Both the position numbers and the translations under genes were made by a program. The notes below the pieces were generated by a model. The model was not told the origin of the DNA. It saw only the letters and a list, made by a program, of their open reading frames with translations, and ran no database searches. Positions 1 to 64,000 of a stretch of DNA of 64,000 nt are shown piece after piece. Source of the stretch: Roseibium polysiphoniae (lineage in GTDB: Bacteria; Pseudomonadota; Alphaproteobacteria; Rhizobiales; Stappiaceae); NCBI RefSeq assembly GCF_014842925.1, contig NZ_JACYXJ010000004.1, positions 62,001-126,000 of the forward strand. Direction: 5' to 3'. Each line of letters begins with the position of its first letter. Position 1 is the stretch's first letter.

Positions 1-2
1 CT

Positions 3-1043
3 TCAATTGTCGACGATTACCGCGGGTTCCGCAAAGGTCGCGACGGCGACGCGCCGGAAACGAAAGCTCCAGAAGAGCAGCCAGAACAACTCGACAAGTT
101 TCTGACCAACTACAGAAGCGCTCGCTTTCGGTCAGATGCCCGCCGCTCTGGCAGCGATCGCTCACGTGAGGCTCAAAACCTTGAAAAATTCGGTGCTGCA
201 GGCGCGCCGCGTGCCGGCGTTGGGAGCATTTTGCGGGATCGGTTTATTCTCGACGTAGAGATCGGTCGAGGCGGCATGGGAGTGGTCTATTCGGCCGTCG
301 ATCGCCGAAGGCTGGAGGCGGGAAATGCCCAGCCCTATGTCGCCGTGAAACTGTTGAACGACGAATTCCGCACCAATCCGGACGCCCTGCGCATTCTGGA
401 AGCCGAGGCCCGCAAATCACAAATGCTGGCGCACCCCAATATTGCCTCGGTTTATGATTTTGATCGGGATCGTTCCGAGGTCTTCATCGTGATGGAGCTC
501 TTGAAAGGGGTGCCGCTGAACCGCCGGTTGGCGCAATCCGTCGGGCTGGCGCTCCCGGGAAATGAGGCAAGTGCGATCTTGACCGGGATTTGTTCGGCGC
601 TAACTCACGCGCATTCCCAAGGCGTGATTCATTCGGACCTCAAGCCTGGGAACGTTTTTCTGGTCGAGGACGGTCCAGTCAAACTGCTCGACTTCGGTCT
701 GGCCGCTGCGGCAACCGCTGACGGCGCAGACGAAACGCTCGCAGACGCCATGACCACCGCCTACGCCAGCCCGGAAATGTTCGACCGGGCGCCGCGCGAT
801 CCGCGAGACGATATCTTTGCGCTTGGCTGTATCGCCTATCAATTGATTTCCGGAACGCATCCGTTTGCCATGCGACCGTCAAATGAAGCCGCTGCGGAAA
901 ACCTGGAACCGGAGGTCCTGAGCGATCTGGATGTCGCGGCCTGGACCGCGATCCGCAACGCGCTTCAATTCGACAGAAATAAACGGACAGCGAGTGTCGA
1001 GGACTTCATGACAGCGTTGTTTGATGCGCCGAGCGAAGACTGA
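3..1043 (+). CDS. Serine/threonine protein kinase, 5' end outside window
   Basis: The frame is open from the first bases, so the gene starts upstream; the TTG at 231 is internal because the kinase fold is preceded by about 75 further codons. The visible 346 residues hold a charged, probably disordered leader and then a complete Hanks-type (PknB-like) kinase domain: glycine loop GRGGMGVVY, VAVK lysine near nt 348, catalytic loop HSDLKPGN, DFG near nt 690, and an SPE in place of APE. The HRD arginine is replaced by serine, which in kinases generally relaxes dependence on activation-loop phosphorylation. No membrane segment or PASTA repeat follows the domain; it ends about 10 residues after it. 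It converges with the ParA gene 19 bp away. The substrate is unknown; a link to the nearby phosphatase is inference. Confidence 0.93.
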   Translation, partial: SIVDDYRGFRKGRDGDAPETKAPEEQPEQLDKFLTNYRSARFRSDARRSGSDRSREAQNLEKFGAAGAPRAGVGSILRDRFILDVEIGRGGMGVVYSAVDRRRLEAGNAQPYVAVKLLNDEFRTNPDALRILEAEARKSQMLAHPNIASVYDFDRDRSEVFIVMELLKGVPLNRRLAQSVGLALPGNEASAILTGICSALTHAHSQGVIHSDLKPGNVFLVEDGPVKLLDFGLAAAATADGADETLADAMTTAYASPEMFDRAPRDPRDDIFALGCIAYQLISGTHPFAMRPSNEAAAENLEPEVLSDLDVAAWTAIRNALQFDRNKRTASVEDFMTALFDAPSED

Positions 1044-1062
1044 AAGCCTTCGAGACAGGCTC

Positions 1063-1836
1063 CTACTCGATCGCGTCAACGATCGATTCAATTGCTCTCG
1101 TAAAGGCATGGTCAGGCTGCAATGTCCGGAGCAAGCCGGTGCTGCCAATCTGAATCAGGTCTGTCGAGAGCGGGAGGACCGCTGCGACCGGCGTGCGATA
1201 GTTGGAAAACACCCGTTGTGCCAGATCGTTGAAGTCGAATGCCTCGAGCGCCTTGTTGACGATCAGGAACAACTGAGGAACCTCAAGCTTGCGCGCCAGA
1301 TCGAGTGTGACAGCTGTGCCTTGGTAATCCTGGACATCGGGCCTGAGGATCAGCAGCAAGGTGTCGGAAATCGCGATCGAGAGCAACGTTTCCTCATTGA
1401 CCCCTGGGTGCGTGTCAATCAGCAAATAATCGAGCTCGAGCTCCTGGCAAAGAGTGATGAACCCGCGATTGAGGTCTTCGACATCGTATTTCTCTTTCAG
1501 AATACGGGCGATTTCACCGGTCTTGATAGACGAAGGCACCAGGAAGACCTTGGCTCCTTCCGGGGGAACAACATCGCCATTTGCGTCGACCACCCCACCA
1601 GTCACGTCAATCGCGCAATCGGTGACACCACAGTGCCCCCACAGGAAGTTGTTCAAGGTATATTGGACTGAATTGAGGTCGACCTTGAAAAGCGTGTGGA
1701 TGCCGGGCGACTGAATGTCGGTATCGACGATCCCGACCCTGTGTCCGCGAATGGCCAGCGTCGCCGCAAGGTTCGCGGTGACATTGGATTTGCCCGTGCC
1801 GCCCCGGTAGGAATGCGTGGAAATGATCTTGGTCAA
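1063..1836 (-). CDS. ParA/MinD-like P-loop ATPase
   Basis: This 257-residue deviant-Walker ATPase starts at TTG. Residues 9-17 read YRGGTGKSN, so the usual KGGxGK signature lysine is arginine, while the P-loop lysine is kept. Walker A' is GIVDTDIQSPG (about 34-44) and the switch region is LLIDTHPGVNEE. ParA/MinD proteins dimerise on ATP and position cargo on membranes or nucleoid. It lies 24-25 bp after the helical protein gene on the same strand, so the two are probably co-transcribed. No parB or chromosome-partition partner is visible, which argues against a plain segregation role. It more likely serves the neighbouring signalling or assembly genes. Family call is firm; function is not. Confidence 0.88.
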   Translation of the reverse strand: MTKIISTHSYRGGTGKSNVTANLAATLAIRGHRVGIVDTDIQSPGIHTLFKVDLNSVQYTLNNFLWGHCGVTDCAIDVTGGVVDANGDVVPPEGAKVFLVPSSIKTGEIARILKEKYDVEDLNRGFITLCQELELDYLLIDTHPGVNEETLLSIAISDTLLLILRPDVQDYQGTAVTLDLARKLEVPQLFLIVNKALEAFDFNDLAQRVFSNYRTPVAAVLPLSTDLIQIGSTGLLRTLQPDHAFTRAIESIVDAIE

Positions 1837-1860
1837 GCGAAGCTCTCTGAAATGATTGGT

Positions 1861-2286
1861 CTAGGGATCGGTCTTGAATTTCGACCTCAGGGATTTGGCG
1901 CGTGATTGCAGCGACTTGAAATAGTCGCTGTCGGTGACCTGCTGGATTTCAAGTTCTGCCTGCTTTTCGTCGTAGGTCACGTCCAATTTGTCGAGACGTG
2001 TCCGAAGAACGGCGTTTTCTTTTTTCAACTTCGCTTCGGCAGCCTCCAGAAGGCGCCTTGTTTCCGTCAGATCCGCGATCAGCTGACTGGCGTGAAATTC
2101 CCGTGCTTCGACCTGCACCACCATGCCAGCGAAGGTTTCCGCAAGAGCGCGTATATCCTCTGGAACGCCTTCGTTGGTCACAACGTCGTAGAGTTCATCA
2201 ACATCGTCAAATCGGCCATGGGCAATCGCCTCGCAGGTTGTTGCCAGGCTCTTGATCGCTGTTTGCGTCTTGTCCGGTGTATCCAA
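1861..2286 (-). CDS. Helical coiled-coil protein with HAMP-like linker
   Basis: A roughly 141-residue soluble, helical protein. The TTG at 2286 is preferred because AGGGGA lies about 7 bases upstream of it; the frame is open to 2316. The middle has LAETFAGMVVQVEARE, resembling the LARxFxRMAxEVxARE stretch that follows HAMP-type linkers in bacterial phosphatases and cyclases. A coiled coil follows, and the C-terminus carries TDSDYFKSLQSRAKSLR, like the TDYFxxLxxxAxxLR ending of those linkers. It has no catalytic domain of its own. It is probably co-transcribed with the ParA-like ATPase and is a candidate adaptor. The resemblance is from memory of the pattern and is not a database result. Confidence 0.72.
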   Translation of the reverse strand: MDTPDKTQTAIKSLATTCEAIAHGRFDDVDELYDVVTNEGVPEDIRALAETFAGMVVQVEAREFHASQLIADLTETRRLLEAAEAKLKKENAVLRTRLDKLDVTYDEKQAELEIQQVTDSDYFKSLQSRAKSLRSKFKTDP

Positions 2287-2544
2287 TGAGTTCCCCTGCA
2301 CGTCACCAAATTCCAAGTTTCCCGAAAGCCTGGTTTGGAACGACGTTCCTCTCCTCTAGCGATACACGATCGCGGCCTTCAGCGTCAAAAGTCTATCGAC
2401 ATTCACTGGCGATTTGCGGTCATTCGTATCGAAGGACGATAGCCCTTGTTTTTAAGGTTTATTGGTCCAATATGTGACAGAATTCTTACATGCTTTTCTT
2501 AATAGGTTATCCGGCCTATTTTTGCTTTTTTGGGAGCTGGTGCA

Positions 2545-3588
2545 ATGAACTCCTCTGTCGATACAAGTGTTTCCGACAATACTGGCACCCATTACAAAAA
2601 CAGATATACGTATCTTTATCTTCCGCGGACGAAAGCAACACCTGCAGTTCCCGAGGTGAAGGACGCTCAGGGCAACATCACGACGCCCGGCGTGCCGGCG
2701 AAGGCTGATTCAGGCGTTGGCGCATTCTTTCGCCTTGGTGGCTATTCTGACGAAGAGCAAACGCAAACCACCAATCAGTCCGGTTTCTATCCCGCAAAGC
2801 ACATCTCCGATGAGGGAGGCGATGGAGCTGCGAGCGTCTATGAAAAGGCAGCGGGCCCCGACGCGTCGACCAGCCACGGGATTTTGCTAGCCTGCGATGG
2901 ACGGATCCTGGTTAAGGCAGCCGAGAGGATGTACGTCGAGTCCGGGGCATTCCATCAAAAGACGAATGGCACTCACAATCTGCATTCGACTGAAGAGCTG
3001 AAGATCGCTTCAGATAAGCAAATGACCTTTGAGACTGCCGTTGGTCAGGAAATTCACCTGAATGCTGGAGGGGCAGGCGGTACAGCCAAGTTCGTCAAAA
3101 ATTCTTCAGATGATACCGAAACGATCAACGGCAATAAATTCACGCTTACTACGGGAACAACCAGATTGCTTCATCGTGGGGCCAAGGAGTTGTACTTGTT
3201 TGGTGGCTCTCTTTCCGTGAATCTTGCGGGCAGTTTTGGATTTACGCTCGGTGTCGACCTTACGATCAAAGTTGGACTGTTCTTTGCGATAAATGCGTCC
3301 GGAAGCTTCACCGTTTCCGCGTTCTCTCTTTCATTTACCCAATGGTCTTTTGCGGCGACGTATTACTCAGTCAACATGTATACAGGAAAAGTTGAAGTCA
3401 AAGGGGTGGATCAATCCGTTACTGCGGCAGAAACCGAGACGGTTGCTGCCAGAGCGAGTTCGACAGCGGTTGAGGCAGATACCGTTGCCACTCGGGCGCG
3501 CTCAAATGCGGTTACGGCTGAAACAGGAGGCGTGAAATCAATGATCGCGTTCTGGGAAAACAAAATTGCCAACGCAAATACGATGTGA
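2545..3588 (+). CDS. Unrecognised beta-rich protein with C-terminal 14-residue repeats
   Basis: A 347-residue protein of unknown family. ATG 2545 is chosen over TTG 2530 because GGGAG sits 9 bases before it. The first 150 residues are polar; about 110-200 alternate short beta-like stretches, as in a beta-helical or spike protein. A segment at about 215-285 is glycine- and phenylalanine-rich (GSFGFTLGVDL, FFAINASGSF), more like amphipathic beta strands than helical membrane spans. The end has two and a half copies of a 14-residue repeat (nt 3421-3525). No signal peptide is seen. It is flanked by the ATPase/adaptor pair and a phosphatase gene. A tail-spike or injection-system component is possible but unproven. 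Confidence 0.75.
   Translation: MNSSVDTSVSDNTGTHYKNRYTYLYLPRTKATPAVPEVKDAQGNITTPGVPAKADSGVGAFFRLGGYSDEEQTQTTNQSGFYPAKHISDEGGDGAASVYEKAAGPDASTSHGILLACDGRILVKAAERMYVESGAFHQKTNGTHNLHSTEELKIASDKQMTFETAVGQEIHLNAGGAGGTAKFVKNSSDDTETINGNKFTLTTGTTRLLHRGAKELYLFGGSLSVNLAGSFGFTLGVDLTIKVGLFFAINASGSFTVSAFSLSFTQWSFAATYYSVNMYTGKVEVKGVDQSVTAAETETVAARASSTAVEADTVATRARSNAVTAETGGVKSMIAFWENKIANANTM
3421..3525 (+). repeat. 42-bp in-frame tandem repeat, about 2.5 copies
   Basis: Two 42-bp units at 3421-3462 and 3463-3504 plus a partial third encode TAAETETVAARASS, TAVEADTVATRARS and NAVTAET. The DNA has diverged more than the protein pattern, so the repeat appears to be maintained by selection on an alanine/threonine-rich helix. 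Confidence 0.75.
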
Positions 3589-3752
3589 TTGCTTAAACGG
3601 ACAGAGTTTCACGCGAAACGCTCACTGAGGTACTGCCAATTATTAACGCCGTTGAAGCATCGGCCTTCCCATTGAAATCGCCGGCCAGGAGCAGCTCCCG
3701 TTATGATTTAGCTCTGTGCGATTTCTTCTACAAATGTTTTGATTTCATCATA

Positions 3753-3781
3753 TTGACAATGACCCGCCTCATGCTCAACAT
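3753..3781 (+). promoter_or_regulatory. Possible sigma-70-type promoter for the phosphatase gene
   Basis: TTGACA at 3753-3758 is followed after 17 bases by CAACAT, a weak -10 match. The start codon is 22 bp downstream. Only the -35 element is convincing. Confidence 0.3.
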
Positions 3782-3802
3782 TTATGCATTGAGAGGCTTT
3801 TT

Positions 3803-5341
3803 ATGACTTCATTTTGGCGGCAACTGGCGAGCAAGCCGATTTTGTTCGCTGTTATTGTAGTGCTCAGCCTCGCGTTTTTGCCGTTGGCGGTGTGGCTCGA
3901 CCTTAGAAATCTGTCTGAGGAAAGCCTCAGGTCCCAGGCAACAGATCTGAACCAGGTCATCACGGACATCCGAGGCTATTATTCGCGCAATGTGATCGGC
4001 AGAGTGCTGGAAAACGATGGCACTGCAGTCCCCTCCCATGAGTACGCTGAAATCCCCGGTGGTATTCCGATTCCGGCGACGCTTTCGCTTGAACTGGGGG
4101 ATGTGATCGGCAATCGGGCGCGTAACCTGCAGTATCGATTTGTCTCAGATTTTCCTTTTGCCAAGCGCGACCCGCATAATCTTGATGCTTTCGAAACACG
4201 CGCGTTGTCCAAGTTTCGAGCCTCACGCAATGCAGAGGACCTGTTGTACGAGCTGGACGGGTCCGTCTTGGATCGCCGGATAAGGATTGCGGCACCGGTG
4301 GTGATGGGCGAGACATGCGTTGCCTGTCACAACAGTCATCCTGAAAGTCCCAAAAAAGACTGGGCCGTCGGTGATATCCGCGGGATCCAGGCCGTGATGA
4401 TTGCGCAGCCCATCGCCCAGAATCTTTTGTCCTTCAAATATCTTCTGATTTATTTTGCAATTGCCGGTGTCTTTGGCGCTGCCTTTTCAGGCATGCAATG
4501 GCGTCAGGCCATGCGGTTCGATCGGATGAACCGGCAGCTGGAAACTGCGAATGCAGAAATTTCAGGCCTCAATCAAAAGTTGACCAGCGAAAACATGCGG
4601 CTCGGTGCTGAAATTGATATTGCCCGCCGCATTCAGATGATGGTCCTGCCCACGCTTGACGAACTGGGTGGCATCCAGAAGGTCGAGATCGCGGCCTATA
4701 TGGAGCCTGCAGATGAAGTTGGCGGTGACTATTACGACGTGCTTCAGGTCGGCGGTCGTATCAAGGTCGGCATTGGCGACGTCACCGGCCACGGCTTGGA
4801 AAGTGGTGTGCTCATGCTGATGGTACAATCGGTGACCGTTGCGCTTCAAGAGCGTGGCGTGGTGGATCCTTGCGAGTTTCTCGACACGCTGAACCGCGCA
4901 ATCTGCCACAATATTGAACGCACGGGGACCGACAAGCATCTAACCCTTTGCTTCCTCGACTATGAAGACCACAAGATCACTTTGTCCGGCCAGCATGAGG
5001 ATGTTCTCGTCTTGCCGAGAGTGGGCGATATGGAGACGGTTGATACAGGGGATCTCGGATTTCCGATCGGTCTGGACAAGGACATTTCGACTTTTGTCGC
5101 GACGCACGAAATTCCCTTCACCAGCGGCGACATCATTGTTCTGCACACGGACGGTGTGACTGAAGCGGAAAGCCCGACAGGAGAGTTGTTCGGAATGGAC
5201 CGTTTGCGCGAGAGCCTGCGGCGCCACCGGACCGGCGATGCAAAAGAAATCGCCCAGGGCATCATCGACGACCTGAAGCACCATATCGGAACCCAAAAAG
5301 TTCACGACGACATCACCCTGGTCGTCATGCGGCACAACTAG
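3803..5341 (+). CDS. Membrane SpoIIE-type phosphatase with c-heme (Tll0287-like) sensor domain
   Basis: A 512-residue inner-membrane protein. Membrane helix 1 is at about 10-30 and helix 2 at about 207-230, enclosing a periplasmic DUF3365/Tll0287-like sensor. That sensor has one CxxCH heme site, C172-V-A-C-H176, followed by NSHPESPKKDW, typical of the family. A coiled coil (about 235-275) leads to a PPM/SpoIIE phosphatase domain (about 285-512) with metal-binding aspartates in EVGGDYYD, GDVTGHGLESG and TDGVTEAE. Such enzymes usually dephosphorylate STAS-domain antagonists or kinase targets. The heme suggests redox or gas sensing. The start has GAGAGG 6 bases upstream. A kinase, ParA-like ATPase and adaptor lie within 4 kb, but no STAS or anti-sigma gene is visible. 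Confidence 0.92.
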   Translation: MTSFWRQLASKPILFAVIVVLSLAFLPLAVWLDLRNLSEESLRSQATDLNQVITDIRGYYSRNVIGRVLENDGTAVPSHEYAEIPGGIPIPATLSLELGDVIGNRARNLQYRFVSDFPFAKRDPHNLDAFETRALSKFRASRNAEDLLYELDGSVLDRRIRIAAPVVMGETCVACHNSHPESPKKDWAVGDIRGIQAVMIAQPIAQNLLSFKYLLIYFAIAGVFGAAFSGMQWRQAMRFDRMNRQLETANAEISGLNQKLTSENMRLGAEIDIARRIQMMVLPTLDELGGIQKVEIAAYMEPADEVGGDYYDVLQVGGRIKVGIGDVTGHGLESGVLMLMVQSVTVALQERGVVDPCEFLDTLNRAICHNIERTGTDKHLTLCFLDYEDHKITLSGQHEDVLVLPRVGDMETVDTGDLGFPIGLDKDISTFVATHEIPFTSGDIIVLHTDGVTEAESPTGELFGMDRLRESLRRHRTGDAKEIAQGIIDDLKHHIGTQKVHDDITLVVMRHN

Positions 5342-5727
5342 ATTTCAGGATTGAATTGGGTGAGAGATAAGGGCGTATCTCTTTAAATTTGACTAGAGAA
5401 ATCCGTGATCTGGAGTGCCGTGAATCTGGCTTGCTGACTCTGAATATCAATCTGATTTAATGATGACCTTTGGACTCTCCGAGAGCGTCAAACTCCCCGC
5501 TTCCACCTGCTCTAAGAGGAATAAGCTGTTTCAGGCCTCGGCGTGATCAGGCCCTCGCGACCGAATCAATGAAACCTCGTCAGTCAGACTGGCGTAATTA
5601 TTTAACCGACAGCGAAACCGCGAAGGCCTCCCCCGAGCAAAACGTGACGATCGAAACCCTGCACACTTCGCGCGGCGACGCAATTCACCTCCTTTATCCC
5701 TCACCGCAGTCTGGCAGTATGTACCCC
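5342..5727. other. 386-bp non-coding gap
   Basis: No supported gene. The plus-strand open frame at 5470-6228 runs antisense through the TRAP permease gene and has low-complexity, shadow-like composition. No terminator with a U-tract and no clear promoter was seen. Confidence 0.6.
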
Positions 5728-7002
5728 CTAAAAAAGCGTCTCGGGCAACAGCATGCTGATGGCGGGAATGTAGGAGAGCAGGATCAGGGCGACGAGCATC
5801 AGCAGGATCGTCGGAAGGCTGGCCAGAAAAACCTCGCCGAGCTTCATCTTGGCAACGCCCATGGCGACGAAGAGATTGAGGCCAACGGGAGGCGTCAACA
5901 TGCCCACCGACAGATTGACCAGCATGACCACGCCGAAGTGAACCGGATCGACGCCGATTTGCTGTGCAATCGGCATCATGAGAGGTCCGAGGATGATGAT
6001 CGCCGACGCGCTGTCGAGAAAGCAGCCGGCAATCAGCAGGAGAATATTGAAAAAGGCAATGATCACGATCGGGTTTGTCGAATCCTCAAGCACAAGACCG
6101 GCAAGCTCCGCCGGCGTTCCGGTGCTGGCCAGAAGCCAGGAGAATGCGGAAGCGCCGGCCGTGATCAACAGCAGAGGGCCGGAAATCAGGCCGGTGTTGC
6201 GCAGCACGAAAAGCGTATCTCTCCATGAGATGCTGCGGTAGATGACGGCTCCGACAAACCATCCGTAGAAACAAGCGGCAGCCGCTGATTCCGTCGGGGT
6301 AAAAACGCCGGAATAGATGCCGCCCAGGAGGATAAACGGCAGGCCAAGCCCCCATGAAGCGGCCCTTAAGGCTGTCATGAACCTTGACATTGTTGGCTTT
6401 GCATCGCGCGGATACCCCTTTCGCGCGGAATACCAAGTGGCATAGGCGATGAGCAGCCCGCCGATCAGGACCGCGGGCAACAAGCCGGCGGCAAACAGCT
6501 TGCCGACTGAGGTGCCTGTCACTGACCCGTAGATGATGAGCGCAATGGAGGGCGGCACGATAGGGCCGAGCGTGCCGGCGGTTGTGATCAACCCGATTGA
6601 GAAGTACCGGTCGTATCCGGCCTGAACCATCGCCGGGTAGAGGATCGAGCCGATGGCGATCACTGTCGCGGGGCTGGAGCCTGATATGGAGCCGAACATG
6701 AGGCACGCAACAACGGCTGCAGCGGCGAGGCCGCCTGGCAGCCACCCAATGACGGCACGCGCCAAGTTGATCAACCGATCCGACAAGCCGCCGATCCGCA
6801 TCAGTTCGGCCGCCAAAATGAAGAAGGGGATCGACATCAAGGAGAAGTTGTTGATGCCCGAAAACATGCGCATCGGCACCAGGACGGGATCGATCCCACC
6901 CCAGAAGTAGAAAACCAGCGCTACCGACAAGGCCAGCGCGGCGAAGATGGGGAGGCCGAACAGAAGCAGGCCGAAGAATACGGGAACCAGAGCGCCAACC
7001 AT
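5728..7002 (-). CDS. TRAP transporter large permease (DctM family), system 1
   Basis: A 424-residue, very hydrophobic protein with about 12 membrane segments. It is the sodium-coupled channel subunit of a tripartite ATP-independent periplasmic transporter. Family features include the N-terminal LFGLPIFAALALS, GSISGSSPATVIAIGSI in the first half and TPPVGLNLFVAMGV near the end. It lies 9 bp after the small permease gene and is last in the operon amidase-dctP-dctQ-dctM. The neighbouring amidase and RidA suggest an amide or nitrogenous carboxylate as substrate, but the sequence does not identify it. Confidence 0.96.
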   Translation of the reverse strand: MVGALVPVFFGLLLFGLPIFAALALSVALVFYFWGGIDPVLVPMRMFSGINNFSLMSIPFFILAAELMRIGGLSDRLINLARAVIGWLPGGLAAAAVVACLMFGSISGSSPATVIAIGSILYPAMVQAGYDRYFSIGLITTAGTLGPIVPPSIALIIYGSVTGTSVGKLFAAGLLPAVLIGGLLIAYATWYSARKGYPRDAKPTMSRFMTALRAASWGLGLPFILLGGIYSGVFTPTESAAAACFYGWFVGAVIYRSISWRDTLFVLRNTGLISGPLLLITAGASAFSWLLASTGTPAELAGLVLEDSTNPIVIIAFFNILLLIAGCFLDSASAIIILGPLMMPIAQQIGVDPVHFGVVMLVNLSVGMLTPPVGLNLFVAMGVAKMKLGEVFLASLPTILLMLVALILLSYIPAISMLLPETLF

Positions 7003-7011
7003 GTCCTGTCC

Positions 7012-7521
7012 TCAGTTCATCTTGATGTCGACCTGGGGCGGGACGTATTCACGCCCGGCAAAAAGGTCTTTTAAAATCAGCAAATACCGCAGCACCATGA
7101 GACCGCCGGAGACCGGGATCACGGTGTAGATGTAGCCCACCGGGATGCGCATGGCCGGAGACAGCTGGCCCATCTTGTTAGTGTTCAGGGCAAGTCGTGT
7201 CCCGTACCAAATCAGAACGCAGGCAAAACCCAGACCGAGGCACGCTGCCCCGATCTGGAGAACTCTGGCCATCCGGGGGCTTGCGAAGGCATAAACCGCT
7301 TCAACGCTGATATGTGAGGCGTAGCGCACTCCCATGCCCATGGTCAGGAAGCTCATGGTGATGAGCGCGTAGAGGATGAATTCCTCTGACCAATAGAGGG
7401 AGTTGTTGAACACATATCTCGCAATGACCTGAATGATCGCAACCAATGTCGCTGACAGGATCAGTGTGGTAACAAGAACATTCTCGATCAGATCGACGAT
7501 GCGATTGAGCCGGTTGATCAT
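7012..7521 (-). CDS. TRAP transporter small permease (DctQ family), system 1
   Basis: A 169-residue membrane protein with four predicted helices (about 15-37, 50-70, 88-110, 130-150). The motif NNSLYWSEEFILYAL after helix 1 is typical of DctQ subunits. It bridges the binding protein and large permease. It lies 22 bp after the binding-protein gene and 9 bp before the large permease gene, so translation is probably coupled. Confidence 0.94.
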   Translation of the reverse strand: MINRLNRIVDLIENVLVTTLILSATLVAIIQVIARYVFNNSLYWSEEFILYALITMSFLTMGMGVRYASHISVEAVYAFASPRMARVLQIGAACLGLGFACVLIWYGTRLALNTNKMGQLSPAMRIPVGYIYTVIPVSGGLMVLRYLLILKDLFAGREYVPPQVDIKMN

Positions 7522-7543
7522 GCGCGTTGCCCCCGGAAAACCC

Positions 7544-8536
7544 TTATTCGCCGTTGGCGGCCGCGAGGGCCTTGTCCATCAGCGCTGGTGTCACCTTTTC
7601 ACGGAACTCATAATAGATGGGCTGCGAGGCTTCGATGAATGCCGCCCGGCCCTCTTCTGACAGATCGCTTATTTCGATCTGGCCCTTGATGTTTTCGATG
7701 ATCTTCGTCTCGTCCTCATCGGTGAACTGGCGCGCGGCATCACGTCCAACGATCATCGCCTCTTCAACGACGGTCTTTAGATCATCGGGAAGGCTGTTCC
7801 ATGCATCCTTGTTCATGACCGCCGCATAGGTGTGGTAAGCGTGGCGGCTGAGGGTCATGTACTTTTGCACTTCATAGAACTTCATCGAGGCGATGTTGGC
7901 CAGCGGGTTTTCCTGGCCCTCGACGACGCCCTGCTGAAGGCCATTGTAGACCTCGACATAGGCCATGGCTGTTGGGTTCGCACCATAGGCGCGATAGGTG
8001 GCCAGGATAGTCGGTGCCTGAAGGGTGCGCATCTTGATGCCGTCAAGGTCCTTCGGTCCGTCGATGGGGCGGATGTTGTTGGTCATGTTGCGGAAGCCTG
8101 CGCCCCACATTGCAATTCCGTGCAGATTGTTTGACTCAAGCGTCGTTAGAAGTTCATCGCCGACTTCTCCATCGAGCACACGCTTCATCGACGCGTCGTC
8201 ATTCATCAGGAACGGGAGATCGAACAGGTACATCTGCTCGTTGAAGTTGGCGAGATTGCCGGTTGGCGGGATGGCGATGTGCACCAATCCCATCTGGGTC
8301 TGCTCGATGATCTCAACGTCGCCGCCCAGTTGGGCCGCAGGACGGATGTTGATCTCGATACGTCCGCTGGAATTCTTCTCCACTTCTTCCTTGAATACGA
8401 CTGCCGCGCGGGCATTCGGAGTATCTTCAGTCAGAACATGGGCGAAGGTGAAGGTGAAGTCGGCGGCGCTGGCCGGAACTGCGAGCGCGGTTCCAACCGC
8501 AAATAGCATGGCTTTGCCGAGTGATTGCAGTTTCAT
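7544..8536 (-). CDS. TRAP transporter solute-binding protein (DctP family), system 1
   Basis: A 330-residue periplasmic protein with a Sec signal peptide (MKLQSLGKAMLFAVGTALA, cut near ASA-AD). The DctP fold is shown by FAHVLTEDTPNARAA, the substrate-arginine region KMRTLQAP near residue 160 and QGVVEGQENPLANI near 200. The conserved arginine implies a carboxylate ligand. The gene follows the amidase by 34 bp. Unlike the other two TRAP operons here, the short junction to dctQ holds no stem-loop. Confidence 0.95.
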   Translation of the reverse strand: MKLQSLGKAMLFAVGTALAVPASAADFTFTFAHVLTEDTPNARAAVVFKEEVEKNSSGRIEINIRPAAQLGGDVEIIEQTQMGLVHIAIPPTGNLANFNEQMYLFDLPFLMNDDASMKRVLDGEVGDELLTTLESNNLHGIAMWGAGFRNMTNNIRPIDGPKDLDGIKMRTLQAPTILATYRAYGANPTAMAYVEVYNGLQQGVVEGQENPLANIASMKFYEVQKYMTLSRHAYHTYAAVMNKDAWNSLPDDLKTVVEEAMIVGRDAARQFTDEDETKIIENIKGQIEISDLSEEGRAAFIEASQPIYYEFREKVTPALMDKALAAANGE

Positions 8537-8570
8537 GATGTACCTCTGGTCTGGTTGGTTTTTCTGTAGG

Positions 8571-10013
8571 TTATAGTTGGGGCGAGCCCAGAACTTCGGG
8601 GCCCTGCCCGAGAATGGCCTCGACCGTCAGGCCTGCGGCCAAGAGTCGTTCTTCTTGTCCGGGCGCTGCGATGATCTGCAGCCCGGAGGGGATGCCATTG
8701 CTGTCGAGGCCAGTCGGCAGTGTGAGCGCGCACCACCCGAGCAGGTTGACAAGCGCCGTGTTGCGAAGCGCCATCATGTTGGCCGTGCGATAGGCATCCG
8801 GATCAGAAAGATCAGACAGGAGCGGCGCACTGACCGGGATGGTTGCAGAGACCAGGACATCAACGTGGTCGAACACGCGTGCGGCGCTCACACCGCTTTC
8901 AGCAAGAATTGCCCGTCGCTGCAGATATTCCGTGGCGCTGATTTCGTCTGCGGCCTGAACACGGGCCATCACGGTGGGGTCCAGGCGCTCGATGCGTTCA
9001 GGGAAATTCAGGTCGAGGAACGTGCGTAGCTCAGGAGCAGCGAGGCCACCGGCCCGGAAGATCTCCAGGAGATCTGTCGCTGAGGGCAACTCAACATCCT
9101 GTAGACGCTGACCTGCCTTCTCGAGTTGGCGTAGCGCTCCGGTCGTGTTGTCTGCGATCGACGCGTCGATGTTCTCCCAAACGACATTGCGAATGACCCC
9201 GAAGCGCAAGGGGCTTTCCGAAGGAGCAGGCGGACATGTGCAATTTGGATCGAGTGCCGCAAAGGCAAAAGCGAGGTCCGATACCGTGCGCGCCAAAAGT
9301 CCGGGTGTGTCCAACGAAGGTGAAAGCGGGAGGATGCCTTCTAGGGACCAGCGTCCGTGGGTGACTTTCAGGCCTGCCTGCCCTGTGAAGGACGCCGGGA
9401 CCCGCACTGATCCGGCCGTATCTGTGCCGAGTGCGAGAAGCGCGGAACCCTGAGCAAGCGACACGCCCGCTCCGGCGCTGGAGCCGCCGGGAACACGTGG
9501 TGCGTCAGGCGATGACCACGGATTGAGCGGTGTTCCCGCATGTGGGTTGGTGCCCAGCCCGCCGAAAGCAAATTCCACGGTGTGTGTTTTGCCGGTGACG
9601 ATACCCAGTTGCGACAGCACCGCCTTTGCCACTGGGCCGGGCTGTTCATAAGCGGTTGGAAAAGTTGCGTCTGTGCCGCCGAAGACCGGGAGGCCTGGGA
9701 TTCCGTACAGGTCCTTGACGGACACAGGCAGGCCCATCAACGGACCGAGATCGATGCCATCTGCGATTAGATTGTCCGCCGCGCTCGCTTGCGCGATTGC
9801 CCGCTCGCCAGCGAATGTGCGGTAGGCGTTCAGGCGCGCCTCGGTCGCCGCATGTCTCTCCACGGCTGCCTCGACGAGTTCGCGAGAGCTAACGGTCCCA
9901 TTGCGGAGGTCTCGGGCTAGCTGGGGCAGGGATTTGACTGGCACCGGCGCATCCTTGTGGCTCGACTGATCTGCCTTGAGCATAGGCAAAAGTGGCGTAC
10001 GCGCTACTGCCAC
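8571..10013 (-). CDS. Amidase, amidase-signature family
   Basis: A 480-residue serine hydrolase of the amidase-signature family, cleaving a C-N amide bond. The Ser-cisSer-Lys triad is visible: K100 in SVKD, S179 in GGSSAG and nucleophile S202 in GTDTAGSVR. The sequence continues to the expected family length. The listed start is GTG 10013; ATG 9983 is an alternative, and neither has a good ribosome site. It is the first gene of the operon with TRAP system 1, suggesting the imported compound or its product is an amide. It could also be an allophanate- or mandelamide-type hydrolase. Confidence 0.92.
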   Translation of the reverse strand: MAVARTPLLPMLKADQSSHKDAPVPVKSLPQLARDLRNGTVSSRELVEAAVERHAATEARLNAYRTFAGERAIAQASAADNLIADGIDLGPLMGLPVSVKDLYGIPGLPVFGGTDATFPTAYEQPGPVAKAVLSQLGIVTGKTHTVEFAFGGLGTNPHAGTPLNPWSSPDAPRVPGGSSAGAGVSLAQGSALLALGTDTAGSVRVPASFTGQAGLKVTHGRWSLEGILPLSPSLDTPGLLARTVSDLAFAFAALDPNCTCPPAPSESPLRFGVIRNVVWENIDASIADNTTGALRQLEKAGQRLQDVELPSATDLLEIFRAGGLAAPELRTFLDLNFPERIERLDPTVMARVQAADEISATEYLQRRAILAESGVSAARVFDHVDVLVSATIPVSAPLLSDLSDPDAYRTANMMALRNTALVNLLGWCALTLPTGLDSNGIPSGLQIIAAPGQEERLLAAGLTVEAILGQGPEVLGSPQL

Positions 10014-10060
10014 GATCTGCGGCAGCTGAAGGGAAAGGAAGGCGATTTCGACGTGTAATT

Positions 10061-10094
10061 TAAAATAAGATTTTGAAATTATTTATTTATTTTA
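10061..10094. promoter_or_regulatory. AT-rich dyad in the amidase/RidA divergent region
   Basis: TAAAATAA (10061-10068) and TTATTTTA (10087-10094) form an 8-bp inverted repeat around a very AT-rich core, in the only spacer able to hold both divergent promoters. It is a candidate operator, perhaps for the nearby LysR protein; this is inference. Confidence 0.35.
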
Positions 10095-10179
10095 GTTTTC
10101 TTGATGATCAGACGATTTAGTAGATTGCTGTTTAGGCAAATGTGTGTTGCGTTATTCGCACTCCCTTATCGGAACAAAT

Positions 10180-10713
10180 ATGCCTAATTTGCATACAACT
10201 TTAGCGCTGAACAAAGGGGATGGAACCTTGCCACATGAAACCGAACGCCGCTTGATCGAGATGGGGATCACGTTGCCCAGGAGGCCCAAGCCGATCGGTA
10301 ACTATCTTCCGGGCGTTGTTGTCGGAAACATCCTCTACACTTCAGGGACGCTTGGCACCCAGCCGGACGAGAATGACAACGATGTTCTGCCTCATGTGGG
10401 CAAGGTCGGGTCAGACCTGAGCATTGAGGAAGGATACGCGTCCGCGCGCCTCATGGCGATCAATCACCTTGCAATGATGAAAGCCGTGCTTGGTGATCTG
10501 GACCGGGTCAAACGTATCGTGAAGATGATCGGATACATTTCCTGTGCCCCGGGCTTCACGGAGCCGCATTTGGTTCTGAACGGCGCGTCAGATCTGTTCG
10601 TCGCGCTTTGGGGCGAGGAAAACGGCAAGCATGCACGGGCTGCCCTGACACAGCATGAGCTTGGCCTCAATGCGCCGGTCGAAGCAGATATCACGATCGA
10701 GCTTCACGCCTGA
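10180..10713 (+). CDS. RidA/YjgF-family protein
   Basis: A 177-residue RidA-fold protein, longer than the usual 130 residues because of an N-terminal extension before the core that starts near LPRRPKPIGNYLPG. Core motifs are LYTSGTLGTQPD, NHLAMMKAVLGDLDRVKRIVKMIGY and AALTQHELGLNAPVEADITIEL. RidA enzymes hydrolyse reactive enamine/imine intermediates. This subgroup keeps no clear Arg at the canonical R105 site, so it may act on another substrate. ATG 10180 is preferred; the frame extends to GTG 10144. It is divergent from the amidase operon, and its stop overlaps the convergent LysR gene by 10 bp. Confidence 0.9.
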   Translation: MPNLHTTLALNKGDGTLPHETERRLIEMGITLPRRPKPIGNYLPGVVVGNILYTSGTLGTQPDENDNDVLPHVGKVGSDLSIEEGYASARLMAINHLAMMKAVLGDLDRVKRIVKMIGYISCAPGFTEPHLVLNGASDLFVALWGEENGKHARAALTQHELGLNAPVEADITIELHA

Positions 10714-11648
10714 GCGGCCCGAATTCGCGCCAGCATCTCGTTGTCAGCTTTCTCGTGACCCGGGAAAGCCATCGACAGGGTCTCGATAAATGCCTGGCTG
10801 GCAGGTGACCGCCGCTGATCGCGCCGAACAATGGCGTAGATAAAGCGGTGGTCAAATTCGGAGCAGTCCAGATCGAGTGGCACAAGTGCTCCGGCTTCAA
10901 CTTCGCGAAGAGCTGCCTGGAGCGGCACAAAGACAATTGCATTGCTATGTATCGCGTGACGGATCAGAAAATGCAGCTGATCGGCCACGAGCATCGCGTT
11001 CGGCGTCGCCTCGATCCTTCGGTAGGCACGATGGATCAAGTGGTGGATGCCGAAGCTGTCATCCGGCAGAACACACGGCATCGGCGCGATGTCGGTCAGG
11101 TCTAACTGCTTGCTTTTCGCGAGTGGATGCGAGGGCGGAGCTAGGGCCAGCAGAGGTTGGCGCCATTGGCCGGCAATCTCGATCGTCGGATGGGTAAAAT
11201 GGTCGTAGACAAATCCGATCTGACAAAGATGCTGTTCCAGAGCTTCGAGCACTCTCTCTCTGCCCCGGATACGGACCCGGAATTCGACCGCCGGAAATCG
11301 CTTGTGAAAGGCTCTTATCTGATCTGACAAAAAGGGGTCAGAGATGCCTTCGACGGTCGCGATGGAGACGCTCCCGGATTTTAGTTTCCGAAGGTCCGAT
11401 ATCTCGTCCTTGATTTGATCCATCTGGTCGATGATCGCGGCAAAGTTTTTTGCGATGACGTGTCCGGCGTCTGTCAGCCGGACACCATCGGCCCGCCGCT
11501 CCACGAGTTGTTCCTCGAATTCGCGCTCAAGCTTGGCAATCTGACGGCTGATGGCTGACGGCGAGACATGCAGGCGGTCTGCAGCAAGTCTGATTGAACC
11601 GTGACGGGCGACTTCGAGAAAATATCGACATGCGGTGCGGTTTAACAT
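10704..11648 (-). CDS. LysR-family transcriptional regulator
   Basis: A 314-residue LysR protein. The winged helix-turn-helix is at 5-62 (FLEVARHGSIRLAADRLHVS, SAISRQIAKLE) and the effector-binding domain spans about 92-300. Its 3' end overlaps the RidA gene tail-to-tail. By location it probably controls the RidA and amidase/TRAP units, although it is not divergent from either as classical LysR genes are. Confidence 0.93.
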   Translation of the reverse strand: MLNRTACRYFLEVARHGSIRLAADRLHVSPSAISRQIAKLEREFEEQLVERRADGVRLTDAGHVIAKNFAAIIDQMDQIKDEISDLRKLKSGSVSIATVEGISDPFLSDQIRAFHKRFPAVEFRVRIRGRERVLEALEQHLCQIGFVYDHFTHPTIEIAGQWRQPLLALAPPSHPLAKSKQLDLTDIAPMPCVLPDDSFGIHHLIHRAYRRIEATPNAMLVADQLHFLIRHAIHSNAIVFVPLQAALREVEAGALVPLDLDCSEFDHRFIYAIVRRDQRRSPASQAFIETLSMAFPGHEKADNEMLARIRAAQA

Positions 11649-11849
11649 TGGTACTGCTGCCTGGCTCCAATGATCGTCCGGCTGTTTCGGGAGCGCGCGT
11701 GAGCATGCTGCTCCCTGGAACCGATCGAGGTATCGACCCAGGGAAACTAGTGCATCATGAGCGCTGGTTCCATCGCCGCAGTTTAGCGCAAGGCAGCCTT
11801 TGGAGCGTTGGCTTCAAGCGTGCAACGGACCAGGCACAAGGCGTTTATC

Positions 11850-12734
11850 TCACCCCATTCGTTCGCTTGAATAGCTTCCAGGGGAGGCTGGAAAGACGAC
11901 TGTCTTGTTGCCATTGAGAAAAACGCGATGATTGGCATGTGCGTGGATGGCGCGCGCCAGAACCTGGCTTTCCACGTCGCGTCCGAGCGAGACATAATCT
12001 GCGGCGCTTTGAGCGTGGGTGATGCGGACGATATCCTGTTCGATGATCGGACCCTCATCCAGATCTGCAGTCACGTAGTGCGAGGTGGCACCAATCAGTT
12101 TCACCCCGCGTTCGCGGGCCTGCTTATAGGGGTTCGCGCCCTTGAAAGACGGCAGAAAGGAATGGTGAATGTTGATGATCCGGCCACTCATCTTCTGGCA
12201 CATCGCATCGGAGAGGATCTGCATGTAGCGGGCAAGAACGACAAGCTCTGCGCTGGTATCCTCGACGACTTTCATGATTGCCGCTTCCGCATCAGGCTTG
12301 TTTTCCTTGGTGACCTTGATGCAATGAAAAGGGATGTCCGCGTTCACCACGACCTTCTGATAGTCCATGTGGTTGGAAATCACGGCGACGATTTCCACCG
12401 GCAAGGCACCAATCCGTGCCCGGTAAAGCAGGTCGTTCAAGCAGTGCCCAAAACGCGAAACCATGATCAAAACCTTCATTTTCCGGTTTTCGTCGTGGAA
12501 CTCGAATGTCATGCCGAAGTTGCTTGCGATTTCGGCAAAAGCTTGTGAAAGCGCCTCCAGTTCTGAGCCTTGTTCGGACACGAAACCGATCCGCATGAAG
12601 AACTGATCGGTGTCCAGATCGTCGAACTGCGAACTGTCCGTGATGTTGCAGCCGTTGTCGGCCAAAAAAGTCGAAACGGCAGCGACGATGCCGCGGCGGG
12701 ACGGGCATGTGACGGTCAGGCAATAGCGGGTCAT
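11850..12734 (-). CDS. purU: Formyltetrahydrofolate deformylase PurU
   Basis: A 294-residue enzyme hydrolysing 10-formyl-tetrahydrofolate to formate and tetrahydrofolate. An N-terminal ACT domain (about 1-85) precedes a formyltransferase-type hydrolase domain (about 90-290). Catalytic motifs are INIHHSFLPSFKGA and GATSHYVTADLDEGPIIEQD (Asn, His, Asp). It is last in the operon with two tetrahydrofolate-charging demethylases, 53 bp downstream of the second. The context suggests it drains the one-carbon units they make and regenerates free tetrahydrofolate. Confidence 0.96.
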   Translation of the reverse strand: MTRYCLTVTCPSRRGIVAAVSTFLADNGCNITDSSQFDDLDTDQFFMRIGFVSEQGSELEALSQAFAEIASNFGMTFEFHDENRKMKVLIMVSRFGHCLNDLLYRARIGALPVEIVAVISNHMDYQKVVVNADIPFHCIKVTKENKPDAEAAIMKVVEDTSAELVVLARYMQILSDAMCQKMSGRIINIHHSFLPSFKGANPYKQARERGVKLIGATSHYVTADLDEGPIIEQDIVRITHAQSAADYVSLGRDVESQVLARAIHAHANHRVFLNGNKTVVFPASPGSYSSERMG

Positions 12735-12787
12735 GTCAGTTTCCTGGGCGATTAAGCTCTTCGTTGGCGGTATGACGTGTCGGTCGG

Positions 12788-15232
12788 TCAGACTTTCACG
12801 CGCTCGGATTTGGGGTCGTAGAAGGGCTTCAAGGATGGTGTTGCCGACACGCGTTGGCCGGCAATCTCAATCTCGTAGCTGGAGGCCAGAACGTCCTGCG
12901 CTGTCTGACCTTCGCAGGGCACATAGCCCATACCAACGGCCGCGCCAAGCGTGTGGCCGTAGTTGCCTGATGTGAGATAGCCGACAATCGCACCCTCACG
13001 GATGACTGGCTCGGCGTGATATAGCAGCGGTTCCGGGTCGCTCAGGAGAAACTGCACCATGCGTTTTTGCAGTCCTTCTTCGTGTTTGCGCATGACCGCA
13101 TCGCGGCCGATATAGGCAACATCGGTCTTCTTGAGGGCGAACCCAAGACCTGCTTCGAGGATGTGGTCCTCGCTCGAGATGTCATGACCGAAGTGGCGAA
13201 AGCCCTTTTCGATGCGGCAGCTGTCCATCATATGCAGCCCGCAGAGCTTGGCATCCATGTCCCGTCCGGCGGCGCGGAGGGTTTCGAAGACATGCACCGC
13301 CATGTCAGATGAAACGTAAAGCTCCCAACCGAGTTCGCCGACATAGGTCACCCTGTGAGCGCGTGCGAGACCCATCCCGATTTCGATTTCCTGGAAAGTG
13401 CCAAATGGATTGGTCCCGTTCGAAAAATCGTTGGGTGAAACGCGCTCCAGCAACGTGCGTGCATTCGGTCCCATCACGCAGATGACCGCCTCAGCCGCGG
13501 TCATGTCAGTCAGTGTGACGCGATAGTCGCCGATGTGCCGACGCATCCACTCCTGGTCCGCCAGGCGGGTGGCAGCCGGTGTCACGACCAGATAGGCGGT
13601 TTCCGACAGGCGCGTCACGGTCACATCCGCTTCGATCCCGCCTCGTGTGTTGAGAAATTGACTGTAGACAATCTTGCCTGTGGGGACTGACAGGTTGCTG
13701 GCGGAAATATGGTTCAAATAGGCCTCGGCATCAGGTCCATCGACCCGGATCTTGCCGAAGGAACTCATGTCGTAGATGCCGACATTTTCCCGGATAGCCT
13801 TGTGTTCGCGCGCCGCGTTGCCAAACCAGTTCTGCCGCTTCCAGGAATATTGGTACTCGGCGGTTTGCCCCTCATCGGCAAACCAGTTGGCGCGCTCCCA
13901 GCCCGCCAGTTCTCCCATCACCGCACCTTCTGCCTTCAGGGCATCGTGCAAGGGAGAGCGGCGGATGCCGCGCGCGGTCGCCTTCTGGCGGTAGGGAAAG
14001 TGGTCGGCATAGAGGAGGCCAAGCGTTTCTTTCGACCGCTCGAAGAGATAGGTCTTGTTGCCCTGGAAAGGCTGCATGCGTGCGATGTCGACGTCACCGA
14101 GGTCGAACGGTTTTTCGCCCGTGTCCATCCAAGCTGCAAGGGCCATTCCGGCACCACCGGCCGACTGGATGCCGATGGAGTTAAAGCCGGCGGCAACCCA
14201 GACGTTGTCCATCTGCGGCGCCAGGCCCAGGTGATAGGCGTCGTCAGGCGTGAAGCTCTCGGGGCCGTTGAAGAAGGTGTGAATGCCGGTTTCGGCGAGC
14301 AGGGGCATCCTGTTGACCGCCATTTCGAGGATGGGCTCGAAATGATCGAAGTCTTCCGGCAACTGGTCGAACTCGAAGTCTTCCGAGATGCCATTCATGC
14401 CCCACGGCTTTGCCAAAGGTTCAAAAGCGCCCAGCAACATCTTGCCTGCGTCTTCCTTGTAGTAGGCACATTCCTCGGGAACGCGCAGCGTCGGCAATTG
14501 GGTCAGACCCGGCACCGTTTCCGTGACGATGTAAAAATGTTCGCAGGCGTGCAGAGGAACGTTGACGCCCATCTGGCGGCCAACGTCGTGGCCCCACATG
14601 CCCGCACAATTGACCACGTGATCGCATTCGATGGTGCCGCTTTCGTCGTTCGCCTCCCAGCTTACGCTGGTGATGCGGCGGCCCTCTTTGCCGAAACCCG
14701 TCACCTTGGTGCGCTCAAGGATCTTTGCGCCGCGCATCTTCGCGCCCTTCGCCAGCGCAAGTGCGATGTTGGCGGGGTCACCTTGCCCATCCTTGTCCAG
14801 ATAGACGGCTGCCTTCACATCGGACGCGTTCACATGGGGATAGCGATTCAACAGCTCGGAGGGACTGATTTCCTCGACCTCGACACCGAAAGCACGTGCC
14901 ATGGAGGCCTGGCGCAGGATTTCCTCCCGGCGCTCGTCTGACAGCGCAACGGTGATCGACCCGTTGCGGCGAAAGCCGGTCGCGACTTCGGTTTCTTCCT
15001 CGAGTTTGCCGTAGAGTTCCTGGCTGTATTTTGCCAGGCGGGTCATGTTTTGTGTCGCGCGCAGCTGGGCGATAAGACCCGCGGCGTGCCACGTTGTGCC
15101 TGACGTCAGTTGCTTGCGCTCGAGCAGGACAACATCTTTCCAGCCGAGTTGCGTCAGATGATAGGCAACTGAGCAGCCGATTACGCCGCCGCCGACAATA
15201 ACAACACGTGCTTTTTCAGGAGGAAAAGCCAT
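12788..15232 (-). CDS. Dimethylglycine/sarcosine dehydrogenase-like FAD-GcvT protein (B)
   Basis: An 814-residue protein with mammalian DMGDH/SARDH layout: FAD-binding DAO domain from VVIVGGGVIGCSVAYHL (about 10-370), a central FAO_M linker (about 373-430), then GcvT folate-binding and C-terminal barrel domains (about 430-800). TTWHAAG near residue 48 carries the histidine that covalently holds FAD in relatives. The family oxidises N-methyl amino acids and hands the methylene group to tetrahydrofolate. AAGGGA stands 9 bases before the start. It lies 23 bp after paralogue A. Whether it uses dimethylglycine, sarcosine or another methylated amine cannot be read from sequence. Confidence 0.92.
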   Translation of the reverse strand: MAFPPEKARVVIVGGGVIGCSVAYHLTQLGWKDVVLLERKQLTSGTTWHAAGLIAQLRATQNMTRLAKYSQELYGKLEEETEVATGFRRNGSITVALSDERREEILRQASMARAFGVEVEEISPSELLNRYPHVNASDVKAAVYLDKDGQGDPANIALALAKGAKMRGAKILERTKVTGFGKEGRRITSVSWEANDESGTIECDHVVNCAGMWGHDVGRQMGVNVPLHACEHFYIVTETVPGLTQLPTLRVPEECAYYKEDAGKMLLGAFEPLAKPWGMNGISEDFEFDQLPEDFDHFEPILEMAVNRMPLLAETGIHTFFNGPESFTPDDAYHLGLAPQMDNVWVAAGFNSIGIQSAGGAGMALAAWMDTGEKPFDLGDVDIARMQPFQGNKTYLFERSKETLGLLYADHFPYRQKATARGIRRSPLHDALKAEGAVMGELAGWERANWFADEGQTAEYQYSWKRQNWFGNAAREHKAIRENVGIYDMSSFGKIRVDGPDAEAYLNHISASNLSVPTGKIVYSQFLNTRGGIEADVTVTRLSETAYLVVTPAATRLADQEWMRRHIGDYRVTLTDMTAAEAVICVMGPNARTLLERVSPNDFSNGTNPFGTFQEIEIGMGLARAHRVTYVGELGWELYVSSDMAVHVFETLRAAGRDMDAKLCGLHMMDSCRIEKGFRHFGHDISSEDHILEAGLGFALKKTDVAYIGRDAVMRKHEEGLQKRMVQFLLSDPEPLLYHAEPVIREGAIVGYLTSGNYGHTLGAAVGMGYVPCEGQTAQDVLASSYEIEIAGQRVSATPSLKPFYDPKSERVKV

Positions 15233-15255
15233 TTCTACAATCCCTTAAGTGTGGC

Positions 15256-17697
15256 TCAGGCGCGGATGCGGATGTTGCCCGGATCCCATAGGCAGGAGGT
15301 CTCCTGCACGGTGGCGCTCAACTGCTTTCCAAAAACTTCGACGGCGAGCTGGGTCCCGGGCTTGGCAGCATCGGTTTCGATCATGGCAATCGCGATGGCC
15401 GCGTCGAGGCGATAGCCATAGGCCGATGAGGTGACTTCGCCGACGCGTTTGCCGTTTGCAAAAACCGCTGCCATGTAGGGAGCGTCTTGCTCACCCGGTT
15501 CAACGACAAGCGTGACCCGTTGCTTGAGCGGCCCTTTTTCTGCCTCTGCAGCGAGCGCTTCCTTGCCAGGGAAATCCTGTTCCTTGTCGAGCCGGACAAA
15601 GCGGTTCAGGCCGGTCTCCAGGAGGCTGTAGTCAGTGGACAGATCCCCCTTCCAGGTCAGATAGCCTTTTTCGATCCGCATCGAGTTCAGGGCATACATG
15701 CCGAAAGGCGTCGCCCCGGCGCCACGAATTGCATCGTAGATTGCGGGGGTGTCTTCCGGCGACACATGGACTTCCCAGCCCAATTCCCCGGCAAAAGACA
15801 CCCGTAGCAGGAGTGCGGGACGGCCCGCGACCGTTGCGTTCTGATGGGTCAACCAACCGAGCGACAAGTCTGCGTCCGAAAGACCGGCGAGCAGGTCGCG
15901 GGATTTGGGCCCTGTGACCAGCAACGAGTTTGCTTCCCTCGTGCGGTCGACAAGTGTCAGCTCCTCAGGCAAATGCCGCCAGAGAACCTCAAAATCGTGC
16001 CATTGAGCCGCAGCGGCTGTGATCAAGCTGAAGTGATCTTCCCCGTGGCGGATGCAGGACATCTCGGTCAGGACGTGGCCGCGCGTGTCCGGAAAATAAA
16101 GCAGGTTCATTCGGCCGACCTTCGGAAGAGCCCCGGAAACCCTTCCGCGTAGCCACTCCGCGGCACCTTCGCCGCTCAGTTCAAAGCGGGAAAACCCGCA
16201 AATGTCTATGATGCCGACGCCATCGCGTAAGGCTTCGACTTCTTCGCGCACGCGCGGTTCCCACGGGCCGCTCCGGTTCCAAATCTGCGTGGCTTCTTCT
16301 GATGTGTCATCGCCCGGCTTGGCGAACCAGTTGGCACGCTCCCAGCCGCCGTAGACGCCCATCTGTGCGCCGTCGGCAAGCAGGCGGTCGTGGACTGGTG
16401 ACAGCTTTTTGTCTCGCCCGACGGGCCACTCGTGGTGGGGGAAGTGCATCGCATACTCGTGACCATAGGTCTCGAGTGCCTTGCCGAGGTTATATTGAGG
16501 GTCTGTGTAGTCGGTGAACCGGCGTGGATCGATAGACCACATGTCCCATTCGGTGTGGCCATGCATGATCCACTCGGAAAGGACTTTGCCAGCTCCGCCC
16601 CCCTGAGCGATGCCGAAGGTGAAGCTGTGGGCCTCGAACGCGTTGGGGACGCCCGGCATGGGCCCAACCATTGGCAAGCCGTCAGGCGCGTAGGGAATGG
16701 GGCCGTTGATGTTGCGCTGGACGCCCTGCGATCCAAGGAGGGGGACGCGTTCCATGGCGTCCATGATGTACCACTCCAGGCGATCCAGATCGTCCGGATA
16801 GAGCTGGAAGCTGAAGTCATCGGGCATCGGATCATCGGCGTTCACCCAGGCCGCCTGACAATTGCGCTCATAGGGGCCGAGGTTCAGCGAATAAGTGTCC
16901 TGCCGCAGGTAGTAGGAACTGTCGACATCGCGCAGCAGAGGCAGCTTGCGGCCATGTTCCTTGGTCCATGCCTCAACCTCGGGAATGGCCTCCGTCAGAA
17001 AGTACTGATGGCTCATCACCGTCATGGGAACCTTGCGCCCGCCATTGGGCAGGAACCAGTCACCGACACGTGCCGCATAATAGCCGGCGGCGTTGACCAC
17101 ATAGTCGCAGCGAATGTCGCCCTTCTCGGTGTGCACGATCCATTCGCTGTTCGAGCGGGTAACCCCGGTGGCCGGTGTGAAACGCAAAATCGTTGCACCG
17201 TGCGCTCGTGCGCCGTTCGCCAGCGCTTGCGTGACCTGGCTTGGATCAATGTCGCCGTCGAGCGGATCCCATAGACCGCCTTCAAGATCATGCGTTTCTA
17301 GGAAAGGAAAATGCTGCTGCAGTTCATCCGGCGTGCACATGTCCATGGTCAGGCCCATGTGGGCTGCCATGCCGCGAACGCGCTCAAATTCCATCATGCG
17401 CTCGTGGGAATGCGCCAGCCGGATGGCGCCCGTCACATTGTAATTGATCGGATAATCGACTTCATCGCCAAGCCCGCGGTAGAGCTCCAGCGAGTAGCGC
17501 TGCATGTTCAAGATGCCGTAATTGGCGGCAAAATTCGGACAATTGCCCGCTGCGTGCCAGGTCGATCCTGCCGTGAGTTCGTTTTTTTCAAGCAGGACGC
17601 ACTCTGACCATCCGGCTTTCGCCAGGTGGTAGAGCGCGGACACGCCGACAATTCCACCACCGATGATCACGACACGAGCTGTAGAGGGAAAGGTCAT
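15256..17697 (-). CDS. Dimethylglycine dehydrogenase-like FAD-GcvT protein (A)
   Basis: An 813-residue paralogue of protein B with the same domain order: DAO domain beginning RVVIIGGGIVGVSALYHL, STWHAAGNCPNF flavin-histidine region near residue 50, FAO_M linker near 370-430 and GcvT domains from about 440. ATG 17697 is preferred over TTG 17703 because GAGG is 7 bases upstream of the ATG. The C-terminal half is clearly divergent from B (for example GGWERANWFAKPGDD and NSMRIEKGYLTWKGDLS), so the two probably handle successive or different methylated substrates. It is the first enzyme gene after the XRE-cupin regulator. Confidence 0.92.
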   Translation of the reverse strand: MTFPSTARVVIIGGGIVGVSALYHLAKAGWSECVLLEKNELTAGSTWHAAGNCPNFAANYGILNMQRYSLELYRGLGDEVDYPINYNVTGAIRLAHSHERMMEFERVRGMAAHMGLTMDMCTPDELQQHFPFLETHDLEGGLWDPLDGDIDPSQVTQALANGARAHGATILRFTPATGVTRSNSEWIVHTEKGDIRCDYVVNAAGYYAARVGDWFLPNGGRKVPMTVMSHQYFLTEAIPEVEAWTKEHGRKLPLLRDVDSSYYLRQDTYSLNLGPYERNCQAAWVNADDPMPDDFSFQLYPDDLDRLEWYIMDAMERVPLLGSQGVQRNINGPIPYAPDGLPMVGPMPGVPNAFEAHSFTFGIAQGGGAGKVLSEWIMHGHTEWDMWSIDPRRFTDYTDPQYNLGKALETYGHEYAMHFPHHEWPVGRDKKLSPVHDRLLADGAQMGVYGGWERANWFAKPGDDTSEEATQIWNRSGPWEPRVREEVEALRDGVGIIDICGFSRFELSGEGAAEWLRGRVSGALPKVGRMNLLYFPDTRGHVLTEMSCIRHGEDHFSLITAAAAQWHDFEVLWRHLPEELTLVDRTREANSLLVTGPKSRDLLAGLSDADLSLGWLTHQNATVAGRPALLLRVSFAGELGWEVHVSPEDTPAIYDAIRGAGATPFGMYALNSMRIEKGYLTWKGDLSTDYSLLETGLNRFVRLDKEQDFPGKEALAAEAEKGPLKQRVTLVVEPGEQDAPYMAAVFANGKRVGEVTSSAYGYRLDAAIAIAMIETDAAKPGTQLAVEVFGKQLSATVQETSCLWDPGNIRIRA

Positions 17698-17706
17698 GGT
17701 CAAACC

Positions 17707-18264
17707 TCAATAAACAGGGGGAGAGATGACCCAAATGGCCAAAGCCGGGTCGTCATAAGGATTGGCCCAGCGGTATTTCGAGCCCTTGATGCGGAAGCTA
17801 TCGCCGGCCTGAATGGTGAACATCTGATCTGCGATCCAGATGTCCAGCGTGCCGGAAATGAGATAGACGACCTCGGAGGTCGCGCGTTGGCGGCTCTTCT
17901 CAAGCGATGCGCCAGGCAGGAAGGTCGAATGAATGACCTCGAAATCATCGGTGAGATCCGGCGATACAAGCGCTTCGAAAAGACCGTTGTCACGTTCGCC
18001 GATTTCCCGGCGTGCGGACGCGCGCACCACCACACCGCGTTCCTGCTCAGGCGCCTCTGCGATGCCGAAGAACATGGAAATCGGCACATCGAGTATCCGG
18101 GCAAAGTTGTGCAGGTCATCAACGGTTGGCGTCGAGAGATTGCGCTCCACCTGAGAGACCCAACCAACCGACTTGCCGACTGCCTTGGAAAGGTCCTCAA
18201 GCGTCATCTTGCGCGTAAGGCGCAGCGCGCGAATGTCCTGTCCGATGCCACTGTCTTCCGACAT
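17707..18264 (-). CDS. XRE-family regulator with C-terminal cupin domain
   Basis: A 185-residue regulator. The lambda-repressor-like helix-turn-helix is at about 8-62 (IRALRLTRKMTLEDLSKAV, VGWVSQVERNLSTPT) and a cupin effector domain at about 110-180 (GTLDIWIADQMFTIQAGDSF). GAGGGAAAA precedes the start. It is the first gene of the methylglycine operon, ending about 10 bp before the demethylase. The family usually senses a small ligand in the cupin. Repeated TGAAAA half-sites directly upstream suggest autoregulation and control of the divergent UspA-BCCT unit. Confidence 0.93.
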   Translation of the reverse strand: MSEDSGIGQDIRALRLTRKMTLEDLSKAVGKSVGWVSQVERNLSTPTVDDLHNFARILDVPISMFFGIAEAPEQERGVVVRASARREIGERDNGLFEALVSPDLTDDFEVIHSTFLPGASLEKSRQRATSEVVYLISGTLDIWIADQMFTIQAGDSFRIKGSKYRWANPYDDPALAIWVISPPVY

Positions 18265-18273
18265 TTTTCCCTC

Positions 18274-18345
18274 GTGCGAAAATTGCTCGTGAAAATTACG
18301 TCTGTTTTTTCATTTCGTGAAGTGAAAAAATGCCCTATTTTTTCA
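18274..18345. promoter_or_regulatory. Operator cluster between XRE regulator and UspA/BCCT genes
   Basis: TTTTTTCA (18305-18312) and TGAAAAAA (18323-18330) are perfect inverted arms; the dyad extends inward as TTC/GAA. A third TTTTTTCA is at 18338-18345, and a direct repeat CGTGCGAAAATT / CGTGAAAATT lies at about 18273-18297. The spacing and position upstream of both divergent units make this a strong candidate site for the adjacent XRE-cupin protein. Confidence 0.6.
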
Positions 18346-18513
18346 TATGCTCAAAATATGATCGCGCTGAGCAGCTTTTCATCAAGGCGAGAGGGCAAGT
18401 CAGCAAAAGATTTTTGCATGGAACCAATGCGCGGGATCTGCGTTAATGAAAGTTAACCTTTGCGCATTCTTGAATGCGACTGGTTGGCGAACGAACAAGG
18501 AAGGGGATGGGCT

Positions 18514-18933
18514 TTGTTTCAGCGCGCGGTCGTACCGATAGACCTTAAACACGCGGAAAACCTCAAGAAGGCACGAGCGGCGGCGATTGATCTCGCTGCG
18601 CATTATGGCGCGGAGGTTCGGTATGTCGGGGTGACCTCTGCTTTGCCCGGTGCGCTGGCGCACACCCCTGACGAATTTGAGGCCAAGCTGAAGCAGCTCG
18701 CAGAGGATGATGCGGCTGGAAAGGGCGTTGCGGTGTCTGCCCAGGTGATTGTGAGCCATGATCCGACCGCGGATCTGGAGAAAAGCCTTCTCGATGCGAT
18801 CAGGGCAGCAGATGCAGACCTCGTCGTCATGGGAACACATGTCCCCAATTTGGGCGATGGTTTCTGGTCGTCCAATGGTGCGTTGATTGCCCGCCACGCT
18901 CCGGTTTCGGTCTTTTTGATCCGTGCCGTTTGA
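18514..18933 (+). CDS. UspA-family universal stress protein
   Basis: A 139-residue single-domain Usp protein. TTG 18514 is chosen because AGGAAGGGG lies about 7 bases upstream and it gives the normal family length (MFQRAVVPIDLKHAEN); the frame is open to 18460. The C-terminal GTHVPNLGDGFWSSNGALIARHAPVSVFLI is a variant of the ATP-binding Gx2Gx9G(S/T) motif. It is 43 bp upstream of the BCCT gene and in the same direction. Usp proteins next to transporters are often thought to tune the carrier; here that is inference. Confidence 0.85.
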   Translation: MFQRAVVPIDLKHAENLKKARAAAIDLAAHYGAEVRYVGVTSALPGALAHTPDEFEAKLKQLAEDDAAGKGVAVSAQVIVSHDPTADLEKSLLDAIRAADADLVVMGTHVPNLGDGFWSSNGALIARHAPVSVFLIRAV

Positions 18934-18976
18934 CCTGCGTTGAACAGTATTTTCCGCATTCTGAGGAAATTTGAAC

Positions 18977-20611
18977 ATGAGTATGGAACCAGACGCTCAA
19001 GGTATTCCCGAGCCGGAGGGGGCGGCAAACCTCATCGAAACCGAATATGAGATCGGTCAGGACAATATTGAATCCAGCCTCGGGCCGTTTGGCTTCGACG
19101 TTCACAATCCTGTTTTTCTCGTATCGGGTCTTTCCATTGTCGGCTTCGTCATTCTGACGTTGGCGCTTCAAGATCAGGCGGGCGCGGTTTTCAATGGTCT
19201 GCGAGGTTGGTTGACCGCCAGTCTGGACTGGTTCTTCCTCGGAGCCGCCAATATCTTCGTTCTTTTCTGCTTTTTCCTGATTTTATCGCCGTTCGGAAAG
19301 GTACGGATCGGCGGGCGGGATGCGACCCCTGACTACAGCTATGCCGGTTGGTTTGCCATGCTCTTCGCAGCTGGCATGGGCATTGGCCTGATGTTCTTTG
19401 GTGTCAGTGAACCAATTTCGCACTTCAACAGTTCTTTGGGCGGCACGACTTTCGAGGGAGGCGTCCGGACCGATTGGGCGCCGCTCGGCGCTGCTGCGAA
19501 CGACCCAAAAGCGGCGGCAGAACTGGGCATGGCTGCGACCATCTTCCATTGGGGTCTGCACCCTTGGGCGATCTATGCCGTCGTTGCTCTGGCGCTTGCG
19601 CTGTTCTCCTACAACAAGGGGCTGCCGCTTACGATGCGGTCGGTTTTTTATCCGATCTTCGGTGAGAAGATCTGGGGTTGGCCGGGCCATGTCATCGACA
19701 TTCTGGCGGTTTTCGCGACCCTTTTCGGCTTGGCGACCTCTTTGGGGTTTGGCGCAGAGCAGGCAAACGCGGGTCTGGAGCTGCTGTTTGGCATTCCGAA
19801 CAATGATGTCTCCAAGGTCGTGCTCATTCTGGCAATTACCGGTGTCGCCCTCATATCGGTCTATCGCGGCCTTGATGGCGGGGTGAAAATTCTGAGTGAA
19901 ATCAACATGGGTCTCGCGGCCGCATTGTTGCTGTTTGTGATTGTGGTCGGCCCGACGCTGGCGATTGTAACGGGTTTTCTGGACAATCTGATTGCCTATG
20001 TGACGCTGCTTCCGGCACTTTCCAATCCGATCGGGCGTGCGGACACGAACTTCTCGCAAGGCTGGACAAGTTTCTATTGGGCCTGGTGGATTTCTTGGTC
20101 GCCCTTCGTCGGCATGTTCATCGCACGCGTCAGCCGTGGCAGGAGTGTCCGGGAGTTTGTTGTCTGTGTCCTCCTGATCCCCTCTCTTGTCTGCGTGTTC
20201 TGGATGACTGCCTTCGGCGGCACCGCCATCACCCAGATCGTCCAAGACGGTGTCACAAGCGTTGCCGATGCGCCTCTTGAGTTGAAGCTGTTCAAGATGC
20301 TGGCTGAAATGCCATTTGCAGGTCTGACGTCACTTCTGGGCATCGTCCTTGTGATTGTCTTTTTCGTGACGTCCTCTGACTCTGGATCTCTTGTCATCGA
20401 TACCATCACCGCTGGCGGCAAGGTCGATGCGCCCATGCCTCAACGTGTCTTCTGGTGTACATTCGAGGGATTGGTCGCCATCGCGCTTCTGCTGGGTGGA
20501 GGACTCGGTGCGCTTCAGGCCATGGCCGTATCAACAGGCTTTCCCTTTGCCGTCGTGCTGCTTCTTGCCTGTTACGCGACTTACAAGGGGCTCGCCGACG
20601 AGCCGCGGTAG
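18977..20611 (+). CDS. BCCT-family betaine/choline/carnitine transporter
   Basis: A 544-residue, 12-helix secondary transporter. Signature elements are GMGIGLMFFGVSEP in TM3 (the glycine pattern of sodium-coupled betaine carriers), the aromatic box in WTSFYWAWWISWSPFVG (TM8), and RVSRGRSVREF in the cytoplasmic loop. ATG 18977 has GAGG 10 bases upstream; the upstream TTG 18971 is too close to it. The hydrophilic C-terminal tail is very short, lacking the long osmosensory domain of BetP-type stress carriers, so catabolic uptake is more likely than osmoprotection. It is divergent from the demethylase operon and is the probable entry route for betaine or dimethylglycine. Confidence 0.93.
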   Translation: MSMEPDAQGIPEPEGAANLIETEYEIGQDNIESSLGPFGFDVHNPVFLVSGLSIVGFVILTLALQDQAGAVFNGLRGWLTASLDWFFLGAANIFVLFCFFLILSPFGKVRIGGRDATPDYSYAGWFAMLFAAGMGIGLMFFGVSEPISHFNSSLGGTTFEGGVRTDWAPLGAAANDPKAAAELGMAATIFHWGLHPWAIYAVVALALALFSYNKGLPLTMRSVFYPIFGEKIWGWPGHVIDILAVFATLFGLATSLGFGAEQANAGLELLFGIPNNDVSKVVLILAITGVALISVYRGLDGGVKILSEINMGLAAALLLFVIVVGPTLAIVTGFLDNLIAYVTLLPALSNPIGRADTNFSQGWTSFYWAWWISWSPFVGMFIARVSRGRSVREFVVCVLLIPSLVCVFWMTAFGGTAITQIVQDGVTSVADAPLELKLFKMLAEMPFAGLTSLLGIVLVIVFFVTSSDSGSLVIDTITAGGKVDAPMPQRVFWCTFEGLVAIALLLGGGLGALQAMAVSTGFPFAVVLLLACYATYKGLADEPR

Positions 20612-20621
20612 TCGGTGAAAG

Positions 20622-20648
20622 GAGGCGGTTCGGTTTCTGCGCCGCCTC
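20622..20648 (+). terminator. Weak stem-loop after the BCCT gene
   Basis: GAGGCGG (20622-20628) pairs with CCGCCTC (20642-20648) across a 13-nt loop, 11 bases after the stop codon. A short T-rich run, TTGCCTTT, follows. Termination is possible but leaky. Confidence 0.45.
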
Positions 20649-20709
20649 TTGCCTTTCAGGTCGTTCGCCACAACTGAAGTCGGACGTTCTGTTTATGTGA
20701 GGGTTCGAT

Positions 20710-21402
20710 TTGACTGATCGTTTGGCCGTCGTGATTGGAAGCTCTGGCGGCATCGGCAACGCCTTGTTGCAGACGTTGACCCGGGAGGGGGGCTATGACC
20801 GGGTGATCGGCTTGAGCCGGTCTTCAGATCCGTCCATAGAGCTGACAAAAGCCGAGACGATTGAAGCTGCCGCTGGCTGGCTTGGCCGGCAAGCGGGCGA
20901 ACCCTGCCTCGTGATTGACGCGACAGGTGCCCTGACACTGGACGGACATCGTCCTGAGAAGAGCTGGCGAGATCTGGATCCGGCGGCGATGGCGCGTTCC
21001 TACGCGATCAATGCGATCGGTCCGGCTTTGATCATGAAGTCTTTTCTGCCGCTGCTCGCTAGAGATCAGCGCAGCGTGTTTGCGACCTTGTCGGCGCGGG
21101 TCGGCTCGATTTCTGACAATCACCTGGGTGGTTGGTACAGCTACAGGGCTGCCAAGGCAGGGCTCAATCAGATCGTGCGCTCTGCATCGATCGAGTTGGT
21201 ACGCAAGAACAATGCGGCAGTTTGCGTGGCGCTTCACCCCGGCACCGTTCGCACGCCATTGACCGAGAGCTTCGCAAAATCGGGCCTGGAGGTCCAATCA
21301 CCTGAAGTCGCAGCAGAGCGTCTGCTTCAGGTGATTGATGGTTTGAAGCCGGAGCAGTCAGGCGGCTTTTTTGATCATCAAGGCGTTTCCATCCCGTTCT
21401 GA
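20710..21402 (+). CDS. Short-chain dehydrogenase/reductase (C-factor-like)
   Basis: A 230-residue Rossmann oxidoreductase. The nucleotide-binding motif is GSSGGIGNALLQ (about 10-21). The active site has serine in LSARVGSI and YSYRAAKAG giving Tyr-x3-Lys, completing the Ser-Tyr-Lys triad. The start is TTG with GAGGG about 6 bases upstream. The substrate is unknown. It follows the BCCT gene by 98 bp across a weak stem-loop, so it may be partly co-transcribed; a metabolic tie to betaine breakdown is not shown. Confidence 0.9.
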   Translation: MTDRLAVVIGSSGGIGNALLQTLTREGGYDRVIGLSRSSDPSIELTKAETIEAAAGWLGRQAGEPCLVIDATGALTLDGHRPEKSWRDLDPAAMARSYAINAIGPALIMKSFLPLLARDQRSVFATLSARVGSISDNHLGGWYSYRAAKAGLNQIVRSASIELVRKNNAAVCVALHPGTVRTPLTESFAKSGLEVQSPEVAAERLLQVIDGLKPEQSGGFFDHQGVSIPF

Positions 21403-21437
21403 TCTTTGGCCTCGTACCGTCTAAACGGCGCTGAGCT

Positions 21438-22244
21438 TCACTTCTGCTGATAAAGCCTCGATAGATCAAAGGCATGAATGTCCTTCAATAGATCGACAAA
21501 TCCCTGTGCCGCATGATCGAGGGACTTTTTCCCTTTTTCTGCGGCTGCATTGGCGGCGTTTCCGAGGGCTCCCTTCGGAGACAGGTCCTGTGCTTTCCAT
21601 CCGAACTGCTGGGCACCGTGTCCGCGCAGATATTTGAACTCCTTGATGAAGTCCTGCTGCGCAGATGTGAAATCCTCGGCGAGATCCATCCGCACCAGGT
21701 CAGGATGCAGGTGGAGCATGATTGACGTTTCGACGTCGCCGCCGTGAATGCCATAGGTAAATTCTTCGGCCGGAAACACCCCTTCAGGCTGGCCAAATCT
21801 TGCCCAGGCGGTTGCCGTGACGAGCATGTCGTGGCTGACCCGAAGCTCGCGCGCAATCGTGTCGATGACAGGAACATTGCCGCCGTGGGAGTTGATGAGG
21901 ACAAGCTTTTTGATGCCTGCACGTGCGACGCTTTCGCCGATCTCAAGCCATGCCCTCGTGACCGTGTCCCAGGAGAGGGTCAAGGTGCCCGGCGATGAGA
22001 TGTGCTCATTCGATTTGCCAACTGCTTGGGTTGGAAGAAAAGTCGCGGGGATGTTGTCCGGAAGAAGCTCCAGGACGCGGCGGACCTGTCCCTCGGCGAT
22101 GGCCGTATCAGTGAATACGGGCAAGTGTGGGCCATGCTGTTCGATCGCGGCGACCGGCAAGACAGCGATCCAATCCTTCGTGTCCGGGCTCGCAAAGTCG
22201 AGCGTCGTCATTTCGTGCCAATACCGTTTGGGAAGATTTGTCAT
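21438..22244 (-). CDS. Creatininase-family amidohydrolase
   Basis: A 268-residue enzyme of the creatininase fold. Metal-binding residues are recognisable in PVAAIEQHGPHLPVFTDT (Glu, His, Asp), INSHGGN (His) and GIHGGDVETS (Glu). Family members open cyclic or linear amides: creatinine, 3-dehydro-scyllo-inosose, or mycofactocin precursors. Creatinine to creatine would suit the methylglycine locus 4 kb away, but no creatinase gene accompanies it, so the substrate stays open. It is transcribed alone and divergent from the SprA-like gene. Confidence 0.88.
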   Translation of the reverse strand: MTNLPKRYWHEMTTLDFASPDTKDWIAVLPVAAIEQHGPHLPVFTDTAIAEGQVRRVLELLPDNIPATFLPTQAVGKSNEHISSPGTLTLSWDTVTRAWLEIGESVARAGIKKLVLINSHGGNVPVIDTIARELRVSHDMLVTATAWARFGQPEGVFPAEEFTYGIHGGDVETSIMLHLHPDLVRMDLAEDFTSAQQDFIKEFKYLRGHGAQQFGWKAQDLSPKGALGNAANAAAEKGKKSLDHAAQGFVDLLKDIHAFDLSRLYQQK

Positions 22245-22380
22245 GGAAGGATCCGCTGCGAAGTGAATTGGGCAACCGCCAACATACTGCCGAAGGGCAA
22301 AGTTGCCAGCGCCTTGTCAGAAAGAACATGCCTTTCTAAGCGACTGTGGCGGTCGTGAGAAAGCTCGTTGAACACTTCAG

Positions 22381-22394
22381 CGCAAAATTTTGCG
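22381..22394. promoter_or_regulatory. Perfect 14-bp palindrome between divergent genes
   Basis: CGCAAAATTTTGCG is a loop-free perfect palindrome, 137 bp upstream of the creatininase-family start and 60 bp upstream of the SprA-like gene. Candidate operator; the binding protein is unknown. Confidence 0.4.
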
Positions 22395-22453
22395 GTGTGC
22401 GGTGCGTTTCTCTTCAAATCTGCGTGTGAATTGACACTTGCTAACGTTTCTTA

Positions 22454-23560
22454 ATGTTTCTGAAAGACGCGAGGGCAACGCTTACCCTCATGCTCAGCGT
22501 CAATTCGACATTTCCAGCCCAAACCGGTCTGAGAGGAACCGGTGCGGTGCGCGGCCAGGATGAAAACCAGGAGAGGCAACAGGCTTCTCAGGTGGTTCAG
22601 GAGGAGGCGCGTTCTTCTGTTGGCCGGTCGCAGGCGGCGGCTCGAGCTGGTGCTGTTTCTCCCTTGAGTCCCGAAGCTGTCCTTGCGCTGCAGTTGGTCG
22701 ATGATACGCAAAGTGACGATAAACAAGGTCGCGGGCCGCAGGATTCTGCTCAGCGCTTGGCAAGTCCATCTGAGGGAACGGAAGGCACCGCTGGCGATCC
22801 TGCCGACGTAGATGCCGGTTCGGTATCCGATCAGGAAAACGCAGAAGGAGCTTCTGGCGCCGTACAAAATGCAGGTGCTTCGCCCGGCGTTGCCCAGTCT
22901 TCCTCCATCGGAGAAACGGAAGAAGATCCGGACGGGGATGGATTGACCGAGGCGGAAGAAAAGCAGGTCGAAGAGCTGAAGCAGCGGGACCGTGAGGTTC
23001 GTGCGCATGAACAAGCGCATGCGCGTGTCGGGGGACCTTATGCCGGGGCTCCAACCTATACCTTCCAACAGGGGCCAGATGGCGGTCGCTATGCCATTGG
23101 CGGTGAGGTCCAGATCGACACTTCTGTCGAAAGAACGGCCGAGGCGACTATCCGAAAGATGCAAATCGTCATTCGTGCGGCGACTGCGCCGGCGGAGCCT
23201 TCATCGCAGGATCTCAAGGTTGCTCAGCAGGCCCGCTCGCAGTTGGCAGCCGCACAGGCGGAAGCAAGAGCCGAGGCGGCGGAAGAGCTTTCCGGTGACG
23301 ATGAAGCTTCCGGGCCAGGCAATCAGGATGCCGCAAGCACTGATGCCGCGCAGCCGGCGGCGCTGAGCGGCGGTGAGCAAGCTGATACTGGGGCCGGGCG
23401 CGATGGTTCCGATCAGCAAGGCGAAGCGGATGATGAGCGCAGTGCTGATGCGCGTAAAGATGCTGAAAGAGCATCACGTCTTTATCAGGCCGCCAGCGAC
23501 AGTCTTTTCGGCCTGGCTGGCAATTCCTCGAGCGGTGTAGGGCTCGCTGCGATCGCTTAG
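22454..23560 (+). CDS. SprA-like putative metalloprotease (CJM1_0395 family)
   Basis: A 368-residue protein of very skewed composition (Ala, Gln, Glu, Asp). The only compact segment is about 165-260. It holds [19 protein letters not shown], with a HExxHA-like zinc motif (H-E-Q-A-H), then [18 protein letters not shown] and [12 protein letters not shown], hallmarks of the SprA-related family. Long acidic, glutamine-rich tails flank it and are probably disordered. No signal peptide is seen. ATG 22490 is an alternative start. Proteolytic activity has not been assumed beyond the motif. Confidence 0.85.
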
Positions 23561-23673
23561 GCTGGCGGCGTATTAAACTCGAGGTAAGCTGCTTGCCAGG
23601 TTGTTTGATTGAAGCGTAGTGTGGCCGCGCCTCGTCGAACAGGCGTTTCGCGCTCCTTCCTTATGAGATTTTC

Positions 23674-24813
23674 ATGCATATCAAACGTGCCCGGCACGCC
23701 GTCGGGATGGTCTTTCTGTTGCTGGGAACCCTTATTGGCGTCTGGGCGACGCGCATCCCCGACTTCAAGCTGATGCTTGACGTCGACGAGAGCGGATTTG
23801 GCCTGGTTCTTCTGGCCATGGCTCTCGGCGCTGTGCTTGGTTTTCCGATTGCCGGCTATCTGATTGATCGGTTCGGCGCTGCCTCAATGTCGAAGGTCTT
23901 CGCAGTCGGCATTCTGATCGGCTTCGCGATCTTGCCATTTGGCACATCTGTGGCGGTGATTTTGCCGCTGATGCTGGTGGTCGGATTTTGCATCGGGACA
24001 CTGGATGTTGCGATGAATGGCTGGGGCGCTGAAGTCGAAAAGGAATTGGGCCGGCCAGTGATGTCGTCCTATCACGGGCTTTACAGTCTGGGAGCGGGAT
24101 TTGGCGCGGGAGCAGGAGCGCTTGCGCTCTGGTATGACCTGGATCTTCTGCCACACTTTGCCGGTTGGTCGCTTCTGATGGCGATCCCACTTGTGTTCGC
24201 ACTAAGGACGCCCTGGGCGTCAGAGAAGACAGGGCCGGGCGGAAAAAGACCTCCATTTGTCGCGATTCCGAAGGGTGGCTTGTTTTTCGTCGGGATCATG
24301 GCCCTGATCGCAGCGCTGGGCGAGGGGGCCATTACGGATTGGGCCGCGCTCTATCAGATCCAGGAGCTTGGCTTTGACAGCTCCGAGGCCGCGGTCGGAT
24401 TTGCCGTGTTCTCGGTTGCCATGGTGATCATGAGATTTTGCGGCGACCAGGTGATTGCGCGCTTTGGGGCCGTTCCAGTTGCGCGCGCCAGCGGCATTGC
24501 AGCAGCGCTGGGCTGCGCGCTCTTGGTCTGGGGTGAAAGCATCTGGATGATCTGGGCGGGCTGTGCTGTCATGGGCCTAGGAAATGCGGTCATCTTTCCG
24601 CTGGCGATGTCGCGAGCCGCTGCTGATCCGACTATGTCCAAAGGGGCGGCACTGGCGTCCGTTGCAACGCTCGGCTACGGAGCGTTCCTGTTCGGGCCGC
24701 CCATACTGGGCTTCATTGGTGACGCGTTTTCGCTGAGAGCGTCTTTTGCGCTGGTTGCCATACTGGCGCTTTTGATCGCAGGTCTTGCAGGCGCATTGAA
24801 GGTTCGATCCTGA
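23674..24813 (+). CDS. MFS transporter
   Basis: A 379-residue major-facilitator protein with about 12 helices. The loop 2-3 motif is AGYLIDRFGAASMSK, a form of GxxxDRxGRR, and a hydrophilic centre near residue 185-195 separates the halves. GWGAEVEKELGRPVMSSYHGLYSLG is like the fucose/YbjJ-type subgroup of putative sugar or drug carriers. It is monocistronic, convergent with the deaminase gene. The substrate is unknown. Confidence 0.9.
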   Translation: MHIKRARHAVGMVFLLLGTLIGVWATRIPDFKLMLDVDESGFGLVLLAMALGAVLGFPIAGYLIDRFGAASMSKVFAVGILIGFAILPFGTSVAVILPLMLVVGFCIGTLDVAMNGWGAEVEKELGRPVMSSYHGLYSLGAGFGAGAGALALWYDLDLLPHFAGWSLLMAIPLVFALRTPWASEKTGPGGKRPPFVAIPKGGLFFVGIMALIAALGEGAITDWAALYQIQELGFDSSEAAVGFAVFSVAMVIMRFCGDQVIARFGAVPVARASGIAAALGCALLVWGESIWMIWAGCAVMGLGNAVIFPLAMSRAAADPTMSKGAALASVATLGYGAFLFGPPILGFIGDAFSLRASFALVAILALLIAGLAGALKVRS

Positions 24814-24823
24814 AGCCTGTTCT

Positions 24824-24849
24824 GCGCCGCACTGTTCAGAGCGCGGCGC
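24824..24849. terminator. GC-rich stem-loop between convergent genes
   Basis: GCGCCGC (24824-24830) and GCGGCGC (24843-24849) pair around a 12-nt loop between the convergent MFS and deaminase stops. There is no U-tract, so it may act as a transcript-end protector instead of a classical terminator. Confidence 0.4.
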
Positions 24850-24858
24850 GAGTGACAA

Positions 24859-26202
24859 TCAGAGGCTTTCGAGAAACCGCTTTGCGGCAGAGCCATGTTC
24901 GTGGCGAAGTTCCGCGATGTCGATGCTTGTTGGGATGCAGTCAACGACGGTCCAGTTACCACCAATCATGACACGGTCAGCGGTATGCGCACCGCAGAGA
25001 ACGAGCGCGGCGAGCGGATCACCTGCGCCTGAGAACCGAAGTTCATCCAAAGTGTAGAAGGCCATATCGGCCATCATGCCAAGCTTGATGGCGCCGATAT
25101 CTTCGCGTCCCAGGCATCGCGCCGAGCCTTCGGTGGCCCAGCGGAACGCGTCGAAGTGCGTCACAGAAGCTGCGTCATAGGTCAGGCGATTGATCATGAG
25201 GGCGTGGCGGACGCTTTCGATCAAATTGGAATTGTCATTGGACGCAGAGCCATCCACGCCAAGGCCTACAGGGCAGCCGGCAGCTTCAAGCTCCTTGGTC
25301 CGGCACTGACCGGAGGCAAGGACCATGTTCGACGTTGGGCAGTGGCATACACCAACGCAGGCATGGCCCAGACGCTTGATCTCGTCGTCGTTGAAGTGAA
25401 TGCCATGGGCGAGCCAGACACGCTCGTTCAGCCAGCCGCACTCCTCAAGATAGTCGACGGGCCGGCAATTGAACTTCTCGAGACAATAATCGTCTTCGTC
25501 GATGGTCTCGCCCAGATGGGTATGAAGACGACAATCGTATTTCTCGGCGAGGGTCACGCTTTCCTGCATCAGGCGTTTGGTGACCGTGAAAGGCGCACAT
25601 GGAGCAAGGGCAACCTGTAGCTTCGCCCCCTTGGAGGTGTCGTGGTATTTGGAAAGGACCCTTTCGCAGTCCGCCAGGATCGTGTCTTCGTCCTGAACAA
25701 CCGTGTCAGGTGGCAGTCCGCCGTCCTTCTGGCTTAGGTTCATGGAGCCGCGGGTGAGGGTCATGCGAAGGCCGACGCGCTCAGCTTCCTCAGCCTGGAT
25801 ATCCATGGCGGATTCCAGCCCGTCAGGAAAGAGATAGTGATGATCCGATGCGGCCGTGCAACCGGACATCATGAGCTCCGTCAGTGCGAGGCGCGTGCCA
25901 AGGCGGAAGTTCTCGGGCGTAACGTTCTTGGCCCAGATTGGGTAGAGCGAATGTAGCCAGGGAAAGAGTTCCTTGTTGATCGCGTCCGGGTGAGCTCGGG
26001 TCAACGTTTGAAAGAAATGATGATGCGTGTTCACCAGACCTGGTGTGATGACATGCCGGGAAGCGTCGAAGGTCTGGTCAACGGGCAGCATCGGCTCTTT
26101 GCCTGTGCCGATCAATTCAACGATGACGCCGTCTTCGATGACAATGCCGCGCTCGGCGCCTTCGGCTAGGATTGAAATGGGGTCTTTGATCCACAAACGC
26201 AT
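24859..26202 (-). CDS. 8-oxoguanine deaminase-like amidohydrolase
   Basis: A 447-residue amidohydrolase-superfamily enzyme. Metal ligands are in VNTHHHFFQTLTRAHP (about 57-72), the HTHLGE motif (about 229) and GLGVDGSASNDNSN (about 315). Overall it resembles the Pseudomonas 8-oxoguanine deaminase group (EC 3.5.4.32), including the start MRLWIKDP and the CHCPTSNM segment. It would convert 8-oxoguanine to urate, salvaging damaged purine. Guanine-, isoguanine- or hydroxyatrazine-type deamination remain alternatives. It lies 239 bp after a RidA gene on the same strand, with a long inverted repeat between. Confidence 0.87.
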   Translation of the reverse strand: MRLWIKDPISILAEGAERGIVIEDGVIVELIGTGKEPMLPVDQTFDASRHVITPGLVNTHHHFFQTLTRAHPDAINKELFPWLHSLYPIWAKNVTPENFRLGTRLALTELMMSGCTAASDHHYLFPDGLESAMDIQAEEAERVGLRMTLTRGSMNLSQKDGGLPPDTVVQDEDTILADCERVLSKYHDTSKGAKLQVALAPCAPFTVTKRLMQESVTLAEKYDCRLHTHLGETIDEDDYCLEKFNCRPVDYLEECGWLNERVWLAHGIHFNDDEIKRLGHACVGVCHCPTSNMVLASGQCRTKELEAAGCPVGLGVDGSASNDNSNLIESVRHALMINRLTYDAASVTHFDAFRWATEGSARCLGREDIGAIKLGMMADMAFYTLDELRFSGAGDPLAALVLCGAHTADRVMIGGNWTVVDCIPTSIDIAELRHEHGSAAKRFLESL

Positions 26203-26334
26203 GGGACTGGTCCTTGTTGTCGGACCTGTCGGCTTTGATAGCAGCCAGAAATAACCGGCTTGCCCGAGTTCCGCACAGGAGTGGTTTTGGCAGAGATCAG
26301 CGCAGCAAATGCGCAGCTTCGGCCATTAAAGGCG

Positions 26335-26396
26335 GGGGCATTTTTTAAGGCGTTTGGCCTCAGGTGCAAGCGCTGGATGTGTAAAAAAAATGCCCC
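26335..26396. repeat. 12-bp perfect inverted repeat with 38-nt spacer
   Basis: GGGGCATTTTTT (26335-26346) and AAAAAATGCCCC (26385-26396) are exact reverse complements. It lies between the RidA and deaminase genes. Each strand shows GGGGCA followed by a T-run, so it could fold as a bidirectional terminator or flank a small decayed element. Confidence 0.55.
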
Positions 26397-26441
26397 AGCC
26401 CGGAAGATCGGTCACTCAGACCGAATGGCGAATTAGTTTCG

Positions 26442-26828
26442 TCAGGGCTTCGCCGCTATGACTTCAACTTCGACGACGAACTCTTCGCGGGCGAAGCCCG
26501 AGACGATCATCAAAGTCGATGCTGGTGGTGGGTCTGCGGTGAATTCATCCCGTGTCTTCATGTAGCCAGGGAGATGCTCACGACCGGTGACATAGGCGTT
26601 GATACGGACCAGATCGGAGAGGTCCATCTCTGCCTCTGCGAGGATCGCCGAGATGTTCTCAAAGCACAAACGCGTCTGACTTTCGACATCTGCCGGGATG
26701 TTGTCGTCGCTTGAGATTCCGAGTTGGCCAGAAGCGAAGATGATGCGATGGTTGGCGGGCACTTCAACGCCGTGGCTATAACGAGCGAATGGTCTTCGAA
26801 TTGTTTCAGGTGTCAGCGGTTTGGGCAT
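26442..26828 (-). CDS. RidA/YjgF-family protein
   Basis: A 128-residue RidA-fold protein of normal length. ATG 26828 has CAAGG about 10 bases upstream; the frame continues to 26939 without support. Motifs are RIIFASGQLGISSDD, RLCFENISAILAEAEMDLSDLVRINAYVT and DPPPASTLMIVSGF. In the last the usual R(S/T) arginine is not at the normal place, so imine-deaminase activity is uncertain. It is upstream of the deaminase gene on the same strand and divergent from the NtrC-type operon. Confidence 0.88.
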   Translation of the reverse strand: MPKPLTPETIRRPFARYSHGVEVPANHRIIFASGQLGISSDDNIPADVESQTRLCFENISAILAEAEMDLSDLVRINAYVTGREHLPGYMKTRDEFTADPPPASTLMIVSGFAREEFVVEVEVIAAKP

Positions 26829-26932
26829 GGATGTGACCTTGGTGTCATGTGTTTGCGCTCGAAAACTGCCCTGCTCTGCATTCAGGAGCAAGTCGGTGTC
26901 TGATGAAGCTGATGGCAATTTCCGCCAGCATG

Positions 26933-26949
26933 TGCACAATAAAAGTGCA
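26933..26949. promoter_or_regulatory. NtrC-type enhancer site
   Basis: TGCACAATAAAAGTGCA has exact TGCAC and GTGCA arms separated by 7 A/T bases, the geometry of the NtrC consensus. Its centre is about 142 bp before the start expected from the sigma-54 promoter, a usual enhancer distance. Confidence 0.78.
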
Positions 26950-27056
26950 GCGACGTTTGAGGGCTTCCAAAGGCGTCGTCGTCGTAGATGGGTGTGTTAA
27001 ATGAACATGGCAGAATCTTGCGGTGGAAGGGCCTTGTTGCACTGATCGTGCGGTGA

Positions 27057-27073
27057 TTGGCACAGGCCTTGCT
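27057..27073 (+). promoter_or_regulatory. Sigma-54 promoter (-24/-12)
   Basis: TTGGCACAGGCCTTGCT matches the consensus TTGGCAC-N5-TTGCW, with GG at 27059-27060 and GC at 27071-27072 separated by exactly 10 bases. Transcription would begin near 27084, about 113 bp before the binding-protein start codon. Confidence 0.82.
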
Positions 27074-27196
27074 ATTTAAACATTGCATGATTGCCTGATC
27101 CGCTCTCAGGGCCTGAGGAGGCACAGCGGCAGAGCACAACGTTGGCGCGTGCAAAGCACCGCGCCGGCTTAGAGCGATTAGGAGACGGAAGACAAC

Positions 27197-28207
27197 ATGC
27201 GTATTCTCAAGTCCTTTGGCGTGGCTTTTGCCGCCCTGTCAGTTTCAACCAGCGCCTTTGCGCTCGAGAAAGTTTCTTTCGGCACCAACTGGGTCGCCCA
27301 GGCCGAGCACGGCGGCTACTACCAGGCTGTTGCCGATGGCACCTATGAAGCTTGTGGTCTCGAAGTCGAGATCAAGCCGGGTGGGCCTCAAGCAAACAAC
27401 CGTATTCTGCTTCCTGTCGGAAAGATCGACTTCCTCATGGGCGGCAACATGCTGCAGGCGTTTTCCGCTGTCGAGCAAGGCATTCCGACAACAGTGGTTG
27501 CCGCACATTTCCAGAAGGAACCGCAGGTTCTTCTGACGCATCCGGACGCTGGGCATGATACCTGGGAGAGCTTGAAAGACATCAATCTGCTGATCGGCAA
27601 GGGCGGTTTGAACTCCTACTATCAGTGGATGATTGCCGAGTTTGGTTTTTCGGCAGATCAGGTTCGTCCCTACACTTATAATTCCGCGCCTTTCCTTGCT
27701 GACAAGGACCTAGGCCAGCAGGGTTATATTACGTCAGAGCCCTTCGCGATTGAAAAAGAGGGTGGCTTCAAGCCGAACATCTTCCTGATCGCTGACTATG
27801 GCTATGACAGCTATGGTACGACCGTTGAGACGCGCACCGACCTGATCGAGAACAAGCCGGAAGTGGTGAAGTGCTTCGTTGAAGGTTCCGCGATAGGCTG
27901 GGTTAATTTCCTTTATGGGGATAACGCCGCGGCTCTTGAGTTGATCAAGAAAGACAACCCTGGCATGTCTGATGAGCAGCTCGCGTTTTCAATCGAGAAA
28001 ATGAAGGAATACGGCATCGTCGATTCTGGTGACAGCCTCACCATGGGAATTGGTGCGATGACCGACGAGCGCAACAAATCGTTCTTTGACAAGATGGTTG
28101 CAGCTGGTGTTGTGAGCGCCGATGTTGATGTCAGCAAGGCCTACACGCTGGCATTTGTGAACGCAGGCGTTGGCGTCGATCTCAAAAAGAAGCTGACCGG
28201 TAACTGA
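27197..28207 (+). CDS. ABC transporter substrate-binding protein (NMT1/THI5-like)
   Basis: A 336-residue periplasmic protein with a Sec signal peptide (about 1-22, cut near AFA-LE). The mature part has the NMT1/THI5 layout: SFGTNWVAQAEHGGYYQAVADG, DFLMGGNMLQAFSAVEQG and GGLNSYYQWMIAEFG. Members bind pyrimidine precursors, riboflavin, nitrate or aromatic sulfonates. A cytosine deaminase gene in the same operon favours a pyrimidine-type nucleobase. It is the first gene after the sigma-54 promoter. Confidence 0.93.
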   Translation: MRILKSFGVAFAALSVSTSAFALEKVSFGTNWVAQAEHGGYYQAVADGTYEACGLEVEIKPGGPQANNRILLPVGKIDFLMGGNMLQAFSAVEQGIPTTVVAAHFQKEPQVLLTHPDAGHDTWESLKDINLLIGKGGLNSYYQWMIAEFGFSADQVRPYTYNSAPFLADKDLGQQGYITSEPFAIEKEGGFKPNIFLIADYGYDSYGTTVETRTDLIENKPEVVKCFVEGSAIGWVNFLYGDNAAALELIKKDNPGMSDEQLAFSIEKMKEYGIVDSGDSLTMGIGAMTDERNKSFFDKMVAAGVVSADVDVSKAYTLAFVNAGVGVDLKKKLTGN

Positions 28208-28245
28208 TCGCAGGAAACCCGGACAGTGATTATTTCAGGCGCGAG

Positions 28246-28279
28246 CCTTGGCTGTGAGGCGTACGCATGACAGCCAAGG
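28246..28279 (+). promoter_or_regulatory. mRNA hairpin presenting the ATPase start codon in its loop
   Basis: CCTTGGCTGT (28246-28255) pairs perfectly with ACAGCCAAGG (28270-28279). The 14-nt loop holds the ribosome site GAGGC and start ATG (28267). It probably lowers ATPase translation relative to the binding protein, or responds to translation or a ligand. Confidence 0.6.
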
Positions 28280-29082
28280 TATCGGAGTCGGGGCAGGGCG
28301 CTAGGGCGTCCTCTCCCGCCATCGTTTCTCTCAACCAGATCTCCAAGACCTTTTCCAACGGCACCATTGCCCTGCGGGAAATGTCACTGGATATCCGACA
28401 GGGTGAATTCATTACATTGCTGGGCCCCTCGGGGTGCGGGAAGTCGACGGTGCTCAGGATATTGACCAGTCTGACCAGCCCGACAACCGGGCGGGTTGAG
28501 TGGCCGATGGAGCAGAGCGGCCAAGACGAGCACGAAATGAGCTTCGTCTTCCAGGAGCCGACCTTGATGCCCTGGGCGACCGTGTTCGGCAACGTCTGGC
28601 TTCCGCTTCGGTTGAAGGGCATTTCCAAGAAGCTGGCCCATGATCGTGTCATGGAAGCACTCGAAATGGTGGGGCTCGCCGGTTTTTCGGAAAGCTATCC
28701 GCGTGAGCTTTCGGGTGGCATGAAAATGCGTGTCTCCATCGCGCGGGCGCTGGTGACCAAGCCAAAGGTCCTTCTGATGGATGAGCCTTTCGCGGCGTTG
28801 GACGAGATCACTCGCTTCAAGCTGAACAACGACATCCTGCATCTTTGGGAAACCTTCGGCTGGACCGTTGTCTTTGTCACCCACTCGGTATTCGAGTCTG
28901 TGTATCTGTCCAACCGGATCGTGGTTATGGCCGCTCGGCCAGGACGTGTGGTCAACGACATGACCCTTGATGCACCCTATCCTCGCGGCGATGAATTCCG
29001 GACGTCTGCGGAATACGGAGACTATTGCCGGACCGTGTCCGATGCGCTCCATGCCGCCATGGATGCCAACGACCACCTGTAA
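28267..29082 (+). CDS. ABC transporter ATP-binding protein
   Basis: A 271-residue SsuB/TauB/NrtD-type ATPase. Walker A is LLGPSGCGKST (about 51-61), the Q-loop is FVFQEPTLMPW, the signature is LSGGMKMR (about 154), Walker B is VLLMDEPFAALDE and the switch histidine is in FVTHSVFE. It energises import with the adjacent permease. Its start codon lies in the loop of a 10-bp hairpin. A second weak inverted repeat (CCACCTG/CAGGTGG, 29073-29099) covers its stop codon. Confidence 0.96.
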   Translation: MTAKVSESGQGARASSPAIVSLNQISKTFSNGTIALREMSLDIRQGEFITLLGPSGCGKSTVLRILTSLTSPTTGRVEWPMEQSGQDEHEMSFVFQEPTLMPWATVFGNVWLPLRLKGISKKLAHDRVMEALEMVGLAGFSESYPRELSGGMKMRVSIARALVTKPKVLLMDEPFAALDEITRFKLNNDILHLWETFGWTVVFVTHSVFESVYLSNRIVVMAARPGRVVNDMTLDAPYPRGDEFRTSAEYGDYCRTVSDALHAAMDANDHL

Positions 29083-29118
29083 TCAGTTCCCGCAGGTGGG
29101 AATGGAAAGATCGAAGCA

Positions 29119-30000
29119 ATGACTGTTCTAACTGAACATGCTGTCGCTGTGCCCGAGCATTCCGGGCAGGCCGTGCCGCTCGACCCGTTGGAGGTCTCCA
29201 AAGCGCGCGCAGCGAAAATCGAACGCCAGGGCCGCTGGATACTTCCGGTCGTGATCCTTCTGATCTCCATCGTTCTTTGGGATCGGATTTGCGTCTGGAA
29301 CGAGATACCGCACTATATTCTGCCACGACCGATCCTGGTCTATGAGGCGTTGATCGCCGACTGGCCTATCCTTTCGATTGCGCTTTTGAACACGCTCAAG
29401 ATTACGCTTGGCGCGATGCTCATCGCCACATTTGGTGGGCTGGCGCTCGCGGTGCTTTTCACGCAATCCAAGTGGATCGAGATCTCCTTCTTCCCCTTTG
29501 CCGTGATCCTGCAGGTGACGCCAATCATCGCAATCGCGCCGTTGATCTTCATCTATGTGGATTCCGTTGAGGCCGGTCTTTTGATCTGTGCCTGGATCGT
29601 CGCGTTCTTTCCCGTCCTGTCGAACACGACGCTGGGCCTGAATTCGGCGGATCATAACCTGCGCAACCTTTTCCAGATGTATGGGGCGACGCGCTGGCAA
29701 ACGCTCCGCTACCTGCGGCTTCCAGCGGCGATGCCTTACTTTCTGGGTGGACTGCGTATTGCTGGTGGACTGTCGCTTATCGGCGCGATTGTCGCCGAGT
29801 TCGTCGCGGGATCGGCAGGGTCCGGTTCCGGTCTTGCGAACCAGATCCTCGAATCCAGCTATCGCTTGAACATACCGCGTATGTTTGCGGCGCTGATCCT
29901 CATCTCGGGGACCGGCATCGTGATCTTTCTGCTGATGAATTTCCTCTCGCATGTTTTTCTGCACAAGTGGCATGAGAGCGCCTTGAAGCGGGAGAACTGA
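29119..30000 (+). CDS. ABC transporter permease (BPD family)
   Basis: A 293-residue membrane protein with about six helices. The EAA coupling motif is LFQMYGATRWQTLRYLRLPAA (first 20 residues of the loop, about 185-205). A long charged N-terminus (about 1-35) precedes TM1. It is 36 bp after the ATPase gene and one base before the deaminase gene, so it is clearly in the same operon. Confidence 0.95.
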   Translation: MTVLTEHAVAVPEHSGQAVPLDPLEVSKARAAKIERQGRWILPVVILLISIVLWDRICVWNEIPHYILPRPILVYEALIADWPILSIALLNTLKITLGAMLIATFGGLALAVLFTQSKWIEISFFPFAVILQVTPIIAIAPLIFIYVDSVEAGLLICAWIVAFFPVLSNTTLGLNSADHNLRNLFQMYGATRWQTLRYLRLPAAMPYFLGGLRIAGGLSLIGAIVAEFVAGSAGSGSGLANQILESSYRLNIPRMFAALILISGTGIVIFLLMNFLSHVFLHKWHESALKREN

Positions 30001-30001
30001 G

Positions 30002-31330
30002 ATGGCTGCCGTTTTGGGAATGGACGCGCAGGAAGATGTTCTCCTGCGCAACGCGACTTTGCCTGCCTGCTTGTTGCCGCCGGACCTGGCGGGAACTGAT
30101 GCAGCGGCCTTGTTGTTACTGGATATCGGCGTTGTTGCAGGGCGCATTGCGAGTATCTCCCCCGCCGGAGAGTTGGAAGGTTCAGATGGGCGAAGCTTCG
30201 ATCTTGATGGCGGCATGGTGTTGCCGACCCTGGTCGATATGCACACGCATCTGGACAAGGGGCATATCTGGCCACGACGCCCAAATCCAGATGGAACGTT
30301 TATCAGCGCCTTGAACGCCGTTGGTGAGGATCGCCTAGCTTCCTGGACGGCAAGCGATGTCCGTGCCCGCATGGAGTTCGGCCTTCGCAGCGCTTATGTC
30401 CATGGCACTTCAGTCATCCGGACACACATTGATAGTCTTCCGCCGCAGGACGAAATCTCCTGGCCGGTTTTCGTGGATCTTCGGGATGAATGGAAAGACC
30501 GGATCCTCTTGCAGGGTTCTTGCCTTTTTGGCATTGACCGCCTGATTGATCACCCGGGCTACCTGGACAGCATTGCCGACAGGGTTCGGGCCGCAGAAGG
30601 CGTGCTTGGTGCTGTCACCTATATGGTGCCGGGGCTCGATGATCATTTGGATACCATCTTTAAGGCTGCGATCGAGCGGGGGCTCTCGCTGGATTTCCAT
30701 GTCGATGAGACCAAGGATCCTGACTCGCGAACCTTGAAACACATTGCCGAGGCAGCCATCCGCTCTGGATATGATCGCAAGATCGTGTGCGGTCATTGTT
30801 GTTCGCTGGCACGCCAGCAGCCCGATGAAATCGATGCAACACTTGATCTGGTCGCCAAGGCGGGCATCGGCGTGGTGTCCTTGCCTATGTGCAATATGTA
30901 TCTGCAGGATCGAGAGCAGGGCAGGACTCCCCGCTGGCGGGGCGTTACGCTGTTGCATGAAATGAAGGCCAGAGGCATTCCGGTCGCCGTCGCCTCCGAC
31001 AACACGCGTGATCCTTTTTATGCCTATGGTGACCTCGATTTGATCGAAGTCTATGCGCAAGCGACCCGGATCCTGCAACTTGATCATCCGATCTCTGACT
31101 GGATATCAACGGTGTCCTATGGCGCTGCCGAGATGCTGAACGTGGATGCAGGGCGTTTGACCATTGGCGCGGCAGCGGACCTGATCCTGTTCAGAGCGCG
31201 CGATTGGAGTGAATTGCTGTCACGCCCGACTGGCGCACGCGAGGTGCTGCGCAGTGGGCGGACAGTCGCCGATGCCCTGCCAGATTATCGGGAACTGGAC
31301 CATTTGATGACGAAGAGCGGAGCCGCATGA
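30002..31330 (+). CDS. Cytosine deaminase-like amidohydrolase
   Basis: A 442-residue amidohydrolase with CodA-type motifs: DMHTHLDKGH (about 79-88), LDFHVDET, KIVCGHCCSLA (about 260), and ASDNTRDPFYAYGDLDLIEV (about 337), the last with the metal-binding Asp and DPFY turn of cytosine deaminases. It deaminates cytosine to uracil and ammonia, or a related oxidised base. It starts one base after the permease stop, and its stop overlaps the next start (ATGA), giving translational coupling. It would release ammonia from the imported base under nitrogen limitation. Confidence 0.9.
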   Translation: MAAVLGMDAQEDVLLRNATLPACLLPPDLAGTDAAALLLLDIGVVAGRIASISPAGELEGSDGRSFDLDGGMVLPTLVDMHTHLDKGHIWPRRPNPDGTFISALNAVGEDRLASWTASDVRARMEFGLRSAYVHGTSVIRTHIDSLPPQDEISWPVFVDLRDEWKDRILLQGSCLFGIDRLIDHPGYLDSIADRVRAAEGVLGAVTYMVPGLDDHLDTIFKAAIERGLSLDFHVDETKDPDSRTLKHIAEAAIRSGYDRKIVCGHCCSLARQQPDEIDATLDLVAKAGIGVVSLPMCNMYLQDREQGRTPRWRGVTLLHEMKARGIPVAVASDNTRDPFYAYGDLDLIEVYAQATRILQLDHPISDWISTVSYGAAEMLNVDAGRLTIGAAADLILFRARDWSELLSRPTGAREVLRSGRTVADALPDYRELDHLMTKSGAA

Positions 31331-32736
31331 TGAGTACTCTTGAGACACTCAAAGCCGAGCTTGACGGCTTGCAGATTGAAGACAACCCACAGATCGTCAA
31401 ACAGAAGAGCCGTGACTTTTTCTGGTACTCGCCGGTGCTAAAGCATCAGCTTGAAAACGTCTCCGCCGAGCTCGTGGTCACGCCGAAAACCGAGGACGAG
31501 ATCGTTCAGGTGCTGAAGGCGTGTTACGCCCACGACGTTGCGGTCACAACGCGCGGTGCCGGCACTGGAAACTACGGCCAGGCGATGCCCCTGGCGGGCG
31601 GTGTCATCCTCAATCTCGCCGAGATGAACAAGGTCAAGGAAATTCGCCCGGGCGTCGTTGTCGCCGAGGCCGGAGCGATCATTTCCACGATCGATGACGA
31701 ATGCCGGGCTCATTCAGGTCAGGAACTCCGCCTGCATCCGTCGACCTACCGAACTGCGACCATTGGTGGTTTCATCGCCGGCGGGTCCGGCGGCGTCGGG
31801 TCGATCAATTGGGGTGGCTTGCGCGATGCCGGCAACGTCATCCGGCTCCGTGTTCTGACCATGGAAGCCGAGCCCCGGGTTCTGGAGATGAAGGGCGAAG
31901 ATCTGCAGAAGGTCATGCACGCCTATGGCACGAATGGCGTGATCACCGAGGTCGAGATGCCATTGACGGCGTCTTATGATTGGGTGGACGTGCTCGTCGG
32001 ATTCGACGCGTTTATGGACAGTGTTCATTTCGCAGATGCGCTTGGAAACCAGGATGGTCTGCTGCTGAAGGAGATCGCGCCGATTGCAGCGCCGGTTCCG
32101 CATGACTATTTCCTGCGGCACCAAAAGTTCATACGAAAGGATCAGTCCGTCGTTGTCTGTATGGTCGCGCCGTTCGCGATGGATGCTTTTGCGGCCTTTG
32201 TCGGGCGCAATAGTGAGGCTTCTATTCTTTATCGCTCGGACACCGCCGATGAAGGTGTCAAGAAGGGGTTGCCGCCCGCCTATGAATTGGCGTGGAACCA
32301 CACCACCCTGCGCGGTCTGCGCGTCGACCCGAATGTGACCTACCTTCAGGTTCTGTATCCCTATCCGAACCAGGTGGAAAAAGTTCGGACAATGGTCGAG
32401 CTGCTTGGTGATGAGGTGCCGGCGCATCTCGAGTATGTTCGGTTCGATGGCAAAGTGACCTGCTTCGGCCTGCCGATCGTCCGTTACAGCAGTGAAGACC
32501 GGCTGAACGAGATCATCAAGCTTCACGAGGACAACGGGTGCCCGATCTTTAACCCGCATCGATACACCCTCGAAGAGGGCGGGATGAAGCAGACGGATGC
32601 TGTCCAGCTTGCCTTCAAGAAAGAGGCTGATCCAAAGGGCCTGCTCAACCCGGGCAAGATGATTGCGTGGGAGGATCCCTCCTACGACTATTCGTCTGAA
32701 AAGCTCTTTCTTTTTCCCGGCTTGCAGACCGGATAG
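31327..32736 (+). CDS. FAD-binding oxidoreductase (GlcD/FAD_binding_4 type)
   Basis: A 469-residue flavoprotein. The PCMH FAD-binding domain (about 45-225) has VTTRGAGTGNYGQAMPLAGG and STYRTATIGGFIAGGSGGVG, typical of vanillyl-alcohol-oxidase/GlcD-type enzymes. The C-terminal part ends NPHRYTLEEGG and KGLLNPGKMI, the latter a standard closing motif. The start overlaps the deaminase stop. In this operon it probably oxidises the imported base or a derivative, but no family member of known substrate could be identified. Confidence 0.88.
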   Translation: MMSTLETLKAELDGLQIEDNPQIVKQKSRDFFWYSPVLKHQLENVSAELVVTPKTEDEIVQVLKACYAHDVAVTTRGAGTGNYGQAMPLAGGVILNLAEMNKVKEIRPGVVVAEAGAIISTIDDECRAHSGQELRLHPSTYRTATIGGFIAGGSGGVGSINWGGLRDAGNVIRLRVLTMEAEPRVLEMKGEDLQKVMHAYGTNGVITEVEMPLTASYDWVDVLVGFDAFMDSVHFADALGNQDGLLLKEIAPIAAPVPHDYFLRHQKFIRKDQSVVVCMVAPFAMDAFAAFVGRNSEASILYRSDTADEGVKKGLPPAYELAWNHTTLRGLRVDPNVTYLQVLYPYPNQVEKVRTMVELLGDEVPAHLEYVRFDGKVTCFGLPIVRYSSEDRLNEIIKLHEDNGCPIFNPHRYTLEEGGMKQTDAVQLAFKKEADPKGLLNPGKMIAWEDPSYDYSSEKLFLFPGLQTG

Positions 32737-32835
32737 CAGAGCGCCTTCTTTTTCGGCGAGGTTTGGCCGCCCTGCTCTCGCGCGGGCCGTCCCTTTGCCA
32801 TGTCCAGATTTTGATTCAAGGGTTTGAGGTTTTCC

Positions 32836-33417
32836 ATGCGGGTTCTGGTGTTATTCGCGCATCCGGTCGAAACTAGCTTTGGCGCAGCTCTCCATCAACA
32901 AGTGCTTAGCTCGCTTCGGGACGCAGGGCATGAGGTTGATGATCTCGATCTCTACGGCGATGATTTCGACCCGCGTCTGACGCGCGAGGAACGGCTCGGC
33001 TATCATGAGCTCGATACCAATACGAGTTCGGTTGCCGATTATGTTGAGCGATTGCAGAAGGCCGAGGCGCTGGTGATCGTGACGCCGGTTTGGAACTTTG
33101 GTTATCCGGCAATCCTCAAAGGATTTTTTGATCGGGTGTTCCTGCCTGGCGTGTCGTTCGAGATGAAAGATGGCAAGGTTGCGCCATGTTTGCACAACAT
33201 CAAGAAGCTGGCGGTGGTCACCACCTATGGCGGCTCGAGGTTGAGGGCTTTTCTGGTCGGCGACCCGCCGCGCAAGATTGCGACGCGGGTTCTTCGTGCG
33301 ACCATCAAGCCGGCAGCGCCCATTTCCTATCATGCTCTTTATGACATGAACCGTCGGACGCAGGCTGAGCGTGAAGCGTTCCTGGCTCTGGTGGCAGCCA
33401 AAATGGAGGCATTTTGA
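32836..33417 (+). CDS. NAD(P)H-quinone-oxidoreductase-like flavoprotein 1
   Basis: A 193-residue flavodoxin-fold protein of the NQO/MdaB/Kef-accessory family. FMN contact regions are LFAHPVETSFGAALHQQ (about 4-20), VTPVWNFGYPAILKGFFDRV (about 78-97) and VVTTYGGSRL. ATG 32836 has GAGG about 7 bases upstream. It is followed by a close paralogue with stop and start sharing a base. Joint role with the FAD oxidase is plausible, for example supplying reduced flavin, but unproven. Confidence 0.88.
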   Translation: MRVLVLFAHPVETSFGAALHQQVLSSLRDAGHEVDDLDLYGDDFDPRLTREERLGYHELDTNTSSVADYVERLQKAEALVIVTPVWNFGYPAILKGFFDRVFLPGVSFEMKDGKVAPCLHNIKKLAVVTTYGGSRLRAFLVGDPPRKIATRVLRATIKPAAPISYHALYDMNRRTQAEREAFLALVAAKMEAF

Positions 33418-34004
33418 TGCGCGCGCTCGTCGTCTATTGTCATCCTTGCCCCGAGAGCTTCAACGGCTCAGTGCTCGCAACAACTGTCGAGACCTTGAAA
33501 TCAGCGGGACATGAAGTGAGGGTCAGCGACCTCTATGCAGAAGGGTTCGACCCGGTGATGAGCGCTGAGGAACGACGCGGTTATCACACTCCAGAGAGCA
33601 ACGTGACGCCGGTGGCAAAACACGTCGATGACATTCGCTGGTGCGAAATGATTGTGTTTGTCTACCCGACCTGGTGGTTTGGCCTGCCCGCGATGCTGAA
33701 GGGGTGGTTTGACCGGGTCTGGGTGCCGCATGTGACCTTCGAGATGCCGACGGCGGAACAGGGCATGAAACCGAAGATGCAACACATTGGGCGTATCGCG
33801 ATCGTGACCACTTGCGGTGCGACCTGGTGGATCTCCAAGCTGATTGGTGAACCCGGGCGCAAGACGATCCTGCGCGGTATGCGCGCCCTGTGCGCTCCGC
33901 GTTGCAAGACGCTCTATCTGGCGCATTACAAGATGGATTCATCTACCGAGCAGACACGATCCAATTACCTGGCTAAAATTCGCCAACGCTTGGCGGCATT
34001 TTGA
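33417..34004 (+). CDS. NAD(P)H-quinone-oxidoreductase-like flavoprotein 2
   Basis: A 195-residue paralogue of the preceding protein. Shared segments include DLYAEGFDPVMSAEERRGYH, matching DLYGDDFDPRLTREERLGYH (residues 39 onward in each). YPTWWFGLPAMLKGWFDRVW covers the FMN/active-site loop. The TGATG overlap with the first gene shows coupled translation. Tandem duplication and retention suggest a heteromer or two substrates. Confidence 0.88.
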   Translation: MRALVVYCHPCPESFNGSVLATTVETLKSAGHEVRVSDLYAEGFDPVMSAEERRGYHTPESNVTPVAKHVDDIRWCEMIVFVYPTWWFGLPAMLKGWFDRVWVPHVTFEMPTAEQGMKPKMQHIGRIAIVTTCGATWWISKLIGEPGRKTILRGMRALCAPRCKTLYLAHYKMDSSTEQTRSNYLAKIRQRLAAF

Positions 34005-34089
34005 TTTTTCATGCTCGAGTATCCAGTGTCATTTGACGGTTAAATATCGAGGTTAGGGTCCGATCGAATCCGGGGGCGTTGGCCGCCGA

Positions 34090-34107
34090 TTGTCATTCGA
34101 AAGACAA
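34090..34107. promoter_or_regulatory. Near-palindrome ahead of the MarR gene
   Basis: TTGTCATTCGAAAGACAA is symmetric at 16 of 18 positions and ends 14 bp before the MarR start. The size and location suit an autoregulatory MarR operator. Confidence 0.4.
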
Positions 34108-34121
34108 ACGGAAACCTGACG

Positions 34122-34637
34122 ATGGCATTTAACTACAAGAAGAGCGTGACTTTTCGCTTGGTTCAAGCAGCAAAGGCTCAGCGGGCGAGATCCGGCAGCC
34201 ACCTGATGCGCATTGGGTTGCATCCAGGTCAGGAGCTGGTGCTAAAGGTTCTTGCAGACAGCGATGGCCGGACCATGAGCCAGCTTGCGTTGGCTCTTGG
34301 CGTTCAGCCTCCGACGGTTACGAAGATGGTGACCCGCCTGTCCGCACAGGGCTATGTTCGCCGACAGGTTTCCGACACGGATGGACGGCTCGCTCGCGTT
34401 TACCTCACAGATGAGGGCAGGGGTCTCGTGGACAATGTCGACCGAGCCTGGAAGCGTCTTGAACGTGAGGCAATGTCTGGTCTCGATGACAAGGATCGCA
34501 AGAAGCTTAGGAAGCTCCTGCGGCAGATCGAGAAGAACCTTTCCCTGTCTTTGGACAACGACCCAGAGCATGAAAGTGAGCCGGAAACGGACACGGACAA
34601 CGAACCGGAAACCAAGCCAAAGTTGGCTGCTGTCTGA
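34122..34637 (+). CDS. MarR-family transcriptional regulator
   Basis: A 171-residue regulator. The winged helix-turn-helix is at about 48-110 (MSQLALALGVQPPTVTKMV and the wing DTDGRLARVYLTDEG). The C-terminus is an acidic tail rich in Glu, Asp, Pro and Thr (about 148-168), unusual for the family and probably disordered. It lies 118 bp after the two quinone-reductase-like genes, whose kind is often a MarR target. Confidence 0.92.
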   Translation: MAFNYKKSVTFRLVQAAKAQRARSGSHLMRIGLHPGQELVLKVLADSDGRTMSQLALALGVQPPTVTKMVTRLSAQGYVRRQVSDTDGRLARVYLTDEGRGLVDNVDRAWKRLEREAMSGLDDKDRKKLRKLLRQIEKNLSLSLDNDPEHESEPETDTDNEPETKPKLAAV

Positions 34638-34705
34638 GGTTCCGGGAAAGTGTAAGGCCTATGCCTTCCTTGACGCATTCGCGCTGAGCAGATGCCCTAC
34701 CCATT

Positions 34706-35158
34706 TCAGAGGAGGAAGGGGTATCCGCCTTCGAGTTTCAAAAGCGCGATCTTTGTGTCCAACCCGCCAGAACCCGAATACCCGCCCAAGCCTGTGGCCG
34801 ACAGAACCCGGTGGCAAGGTATGATCAGGGGTATTGGGTTTGCGCCGCAGGCCTGTCCGACGGGTTGGCCATAAGTGTCGAGCTCCTTGGCGATCTCGCC
34901 GTAGGTGCGTGTTTGGCCAAATGGAATGTCGAGCATTGCCTGAAAGACCGCTTGATGAAGGTCGCCTCCCTTTGGATTGAGCGGAAGGTCAAAGCGGTCA
35001 AGCTTCCGGTCAAAGTAGGCTATGAGCTGCGTCCTGGTTTCTTCCAAGAGAGGTGTTGTTTCGTCCGGCCGCTGACCCCAGTCGAGCCTTGTGAGATGCC
35101 CGTCCTGCTCAGTCACATAGATCCAACCAACCGGGGTTGGTAAAGAAGCGGTGGGCAT
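34706..35158 (-). CDS. ogt: Methylated-DNA-protein cysteine methyltransferase
   Basis: A 150-residue DNA repair protein that moves the alkyl group of O6-alkylguanine to its own cysteine. The active site is PCHRV, within IPLIIPCHRVLSATGLGGY. FGQTRTYGEIA in the helix-turn-helix is conserved. ATG 35158 gives the normal Ogt length; the frame is open to 35293 without a ribosome site. It has no Ada-type N-terminal regulator. It is convergent with the MarR gene and its 5' end overlaps nothing supported. Confidence 0.94.
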   Translation of the reverse strand: MPTASLPTPVGWIYVTEQDGHLTRLDWGQRPDETTPLLEETRTQLIAYFDRKLDRFDLPLNPKGGDLHQAVFQAMLDIPFGQTRTYGEIAKELDTYGQPVGQACGANPIPLIIPCHRVLSATGLGGYSGSGGLDTKIALLKLEGGYPFLL

Positions 35159-35315
35159 CGTCGGGTCCAATGCGTGTTTGTGGGCGGGCGTCACTTCGAG
35201 CGGAGAGCCGTACCGTTCGACGTTGATGCGACCTTTCCACGAAGAGTATCTCGCGATAGCATTCAAAAGTTGTGTGGCAGTTTTTCGCCGCACCGATCGT
35301 GGAAGTCATCCTTAC

Positions 35316-36251
35316 ATGTCCGGTCAGAAAAAGATCAAGGTTCCCGGTGGCTCCGCCACTGGGCCGGTGGAGACAGCCGCTTCGCCGGCCTCTCAGGCGT
35401 CCCTTGCCGCAATAGGCCTGATCCTGTTGGCTTGCCTTTGTTTTTCCGGGCTTGATGCGACGGCGAAATACCTCAGCCAGTCCCTTCCGCCGCTTCAGAT
35501 CGTGTGGATGCGCTTTGTTGTTCACGTTGTCCTAGCGCTCATCATATTCCAGGCTTGCAAGACACCAAGCCTGTTCAAGACTAAGCGTCTATTGCTGCAG
35601 ATCGTTCGCGCCTTTTGCCTGCTTGCCACAACCACAGGCAATTTTTTGGCGGTTCAGCATCTTCAGCTAGCCGAGACAATGTCGATCATGTTTGCGGCGC
35701 CCTTTGTTGTAACTGCGCTTGCCGGACCGATGTTGGGTGAGTGGGCAGGCATAAGGCGCTGGGCGGCCATCCTCGTCGGTTTCATTGGTGTTCTTATCGT
35801 GACGCAGCCGGGCAGCGGGGAAATGCACTGGGCCGCCATCTATGCGGTCGCGGCTCTTTTCTTCTATGCGCTTTATGCGCTGTTGACCCGCAAACTGGCG
35901 GCAACGGATTCTTCGGCCAGCATGCTGCTGATTTCCGCGGCCGTCGCCGCGATTGCAATGACACCGGCTGGCTTTTCAGTCTGGGTTACACCATCCAATT
36001 GGTTCGACTGGGGCTTGCTGCTGTCCACCGGCGTCTATGGTTGCGTGGGACATTTGATTTTCATTCAGGCGCATCGACTTGCGCCGGCGCCCGTTCTTGC
36101 GCCGTTCATCTATGTTCAGATCGTCTGGATGGTGACCCTCGGCTATTTCGTCTTCAATGATGTTCCGACGGTCAGCACGATTATCGGGGCCTCCATTGTT
36201 GTGGCGTCGGGCCTCTATATTCTCTACCGAGAACAATTAAAGGCGTCCTGA
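35316..36251 (+). CDS. DMT-superfamily (EamA) transporter
   Basis: A 311-residue membrane protein with two EamA repeats and about ten helices (first near residue 30). The N-terminal 25 residues are polar. LACLCFSGLDATAKYLSQ and QIVWMRFVVHV mark repeat 1, FVIQ-like PAPVLAPFIYVQIVWM repeat 2. ATG 35316 is preferred because the frame upstream to 35151 lies over the promoter of ogt and lacks membrane character. The substrate is unknown; these carriers often export amino acids or metabolites. Confidence 0.9.
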   Translation: MSGQKKIKVPGGSATGPVETAASPASQASLAAIGLILLACLCFSGLDATAKYLSQSLPPLQIVWMRFVVHVVLALIIFQACKTPSLFKTKRLLLQIVRAFCLLATTTGNFLAVQHLQLAETMSIMFAAPFVVTALAGPMLGEWAGIRRWAAILVGFIGVLIVTQPGSGEMHWAAIYAVAALFFYALYALLTRKLAATDSSASMLLISAAVAAIAMTPAGFSVWVTPSNWFDWGLLLSTGVYGCVGHLIFIQAHRLAPAPVLAPFIYVQIVWMVTLGYFVFNDVPTVSTIIGASIVVASGLYILYREQLKAS

Positions 36252-36372
36252 TGTAATGAGTGCTCGTGCGGCAGTTGACGCTCGCCCTGCAATTCAGGCT
36301 TAATGCATCCGGGCTTGAGGGGCGTAGATTTCCGAAAGTCTTGATCGTTGACTTGCAATGCGGGAGGCAGCA

Positions 36373-37017
36373 ATGTCCTTGACGCGACGAGATTTTCTTG
36401 CTGGCAGTGCCGTGATGAGCGCGTCCATGCTGGTAAGCAGTCCAGCTTTTTCGAATGCTGCGGCGAATGCATATTTTGACGGCTACCGTGACGACAATGG
36501 TTTTCGGTACCGTTCGACCAACTTTAACAAGATCGACCCTGTCTGGCACCGTCAGATGGTCAAGTATTTCAGTCCCGAGTCTCCGGGAACAGTCGTAGTC
36601 GATACGCGCAATCATTTTCTCTATGTCGTTTGGGAGAACAACACGGCATTGCGCTATGGCGTTGGCGTCGGCCGTGAAGGTTTTCAGTGGTTTGGGCGGG
36701 CGAGGATAGATCGAAAGGCCCTGTGGCCCAGATGGGTTCCGCCGCCTGAAATGCTTCAGCGGCAACCAGAGCTTCCGCGCCGTGTGGAAGGAGGAGCTGC
36801 CAACAATCCACTCGGGCCACGTGCGCTGTACCTCTACCGAGACGGCGGCGACCTTGGGTATCGACTGCATGGAACTCTCGAGCCCTGGAGCATTGGGCGA
36901 GATGTTTCCAGTGGCTGCGTTCGTATGTTCCCGGAAGACGTCATCGATCTTTATCAACGATGCCCGAAAGGAACAAAGGTGCTTGTTTTGGAGCATCTCG
37001 GCGCCAACGCGGGCTGA
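36373..37017 (+). CDS. Tat-exported L,D-transpeptidase (YkuD family)
   Basis: A 214-residue periplasmic protein with a twin-arginine signal (TRRDFLAGSAVMSAS). ATG 36373 has GGGAGG 6 bases upstream; ATG 36358 is less likely. The YkuD domain (about 75-208) has the catalytic HGTLEPWSIGRDVSSGCVRM, with His and Cys of the HxnSxGC(I/V)R motif. It forms 3-3 peptidoglycan cross-links or attaches lipoproteins to the wall. An almost ideal terminator follows. Confidence 0.94.
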   Translation: MSLTRRDFLAGSAVMSASMLVSSPAFSNAAANAYFDGYRDDNGFRYRSTNFNKIDPVWHRQMVKYFSPESPGTVVVDTRNHFLYVVWENNTALRYGVGVGREGFQWFGRARIDRKALWPRWVPPPEMLQRQPELPRRVEGGAANNPLGPRALYLYRDGGDLGYRLHGTLEPWSIGRDVSSGCVRMFPEDVIDLYQRCPKGTKVLVLEHLGANAG

Positions 37018-37041
37018 TTAAAATCTAATACAAGACTATTT

Positions 37042-37074
37042 GGCAGGCGGTCATCTTGAGCCGCCTGCCTTTTT
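37042..37074 (+). terminator. Rho-independent terminator after the L,D-transpeptidase gene
   Basis: GGCAGGCGG (37042-37050) pairs perfectly with CCGCCTGCC (37061-37069) around a 10-nt loop, followed by TTTTT. It begins 25 bp after the stop codon. Confidence 0.93.
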
Positions 37075-37088
37075 GCAAGGGGGCGAAT

Positions 37089-37619
37089 TTGACGGGCTTT
37101 AGAATTTTTCGGTGGAGCGGGCTTTTCGTGATGCTGATTGCAGGGGGACTGCTTTCCGGATGTAACAGTGCGAGCAATCTTGCCACTCCAGACGTCACGA
37201 ACGCGACCGCGGCCGGTTTTGTTGACATGAAACCAGGCTCGGAAGAGGAATTCATGCTGAACGTAGGTCGGAGGGTTTACTTCGACCAAGGCTCATCAAC
37301 GATTTCCGATGAGGCCCAGATGACGATTGTGCGTCAGGCGGATTGGCTCAAGGCCAATAAAAAGTGGCTCGTCAAAATTCAAGGACATGCGGACGATCCG
37401 GGCAGTGAAGCGGCCAACAAGACACTTTCGACCAAGCGTGCCGATGCGGTCCTGAATGCGCTCGTCGCCAAGGGCGTGGATCGCAAACGGCTTTGGACGA
37501 AAGGCTATGGCATAGAGCGTCCCGTAACCGATTGCGATGATATAACCTGCAAGTCCCAGAACCGGCGCGTGGTCGTGAACCTGCGTGAAGAGTTTGACGA
37601 TTCTGCACCTGGGCGCTAA
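37089..37619 (+). CDS. OmpA/Pal-like outer-membrane lipoprotein
   Basis: A 176-residue lipoprotein. TTG 37089 has a strong AAGGGGG site 5 bases upstream; the alternative TTG 37056 would lie inside the terminator. The signal ends in lipobox LLSGC (about residue 24). The OmpA-C domain (about 65-165) has VYFDQGSSTISDEAQ, QGHADDPGSEAANKTLSTKRAD and KGYGIERPV, contacting diaminopimelate in peptidoglycan. It is not next to tolB or ybgF, so it is likely an additional Pal paralogue. Confidence 0.9.
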   Translation: MTGFRIFRWSGLFVMLIAGGLLSGCNSASNLATPDVTNATAAGFVDMKPGSEEEFMLNVGRRVYFDQGSSTISDEAQMTIVRQADWLKANKKWLVKIQGHADDPGSEAANKTLSTKRADAVLNALVAKGVDRKRLWTKGYGIERPVTDCDDITCKSQNRRVVVNLREEFDDSAPGR

Positions 37620-37629
37620 GCGAGACGTG

Positions 37630-37672
37630 TGGGTCGGCAGGTCGCTGAGGGCGTGACCGACCCAACCATTTT
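37630..37672 (+). terminator. Likely terminator after the Pal-like gene
   Basis: TGGGTCGG (37630-37637) pairs with CCGACCCA (37657-37664) across a 19-nt loop, 10 bp after the stop. A short TTTT follows at 37669, so termination is probable but not certain. Confidence 0.55.
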
Positions 37673-37701
37673 GGCGCGATGCGCAGGCTTGAGACGAATG
37701 C

Positions 37702-38847
37702 ATGACGGACGACACCGGTTCTGACAAATCGACCTCCGACAAGGAGGCAGCCGAGGTGGGCCACGATGCGGTTGGGCCGGATGCATCACCCGCTGAGTTC
37801 CACAAGCCGGGCAAGAGGCTGACACTCGGACACATTGCCGATCAGCTTGGCATTTCAACTGCGACCGTATCTCTTGCGCTGCGCGACAGCCCGCTCGTTG
37901 CTGAAGACACGCGCGCGAAGGTCAAAAAGACCGCGGAAGAGATCGGCTACATCTATAACCGCTCGGCTGCTTCCTTGCGCACAGCGCGCAGTCAGATAGT
38001 CGGAGTCGCTGTTCACGACATCCTTAATCCCTATTTCGCTGAGGTGTTCACGGCCCTAGAGGACGTGCTCGAAGAGCAGGGGCAGATGATTTTTATCTGC
38101 AACCACAGGGACGATGTGAAACGCCAACGTGCGTTCATCAACACGCTGCTGCAGCACCGGGCCGATGGGCTGATCCTGTGTCCCTCCGTCGGCACGACCG
38201 CCGAAGAAATCAATCGGCTTGTTGGCCAAGGAGTTCCCGTGACCTTGATGTGCCGTGAGGTACCTGGGGTCTGGGCGCCCTGCGTTCATGGAGATGATGT
38301 CGCCGGTGCCTATGCAGTGACCAAGCATCTCATCGACCAGGGGCACGAGAAGATCGGCATGATCGGCGGAAGGAGAGAAAGCTCTACCGGTCGCGACCGA
38401 CATGCGGGCTGGCTCAGGGCGTTAGAGGAATCGGACCTTGACCCAGAAAAACAGGTCGATGTACCTGAGCTGATGACGCAGGCGGATGGGCGGCGTGTTG
38501 CACCTCAGATCGTGGCGTCGGCAGACCGGCCGTCTGCCCTGATGTGCTTCAACGATCTGGTTGCGCTAGGAATGATGCCGGTCTTCCGGCGCATGGATGT
38601 GGAGCCTGGGCCGGACATGGCGATCACCGGCTATGATGACATCGATGGCGCGGCGAGCAGGACGCCGGCTTTGACCACGGTCTGCAATCATGCTGACAAG
38701 ATCGGTCGGCTCGCCGCCCTGACGCTCTTGCGTCAGGTCGCCGGTGAGCGGGTGCCCAACAAACCGATCCTGATTGAACCTGACCTGCGTATCCGGGAAA
38801 GCTCGCCACCCAAAGGTATCAGGCTGGGGCCGCGGCTGGTCGAGTGA
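37702..38847 (+). CDS. LacI-family transcriptional regulator
   Basis: A 381-residue regulator. A polar N-terminal extension of about 38 residues precedes the LacI helix-turn-helix (LTLGHIADQLGISTATVSLAL, about 40-60) and hinge. The periplasmic-binding-protein-like sensor follows (VGVAVHDILNPYFAEVF to about 365). No sugar genes adjoin it. It may act at a distance, for example on the TRAP operon at 42-45 kb whose spacer has a CG-centred palindrome; this is inference. Confidence 0.93.
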   Translation: MTDDTGSDKSTSDKEAAEVGHDAVGPDASPAEFHKPGKRLTLGHIADQLGISTATVSLALRDSPLVAEDTRAKVKKTAEEIGYIYNRSAASLRTARSQIVGVAVHDILNPYFAEVFTALEDVLEEQGQMIFICNHRDDVKRQRAFINTLLQHRADGLILCPSVGTTAEEINRLVGQGVPVTLMCREVPGVWAPCVHGDDVAGAYAVTKHLIDQGHEKIGMIGGRRESSTGRDRHAGWLRALEESDLDPEKQVDVPELMTQADGRRVAPQIVASADRPSALMCFNDLVALGMMPVFRRMDVEPGPDMAITGYDDIDGAASRTPALTTVCNHADKIGRLAALTLLRQVAGERVPNKPILIEPDLRIRESSPPKGIRLGPRLVE

Positions 38848-38865
38848 TGCTGGCAGCCGCCGAAC

Positions 38866-41073
38866 TCAATCGCTGCTGGAAAACGCGACGTTAGACCCGG
38901 CTTCCCTGATCATGTCGTCCTGGTAAGCGCAGCAGCTGTTCCGTCCATTGTTTTTTGCCTGATAGAGCGCGACGTCAGCGCGTTGTAGAAGGGTTGAAAA
39001 CTCGACGTCATCGTTTGAAATGGTCGCAATTCCCATGCTGCAGGTGACCCCGTCCGCGACGCCAGGTAACTTGCAATCAGTCGTGACAGTCTCGCGGATC
39101 CGCTCAGCAACCATCAGCGCATCCGCCGGGCCGGTTCGGTCGAGAAGGACACAAAACTCCTCTCCGCCCACTCTGCCAAAGACATCAACCGCGCGCAGTA
39201 GCTTGCCGACGACCGCCGTGAAGCGCTTCAGGACCTCGTCGCCAACGCTGTGGCCATAGGTGTCGTTGATTGACTTGAAGTGATCGATGTCGATCAGAAC
39301 GGCCGAAAAAGTCTCCTGAGTGCGCCGAAAGCGCGCGACTTCTGTGTTCGCCCGCTCCAGAAACGCGCGACGGTTGAGAATGCTGGTCAGGTCGTCGACG
39401 CTGGCGATACGTTCGAGCCGAACTTTTGCTTCCATCAACTCGTCGTGATCCTGCTGCCGCGCGATTTCATTCCCGACCCAGTCTGCAAACTGTCTGATGA
39501 TTTCCTTGTCAGTCTTGGTGAAAGGCCGTTGGCGCACGTCGGCACTTGTGAAATTGATCGTGCCATAGCGCTCGCCGTCCACCAGAAGCGGCACGCCAAT
39601 ATATGCTTCGAGCGCAAACGCCCTGTAGCAGGGGTGAAGAGCCAGTTCAGATTTTGCCGTGTGGGCGATGGCGATGGGCTGGTCCGCCTCGATCGTGTGA
39701 GAACAATAAGTATCGCCCAAGGGGAAGCTTGCGCCTGCTTCAAGCTCTCCATTGGGGCTTTGCACCCAGTTGATCGAATAGGTGTTGTCAACAATCCGGC
39801 TGATAATGCCGAACGGCAGATCGAAATGCTCGCAGCCAATTCGAAGGATCTGCTGGATCTTGGCATCGATACCCAGCTTGCGCGTTGACGTGACCGAATA
39901 GAGTTCGGCGAGCGTTCTTTCGATCTTTTTCCGATTGGTGATGTCCGTTGCGAAAATGATCAGTCCGTTTGTGCGCCCGCTGACATCCGGCTTCGGAATG
40001 TACTCGATTTGCATGTTGCGCCGGAGCCCGTCGGGGAAGATGCCCTCGACCTCCACCTTGCTGCGCTCGCCTTCCATCGCCCGGCCGTAAGGCGCTTCAA
40101 GCTGCGTTTGAAGCTCTGCGGAGAGTGATTTTCTGTAGTTTGTGCCAATGAGGTCATCGACGGTCGAGTTCAGAAATTTTGCTGCGATCTCGTTTGCGAA
40201 CCTGCAATTGCCCTCTAAGTCGACCTCGGAAATCGCGCAAGAGAGACTGTCGGTGAGAATGGTTATGTTGGCGTAGGCTTCAATAAGCTCGTTCTGAGCC
40301 GTTTTGAGCTCGGTGATATCAGAGCGAATTCCGGCGGTGCCATTTGAACGCGTCTTTTTCTCTGAGATACGAAGCCATGTACCATCGCCGAGCTTTTGCT
40401 CGATCACGGCGCCATCCGCTTCCCGGTGGCGGCTCATTCTATCTTCAAGCCACTCGGCCTCCGAAAGACTGCCCGTGTCATATTGCCGATTGGCGAGCCC
40501 ATGGGCGAGAATGTCCCTAAAGGAACTTCCCGGTTGCATCATGGCTGCCGATTCAGGGTAGATTTTCTTGTAGTTCTCGTTGCAGATGACGAGATGGTCG
40601 TCCTTGTCATAAAGGGCAAAGCCTTCAGAGATGGATTCAATCGCGTCTTCCAGAATTGCCGAGGCCTGTTCGGCCTTGTTTTCCAGGGCTATTCGATCGG
40701 AGATGTCACGTGCGATGAACAGGAAGCCAGCCAGACCAACCTTAGGATCGAATAGAGGCGTTGATAGAACTTCGCAGGTAACGAGGTTTTTGTTTCGTCT
40801 CTTGAAGTTTACGGCGTATTTTCTGCCTTCGCGTGTCTGCGCTATGTTGGAATTATACTCGCCGATAGCTTCATAATCTTCCAATCTCTCGTAGAGGTGT
40901 CTGCTGGTGTTTCCGATCAGTTCTTCGCGCGTGTAGCCGAAAATTTGTTCTGCTGCTCGGTTTACAAAGATAATCTTCCGGTCTGTTTGCGTAATAACGA
41001 CGGCTTCGCTCATTGCCCCAAAGGTTTTTTCCAGGTCGATATGAATTCCGACCATGGATCTCATTTCAGTCAT
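38866..41073 (-). CDS. Diguanylate cyclase with PAS and GAF sensor domains
   Basis: A 735-residue cytosolic enzyme making cyclic di-GMP from two GTP. Three PAS domains occupy about 12-120, 140-250 and 265-380, a GAF domain about 395-550, and GGDEF about 570-725. The active site is GGEEF. An inhibitory I-site RAVD lies exactly five residues before it, so product inhibition is expected. No EAL domain is present. HxFDLPFGIISRI and SFPLGDTYCS in GAF recall photoreceptor-like GAF proteins, but no chromophore cysteine is assigned. A hairpin-forming repeat lies just upstream. Confidence 0.94.
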   Translation of the reverse strand: MTEMRSMVGIHIDLEKTFGAMSEAVVITQTDRKIIFVNRAAEQIFGYTREELIGNTSRHLYERLEDYEAIGEYNSNIAQTREGRKYAVNFKRRNKNLVTCEVLSTPLFDPKVGLAGFLFIARDISDRIALENKAEQASAILEDAIESISEGFALYDKDDHLVICNENYKKIYPESAAMMQPGSSFRDILAHGLANRQYDTGSLSEAEWLEDRMSRHREADGAVIEQKLGDGTWLRISEKKTRSNGTAGIRSDITELKTAQNELIEAYANITILTDSLSCAISEVDLEGNCRFANEIAAKFLNSTVDDLIGTNYRKSLSAELQTQLEAPYGRAMEGERSKVEVEGIFPDGLRRNMQIEYIPKPDVSGRTNGLIIFATDITNRKKIERTLAELYSVTSTRKLGIDAKIQQILRIGCEHFDLPFGIISRIVDNTYSINWVQSPNGELEAGASFPLGDTYCSHTIEADQPIAIAHTAKSELALHPCYRAFALEAYIGVPLLVDGERYGTINFTSADVRQRPFTKTDKEIIRQFADWVGNEIARQQDHDELMEAKVRLERIASVDDLTSILNRRAFLERANTEVARFRRTQETFSAVLIDIDHFKSINDTYGHSVGDEVLKRFTAVVGKLLRAVDVFGRVGGEEFCVLLDRTGPADALMVAERIRETVTTDCKLPGVADGVTCSMGIATISNDDVEFSTLLQRADVALYQAKNNGRNSCCAYQDDMIREAGSNVAFSSSD

Positions 41074-41087
41074 CAGGGGCGCCTTCT

Positions 41088-41110
41088 CGAAAGTTCCTTT
41101 GGTACTTTCG
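41088..41110. promoter_or_regulatory. Inverted repeat upstream of the diguanylate cyclase gene
   Basis: CGAAAGT (41088-41094) and ACTTTCG (41104-41110) are perfect inverted arms with a 9-nt spacer, 15-37 bp before the start. Either an operator or a leader hairpin. Confidence 0.4.
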
Positions 41111-41208
41111 TGAAATACTAAACAGACCTGTGATGGATTGAAAACTTGTTTGTTTTCGTTTCCGGCATATCAGAACTTCAATTAATTATAGCATTGTAAC
41201 AATTTACA

Positions 41209-42075
41209 CTATCGATCCGACGTTTCGTACCGGCTAGATACCTCGTAATAATGTTCGAAGCCGATTTTCTGCCGAAGCGTTTTGAAGTCCATCAGGTGGG
41301 GAGTTCTGTCGGCATCGCTGGACAAGCTCTGAAGAACTTCGGTCATGGCCTTCATCGCTGCTGCCATGAGAGTGAGTGGATAGGCTGCGATGGAAAAGCC
41401 AATATCACGCAATTCATCGTGTGGCAGATCCGGTGTTTCTCCACCTTCAACGATGTTGGCCATCTTTGGACCGGGCAGCTCACGACACAGAAGCTGCATT
41501 TCCTCGACAGTCCTGGGGGCCTCGACAAAGAGGATGTCGGCTCCGAGTTCCTTGAATTTTCGTGCGCGGTCTATCGCTTCATTCAGGCCATGATCGTGCC
41601 GCGCATCAGTCCTTGCAAGGATCAGGATGTCGGCGCCTTCGTCGCGTGCCTCCTGAGCGGCCCGAATGCGATCGAAGGCTTCTTCCCTGGAGACGACGGC
41701 TTTGCCAGGTGTGTGGCCGCACCGCTTGGGCGCAAGCTGGTCCTCGATCATCACGGCCGCTGCGCCGGCCTTTGCAAAGCCTGAAACCGTTCGGCGGACG
41801 TTCATGGCGTTGCCATAGCCGGTGTCTCCGTCGGCAATCAGCGGAATTGAAATGGCATCGGTGATGTTCCGCGCCTGATCCAGCACCTCGCCATAGGACA
41901 TCAGGCCTAGGTCGGGCTCTCCGATCCGCGATGCGGATGTCGCGAAGCCGGACATGAATGTCAGTCCAAAGCCGGCTTGCTCGATTAGCTTTGCGGAGAG
42001 GGCGTCGAAGCAGCAAGGCATGACGTGCAACTTGTCTTGGGCAAGCAGGGCACGGAGCTGGGCGGCGGGAGACAT
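41209..42075 (-). CDS. Isocitrate lyase/PEP mutase-family C-C lyase
   Basis: A 288-residue enzyme of the ICL/PEPM superfamily. Mg-binding ADGDTGYGN (about 82-90) and EDQLAPKRCGH (about 117-127, with the K(R/K)CGH loop cysteine) mark a lyase and not a mutase. Members cleave 2-methylisocitrate, 2,3-dimethylmalate or oxaloacetate. It is the last gene of the TRAP 2 operon, 9 bp after the permease gene. It probably acts on an imported dicarboxylic acid or a close product. Confidence 0.9.
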   Translation of the reverse strand: MSPAAQLRALLAQDKLHVMPCCFDALSAKLIEQAGFGLTFMSGFATSASRIGEPDLGLMSYGEVLDQARNITDAISIPLIADGDTGYGNAMNVRRTVSGFAKAGAAAVMIEDQLAPKRCGHTPGKAVVSREEAFDRIRAAQEARDEGADILILARTDARHDHGLNEAIDRARKFKELGADILFVEAPRTVEEMQLLCRELPGPKMANIVEGGETPDLPHDELRDIGFSIAAYPLTLMAAAMKAMTEVLQSLSSDADRTPHLMDFKTLRQKIGFEHYYEVSSRYETSDR

Positions 42076-42084
42076 AGTGAATTC

Positions 42085-43359
42085 CTAGAGTTTGAACGGT
42101 ATGTAAAGCGCGATGTCAGGCAGGAGATAGAGCAGAAACACACTGATCAACATAATGATCAGAAATGGCAGGACGCCCCGAGAGACATCGCCAAGACTTG
42201 CGCGCGAGACGGATTGGATGACGTAGAGGTTCAGGCCCACAGGCGGCGTTATCAGTGCGCACTCGACCAGGATGACCATGTAGACGCCGAACCAGATTGG
42301 GTCGAAACCCATCGCGAGCGCGGCAGGTAGAAGAACGGGCGTCATGATCAAGACCATGGACAAGGCCTCGAAGACGAGCCCCATGAACAGGAGCACAATC
42401 GAAACGACGATCACAAAGGCAAAGGGGCTGTCGATCGTCTGTCCAATAAACATCGAGATGTCCTGGGGAATACGGTAGAGCGTGATCGCCTTGCCGAAGA
42501 CCTTTGCCCCGGCGATGATCAGCAGTATCGCCACCGTGGTTGCCATGGCCTCGAAGGCCGCGTCTCGAAAACCCTTCCAGGTCAGCGTGCGCAGGATAAG
42601 CGTCGTGATCACGAGGGCAGCCGCAAAACCAATCGCTGCTGCTTCCGTGGGTGTGGCCGCGCCGGTGTAGATTGCGCCGATCACAATGGCTGCCAGGAGC
42701 ATCGAGGGTGCCGCGCGGAGTGTGGCGGCCTTGCGTTCTGTCCAGCCGGTCGCAGGTTCAGGCGTGTATCCGCCGAACCAGCGTGCATAGACCATGGAAA
42801 ACATGATGAAGAAGATGACCAGCAAAATGCCTGGTCCGACACCTGCCAGAAAAAGGGCGATTACCGACTGTTCGGTGACGAAACCGTAGACGATCATCGG
42901 GATGGACGGTGGGATGAGGATCCCGAGTGTGCCTCCGGCGGCGAGAAGGCCGTAGACGAACTTGCGCTCGTACCCGCGCTGGATCATTTCCGGAATGGCG
43001 ACAGTGCCAATGGTTGCAGCAGTTGCCACGGATGAGCCGGAGATGGCTGCGAAGATCGCGCATGACAGAATGGTTGCGACGGCCAATCCGCCGGGCCAAT
43101 GGCCGACCCATGCGTGAACGGCGGCGAAGAGGTCCTTGCCGACGCCACCTTTCAAAAGGATGTTCGACATCAGCAGGAAGAGTGGGACGGCGAGCAGAAT
43201 AAAACCGTCCAGCGTCGAGAGCACCGCCTGGGGCGCCATCAGAGGCGAGAAGCCGCCAGATACCAGCAGTGCCAGACCGAGGCCGCCAAGTGCAAAGGCG
43301 ACAGGGACCCGAAGAAGCAGCAAGGCAAAGAGCGCCAGGAGGATCATCAAGGTGCTCAT
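42085..43359 (-). CDS. TRAP transporter large permease (DctM family), system 2
   Basis: A 424-residue, 12-helix carrier subunit. Features are LALFALLLLRVPVAFALGG at the N-terminus, FAAISGSSVATAATIGTVAIP and TPPVGLNLYVIQSV. It starts inside the dctQ stop (ATGA, 43356-43359), giving translational coupling. It forms the transport path for a carboxylate bound by the system 2 binding protein. Confidence 0.96.
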   Translation of the reverse strand: MSTLMILLALFALLLLRVPVAFALGGLGLALLVSGGFSPLMAPQAVLSTLDGFILLAVPLFLLMSNILLKGGVGKDLFAAVHAWVGHWPGGLAVATILSCAIFAAISGSSVATAATIGTVAIPEMIQRGYERKFVYGLLAAGGTLGILIPPSIPMIVYGFVTEQSVIALFLAGVGPGILLVIFFIMFSMVYARWFGGYTPEPATGWTERKAATLRAAPSMLLAAIVIGAIYTGAATPTEAAAIGFAAALVITTLILRTLTWKGFRDAAFEAMATTVAILLIIAGAKVFGKAITLYRIPQDISMFIGQTIDSPFAFVIVVSIVLLFMGLVFEALSMVLIMTPVLLPAALAMGFDPIWFGVYMVILVECALITPPVGLNLYVIQSVSRASLGDVSRGVLPFLIIMLISVFLLYLLPDIALYIPFKL

Positions 43360-43859
43360 TCATGGGCTCCATGAGATGCGCTGGCGTCACGCCTGCCGGT
43401 TATCGCCAAATAGGCTTCAATCAACCCCTGAATGAAGAGCAGGGCAAAGCCGACCGGAACCGCGAGTTCGGAAACCCAGGTCGGCAGGTCGAGCATCGAA
43501 CCAGTGGTTCGGCCGCGTTCGAAGGAATCGAAAAAGATCCCCCAGCCCTTCCAGGCAACGACGGCTGAAAATGCCGCGACTGTCAGCATGGCGAAGGCTT
43601 CGGTGAACCGCCGCTGTTGCGCAGAAAGAAGCTCGACGAGCGCATCGACCGCAATGTGCCGCCGAGCCCCCAGAAGCCAGGTCATGCCGAGCAGCGAACC
43701 CCAAATCAAGCAGAGCTGAGAAAGCTCGGCCGCCCAAATGGTTGGAGCCGTGAAGAAATGGCGCGCGACAACCTCAAAGGTCAGCATGAGCCCTGCGGCC
43801 ACGAACAGGCCGGAGGCTGCCCAGGCAAGCGCTTTTGTAAGGCGTTGGAAAAAAGTCAT
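43356..43859 (-). CDS. TRAP transporter small permease (DctQ family), system 2
   Basis: A 167-residue, four-helix membrane protein. ATG 43859 is chosen because it gives the usual N-terminus (MTFFQRLTKALAW). The frame extends to ATG 43916, but those 19 extra codons would run through a 9-bp perfect hairpin and lack hydrophobic character. The FFTAPTIWAAELSQLCLIW motif is typical. Both start choices have weak ribosome sites. Confidence 0.85.
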   Translation of the reverse strand: MTFFQRLTKALAWAASGLFVAAGLMLTFEVVARHFFTAPTIWAAELSQLCLIWGSLLGMTWLLGARRHIAVDALVELLSAQQRRFTEAFAMLTVAAFSAVVAWKGWGIFFDSFERGRTTGSMLDLPTWVSELAVPVGFALLFIQGLIEAYLAITGRRDASASHGAHE

Positions 43860-43883
43860 GTGACAACGATCGCTGGAGGTCAG

Positions 43884-43910
43884 ACCGCGGGCAAACGCAT
43901 CGCCCGCGGT
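43884..43910 (-). promoter_or_regulatory. GC-rich intercistronic hairpin dctP-dctQ, system 2
   Basis: ACCGCGGGC (43884-43892) pairs perfectly with GCCCGCGGT (43902-43910) around a 9-nt loop, 17 bases after the dctP stop. No U-tract follows in the transcript. It resembles the system 3 hairpin and probably stabilises the binding-protein mRNA or attenuates read-through. Confidence 0.65.
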
Positions 43911-43927
43911 GGTCATTCAGTGGGAAC

Positions 43928-44932
43928 TCAAAGGCCTTGGGCGGCTTCAAGAACCTTGCTGCCGAGGTCTCCTGCCTTGTCGCGATAGTTCGCATAGACT
44001 GATTCGGAGACGGCCTTCCAGGCCGCGATTTCGTCGGCGGTGGGCTGGTAAATCGTCATGCCATTTTCCTGCGCCGCCTCATAGGCGTTGGCTTCGATCT
44101 GGGACATGTTGTCACGAACATCCGCCTCCGCCTTGAGAGCTGCTGCCTCGATCAACGCCTTGTGCTCGTCCGGAAGTTCGTTCCAGAAATCGGTGTTTAC
44201 AACGACGATGAATTCGATGTCGGCATGATTGGTGACCGTGATTGTATCCATGACCTCCCAAAGCTTGCGCGATCTGACGCCGGATACGCCTGTCATGCCG
44301 ATGTCGACGGTGCCGCGCTGGTAGGCCAGGTACTGCTCAGAGCCCGAAATTAGCGTTGGCGCACCACCGGAGGCGGTTACAAAGTCGCCAAGTGTCTTGC
44401 CAAATACGCGGGCCTTTTTGCCCTTCATGTCTTCAGGCGTTTTAACCGGACCACCGTTCGAAAGCATGATCGCGCCGCCATAGGCTTGCCACCAGAGTAC
44501 CGTCGAACCTGTGTCCTTGATAGCCTCATCCAGTGGGCCTCTGACCGGAGAGCCCTTGGCAACCGCAGCGCGGACCTTTTCTTCCGTATCAAAGAGGAAG
44601 GGCTGGTAGAAAATGTCGACAGCGGGAATGTCGCCGACATAGCGCGTGAGCGATGCCACGCCCATTTCGATTGCGCCAGAACCAACAGCTGCGGGAACTT
44701 CCTTGTCCTTGTAAAGCTGCGCGCTGTCATAGATTTCGACTTTGATCTCGCCGTTGGAAGTTGCTTCGACTTCTTCCTTGAACAAGCTGACATTTTGGCC
44801 GAGGTGGCTGGTGAGCGGCAACTGCAACGAAATGCGCAAAGTCGTGTCCGCCGCAAGAGCGGATGTGGACGCGATCCCGGCCATGAGTCCAGCCGCAAGG
44901 GCTGCGCCCGAGGCCCAGTTAAATGAAATCAT
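43928..44932 (-). CDS. TRAP transporter solute-binding protein (DctP family), system 2
   Basis: A 334-residue periplasmic protein with a Sec signal (about 1-27, cut near ALA-AD). DctP motifs are SLQLPLTSHLGQNVSLFKEEVE, KGKKARVFGKTLGDFV (ligand arginine about 171) and YQRGTVDIGMTGVSGVRSRK. It is the first gene of the operon with the C-C lyase, suggesting a dicarboxylic acid substrate. A divergent 2-hydroxyacid dehydrogenase shares the 265-bp upstream region. Confidence 0.94.
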   Translation of the reverse strand: MISFNWASGAALAAGLMAGIASTSALAADTTLRISLQLPLTSHLGQNVSLFKEEVEATSNGEIKVEIYDSAQLYKDKEVPAAVGSGAIEMGVASLTRYVGDIPAVDIFYQPFLFDTEEKVRAAVAKGSPVRGPLDEAIKDTGSTVLWWQAYGGAIMLSNGGPVKTPEDMKGKKARVFGKTLGDFVTASGGAPTLISGSEQYLAYQRGTVDIGMTGVSGVRSRKLWEVMDTITVTNHADIEFIVVVNTDFWNELPDEHKALIEAAALKAEADVRDNMSQIEANAYEAAQENGMTIYQPTADEIAAWKAVSESVYANYRDKAGDLGSKVLEAAQGL

Positions 44933-45026
44933 GATTATTCCTCCCAGTTTTTATAACTGTCAGATTGACCTATGGTGAGGGGCCGGTCAACACGTTCTAG
45001 AATTTGCTGTTTTGGCCCCATACGTT

Positions 45027-45047
45027 GGCATTTTTCGAAAATGTGCC
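45027..45047. promoter_or_regulatory. CG-centred dyad in the TRAP 2/dehydrogenase divergent region
   Basis: GGCA-N13-TGCC encloses CATTTT-TCG-AAAATG at 45029-45043. It lies about 97 bp from the dctP start and 150 bp from the dehydrogenase start. CG-centred, T/A-armed dyads of this kind are common for LacI or GntR regulators. Confidence 0.4.
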
Positions 45048-45197
45048 GTTGTGGTTGAAGGTGTTTTTCCGAATTCTGTGGAAGCAAACACGTTGATCGG
45101 GAGACGATCTTCGTCATGCTTCGATGTCTGAAAAGCATCTCCTGAAAGGCGAGATCAGCGCCCGAAATTATTCTGATACATACGATTGGGAAAGCGA

Positions 45198-46160
45198 ATG
45201 CAGAGACCTGATATCCTGATGCCAGCCCCCTTGCGCGCGATCGTTCCTGAGGGGCTCGAGAAAATTTCGACGCTGCACAAGACCTTTGAAGCGGCCGATC
45301 CCGAGGCTGCCATCGACGCGGTTGCCGACAAGATCAGAGGTCTCGCGATCGGCGGTTTCAAGGTCGACGAGGCGCTGCTCGACCGGTTCCCCAATCTGGA
45401 AATCATTTCGAATTTTGGTGTCGGCTACGACAGCATCGACGCGGCGCTGTGTGGCCAACGCGGCATCATCGTGACCAATACGCCTGACGTCCTGAGTGAT
45501 GAGGTTGCCGATACTGCCCTTGGTCTCATGATCATGACAGTGCGTGAGCTGTCCGCGGCTGAACGCTGGTTGCGCGCAGGGAATTGGAAGCCGGGCCAAA
45601 ATTATCCGCTGACCAAGGCGACCTTGCAGGGCCGGACACTCGGGGTGCTCGGACTGGGGCGGATCGGAAAGGCGATTGCGACCAGAGCCGAGGCTTTCGG
45701 AATGACGGTTCACTATCACGGACGGACCAAGCAGGAGGACGTCTCCTATCCTTACCATACGACGCTCAAGGGGCTTGCGGAGGCGTGTGATACCTTGATG
45801 CTCGTTGCGCCCGGTGGTGCCTCAACGCGGCATATGGTCAATGCCGAGATCCTGGAGGCTCTCGGGCCGAACGGTATCCTGATCAATGTCGGCCGCGGAA
45901 CGGTGGTTGATGAAGCGGCTCTTATCGAGGCGCTGCGCTCTGGAACGATCCTCTCGGCTGGTCTCGATGTTTTCGAGGATGAACCAAGCGTGCCCCAGGC
46001 ATTGATCGAAATGGAGAACGCGGTGCTGCTGCCGCATGTGGCATCTGCCTCGGTGCATACGCGCGACGCGATGGGCCAACTGGTGGTCGACAACATGAGC
46101 AGCTGGTTCAGCTCCGGCAAGGTCCTCACGCCAGTGGCGGAGACGCCTCAGTCCTCTTGA
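45198..46160 (+). CDS. D-isomer-specific 2-hydroxyacid dehydrogenase
   Basis: A 320-residue NAD(P)-dependent oxidoreductase. The Rossmann motif is LGVLGLGRIGKAIA (about 143-156). Catalytic Arg is in NVGRGTVVDE, Glu in DVFEDEPSVP, and His in VLLPHVASAS. NFGVGYDSID near 75 is a family hallmark of glyoxylate/hydroxypyruvate-type reductases. ATG 45198 is preferred over TTG 45186. Divergent from TRAP 2, it may reduce or oxidise a 2-keto/2-hydroxy acid linked to the imported compound. Confidence 0.92.
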   Translation: MQRPDILMPAPLRAIVPEGLEKISTLHKTFEAADPEAAIDAVADKIRGLAIGGFKVDEALLDRFPNLEIISNFGVGYDSIDAALCGQRGIIVTNTPDVLSDEVADTALGLMIMTVRELSAAERWLRAGNWKPGQNYPLTKATLQGRTLGVLGLGRIGKAIATRAEAFGMTVHYHGRTKQEDVSYPYHTTLKGLAEACDTLMLVAPGGASTRHMVNAEILEALGPNGILINVGRGTVVDEAALIEALRSGTILSAGLDVFEDEPSVPQALIEMENAVLLPHVASASVHTRDAMGQLVVDNMSSWFSSGKVLTPVAETPQSS

Positions 46161-46187
46161 TTTGCGCGGAAGCGTCTTTGATGAGGG

Positions 46188-46216
46188 AGCCGGCCACATG
46201 GCCGGCTTTTCTTTTT
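46188..46216 (+). terminator. Rho-independent terminator after the dehydrogenase gene
   Basis: AGCCGGCC (46188-46195) pairs perfectly with GGCCGGCT (46200-46207) around loop ACAT, followed by TTTCTTTTT. It is one of the two clearest terminators in the window. Confidence 0.93.
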
Positions 46217-46224
46217 GATCCTGG

Positions 46225-46238
46225 TTGATTCGGATCAA
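46225..46238 (+). promoter_or_regulatory. FNR/FixK-type box
   Basis: TTGATTCGGATCAA is an exact TTGAT-N4-ATCAA site, 55 bp before the start of the next gene. If it acts at -41.5, transcription would start near 46273. The low-oxygen FnrL/FixK-type regulators of alphaproteobacteria use this sequence. Confidence 0.75.
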
Positions 46239-46292
46239 CGTTGGCAGGGCTGTTCAAGGCTAGCCTGATGCAAAGATCAGGGAGCCAAAACG

Positions 46293-46604
46293 ATGAGCGG
46301 TACTGGCAAGGCAATCGACATGGAAAAGGCACTGCTTGATCCATCGTCGGTTTTCGCATCTCCGGAAGAAGTTGCTGAGCGGGATGATTTGAGCGCCGAG
46401 CAGAGGATCGAGATCCTGCGGCGATGGTCCTACGATGCGGCGGAAGATGCGGTTGCGCTCGAGGAAGGTATGCCTGATGGCAACAGCGATCTGCAGCATC
46501 GCGTCCTTGTCGCCCTTGACCGGCTGACGGGCGGCCTTGATGTCGAAATGGTGGCATCCGGCAAGCATCATGGCTTGCGCCGTGAAGCGACCGAAAAGAA
46601 ATAG
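46293..46604 (+). CDS. Small acidic hypothetical protein
   Basis: A 103-residue soluble, helical, acidic protein with no signal peptide or membrane segment and no recognised family. AGGGAG stands 8 bases before ATG. The middle has LSAEQRIEILRRWSYDAAEDAVALEEGM, a likely amphipathic helix pair, followed by DLQHRVLVALDRLTGG. It is directly preceded by an FNR-type box and followed after 51 bp by a glycine-zipper protein. The context suggests a role under low oxygen or stress. Confidence 0.85.
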   Translation: MSGTGKAIDMEKALLDPSSVFASPEEVAERDDLSAEQRIEILRRWSYDAAEDAVALEEGMPDGNSDLQHRVLVALDRLTGGLDVEMVASGKHHGLRREATEKK

Positions 46605-46655
46605 CAGCCAAATCTGCGCTCAATCCAAACTGAGAAACACCCGAGGACAATGGTC

Positions 46656-47222
46656 ATGGCAAAAAGCTCCGCCTATCAGTCAGCACGCGAAGCTGTTGGT
46701 CTCTTTCATAGCGCCGAAGAACTGCAGGCGGCAGTGGACGCATTGCTGACCCACGGTTTTGATCGTGCGGATCTCAGCGTTCTCGCCAGCGAGGATGCTA
46801 TTGGCAAGGCATTCGGGGATTCGCACATTCCGGTGCGCGACCTGGAAGACCGGCCGGACGTTCCGACGATGTCGTATGTGCCGAAAGAAACGATCGGCGA
46901 TGCCGAGGGGGCGGTGCTTGGCGCTTTCATCTATGTCCCAGCACTCGCCGGAGCGGCGATGGTTGTCGCATCGGGCGGTGCTCTCGCCGCAGCAATCGCG
47001 GCGGCTGCAATCGCTGGCGGTGTCGGCGCGAGCCTCGGCGCCATCGCAGCCCTGGTCATCGGCGAGACCTATGCCCTTCAGATTGAAGAGCACATCAGCG
47101 ATGGCGGTTTGTTGCTCTGGGTGCGGGCGCGTGATGCCGCGCATGAAGAGCAAGCCGTTGCGCTCCTCAAGGAAAACGGCGCCGTGGATGCGCATGTCCA
47201 CGACTTGCCGTCACTGTCTTGA
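46656..47222 (+). CDS. Membrane-associated stress-type protein with glycine-rich hydrophobic core
   Basis: A 188-residue protein. ATG 46656 has GAGGA 8 bases upstream; ATG 46650 is too close to it. The N-terminal domain (about 8-60) has FHSAEELQAAVDALLTHGFDRADLSVL, like general-stress 17M/YsnF-type domains. A long hydrophobic Ala/Gly segment (about 88-145) can form two helices. The C-terminus repeats an alpha/beta unit, DGGLLLWVRARDAAHEEQAVALLKENGA (first 20 residues here are characteristic). Similar proteins modulate envelope or ion stress; no activity is known. It is probably co-expressed with the preceding gene. Confidence 0.8.
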   Translation: MAKSSAYQSAREAVGLFHSAEELQAAVDALLTHGFDRADLSVLASEDAIGKAFGDSHIPVRDLEDRPDVPTMSYVPKETIGDAEGAVLGAFIYVPALAGAAMVVASGGALAAAIAAAAIAGGVGASLGAIAALVIGETYALQIEEHISDGGLLLWVRARDAAHEEQAVALLKENGAVDAHVHDLPSLS

Positions 47223-47250
47223 CGATTGGCAGTGCATCTGCGCTGCAGGT

Positions 47251-48432
47251 TCAGGCTTTGCTGTTCTGCGTCAGGAAGTCTTCCATACGCTTTAGCGCGC
47301 GCTGAATGTTCTCGGTCGAATTCGCATAGCTGAGGCGTATGTAGCCTTCGCCTAGAATTCCGAAGTCCGGACCGCCGATGACGGCAACGCCTGCGTCTTC
47401 CAGCAGGGCAGATGCGAGCTTCTTGGCTTTCCAGCCGGTCGCCTTGATGTTCGGGAAAGCATAGAAGGCGCCAAGAGGCGTGCGGCAGCTGATGTTGGGC
47501 AGCGCATTCAGGCCATCAACGACAACCTTCCTGCGCTTGTCGAATTCGGCGACCATGGCCCGGGCCTCATCCTGTGGTCCGGTCAAGGCAGCCAGGCCGG
47601 CGAATTGCGCGGGTGCATTGACGCAGGACCAGGCGTTGACCGCGAGCTTGCGGGCCTTATCGATGAGCTGGTCCGGCCAAAGAGAATATCCCATCCGCCA
47701 ACCTGTCATGGCGTATGTTTTGGACCAGCCATCCAGAAGGATCAGGCGATCCCGGATCTCTTCGAAGCCAAGAAGAGACACATGCTCCATGCCATCGTAG
47801 GTCATCTGAGCGTAGATTTCGTCGGACATGATGGCGAGATCGGGAAACGCTTCCAGTCCCTTGACCAGCTTTTCGATCTCGGCGCGTGGCGTCACGCCGC
47901 CGGTTGGGTTTGCGGGCGAATTCAGGATCAGAAGCCGTGTCTTGTCGGTAAGAAGTGACAGGGTTTCCTCCGCCGAAAATGCAAAGTCATTTTCCTCGCG
48001 GATCGGCACAGGGATTGGGGTCGCGCCGGTAAATTCGATCATCGAGCGATAGATCGGGAAGCCGGGATCGGGATAAAGGATCTCTGCGCCGGGCTCGCCG
48101 AACATCAGGATCGCCATGAACATTGTGACCTTGCCGCCCGGCACGATCACGATGTTGTCGGGATTGGTGTCCACGCCGATGCGTTTGTGCAGATCCGCCG
48201 ACACGGCCTCGCGCAGAGGCAGTATGCCTGTCGCTGGTGTGTAGCCATGATGTCCGTCGCGCAGCGCCTTGACTGCGGCCTCGACGATGTGTCCCGGGGT
48301 CTGAAAGTCCGGTTGGCCGATGCCTAGATTTATGATGTCCCGGCCTTCAGAGGCGAGTTGCGTGGCGCGGGCCAACACCGCAAAGGCATTTTCCTCACCG
48401 ATACGGTCAAATCCGGCAATCGTCTTGAGCAT
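47251..48432 (-). CDS. Class I/II pyridoxal-phosphate aminotransferase
   Basis: A 393-residue fold-type I aminotransferase of the aspartate/aromatic subgroup. Motifs are NLGIGQPDFQTPGHI (about 36-50), NSPANPTGG (about 170) and the PLP lysine in GWSKTYAMTGWRMGY (about 233). RLSYANSTENIQ near the end holds the carboxylate-binding arginine. Substrate could be aspartate, alanine or an aromatic acid. It converges with the stress protein gene across 28 bp. Confidence 0.94.
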   Translation of the reverse strand: MLKTIAGFDRIGEENAFAVLARATQLASEGRDIINLGIGQPDFQTPGHIVEAAVKALRDGHHGYTPATGILPLREAVSADLHKRIGVDTNPDNIVIVPGGKVTMFMAILMFGEPGAEILYPDPGFPIYRSMIEFTGATPIPVPIREENDFAFSAEETLSLLTDKTRLLILNSPANPTGGVTPRAEIEKLVKGLEAFPDLAIMSDEIYAQMTYDGMEHVSLLGFEEIRDRLILLDGWSKTYAMTGWRMGYSLWPDQLIDKARKLAVNAWSCVNAPAQFAGLAALTGPQDEARAMVAEFDKRRKVVVDGLNALPNISCRTPLGAFYAFPNIKATGWKAKKLASALLEDAGVAVIGGPDFGILGEGYIRLSYANSTENIQRALKRMEDFLTQNSKA

Positions 48433-48555
48433 GGTTCCACCCGAATGGTCTTGTTGCTTGTTCGATTGCTCACAGCTTTAGCCGAATTATCTGCCGTGTG
48501 AAAAGTGCTGCAGGCCTAAACTGTTTTTCCAAAGACCCTTTCGGGGCGTCGGCAC

Positions 48556-49260
48556 CTAGAGCGATGCGACGTAAACCGTGTTGGATTCCTTAACGTCGTT
48601 CAAGGGGCTGTCGAAGGACACAATGTGGCTCTCGACGTGCGCGAAAACACTTTTGAGAGCTGCCTCGAAGACGGGATCTGGAGCATCGTTCGACCAGAGG
48701 GCAAAGACACCATTGGGCTCAAGATGTGCCGCCAGCTTTTCAAGACCCTCAGGCTGATAGAAGTCGAGATTCTTCGGGTCCAGAACGTTCGTCGGGGAAT
48801 GATCGATGTCTAGCAGAATGGCGTCAAATTTCTTGCCTGGCTCTTTGGCGTCGAACCCGTTCGATGATGCGGCGAGATCAAAGAAGTCACCTTCAACAAA
48901 GTCGCAGCGGCCATCGGCGGTGAGGTGTTCTCCGAGCGGCAGCAGGCTCTCTTTGTGCCAGTCGATGACTGGTCCGAGCGCATCAACAACGGTCAGCGAG
49001 GCGACGCGTTGATCATCCAGCGCCGTTTTTGCCGTATATCCAAGACCCAGTCCCCCAACAGCAACCTTGAGACTTTCGCCTTTTGCTGCGGCGAGGCCCA
49101 TTCGGGAGAGTTCTTCTTCGGCGACGGTGAAGCGGCTCGACATCAAATAGGCATCCCCGAGGATGATTTCGTAGATGTCCTCGCCTGTTGAGAGGTCGCG
49201 CCGGCGACGCAGGCTAAGGGCGCCAATTGGTGTCGGACGATAGTCCAATTCTTCGAACAT
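48556..49260 (-). CDS. Spermidine-synthase-like methyltransferase-fold protein
   Basis: A 234-residue Rossmann protein. It begins MFEELDYRPTPIGALSLRRRR, typical of the spermidine-synthase-like group, and has the nucleotide loop KVAVGGLGLGYTAKTAL and DAILLDIDHSPTNVLD. The canonical polyamine-site residues are not obvious and length is short, so catalytic aminopropyl transfer is doubtful. ATG 49260 is favoured by homology pattern; the frame reaches TTG 49293. It is divergent from the desaturase gene. Confidence 0.82.
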   Translation of the reverse strand: MFEELDYRPTPIGALSLRRRRDLSTGEDIYEIILGDAYLMSSRFTVAEEELSRMGLAAAKGESLKVAVGGLGLGYTAKTALDDQRVASLTVVDALGPVIDWHKESLLPLGEHLTADGRCDFVEGDFFDLAASSNGFDAKEPGKKFDAILLDIDHSPTNVLDPKNLDFYQPEGLEKLAAHLEPNGVFALWSNDAPDPVFEAALKSVFAHVESHIVSFDSPLNDVKESNTVYVASL

Positions 49261-49408
49261 AGCGCTCAAGGGATGTCTTTCCTGGATACGCAAATTGCGC
49301 GAAGTGGTTGATCCAGCATAGAGGAAGGGGGCAGAGGTGCCAGAAAAACCCTTGGTCTTCCTGCGACCATCATCAGAAATTATTCACTTCTACGACGCAA
49401 GGCTCGTT

Positions 49409-49426
49409 GACCTGAGGCCTCAGGTC
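49409..49426. promoter_or_regulatory. Perfect 18-bp palindrome upstream of the desaturase gene
   Basis: GACCTGAGGCCTCAGGTC has no central loop and so suits a dimeric repressor better than an RNA hairpin. It is 70 bp upstream of the desaturase start and 149 bp upstream of the divergent gene. Confidence 0.5.
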
Positions 49427-49495
49427 TGGCACCACCTTCGCCAAGGGGAATAATCCCGAACAACAAGAACACAACAATAACTGTCGGGACACCCA

Positions 49496-50497
49496 TTGCT
49501 ACAAGATCAGATCCAAGAGCTTGCGGCGCATTGCGCACGCTACCGCACTCCGAATGCCTGGCGCGCGGCTGGTCAGATTCTGACCACCCTGTTTCCGTTT
49601 CTCGCGCTTTTCGCCGGCATGTATATCAGCCTTGATTACAGCTATTGGATCACGCTGCTGCTGGCGGTTCCGACTGCCGGGCTTTTGATCCGATTCTTCA
49701 TTATTCAGCACGATTGCGGACATGGATCTTTCTTTGCGTCCAAGACCGCCAATGACATCACGGGCCGCATTGTGAGTGTTCTGACGCTGACACCCTACGC
49801 CTATTGGCGCCGGGCGCACGCGCTCCATCATGCATGTTCGGCCAATCTTGACCGCCGGGGCATCGGTGACATCAGCACCCTGACGGTTGAAGAATACCAG
49901 GCGCTGCCGCTGCTCAAACGGATCGGATACCGCATTTATCGCAACCCCTTCTTCCTGACGCTGGTCGGAGGCGTGTTGCATTTCCTCGTTATTCAGCGGC
50001 TGCCGTTTTCCGTGCAGCGACCATCGTGGCAGATGACCACCAGTGTCCTTGCCCTCAACCTCGCGATCCTGATCGTTTATGGAACGCTGATCTATGCGCT
50101 GGGCTGGGCCGACTTTTTGATGCTGTTTGCGCCGATCGTTTTCGTGTCGTCGGCGGTCGGTGTCTGGCTCTTCTTTATCCAGCATCAGTTCGAAGAGACA
50201 CATTGGTCAAAGGATGGCGAGTGGGACCGCAAGACGGCAGCGATCCTCGGCTCTTCCTACTATGATCTTCCGCGCGTGCTCGACTGGTTTACGGGCAACA
50301 TCGGGTTGCATCACATTCACCACCTGTGCAGCCAGATACCGAATTACCGGCTGCAGGAGTGCATGGCTGCAAAGCCCGAGCTGGCGAACATCAATCGCCT
50401 GACGGTCTGGGAAAGCCTGAAATGCGCGAACCTTGCGCTTTGGGATGAGAAGTCGAAGCGACTGGTTTCCTTCTCTGGGGCGTTTGCCGCGGCGTGA
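49496..50497 (+). CDS. Membrane fatty-acid desaturase
   Basis: A 333-residue di-iron membrane enzyme. The three histidine boxes are HDCGH (about 72-76), HALHH-type RRAHALHHA (about 104-112) and GLHHIHHL (about 263-270). About four to six helices surround them. It introduces a double bond into acyl chains. The start is TTG with no upstream ATG in frame (stop at 49478). The family includes acyl-lipid delta-9/delta-12 type enzymes; position specificity cannot be told. Temperature-linked regulation by the upstream palindrome is conjecture. Confidence 0.92.
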   Translation: MLQDQIQELAAHCARYRTPNAWRAAGQILTTLFPFLALFAGMYISLDYSYWITLLLAVPTAGLLIRFFIIQHDCGHGSFFASKTANDITGRIVSVLTLTPYAYWRRAHALHHACSANLDRRGIGDISTLTVEEYQALPLLKRIGYRIYRNPFFLTLVGGVLHFLVIQRLPFSVQRPSWQMTTSVLALNLAILIVYGTLIYALGWADFLMLFAPIVFVSSAVGVWLFFIQHQFEETHWSKDGEWDRKTAAILGSSYYDLPRVLDWFTGNIGLHHIHHLCSQIPNYRLQECMAAKPELANINRLTVWESLKCANLALWDEKSKRLVSFSGAFAAA

Positions 50498-50647
50498 TCT
50501 TTTTGAGTGAGTGGTGTGTTTGCAGCTCGCTGCTGGAATTATAGATTTCAGCACCCTCCCACTCATGGCAAAACATGCCTATATTCAGCAGGACTCGTCG
50601 CCGGGTACCTGCTCGGCCATATTTGTTTTATCCGCTAGGGATTTCCC

Positions 50648-51745
50648 ATGTCTGCGTCTCAAGACACCACCAGCCAACAGATCCCGGTTACCGTGCTGAC
50701 CGGTTATCTTGGCTCCGGCAAGACCACGCTTTTGAACCGGATCCTGACTGAAAATCACGGTCAGAAATATGCCGTCATCGTCAATGAATTCGGCGAGATT
50801 GGCATCGATAATGATCTGCTCGTCGAATCCGACGAAGAAATCTTCGAGATGAACAACGGCTGCATCTGTTGCACCGTTCGTGGCGATCTGATCCGTACCG
50901 TGCAGAATCTGATGAAGCGGAAAGGCGCGTTCGACGCCATCATCGTCGAGACGACGGGCGTTGCTGACCCGGCTCCTGTTGCCCAGACCTTCTTTATGGA
51001 TGACGACGTGCGGGCGGCCTCGAAGCTGGATGCAGTGGTTGCTGTTGTCGATGCTCGCCATGTGCTGCAGCGCCTGAAGGACACCGAGGAAGCTCAGGAC
51101 CAGATTGCCTTTGCCGATGTGATCCTGCTCAACAAGACCGATCTTGTGACGAAAGACGAGCTCGCCGTTGTGGAAGCGCGTATCCGTGCGATCAATCCCT
51201 ACGCCGTTTGCCATCACACGGAACGTTGCGCCGTTGACCTCAAGGCTGTTCTGGATCGTGGCGCATTCGATCTGGATCGAATTCTCTCGCTTGATCCTCA
51301 TTTCCTGGCGCACGGCCATCATGACCACGAGTGCGGACCAGACTGCGATCACGAGCATGACCACACGCACCATGGACACGATCATTCGCATGATCATGAG
51401 TGCGGTCCCGACTGCGACCACGAACACCACCACCACGATGACGATCTGCATTCAGTGAAGAGTATTTCGCTGAAGGCTGGCGATCTGGATCCGGAACTGT
51501 TTTTCCCCTGGATCAACCAGGTGACACAGATCCAGGGGCCAAATATCTTGCGCCTCAAGGGCATTATGGCGCTCAAGGGCGACCCGCAACGTTACGTGAT
51601 TCAGGGCGTTCACATGATCGTTGAAGGCGACCATCAGCGGGATTGGAAAGACGGTGAGCCGCGTGAAAGCCGGCTTGTTTTCATCGGGCGCGATCTCGAC
51701 TGGGACATGCTCAAGCAGAGCTTTGAAGCCTGCGTCGCGCAATAG
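50648..51745 (+). CDS. COG0523/CobW-family GTPase metallochaperone
   Basis: A 365-residue G3E GTPase. Walker A is LTGYLGSGKTT (about 17-27), the metal motif is CICC in NNGCICCTVRGD (about 72-75), and NKTD gives guanine specificity. A histidine/cysteine-rich insert (about 221-265) carries HDHECGPDCDHEH twice and is a likely metal store. The C-terminal CobW_C domain ends DWDMLKQSFEACV. The type delivers zinc, cobalt or another metal. No Zur-like palindrome was seen upstream. It is coupled to the WD40 gene with a 9-bp gap. Confidence 0.94.
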   Translation: MSASQDTTSQQIPVTVLTGYLGSGKTTLLNRILTENHGQKYAVIVNEFGEIGIDNDLLVESDEEIFEMNNGCICCTVRGDLIRTVQNLMKRKGAFDAIIVETTGVADPAPVAQTFFMDDDVRAASKLDAVVAVVDARHVLQRLKDTEEAQDQIAFADVILLNKTDLVTKDELAVVEARIRAINPYAVCHHTERCAVDLKAVLDRGAFDLDRILSLDPHFLAHGHHDHECGPDCDHEHDHTHHGHDHSHDHECGPDCDHEHHHHDDDLHSVKSISLKAGDLDPELFFPWINQVTQIQGPNILRLKGIMALKGDPQRYVIQGVHMIVEGDHQRDWKDGEPRESRLVFIGRDLDWDMLKQSFEACVAQ

Positions 51746-51754
51746 GGGATCAAC

Positions 51755-52729
51755 GTGCCGACACTTGCTCCTGTTGATGTGGACGGCTTTGTCGTCCGCG
51801 CCGGCTTTTTGAAAGATGTACCGTTTTTTGCACTGGGTGATGGCTCGCTGTGTTTCGCTGAAGGCGGTGAGCGACGGGTTCAGCCACATAAAAACGGGCT
51901 TCTTGCTGCAGAGAAGATGCTGGACGAAAAAGGCCTCGTGACGTCTGGCGATGACGGTTTGATCCAGAAGATTGACTCCGATGGAACCATCACGACCCTG
52001 GCAGAGCGACCGCGAAAGTGGATCGACCTTCTGGCATGCGGCCCGAACGGTGCAGTTGCCTTTGCTTCGGGCCGGACTGCCTGGGTGCGTCTTGACGACG
52101 GCAAGGAAAATGAATTCGCCCATGAACGCGCCGTCGGCGGCCTGGCCTTTGCGCCCAAGGGCCTGAAGCTGGCGGTGGCCCGGTATGATGGGGCGACGAT
52201 CTGGTGGGCCAACGCAGGTGGAGCGCCGCAGGAGCTTTCCTGGAAAGGGGCTCACCTGGGGATCAGTTTCTCGCCTGACGGCAAATATCTTGTGACGGCG
52301 ATGCAGGAAAACGCGCTCCATGGTTGGCGCCTGAGTGACAGTCAGGACATGCGGATGACGGGCTATCCGGCCAAGGTAAAGTCCTGGAGCTGGTCGCAAA
52401 AAGGCCGCTACCTTGCGACTTCGGGTGCCAATGCGGCCATCTGCTGGCCTTTCTTCGGCAAGACCGGACCAATGGGGCAGAACCCGCTGCAGCTTGGCAC
52501 GCGGGGCGACAATATTGTGTCCGTCGTTGCCTGCCATCCGAAGGAAGATGTCGTCGCGGTCGGCTATCTGGATGGCATGATCATGATGTGCCGGTTCGAA
52601 GACAATGCCGAAGTGCTTCTGCGCCGGCTTGGAAAGGCGCCTGTGTCTTCCATGAGCTGGGACGACGCCGGCGACCGGCTCGTGTTTGGCTCAGAAGATG
52701 GCGAAGCCGGGATCATTTCTCTTCGCTAG
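51755..52729 (+). CDS. WD40-repeat protein
   Basis: A 324-residue protein of about seven WD40-like blades (for example GVSFSPDGKYLVTAMQENALHGW and SWDDAGDRLVFGSEDGEAGI, the first 20 residues of each defining). It has no signal peptide or catalytic domain. The start is GTG with AGGGGAT about 6 bases upstream. Its placement directly after the metallochaperone suggests it scaffolds or receives the metal-loaded target. That pairing is inferred from gene order only. Confidence 0.88.
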   Translation: MPTLAPVDVDGFVVRAGFLKDVPFFALGDGSLCFAEGGERRVQPHKNGLLAAEKMLDEKGLVTSGDDGLIQKIDSDGTITTLAERPRKWIDLLACGPNGAVAFASGRTAWVRLDDGKENEFAHERAVGGLAFAPKGLKLAVARYDGATIWWANAGGAPQELSWKGAHLGISFSPDGKYLVTAMQENALHGWRLSDSQDMRMTGYPAKVKSWSWSQKGRYLATSGANAAICWPFFGKTGPMGQNPLQLGTRGDNIVSVVACHPKEDVVAVGYLDGMIMMCRFEDNAEVLLRRLGKAPVSSMSWDDAGDRLVFGSEDGEAGIISLR

Positions 52730-52756
52730 GTTTCGCGAACTGGAGAGGCGGCGGGT

Positions 52757-53254
52757 ATGGTGAGAATGCTGATGTTGATCGTTGCGGTCCTGTGCGGAAC
52801 GGCGACGTCGCAATTGCCTGAGTTCGCGCAACAGTATCGACAGCGCATTGGTGGAGCGATCGACGCGCTGCAGGAAGTCATGGCAGACTTCGAGGCAGAT
52901 GCGAGCCAGTTCGGGTTGACTGTAGACGAGGCGATTGCGCGCCTTAAGTCAGGCGCGGACGACTTTGCCCGCGAGCGCGGCGAAACCATGGAAGAGACGC
53001 GCGCCCGGCTTTCAAAGCTCGTTGATCAACGGGATGCCTTGGCGGCTGCCGGACCATTTGCGCGGCTGGCTGTGGTTTTGGAATCAATGGACCCGAAGCT
53101 GGCGCAATCGACGGCAGAAGACTATGAACCTGCCCTGCCGGTCACCATGGAAGGCGCGGTCAGCGCTGGCCTTGGCGGTGTTGCAGGTCTGCTTGGCGTC
53201 CGCTTCCTGGTTTCCCTTGTGAACGTCGGTCGGAGACGTCGCCGGGTTCATTAG
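52757..53254 (+). CDS. DUF2937-family membrane protein
   Basis: A 165-residue protein. An N-terminal hydrophobic segment (about 2-18) is followed by QLPEFAQQYRQRIGGAIDAL, the family hallmark, a helical periplasmic region (about 30-125) and a C-terminal membrane segment (about 133-155) ending in a basic RRRRR tail. Function is unknown. It starts 27 bp after the WD40 gene and likely shares its transcript. Confidence 0.88.
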   Translation: MVRMLMLIVAVLCGTATSQLPEFAQQYRQRIGGAIDALQEVMADFEADASQFGLTVDEAIARLKSGADDFARERGETMEETRARLSKLVDQRDALAAAGPFARLAVVLESMDPKLAQSTAEDYEPALPVTMEGAVSAGLGGVAGLLGVRFLVSLVNVGRRRRRVH

Positions 53255-53283
53255 CACTCAAGACAGCGCATAAGGATTTCATC

Positions 53284-54876
53284 ATGGACACGACCACTTC
53301 ATCGGGCGGCATGGTGGTTGCCCCGCACAAGGCGGCAGCCGACGCGGGAGCTGAAATTCTGGCCGAGGGCGGCTCCGCCATCGAGGCGATGATCGCGGCA
53401 GCGTCCACGATCGCTGTTGTCTATCCGCACATGAATGCAATCGGCGGTGATGGTTTCTGGCTGATCGCGGAACCGGGCAAGGACCCCAAGGCTCTCATGG
53501 CCTGTGGCAGTGCCGGTTCCGGCGCGACGATCGAGGCTTACAACAAGGCGGGGCATGGTGCGATCCCGACGCGTGGACCACTTGCGGCGCTTACGGTGGC
53601 TGGAACCATTGGCGGATGGGCCAAGGCCAAAGAGGCAGCTCAGGCAATTGGCGCCGGCAAGGTCCCGAATACCGAACTTTTGAGCTCTGCAATTCGGCAC
53701 GCCAAGGAGGGGATCAGCGTTACGCGCAGCCAGACCGCACTGACCTTCGAAAAACTCGCGGAGCTGAAGGATCAACCTGGTTTTGCAGATGTTTTCCTGG
53801 TTGACGGCGAGGTTCCTGAAGAGGGCTCGCTGCTGAAGCAGGCGCGTCTTGCCGATACGCTGCAGCATCTGGCCCATGAGGGGTTTGATGAGTTCTACCG
53901 CGGCGATGTCGGGGCAGCGATCGCGGATGATCTGGAGCGCATCGGCTCGCCGGTGACCAAGGCGGATCTTGAGAAATTCGAGGCGCGTTTCAAGGACGCC
54001 CTTAAGGTCGAACTCAAGTGCGGCACCGTTTTCAATGCGCCGCCTCCGACCCAGGGGCTCGCCTCACTGATCATCCTTGGGCTGTACGACCGTTTGAAAA
54101 CCGATGGCCGTGAGGGCTTCGACCTTGTGCATGGTCTGGTCGAGGCGACAAAGCGGGCCTTCCTGGTGAGAGATCGCATCGTCACCGACCCGTTGCGATT
54201 GCCTGAACCTCCCAGGACATTTCTGACCGCTGACTGGCTTGATGAAGAGGCAGCCAAGATCGACTTGCGCCGGGCGCTCGAGTGGCCGCAGATCGCGAAG
54301 CCTGGTGACACGATCTGGATGGGCGCGGTCGACAAGAAGGGCGTATCCGTCTCGTTCATTCAGTCGATCTATTGGGAATTCGGCTCTGGCTGCGTTCTGC
54401 CGAAGACGGGAATTACCTGGCAGAACCGCGGCGCGAGCTTTTCCCTTCGGCCGGATGCCTTGAACGCTTTGGAACCGGGCCGGCAGCCGTTTCACACACT
54501 GAACCCGGCAATGGCAAGGCTCCGTGACGGCCGCACGATGACTTACGGCACGATGGGCGGCGAGGGGCAGCCACAGACGCAAGCGGCGATCTTCGCGCGT
54601 CATGTTCTAAATGGCATGCCGGTTGGCGAGGCAATTGACGCTCCCCGCTGGCTCTTGGGCCGGACATGGGGCGATGAAACGACCTCCTTGCGTCTCGAAG
54701 CGCGGTTTGATCCGGATCTTGTCCGGGGCCTGGAAAAGGTTGGCCATGAGGTGGTTCAAATGGCTGATGATTACTCCGATACGATGGGGCACGCCGGCAT
54801 GATTGTCCGCAATGCGAAAGGCGGCCTTGAAGGTGCGCACGACCCGCGTGCGGATGGCGGTGCGTCCATCGTCTGA
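53284..54876 (+). CDS. Gamma-glutamyltransferase-like protein
   Basis: A 530-residue Ntn-hydrolase of the GGT family. The N-terminus has GGMVVAPHKAAADAG and IGGDGFWLI. The nucleophile corresponds to T343 in GDTIWMGAVD, where autoprocessing would create the small subunit. The usual second threonine is isoleucine, so processing or specificity may differ. WEFGSGCVLPKTG and the MGGEGQPQ turn follow. There is no signal peptide, unlike periplasmic GGT, so it would be cytosolic, like YwrD or cephalosporin-acylase-type proteins. Confidence 0.88.
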   Translation: MDTTTSSGGMVVAPHKAAADAGAEILAEGGSAIEAMIAAASTIAVVYPHMNAIGGDGFWLIAEPGKDPKALMACGSAGSGATIEAYNKAGHGAIPTRGPLAALTVAGTIGGWAKAKEAAQAIGAGKVPNTELLSSAIRHAKEGISVTRSQTALTFEKLAELKDQPGFADVFLVDGEVPEEGSLLKQARLADTLQHLAHEGFDEFYRGDVGAAIADDLERIGSPVTKADLEKFEARFKDALKVELKCGTVFNAPPPTQGLASLIILGLYDRLKTDGREGFDLVHGLVEATKRAFLVRDRIVTDPLRLPEPPRTFLTADWLDEEAAKIDLRRALEWPQIAKPGDTIWMGAVDKKGVSVSFIQSIYWEFGSGCVLPKTGITWQNRGASFSLRPDALNALEPGRQPFHTLNPAMARLRDGRTMTYGTMGGEGQPQTQAAIFARHVLNGMPVGEAIDAPRWLLGRTWGDETTSLRLEARFDPDLVRGLEKVGHEVVQMADDYSDTMGHAGMIVRNAKGGLEGAHDPRADGGASIV

Positions 54877-54967
54877 CAAGGGTGAAGGGCAAGGTCGCTT
54901 GCAAAGCTAATGGTTTTCGGGACACTTCTCGAAAGTTGGCAGTTTTTATCGTTGCTTCGGAGAGATC

Positions 54968-55882
54968 ATGGACGCCATTACCCGCATGCGCTGCTTCATT
55001 CAGGTGGTCGACAGCAAGGGCTTCTCGGCGGCCGCCCGTGAAATGGGTCGGTCAAAGGCATTGGTCTCGAAATACATCGGCGAACTGGAGGATGAACTCG
55101 GAGCGCGTCTTCTCAACCGGACGACCAGACAGGTGTCCCTGACCGAGGTCGGTGAGGTCTACTACAAGGAGACGACAGAGATCCTGCAGCGGATCGATGA
55201 CCTTCAGGCGTCTGTCCAGTCTTCTCACCAGGCGATACGTGGCCGTCTGAAGGTGTCGGCGCCACGCTCCATGGGCGACAGCCTGATCAATCGCGCGATG
55301 ATGGAATTTCTCGTCGCAAATCCCGAAGTCAAAATGGACCTTCGCCTGGAGGATCGCTTTGTGGATCTGGTGGATGAGGGTTTCGATGTTGCGATCCGTG
55401 TCACCGACCTGGAAGATTCCAGTCTGATTGCGCGGAAAATTGCGCCCTTTCGCGCAGTCGTCTGTGCCACGAAGGAAGTGACGCAAAAATATGGTGTTCC
55501 AACGCAGCCGTCGGAACTGGCTTCACGGCCCTGCATTATCGACACGAATTACCGGCAAAAGCAGAACTGGAACTTCATTGTTGAGGGCCAGCGGATCGTG
55601 GTTCCGGTCAAGGGACCCGTCGAAGTGAACAGCGCTTCTGCAGGGCGTGATGCAGCACTCTGTAACTTGGGGTTTCTTCGAACCCCTCTGATGTTTGTGG
55701 CCGAAGATATTCAAAAAGGTTTGTTGACCACCGTGCTCGATGAATTCCAGCCGGACAATCTTGGCGTCTACGCAGTCTATCCGCATCGCCGGCATCTAAC
55801 CGGCAAGGTGCGGGCGTTTGTGGATTTTCTGGTCGCGTGGTTCTCGGAGCGCAAAAAGGCAGGTGAGCCTTGCCCAGGTTAA
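54968..55882 (+). CDS. LysR-family transcriptional regulator (CrgA-like)
   Basis: A 304-residue regulator. The helix-turn-helix is at about 3-62 (FIQVVDSKGFSAAAREMGRS, ALVSKYIGELEDELG). The effector domain follows, with RGRLKVSAPRSMGDSLI at its start. It lies 91 bp after the GGT gene in the same direction and converges on the leucine-dehydrogenase gene. Targets are unknown. Confidence 0.93.
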   Translation: MDAITRMRCFIQVVDSKGFSAAAREMGRSKALVSKYIGELEDELGARLLNRTTRQVSLTEVGEVYYKETTEILQRIDDLQASVQSSHQAIRGRLKVSAPRSMGDSLINRAMMEFLVANPEVKMDLRLEDRFVDLVDEGFDVAIRVTDLEDSSLIARKIAPFRAVVCATKEVTQKYGVPTQPSELASRPCIIDTNYRQKQNWNFIVEGQRIVVPVKGPVEVNSASAGRDAALCNLGFLRTPLMFVAEDIQKGLLTTVLDEFQPDNLGVYAVYPHRRHLTGKVRAFVDFLVAWFSERKKAGEPCPG

Positions 55883-55909
55883 CAACGCCAATCGTCAACG
55901 GATGCCGGA

Positions 55910-56977
55910 TCAGGGTCGCCGGTTGAGCCGCTCTTCGGCGATCTCATCTGCGATCTGTTCAGGAGGGCGGTTGGCTTCTTCTGCACGGCTGAAGATTGCG
56001 CTCATCGTCTCGGCTATGGCGAGTGTCTTGGCTCGGACAGCCTGCTCTCCGCCACCTGGTGTCGCCAGGGCGATGGAAATCACGCCGCCAGCATTGATCG
56101 CGTAGTCCGGGGCGTAGAGGATCCCTCGTTTTTTCAGTGCGACACCATCTTCTGTAGTCTGCAGCTGATTGTTGGATGCGCCGGCGACGATTTTTGCGCC
56201 GATCTCCGGCACCGTCTGCGCATTGAGGACGCCGCCGAGCGCGCAGGGGGCGAATATGTCGGCATCGACCCTGTGCGCATCCTCCGGCTTTACGGCGGTC
56301 GCATCAAAGCAGCTGACCGCTCTTTGGACCGCAGGCTCATGGATGTCGGAAACGATGAGGCTTGCGCCTGCTTCATGCAGGTGTTTGCACAGATCGAAGC
56401 CAACGTGGCCCAGCCCTTGAACAGAAACACGCTTGCCGGTCAGGTCGCTAGATCCGAAAACATGACTTGCGGCAGCTTTCAGCCCTTCAAACACACCAAG
56501 AGCCGTGAAAGGGGAGGGGTCGCCGAGCCCCGTCGCTCTGGTTCCGCGGACGTGGCGCGTCTTCTCGGCGACGGCTTCCATGTCCTCAGGCGAGACGCCA
56601 ACATCCTCGGCGGTGATATACGTCCCGGAGAGCCGCTCGACATGAGTGCCGAAAGCCTTCATCAGTTCCGGCGTCTTGTCTTGCCGAGGATCGGCAATGA
56701 TCACCGCCTTGCCGCCGCCAAGGTCCAGGCCGGCCAGCGCATTTTTGTAGGTCATTCCTCGTGACAGGCGGAGCGCATCGGTCAGCGCTTCGGCCTTTGA
56801 CGGGTAGGGCCAAATACGACAGCCGCCGAGGGCCGGCCCCAGGGTCGTATCATGCACTGCTATGATAGCGGTCAGGCCGCTTTTCCGATCACGCGCGAAC
56901 AGCACGTTCTCGTGGTCATCAAACTCGTCGTGTTCAAATGCAGTCGGGACGGGTGGCTTTGAAAACTGGACGTTCAT
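55910..56977 (-). CDS. Leucine/Glu/Phe/Val dehydrogenase-family enzyme
   Basis: A 355-residue amino-acid dehydrogenase. The catalytic lysine is in YKNALAGLDLGGGKAVI (about 78-94), preceded by LGPALGGCRIWPY; the NAD loop is VQGLGHVGFDL (about 189-199). It deaminates branched-chain amino acids to keto acids and ammonia with NAD. The length and Gly-rich GGGKA signature match leucine dehydrogenase better than glutamate dehydrogenase. Transcribed alone, with a 14-bp palindrome about 70 bp upstream. Confidence 0.93.
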   Translation of the reverse strand: MNVQFSKPPVPTAFEHDEFDDHENVLFARDRKSGLTAIIAVHDTTLGPALGGCRIWPYPSKAEALTDALRLSRGMTYKNALAGLDLGGGKAVIIADPRQDKTPELMKAFGTHVERLSGTYITAEDVGVSPEDMEAVAEKTRHVRGTRATGLGDPSPFTALGVFEGLKAAASHVFGSSDLTGKRVSVQGLGHVGFDLCKHLHEAGASLIVSDIHEPAVQRAVSCFDATAVKPEDAHRVDADIFAPCALGGVLNAQTVPEIGAKIVAGASNNQLQTTEDGVALKKRGILYAPDYAINAGGVISIALATPGGGEQAVRAKTLAIAETMSAIFSRAEEANRPPEQIADEIAEERLNRRP

Positions 56978-57045
56978 GGTCGTTTCCCAAGGCTGTTATT
57001 TCTTGAGATGAATATGATCGACATTTAGAGGATTTTGCGTCCTTT

Positions 57046-57059
57046 TTCCCAATTGGGAA
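57046..57059. promoter_or_regulatory. Perfect 14-bp palindrome in the divergent region
   Basis: TTCCCAATTGGGAA, loop-free, 69 bp upstream of the leucine-dehydrogenase-family start. Candidate operator for either divergent unit. Confidence 0.4.
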
Positions 57060-57229
57060 TTTCATTCAGGAATAAAACTTACCTGCGTTGAGCATATGAT
57101 GGAAAAATAATGCGATGAAGCCAAAGGCGGTTGCAGATCGCTCAGGCCTTGATCCTGCCGCGTTCTCGGGGCACAGATCCCTTGTCATTCTTGCCGATCG
57201 ATCGGAAACCTGCCTTGTCTGCTGCATTT

Positions 57230-59023
57230 ATGAGCCTTACGGCTCGGATTTTCCTGGCTTTTCTTGCCCTTTTTTCGGCGAACCTTGCGGCTTTGGCCCA
57301 TCCACACGTCTTCGTGGAAGCGCGCACACGACTGGTCTTTGACGATGACGGAACTGCAACTGCGGTTCGCCACGTCTTTCGGTTCGATGATGCCTTCACG
57401 GCCTTTGCCATCCAGGGCTTCGACACGAATGGCGACGGGTCCTTTTCGCGTGAAGAGCTTGCCGAACTTGCCCAGGTGAATATCGAAAGCATGGCGGAGT
57501 TCGGGTATTTCACGTTTGGGGACAATACCCGGATCGAATTCGATTTTGATCCGCCAGAGGACTATTGGCTCGAAGTCGCGACTGTCCCGCTCAAGGACTA
57601 CTGGGCGATGAAGCCGGAAGACTTTGAGGCGATGGCGGAGGACGTCCAGCTCAATGGCACAGAAATGCCGGAGACCGTTCAACTTCTGGAATTGCACTTC
57701 CTTCTGCCCATGAAGGAAGGGTCTGATGCCGATCAGACGATCACGCTCGATGTCTATGACCCGACCTATTACGTCGATTTCCGCTTCGGCCGGGAGCCTG
57801 AAGCCACTGGACTGGAAAATGCGCCTGGCAGCTGCAAGGTCGAGCGCAAAGAGCCTCCGGCGCTTGATGATGCGACAGCGTTTGCCCTTGCGCAGATTGG
57901 TCCGGAACAACGCAACCTTCCGCCAGAACTCCAGTCGGCTGCTGCCAGCCAGGTCAACCAGATGATCATCAACTGTTCTGTTGCGGCCGTTGGTGCAGGC
58001 AGCGATAGCGCGTCCGTTGTTGCTGAAACAGGCGAAACAGTGAATTCCAATGAGGCTGTATCAGCCACACCAGCGGAGCCGATCGATGTCAGCCTTGCGG
58101 ATCGCTGGTTTGGTACGATCGCGCGTCTCCAGCAGGAATTTTATCAAAAGCTGATCGGTGCAATGCGGGCGTTTCGTTCCAATCCAAACGCTGGCTGGCT
58201 GCTGATTGGTCTGTCCTTTGCCTACGGCATTTTTCATGCGGCCGGTCCTGGCCATGGCAAGGCGATCATCTCGTCCTACGTGGTTGCCAACAATGAAACC
58301 TTGAAGAAAGGTATCGTGCTTTCTTTCGTTTCAGCGTTTGCGCAAGCGGTCACAGCGGTTCTGTTGGTGGGTGTTGCGGCCGTCGTCCTGAAACTCACGT
58401 CGATCGCGATTCAGGACACGGCGCGATGGTTTGAGATCGGGTCCTATGCCCTGGTCACAGCGCTCGGTGGGTATCTCCTGTGGCAGAAAGCCTTGCTTCC
58501 TATCTTCAGGCCGGCCCATGCGGGCCATGACCATCACTCGCACGATCACCATCATGCACACGACCATAGCCACGATGCTCATGGTCACCACGGCCATAAC
58601 CATGCGCACCACGATCATGACCATCACATTGGCGAAGACGGGGTCTGCTCGTCCTGCGGTCACGCGCATGCGCCAACGCCGGACATGCTGCAGGGACATA
58701 TGACGCTCGGCAGAGCCGCGTCGATTGTGCTCGCTGTCGGTCTACGCCCCTGCTCCGGAGCCTTGATCGTGCTTGTCTTCGCGTTGTCTCAGTCGATGTT
58801 GGGCGCAGGCATTGCGGCCACATTCGCAATGGCTGTTGGCACTGGAATTACCGTTTCCATTCTCGCCGGTCTCGCGGTGGGTGCCAAAGGGCTTGCGGTG
58901 CGATTGTTTGGGGATGGATCCGTCATGGCAACGCGTGTGCACCGGACGATCGAGATCGCCGGTGCCCTAACCGTTCTCTTGCTGGGATTGTCGCTTCTGA
59001 TCGCGGCGATTGGCTGGGGTTAG
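57230..59023 (+). CDS. DUF1007-NicO fusion, nickel/cobalt efflux-type membrane protein
   Basis: A 597-residue fusion. ATG 57230 gives a signal-like N-terminus (cut near LAHP); the frame is open to 57131. Residues about 20-215 are a DUF1007 periplasmic domain (PHVFVEARTRLVFDDDG, with an EF-like DTNGDGSFSREEL). The C-terminal half (about 320-597) is a NicO/RcnA-like carrier with about six helices, FHAAGPGHGKAIISSY and the GLRPCSGALIVLVFALSQ signature. A cytosolic loop at about 425-470 is extremely His-rich (HDHHSHDHHHAHDH) and holds CSSCGHAHAP, fit for metal binding. Confidence 0.94.
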   Translation: MSLTARIFLAFLALFSANLAALAHPHVFVEARTRLVFDDDGTATAVRHVFRFDDAFTAFAIQGFDTNGDGSFSREELAELAQVNIESMAEFGYFTFGDNTRIEFDFDPPEDYWLEVATVPLKDYWAMKPEDFEAMAEDVQLNGTEMPETVQLLELHFLLPMKEGSDADQTITLDVYDPTYYVDFRFGREPEATGLENAPGSCKVERKEPPALDDATAFALAQIGPEQRNLPPELQSAAASQVNQMIINCSVAAVGAGSDSASVVAETGETVNSNEAVSATPAEPIDVSLADRWFGTIARLQQEFYQKLIGAMRAFRSNPNAGWLLIGLSFAYGIFHAAGPGHGKAIISSYVVANNETLKKGIVLSFVSAFAQAVTAVLLVGVAAVVLKLTSIAIQDTARWFEIGSYALVTALGGYLLWQKALLPIFRPAHAGHDHHSHDHHHAHDHSHDAHGHHGHNHAHHDHDHHIGEDGVCSSCGHAHAPTPDMLQGHMTLGRAASIVLAVGLRPCSGALIVLVFALSQSMLGAGIAATFAMAVGTGITVSILAGLAVGAKGLAVRLFGDGSVMATRVHRTIEIAGALTVLLLGLSLLIAAIGWG

Positions 59024-59041
59024 CGCCGGAGATTTCTATTC

Positions 59042-59794
59042 TCAGGTTCTCTGGGCAGCGTAGGCGCGCGCGGCATCTCCAAATGCCTTGAACAGCTTTT
59101 GGGAGGGGCCATCGCTGGCAACCCAATATTCCGGATGCCACTGTGTCGCGACGACGTAGCCTTTTGCACCCGTCACGGAAACAGCTTCGATCGTGCCGTC
59201 GTCCGCTTGGGCCTCGATCTTCAGACCTTTGCCGAGGTCTCCGAGGGCCTGACGATGGAGTGAATTGACCTCAAACTTCTCGTCACCAATCACCTTGCCG
59301 AGCTGACCGCCTGATGCAACATCGACCGTGTGAGCGATCCGGAACCTTTCATCCTGGTGCTCGGAGGTCGGCGCGCGGTGATCAGAGCGGCCCGCCATCT
59401 CCTGAATTTCAGTCAGCAGTGTTCCGCCGAAGGCGACATTCAGCTCCTGCATGCCGCGGCAGATAGCAAAGACCGGAATGCCACGTTCAACAGCCCGGCG
59501 TAGAAGCGGAAGTGTGGTTGCATCACGGGCTGCATCATATGGACCATTGGCTTCAGTTGCCTCGGCGCCGTAGAGCTGTGGATTGACGTTGGAGCGTGAG
59601 CCTGTCGCCAGCACACCATCCACACGGTCGAGGACCGCGTCGAGATCCACTTCTGCGCCCAAAGAGGGTAGAATGACAGGTATCGCGTCGGCGCCGCTCA
59701 AGGTCGCTTGCAGATAGGTGGAGGGTGCTGCGTGCCAATCGTAGCCGTCGAGAGGTTTCACGTCGGCGGTGACAAGAATGAGCGGCTTTTTCAT
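59042..59794 (-). CDS. Class I glutamine-amidotransferase-like hydrolase (C26/PuuD type)
   Basis: A 250-residue hydrolase. The nucleophile cysteine is in AICRGMQELNVAFGG (about 112-126), and His and Glu in ATQWHPEYW (about 218). The motif set matches gamma-glutamyl-gamma-aminobutyrate hydrolases of the putrescine pathway, though no other puu gene is nearby. It converges with the NicO fusion. Gamma-Glu-GABA, or another gamma-glutamyl amide, is the likely substrate. Confidence 0.9.
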   Translation of the reverse strand: MKKPLILVTADVKPLDGYDWHAAPSTYLQATLSGADAIPVILPSLGAEVDLDAVLDRVDGVLATGSRSNVNPQLYGAEATEANGPYDAARDATTLPLLRRAVERGIPVFAICRGMQELNVAFGGTLLTEIQEMAGRSDHRAPTSEHQDERFRIAHTVDVASGGQLGKVIGDEKFEVNSLHRQALGDLGKGLKIEAQADDGTIEAVSVTGAKGYVVATQWHPEYWVASDGPSQKLFKAFGDAARAYAAQRT

Positions 59795-59854
59795 TTTCGG
59801 GAGATCCGGTTGGGTATCGTGTTTGTCTAATGTTTAGAAGATGCCTGTTGGGAG

Positions 59855-60526
59855 CTAATCCAGCAACTTGAGTTCCTGCGCGATCTTGTAGAGTTGGGCG
59901 GCATTCTTGCTGCCGACCTTTTCTCTGAGATTGAGCCGGTGGGACTCTACCGTGCGGACACTGATGCCTAGATTGGCTGCAATTTCCTTGTTCGGCTGCC
60001 CTTCGGCGATTCCGGATAGGACCTGTTTTTCCCGGTCCGTCAATCCATAAGGATCGTTCACCTGGGCCGGCACATTGCCGCCAACGAGTGTGGGGCCGAC
60101 AGCGGAAGAGAAATAGTAACCGCCACTGGCCACGCTGGTGATTGCCGTCAGCATTTCTTTCGCCGAAATGTCCTTGAGAATGTAGCCTCTCGCGCCTGCC
60201 TGAACCACGCCGCGGACATACTCCGGATTGTCGTAAATCGAAAGCACGAGAATGCTGGTTTCGGGGAAACGCTTCCTGATTTCGTTGGCGGCATCCAGTC
60301 CGTTCATCACTGGCATTGAGACGTCCATCAAAATGATGTCTGGCCGAAGGGAATCCACCTGTTCAACGGCCTCGCGGCCATTCGTGGCTTCGCCGACGAC
60401 TTCAAGCGTATCCGTCTGGGCAAGGCGCGCACGAATGCCGTCGCGAACGAGTTCATGATCGTCGGCCAGCAAGACGCGTATCGGGCGCATGTGCAAAGTG
60501 TCGGTGGTCTGTGCCATCTTCCTCAT
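59855..60526 (-). CDS. NarL/FixJ-type response regulator
   Basis: A 223-residue regulator. The receiver domain (about 14-130) has acidic pair DD (LLADDHELV), phospho-acceptor Asp in IILMDVSMP (about 67) and Lys in GYILKDIS. A LuxR-type helix-turn-helix (about 160-220) has LTDREKQVLSGIAEGQPNKEIA. Its start overlaps the kinase stop (ATGA, 60523-60526). Alternative in-frame starts are at 60517 and 60490. It is paired with the Cache-sensor kinase and is divergent from TRAP system 3, its likely target. Confidence 0.95.
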   Translation of the reverse strand: MRKMAQTTDTLHMRPIRVLLADDHELVRDGIRARLAQTDTLEVVGEATNGREAVEQVDSLRPDIILMDVSMPVMNGLDAANEIRKRFPETSILVLSIYDNPEYVRGVVQAGARGYILKDISAKEMLTAITSVASGGYYFSSAVGPTLVGGNVPAQVNDPYGLTDREKQVLSGIAEGQPNKEIAANLGISVRTVESHRLNLREKVGSKNAAQLYKIAQELKLLD

Positions 60527-61884
60527 GCGGCTCTTTCCGAGGTCTTGTTGAGAGGCATCGTCACACGGATGCGGGTGCCTCCTTCTGCCATGTTCCGGAG
60601 CTGGAGAAAACCATCATGAGTTTCCATCCGCTCGCGCATGTTTCTGATGCCGAGACCGCCTCCCTGCGGCAACGGATGTGGCAGACCGCGACCATTGTCT
60701 TCAATTGTCAGGCTCAGGGTGTGGCGGCCGACAACCAGCGTAATGGAAACATGGGTTGCGCCGGAATGCCGTGCGACATTGGTCATGGCCTCCTGAACAA
60801 CGCGGTAAAGCGCTGTCTTCGCGCTGTCTGACAGGCGATCGTGGGTCCGTTCGGGGGACACATCCACTTTGATGCCCGAGTGTGTTTCAAATTCCTTGCC
60901 CAAGCTCACAAGTGCGGTTGCCAGACCCATGTCATCCAGAACGCTTGGCCGCAGGTCCCTTGAAATGCGGCGCACTTCTGAAATGGCGCCGTCTAGAATC
61001 CGCATGCACTTGTCGGCATAGCCGCGCAGGACTGGTGTCCGGCTGGCTTCGGACTGGATCATCTCGATGCCATACCGAACCGAAACCAGCAGCTGGGAAA
61101 TACTATCGTGAAGTTCGGTGGAAACGCGCTTTCTTTCCTGTTCCTGTACTTCGAAAATCCGATTGGTCAGCTCCTTGAGCTTGCTGTCGGCAAATCTCTG
61201 CTCGGAAAAGCGCACGCCAGCAATCAGCAGTCCTGCGACCACGATCGCAACCAGCGTGATTGCGAAGACGACGATAACGGTCTGCCTGATGGATTCCGAG
61301 AAGTCGGCACGTATGGCGGCAACTTCGCGGGCAATGTCATCGGTGTAAAGGCCGGTCCCCAGCATCCAGTTCCACTTGTCCAGAATGATTGCAAAGCCTA
61401 GTTTTTCCTCCACCAGTCCGGTGCTGGGCTTGTGCCATACATATTCATGGAAGCCGCCGCCGTTTTGCGCTGTCTCGATCAGATTGCGGATGACGAAATC
61501 GCCTTCAGGGTCCTGAAGATCCCACCATTTCTTGCCAACCAGGTGCGCAAGTTTCGGATGCACTAAATTTGTGCCGTCCAGTGAGTAGACGAAAAAATAG
61601 CCATCCTCGCCGAAGGTCATGTTGTGAAGGATCTGCTTCACGCTTTCCTGGGCTGCGGCGCGGCCACCGGGTTCGCCTTCATAGATGCGCTCGATCGATG
61701 TCAGCGCAAGATTGAGGTAATTCCGGATTTCCTGGCGCTTTGTGGCGAGAATCCGCTGTTCTACGGAGTGAGTTTCAATCTCGATAAGGCGCCGGGCCTG
61801 AAAGTAGCTGACACTTCCGATCAGGATGGAAACGGTGATCAGCGGCAAAATCGTGATCAGCATCAATTTTGTTTTGAAGGTCAC
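60523..61884 (-). CDS. Cache-domain sensor histidine kinase (HisKA_3)
   Basis: A 453-residue membrane kinase. TM1 is at about 7-29 and TM2 about 200-226, enclosing a single-Cache-type ligand domain (FGEDGYFFVYSLDGTNLVHP, KLGFAIILDKWNWMLGTGLY). Phospho-His is in ELHDSISQLLVSVRYGIEMI (about 258), and the HATPase box is VVQEAMTNVARHSGA with DNGRG. Single-Cache sensors of this kind often bind small carboxylates. It is divergent from a TRAP operon with a carboxylate-type binding protein, a frequent arrangement. Confidence 0.94.
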   Translation of the reverse strand: MTFKTKLMLITILPLITVSILIGSVSYFQARRLIEIETHSVEQRILATKRQEIRNYLNLALTSIERIYEGEPGGRAAAQESVKQILHNMTFGEDGYFFVYSLDGTNLVHPKLAHLVGKKWWDLQDPEGDFVIRNLIETAQNGGGFHEYVWHKPSTGLVEEKLGFAIILDKWNWMLGTGLYTDDIAREVAAIRADFSESIRQTVIVVFAITLVAIVVAGLLIAGVRFSEQRFADSKLKELTNRIFEVQEQERKRVSTELHDSISQLLVSVRYGIEMIQSEASRTPVLRGYADKCMRILDGAISEVRRISRDLRPSVLDDMGLATALVSLGKEFETHSGIKVDVSPERTHDRLSDSAKTALYRVVQEAMTNVARHSGATHVSITLVVGRHTLSLTIEDNGRGLPHPLPQGGGLGIRNMRERMETHDGFLQLRNMAEGGTRIRVTMPLNKTSERAA

Positions 61885-61942
61885 CTGAGCCTACCAATTA
61901 TTTCGCGAGGCACGCACGTGGCGCAGGAGTCTTATCGATCAT

Positions 61943-61958
61943 TCAGTAGTATTACTGA
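61943..61958. promoter_or_regulatory. Inverted repeat upstream of TRAP system 3
   Basis: TCAGTA-GTAT-TACTGA is a perfect 6-bp-armed dyad, 59 bp from the kinase start and 118 bp from the TRAP binding-protein start. Candidate site for the NarL-type regulator. Confidence 0.45.
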
Positions 61959-62043
61959 GTTGGTGCGCAAAACCACGAATAGCGCTTAACTCCCTGCATC
62001 ACCTAGACATAACGTCAGATCGGTGCAAGGGTAAGCGCCGATT

Positions 62044-62055
62044 GGATACGTATCC
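62044..62055. promoter_or_regulatory. Perfect 12-bp palindrome before the TRAP system 3 ribosome site
   Basis: GGATACGTATCC ends five bases before the ribosome-binding site GGGAGGAA (62060-62067). It may be an operator or a leader structure. Confidence 0.45.
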
Positions 62056-62075
62056 GATTTGGGAGGAAATAGTTT

Positions 62076-63176
62076 ATGGATCGTCGTTCCTTTATCAAGA
62101 AGGCCGGCCTGGGTGCTGGTGGTGCTGTTGCAGCTTCCACTCTTGCTGCTCCGGCTATTGCACAGTCGACCACCGACATGGTCATTGTCTCTACCTGGCC
62201 ACGGGATTTCCCGGGTCTGGGTGTTTCCGCGCAGCGTCTTGCAGCGCGTATCGGTGAACTCACCGATGGTCGTATCAATGTTCAGTATTTTGCTGCCGGC
62301 GAACGCGTTGGCGCATTCGACTCCTTCGATGAAGTCGCTTCCGGCAATGCTCAGGCCTACATCGGCGCTGACTACTACTGGAAGGGTAAGCACCCTGCGT
62401 GGGCCTACTTCACGGCTGTTCCGTTCGGTCTGACATATGCCGAAATCGACGCCTGGATCAAATACGGCGGCGGACAGGAACTCTGGGATGAGCTTGCTGG
62501 TGAATTCGGCCTGAAGAACTTTGCCTGTGGTAACACCGGCGTTCAGATGGGTGGCTGGTTCAACAAGGAAATCGAAACCGCTGATGACCTCAAGGGTCTG
62601 AAGATGCGTATTCCTGGCCTCGGCGGCGACGTCATGGCCAAGCTTGGCGCTTCGCCTGTTTCGCTTCCTGGCGGTCAGATCTACGAAAACCTCGTGTCTG
62701 GCGCTGTCGATGCAACTGAGTGGGTTGGTCCGTACAACGACTACTTCATGAAGTTCTACGAAGCTGCGAAATACTACTACTACCCGGGCATGCATGAGCC
62801 GGGCTCGCAGCTTGCCATGGGCATGAACGCTTCCTGGTGGAATTCCCTGTCCAAGACGGATCAGGCAATCATCGAAGCAGCTTGTAACGAAGAAAATGCA
62901 CGTCAGATGGCTGAGACCAACGCTGAAAACGGCGTTTACCTCGACAAGCTGATCAATGAACACGGCGTTGAACTGAAGAAGTTCTCCGACGAAGTTTATG
63001 ATGCATTCGGTGAAGCTGCTGAAGAAGTGTTTGAAGAAACCGTTCAGCACAGCGATCTGACCGCTCGTACGCACGAGAGCTTTGCAAAGGCCCGTTCAGA
63101 AATCGGCCGTTGGATGCTTCTTGCTGACACTGGTTATACCGAACAGCGTAACCGCGTTCTGGGCATCACTGTCTAA
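62076..63176 (+). CDS. Tat-exported TRAP solute-binding protein (DctP/TakP-like), system 3
   Basis: A 366-residue periplasmic protein with a twin-arginine signal (MDRRSFIKKAGLGAGGAVAA, cut near AIA-QS). It is longer than typical DctP. The features WPRDFPGLGVSAQRLAAR, GADYYWKGKHPAWAYFTAVP, and KMRIPGLGGDVM with the ligand arginine (about 183) match the TakP/keto-acid and lactate group. Codons are strikingly biased to GCT, GTT, CGT and GAA, unlike neighbours, implying very high expression. GGGAGGAA stands about 9 bases before ATG. Confidence 0.95.
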   Translation: MDRRSFIKKAGLGAGGAVAASTLAAPAIAQSTTDMVIVSTWPRDFPGLGVSAQRLAARIGELTDGRINVQYFAAGERVGAFDSFDEVASGNAQAYIGADYYWKGKHPAWAYFTAVPFGLTYAEIDAWIKYGGGQELWDELAGEFGLKNFACGNTGVQMGGWFNKEIETADDLKGLKMRIPGLGGDVMAKLGASPVSLPGGQIYENLVSGAVDATEWVGPYNDYFMKFYEAAKYYYYPGMHEPGSQLAMGMNASWWNSLSKTDQAIIEAACNEENARQMAETNAENGVYLDKLINEHGVELKKFSDEVYDAFGEAAEEVFEETVQHSDLTARTHESFAKARSEIGRWMLLADTGYTEQRNRVLGITV

Positions 63177-63196
63177 GTATTGCGGTTTTAAACGCA

Positions 63197-63220
63197 GGGG
63201 ACGGGAGAAATCCCGTCCCC
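63197..63220 (+). promoter_or_regulatory. Perfect intercistronic hairpin dctP-dctQ, system 3
   Basis: GGGGACGGGA (63197-63206) pairs completely with TCCCGTCCCC (63211-63220) around a GAAA tetraloop, 20 bases after the dctP stop. No U-tract follows. GNRA-capped, GC-rich stems of this kind protect 3' ends and would raise binding-protein mRNA over permease mRNA. Confidence 0.78.
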
Positions 63221-63261
63221 ACTCTTGTTGCATCTAAATAAAACCAAAGGGCACATCCGCA

Positions 63262-64000
63262 ATGACGGCCTTGAACACCGTTCAAGACGTGTCTGCCAAC
63301 TCCAACGCGACAACGGGTTCGTCCAAGAGCCCCGTTCCAGTCCGGACTTTCGGTTGGATCATTCTCGCAGTGATGGCAGCGTTCTTGCTGAACAATTATC
63401 TCAACTACTGGCAGGGACTTCCCGGTGTTGCCCCGATTTTCGGCGGTGCCGTGAACGGTTCCATGCCGATCCTTTGGTCCTGGGTGCAGTTGGGCCTTTA
63501 CGCCATTGCTGTGGTCCTCGCCTTTCTGCATGTCGGGCGGACGAAGCCCGTAACGCTTCGCGAGGATGCTAAGCGCATCAGTGACATCAACGCCTTTTTG
63601 ATCCGTGCTGCTTTCTGGGCAGTCCTCATAGTCGGGCTTGTCGATACTGTTATTTCCTTCCTTCGCGTCGAAGGGATGCTCGAGGGCATTGTCGGGACAG
63701 GGCTTGCAGCTGATCTGGGTCGATCCCATTTCCGCGGCGGCTATGTTCATATGCCGCTTATCGCGCTTTCCGTCGTGATCGCCGCCTTCACCCGGACGCT
63801 CGGCTTTACATGGCTTGCGCTGCTCGTGGTTGCTGCCGAGCTCCTGATCGTGATTGGTCGCTTCATCTTCTCTTACGAGCAGGCCTTCATGGCCGACCTG
63901 GTGCGCTTCTGGTATGCAGCATTGTTCCTCTTTGCCAGCGCCTACACGCTTCTGGAAGAGGGGCATGTCCGCGTCGATGTGTTCTACGCCGGGTTCAATT
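63262..64000 (+). CDS. TRAP small permease (DctQ family), system 3, 3' end outside window
   Basis: The frame opens at ATG 63262 and is still open at the last base, giving 246 codons so far. A Ser/Thr-rich cytosolic N-terminus of about 32 residues precedes hydrophobic segments near 33-50, 75-92, 120-140, 160-180 and 190-208. The late motif LEEGHVRVDVFYAGF is the conserved DctQ element (GHVRVDVF) and shows the domain is a longer variant, with extra membrane spans in front of the standard four-helix module. AAAGGG lies about 11 bases before the start. Confidence 0.9.
   Translation, partial: MTALNTVQDVSANSNATTGSSKSPVPVRTFGWIILAVMAAFLLNNYLNYWQGLPGVAPIFGGAVNGSMPILWSWVQLGLYAIAVVLAFLHVGRTKPVTLREDAKRISDINAFLIRAAFWAVLIVGLVDTVISFLRVEGMLEGIVGTGLAADLGRSHFRGGYVHMPLIALSVVIAAFTRTLGFTWLALLVVAAELLIVIGRFIFSYEQAFMADLVRFWYAALFLFASAYTLLEEGHVRVDVFYAGFN

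Follow-up and report, generated by a model that had tools for sequence, protein, structure and literature searches.

What controls the expression of the seven-gene import and catabolism operon found in Roseibium polysiphoniae, and which compound does it break down? We analysed these questions in a stretch of 64,000 nucleotides, hereafter the window, whose numbering is used throughout. On the plus strand, the operon begins with a substrate-binding protein of the NMT1/THI5 family (27197–28207; PF09084), followed by an ABC transporter ATPase (28267–29082), an ABC transporter permease (29119–30000), an amidohydrolase/deaminase matching the PRK07583 model, which we propose as a putative pterin deaminase (30002–31330), a flavin oxygenase homologous to PDB 6V42 (31327–32736), and two flavodoxin-fold NAD(P)H oxidoreductases (32839–33417 and 33417–34004, both PF02525). 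A MarR-type gene, named from its sequence, lies at the operon's end (34122–34637). On the minus strand are a divergent RidA-family gene (26442–26831), belonging to a family commonly labelled "endoribonuclease", an 8-oxoguanine-deaminase-like gene (24859–26202) and a creatininase-family hydrolase (21438–22244). Among the 70 full-length related loci, these three have relatives in 67, 12 and 64, respectively. The three ABC genes, the deaminase, the oxygenase and at least one flavodoxin-fold gene occur together in all 70 full-length named loci, and the order binding protein, ATPase, permease, deaminase, oxygenase is kept in 69; these counts record presence anywhere in a locus at E 1e-8, with 10 shorter loci left out. 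Relatives of the oxygenase were encoded in at least 586 stretches in one scan. An earlier note on this DNA had described the operon genes as they stand, but its naming of a "cytosine deaminase" and an "FAD oxidase" should be revised, and its picture lacked both the leader RNA described below and the RidA and creatininase-family genes that travel with the cluster.

The same note had placed an exactly spaced NtrC dyad and a consensus -24/-12 promoter ahead of these genes, and we found both on the plus strand. The dyad, TGCACAATAAAAGTGCA (26933–26949), is of the NtrC type and perfect for TGCAC-N7-GTGCA, has two mismatches to TGCACC-N5-GGTGCA, and lies 108 nt upstream of the -24 element. The sigma-54 promoter, TGGCACAGGCCTTGCT (27058–27073), is near consensus, agreeing at 11 of 12 positions with the correct GG/GC spacing (GG-N10-GC), and its position predicts a transcript start near 27084. 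Taken singly, neither element is rare. The perfect dyad occurs at two places in the whole 4.58-Mb genome, against about four expected (4^-10), the second copy sitting within a long open frame and the copy at 26933 being the only intergenic one found. The strict -24/-12 pattern has 10 sites genome-wide against 7 for the reversed control. Most of these ten lie upstream of transporter-like genes, as judged by reading the frames with no family search, and one of them, L173, is accompanied at -109 by an NtrC-like dyad with a single mismatch.

It is in combination, and by their conservation, that dyad and promoter exceed chance. Of the 88 regions preceding the binding-protein gene in related operons, 28 contained a sigma-54 site matching at least 11 of 12 positions (26 of 81 after removal of 7 duplicate rows), while 30 sets of dinucleotide shuffles gave a mean of 0.3 and a largest count of 1. 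We then scanned up to 200 bp upstream of the 34 sites scoring at least 10/12, with mononucleotide shuffles as the control. An NtrC-like dyad with at most two mismatches preceded 13 of these sites (2.8 expected) and one with at most three mismatches preceded 30 (17.7 expected); the promoter and dyad rows share descent and are not independent, and these enrichment ratios are no probabilities. For 16 of the 34 sites, the best dyad lay 98–128 bp upstream of the -24 element. Among these rows, the perfect dyad was confined to the window and its sister genome (L033), whose oxidase is 99% identical to the window's. The genome encodes NtrC (710 bits, cut-off 558.6) and one RpoN. Taken together, these findings support a predicted nitrogen control of the operon through NtrC and sigma-54. 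The promoter claim of the earlier note is therefore sound; its pathway claim, a nitrogen-starvation route for a pyrimidine-like base, keeps the NtrC/sigma-54 control, on the strength of sequence and conservation, but is corrected as to the substrate, since a simple nucleobase is not favoured.

The evidence on the substrate comes mainly from the oxidase. Compared with PDB 6V42, titled "Crystal structure of the flavin oxygenase with cofactor bound involved in folate catabolism", it showed 64% identity over 465 aligned columns (717 bits), the next-best PDB match scoring 51 bits. The similarity of sequence and fold to this folate-catabolic flavin oxygenase (6V42/6V43) extends over the full length; the structure prediction reached a pLDDT of 74 from a 19-row alignment and 34 from the single sequence. 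Because of this identity, a pteridine is a likelier substrate than cytosine or uracil, and at least one of the redox genes is not a new part, as they had been supposed to be, since the oxidase resembles a solved folate-catabolism enzyme. That the operon instead degrades cytosine or another simple nucleobase, as first proposed, would agree with a deaminase that passes the NCBIfam cytosine deaminase model PRK07583 (615 bits, cut-off 403), with the 8-oxoguanine-deaminase-like neighbour and with the NMT1/THI5 binding protein. We regard this reading as quite improbable, given the oxidase match and the deaminase itself, which scores 106 bits against E. coli CodA (1k6w), and in which FGIDR replaces FPQEG and DN replaces DD. 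Gln156 and Asp314 are substrate-contact residues of CodA, and neither the alignment to 1k6w nor the cluster alignment showed these contacts in the deaminase; Gln is absent at the first site in all seven aligned cluster deaminases, where DN is invariant.

The operon thus appears to serve the import and catabolism of a pterin/folate-type compound, as far as homology can indicate. The steps would probably run from import through deamination, flavin oxygenation and hydrolysis by the creatininase-family enzyme to enamine clean-up by RidA. The deaminase of the cluster is formally annotated as a cytosine deaminase, and the proposed pterin role would revise that. The product of the 8-oxoguanine-deaminase-like gene at 24859–26202 might act on an oxidised pterin. 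Some further observations concern the relatives. L069 carries a second oxygenase paralogue, 42% identical (G000:C8:556567-557907), near an ArgE-type deacetylase, an aminotransferase and a BKACE gene; G026 has a 41% oxygenase match with one TAG inside the matched stretch; and in G455, G457, G460 and G462 (genus g28) the oxygenase matches contain one TGA, possibly just a stop codon near the end. In Rhizobium leguminosarum a chemoreceptor gene (L114:12546-14492) adjoins the cluster, perhaps for chemotaxis toward the same compound. The neighbour genes in L042, L064, L069, L114 and L166 gave no additional clue to the substrate.

Alignment of the upstream regions revealed a block that is nearly constant while its surroundings drift. 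This element of 47 nt (27091–27137, plus strand) lies just downstream of the predicted transcript start, within the leader. Among 17 representatives chosen from 29 leaders, any two copies of the element were on average 0.88 identical; the corresponding means were 0.61 in the 50 nt preceding it, 0.45 between the element and the Shine-Dalgarno region, and 0.66 over the initial 60 bases of the coding sequence. With a covariance model, R1, built from 12 sequences including the window's own, the window element scored 72.1 bits. R1 matched at E 0.05 or better in 36 of 87 family genomes; 29 of the 87 had a strong match (E 3e-13 or better), one copy each, and the remaining matches were weak, at 26 bits or less (E 0.001–0.05). 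Each of the 29 strong copies immediately precedes the binding-protein gene. Likewise, all 29 genomes belong to the 60 with the oxygenase, and none of the 27 oxygenase-free genomes carries a strong copy. These counts show both the conservation of the element and its association with the operon.

The strong matches are distributed over genera g1 (23 genomes), g27 (5) and g143 (1), so that the element family is phylogenetically narrow and its rows are not independent. No strong match was found outside the family in the order-wide (397 genomes) and class-wide (385 genomes) samples, where the top score beyond the family was 31.6 bits. The order-wide search gave matches in 17 of the 397 genomes, seven of them within the family; we read the other ten as chance, as those in L082 and L084 fall in transporter-like frames and the rest are plainly different by eye. 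Two weak matches outside the family came from the class-wide sample. Two Roseibium loci, L036 and L040, have the operon and the promoter with the element absent. Across the 81 de-duplicated upstream regions, element and sigma-54 site (here at least 10/12) occurred together in 9, the element alone in 11, the site alone in 25 and neither in 36, L105 being scored as lacking the element (a loose-pattern match inside coding sequence, 7.2 bits with R1).

Two side observations belong to these upstream regions. Behind the same leader element, two versions of the binding protein occur, about 57–60% and 82–85% identical to the window's 27197–28207, in a comparison of the window with L034, L035, L037, L038, L039, L041 and L042-L052. 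In seven loci (L042, L044, L045, L047, L048, L049 and L052) no sigma-54 site is present, and the region ahead of the binding-protein gene contains a common block that is rich in AT and partly palindromic; the block reads TGCTAAAATTTCAAGCA in L042 and lies at about -235 in L045 and L049. Downstream of its cluster, L042 also carries a gene for a GntR/FCD regulator (L042:11077-11799), perhaps a swap of regulator.

When folded in isolation, the 47-mer computed to a structure of two helices. Stem P1 pairs 27100–27104 with 27125–27129 (CCGCU/AGCGG) and is extended by 27095–27097 with 27130–27132 (CUG/CAG); hairpin P2 pairs 27111–27113 with 27120–27122, and a conserved internal loop occupies 27105–27110. 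A second leader hairpin follows at 27144–27165, in which the sister genome has a two-sided stem change from TGC/GCA to TAC/GTA; all of these features lie on the plus strand. In 17 distinct element sequences, 99.5% of the cells pair. Covariation was seen in one of 11 pairs, a P2 pair that changes from C-G to U-A in three sequences, and the five core pairs of P1 never vary, so the case for P1 is drawn entirely from complementarity. Element length ranges from 45 to 48 nt, with the variation in the loop. The support for the structure hence comes chiefly from complementarity and from the varying loop length, covariation being sparse, and the folding energies of whole leaders were unremarkable (z -2.7 to +0.2). 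A leader peptide was considered and rejected by eye: only some of the sequences have the short frame ATG ATT GCC TGA, and frames are disrupted by the indels in the loop.

Such invariance could also be expected of DNA, and the 47 bp might be an operator bound by a repressor or an activator immediately past the start site, with no role as RNA. Both arms of P1 are invariant within a very highly conserved block that adjoins the promoter, and a MarR-type gene stands at the operon's end. We nevertheless consider an operator unlikely, because the loop varies in length, the C-G to U-A change affects a paired position, and one arm is complementary to differing start regions in several lineages. That the element acts in the transcript is further argued by its retention in the 11 loci where a sigma-54 site was not recognisable.

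The complementarity to the start region links this RNA element to translation. In the window, the initiation region of the first gene spans 27171–27188 on the plus strand, with the Shine-Dalgarno sequence GGAG at 27181–27184. The computed fold of the window leader pairs 27094–27106 with 27171–27182, covering AGG at 27180–27182 and leaving about half of the Shine-Dalgarno stretch unpaired. The element's CCGCTC arm shows complementarity to the first gene's start region despite differences there among lineages, of which GGAGACGG, GGAGAGG, GGGGAACGCGGAA, GGGGAAGGCGG and GGAGGCGG are examples. For 20 distinct start regions, the duplex with the arm had a mean of -12.8 kcal/mol, compared with -7.8 kcal/mol for 572 other starts of the clusters (Mann-Whitney p 4e-12, a value that ignores relatedness; four gene types were left out of the controls). 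The mean was -8.5 kcal/mol at 41 binding-protein starts without the element, and element loci gave intermediate means of -10.8 kcal/mol at their deaminase starts and -10.0 kcal/mol at their permease starts.

In whole leaders, the pairing of arm and start had a probability of at least 0.5 in 20 of the 26 distinct sequences and fell below that value in L208, L207, L077, L213, L215 and L081. P1 was favoured instead in L213, L215 and L081, which make up three of the five distinct g27/g143 leaders; because of this preference for the P1 hairpin, the hidden state is not the default in these three. Pairing exceeded the leader's own shuffled control in 24 of the 26, with a modest excess for any single leader: the observed value was reached by 1–20 of 40 shuffles in 25 of the 26 rows and by 37 of 40 in L208. 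These computations show that the internal hairpin and the start-region pairing compete for the same CCGCTC arm. An arm that pairs with the start in 20 of 26 leaders would also suit an RNA thermometer, or the target of a small RNA or RNA-binding protein, in place of a metabolite sensor. To our knowledge RNA thermometers need no invariant internal loop, and that of the element would be superfluous for one; moreover, the element is tied to a single catabolic operon in 29 of 29 cases, which speaks against all of these alternatives, and we give them little credence.

On these grounds we propose a control region in two layers for a pterin/folate operon, transcription through NtrC and sigma-54 being followed by a translational ON switch in the leader, a reading that we judge to have an even chance of being right. 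When nitrogen is scarce, NtrC bound at 26933–26949 would activate RNA polymerase carrying sigma-54 at 27058–27073, as sequence and conservation suggest, and the transcript would open almost at once with the structured element of 47 nt. In the fold computed more often, the 5' arm (CCGCTC and its neighbours) would pair with the binding-protein gene's start region and hold back translation. The self-folded element, with P1 and P2, would withdraw the arm so that translation could start. This fold would most likely be stabilised by a small molecule of the pathway, possibly a pterin-like ligand, and production of the importer would then require both a shortage of nitrogen and the presence of the substrate. 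The ligand, the direction of switching and the substrate are inferred. A more specific reading, that the leader is a new riboswitch class which senses a pterin or folate breakdown product and forms an AND gate of nitrogen status and substrate, is offered tentatively, as somewhat less probable than its contrary. The leader may in any case represent an RNA sensor of a novel kind, which looks capable of masking or freeing the ribosome-binding site. As an uncatalogued candidate it has few candidate ligands and a compact natural form, the stretch from the element through the first codons spanning 89–90 nt in g27 and g143. The conserved cluster itself suggests a setting in which marine and soil Rhizobiales scavenge nitrogen from folates.

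Comparison with catalogued RNAs agreed with a separate identity of the element. Rfam 15, which includes folate riboswitches, gave no match at gathering score at the window locus, and none in four relatives, where at the element there was no match at E up to 5 either. At E up to 1, the window had two sub-threshold matches, to a nematode sRNA and to a human lncRNA, which overlaps the element on the minus strand with 15.3 bits (gathering score 80); both families are eukaryotic and unrelated. By the genes it accompanies, the xanthine riboswitch (RF03054, also called the NMT1 motif) is the nearest known kind. It was rejected as an identity, with no match at the locus at gathering score or at E up to 1; a search of the genome with this family gave four sub-threshold places, none of them at this locus. 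Elsewhere, at L101:16831-17170, Rfam matches to the ar45 sRNA and the speF leader adjoin each other and are unrelated to the cluster. A literature search, with most subscription journals outside its scope, found nothing on the leader or the cluster.

Among known pathways, the Rut route of pyrimidine degradation has a flavin oxygenase, a flavin reductase, a RidA-family member and NtrC control. The present operon resembles it in having a flavin oxygenase, a reductase, a RidA-family gene and predicted NtrC control, and differs from it in that its flavoenzyme belongs to another family and its cluster contains a deaminase and a creatininase-family hydrolase. A parallel in neighbourhood can be drawn from PMC9513972, which describes Arad3529 of Agrobacterium as a pterin deaminase acting on folate, and its homologue PDA of Variovorax F1 as deaminating folate and pteroate. 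The Variovorax PDA gene lies near predicted cytosine and creatine amidases, with an "endoribonuclease" gene next downstream (PMC9513972). If that label marks a RidA-family gene, the Variovorax neighbourhood would resemble the present one, a likeness taken from published description. As for the leader, the passages of PMC7373994 consulted describe RF03054 as a short hairpin with a conserved internal bulge, found in Proteobacteria upstream of NMT1/THI5-like and transporter genes and likely to act on translation. Our element is similarly predicted to be a hairpin with a conserved internal loop ahead of NMT1/THI5 importer genes. The Rfam consensus of RF03054, GAGUAGAAGCGGUCAG...CGGGACAUUGCUC, bears no evident likeness to it, and, according to the same passages, RF03054 is reported as an OFF switch, whereas the element described here is proposed to be an ON switch.
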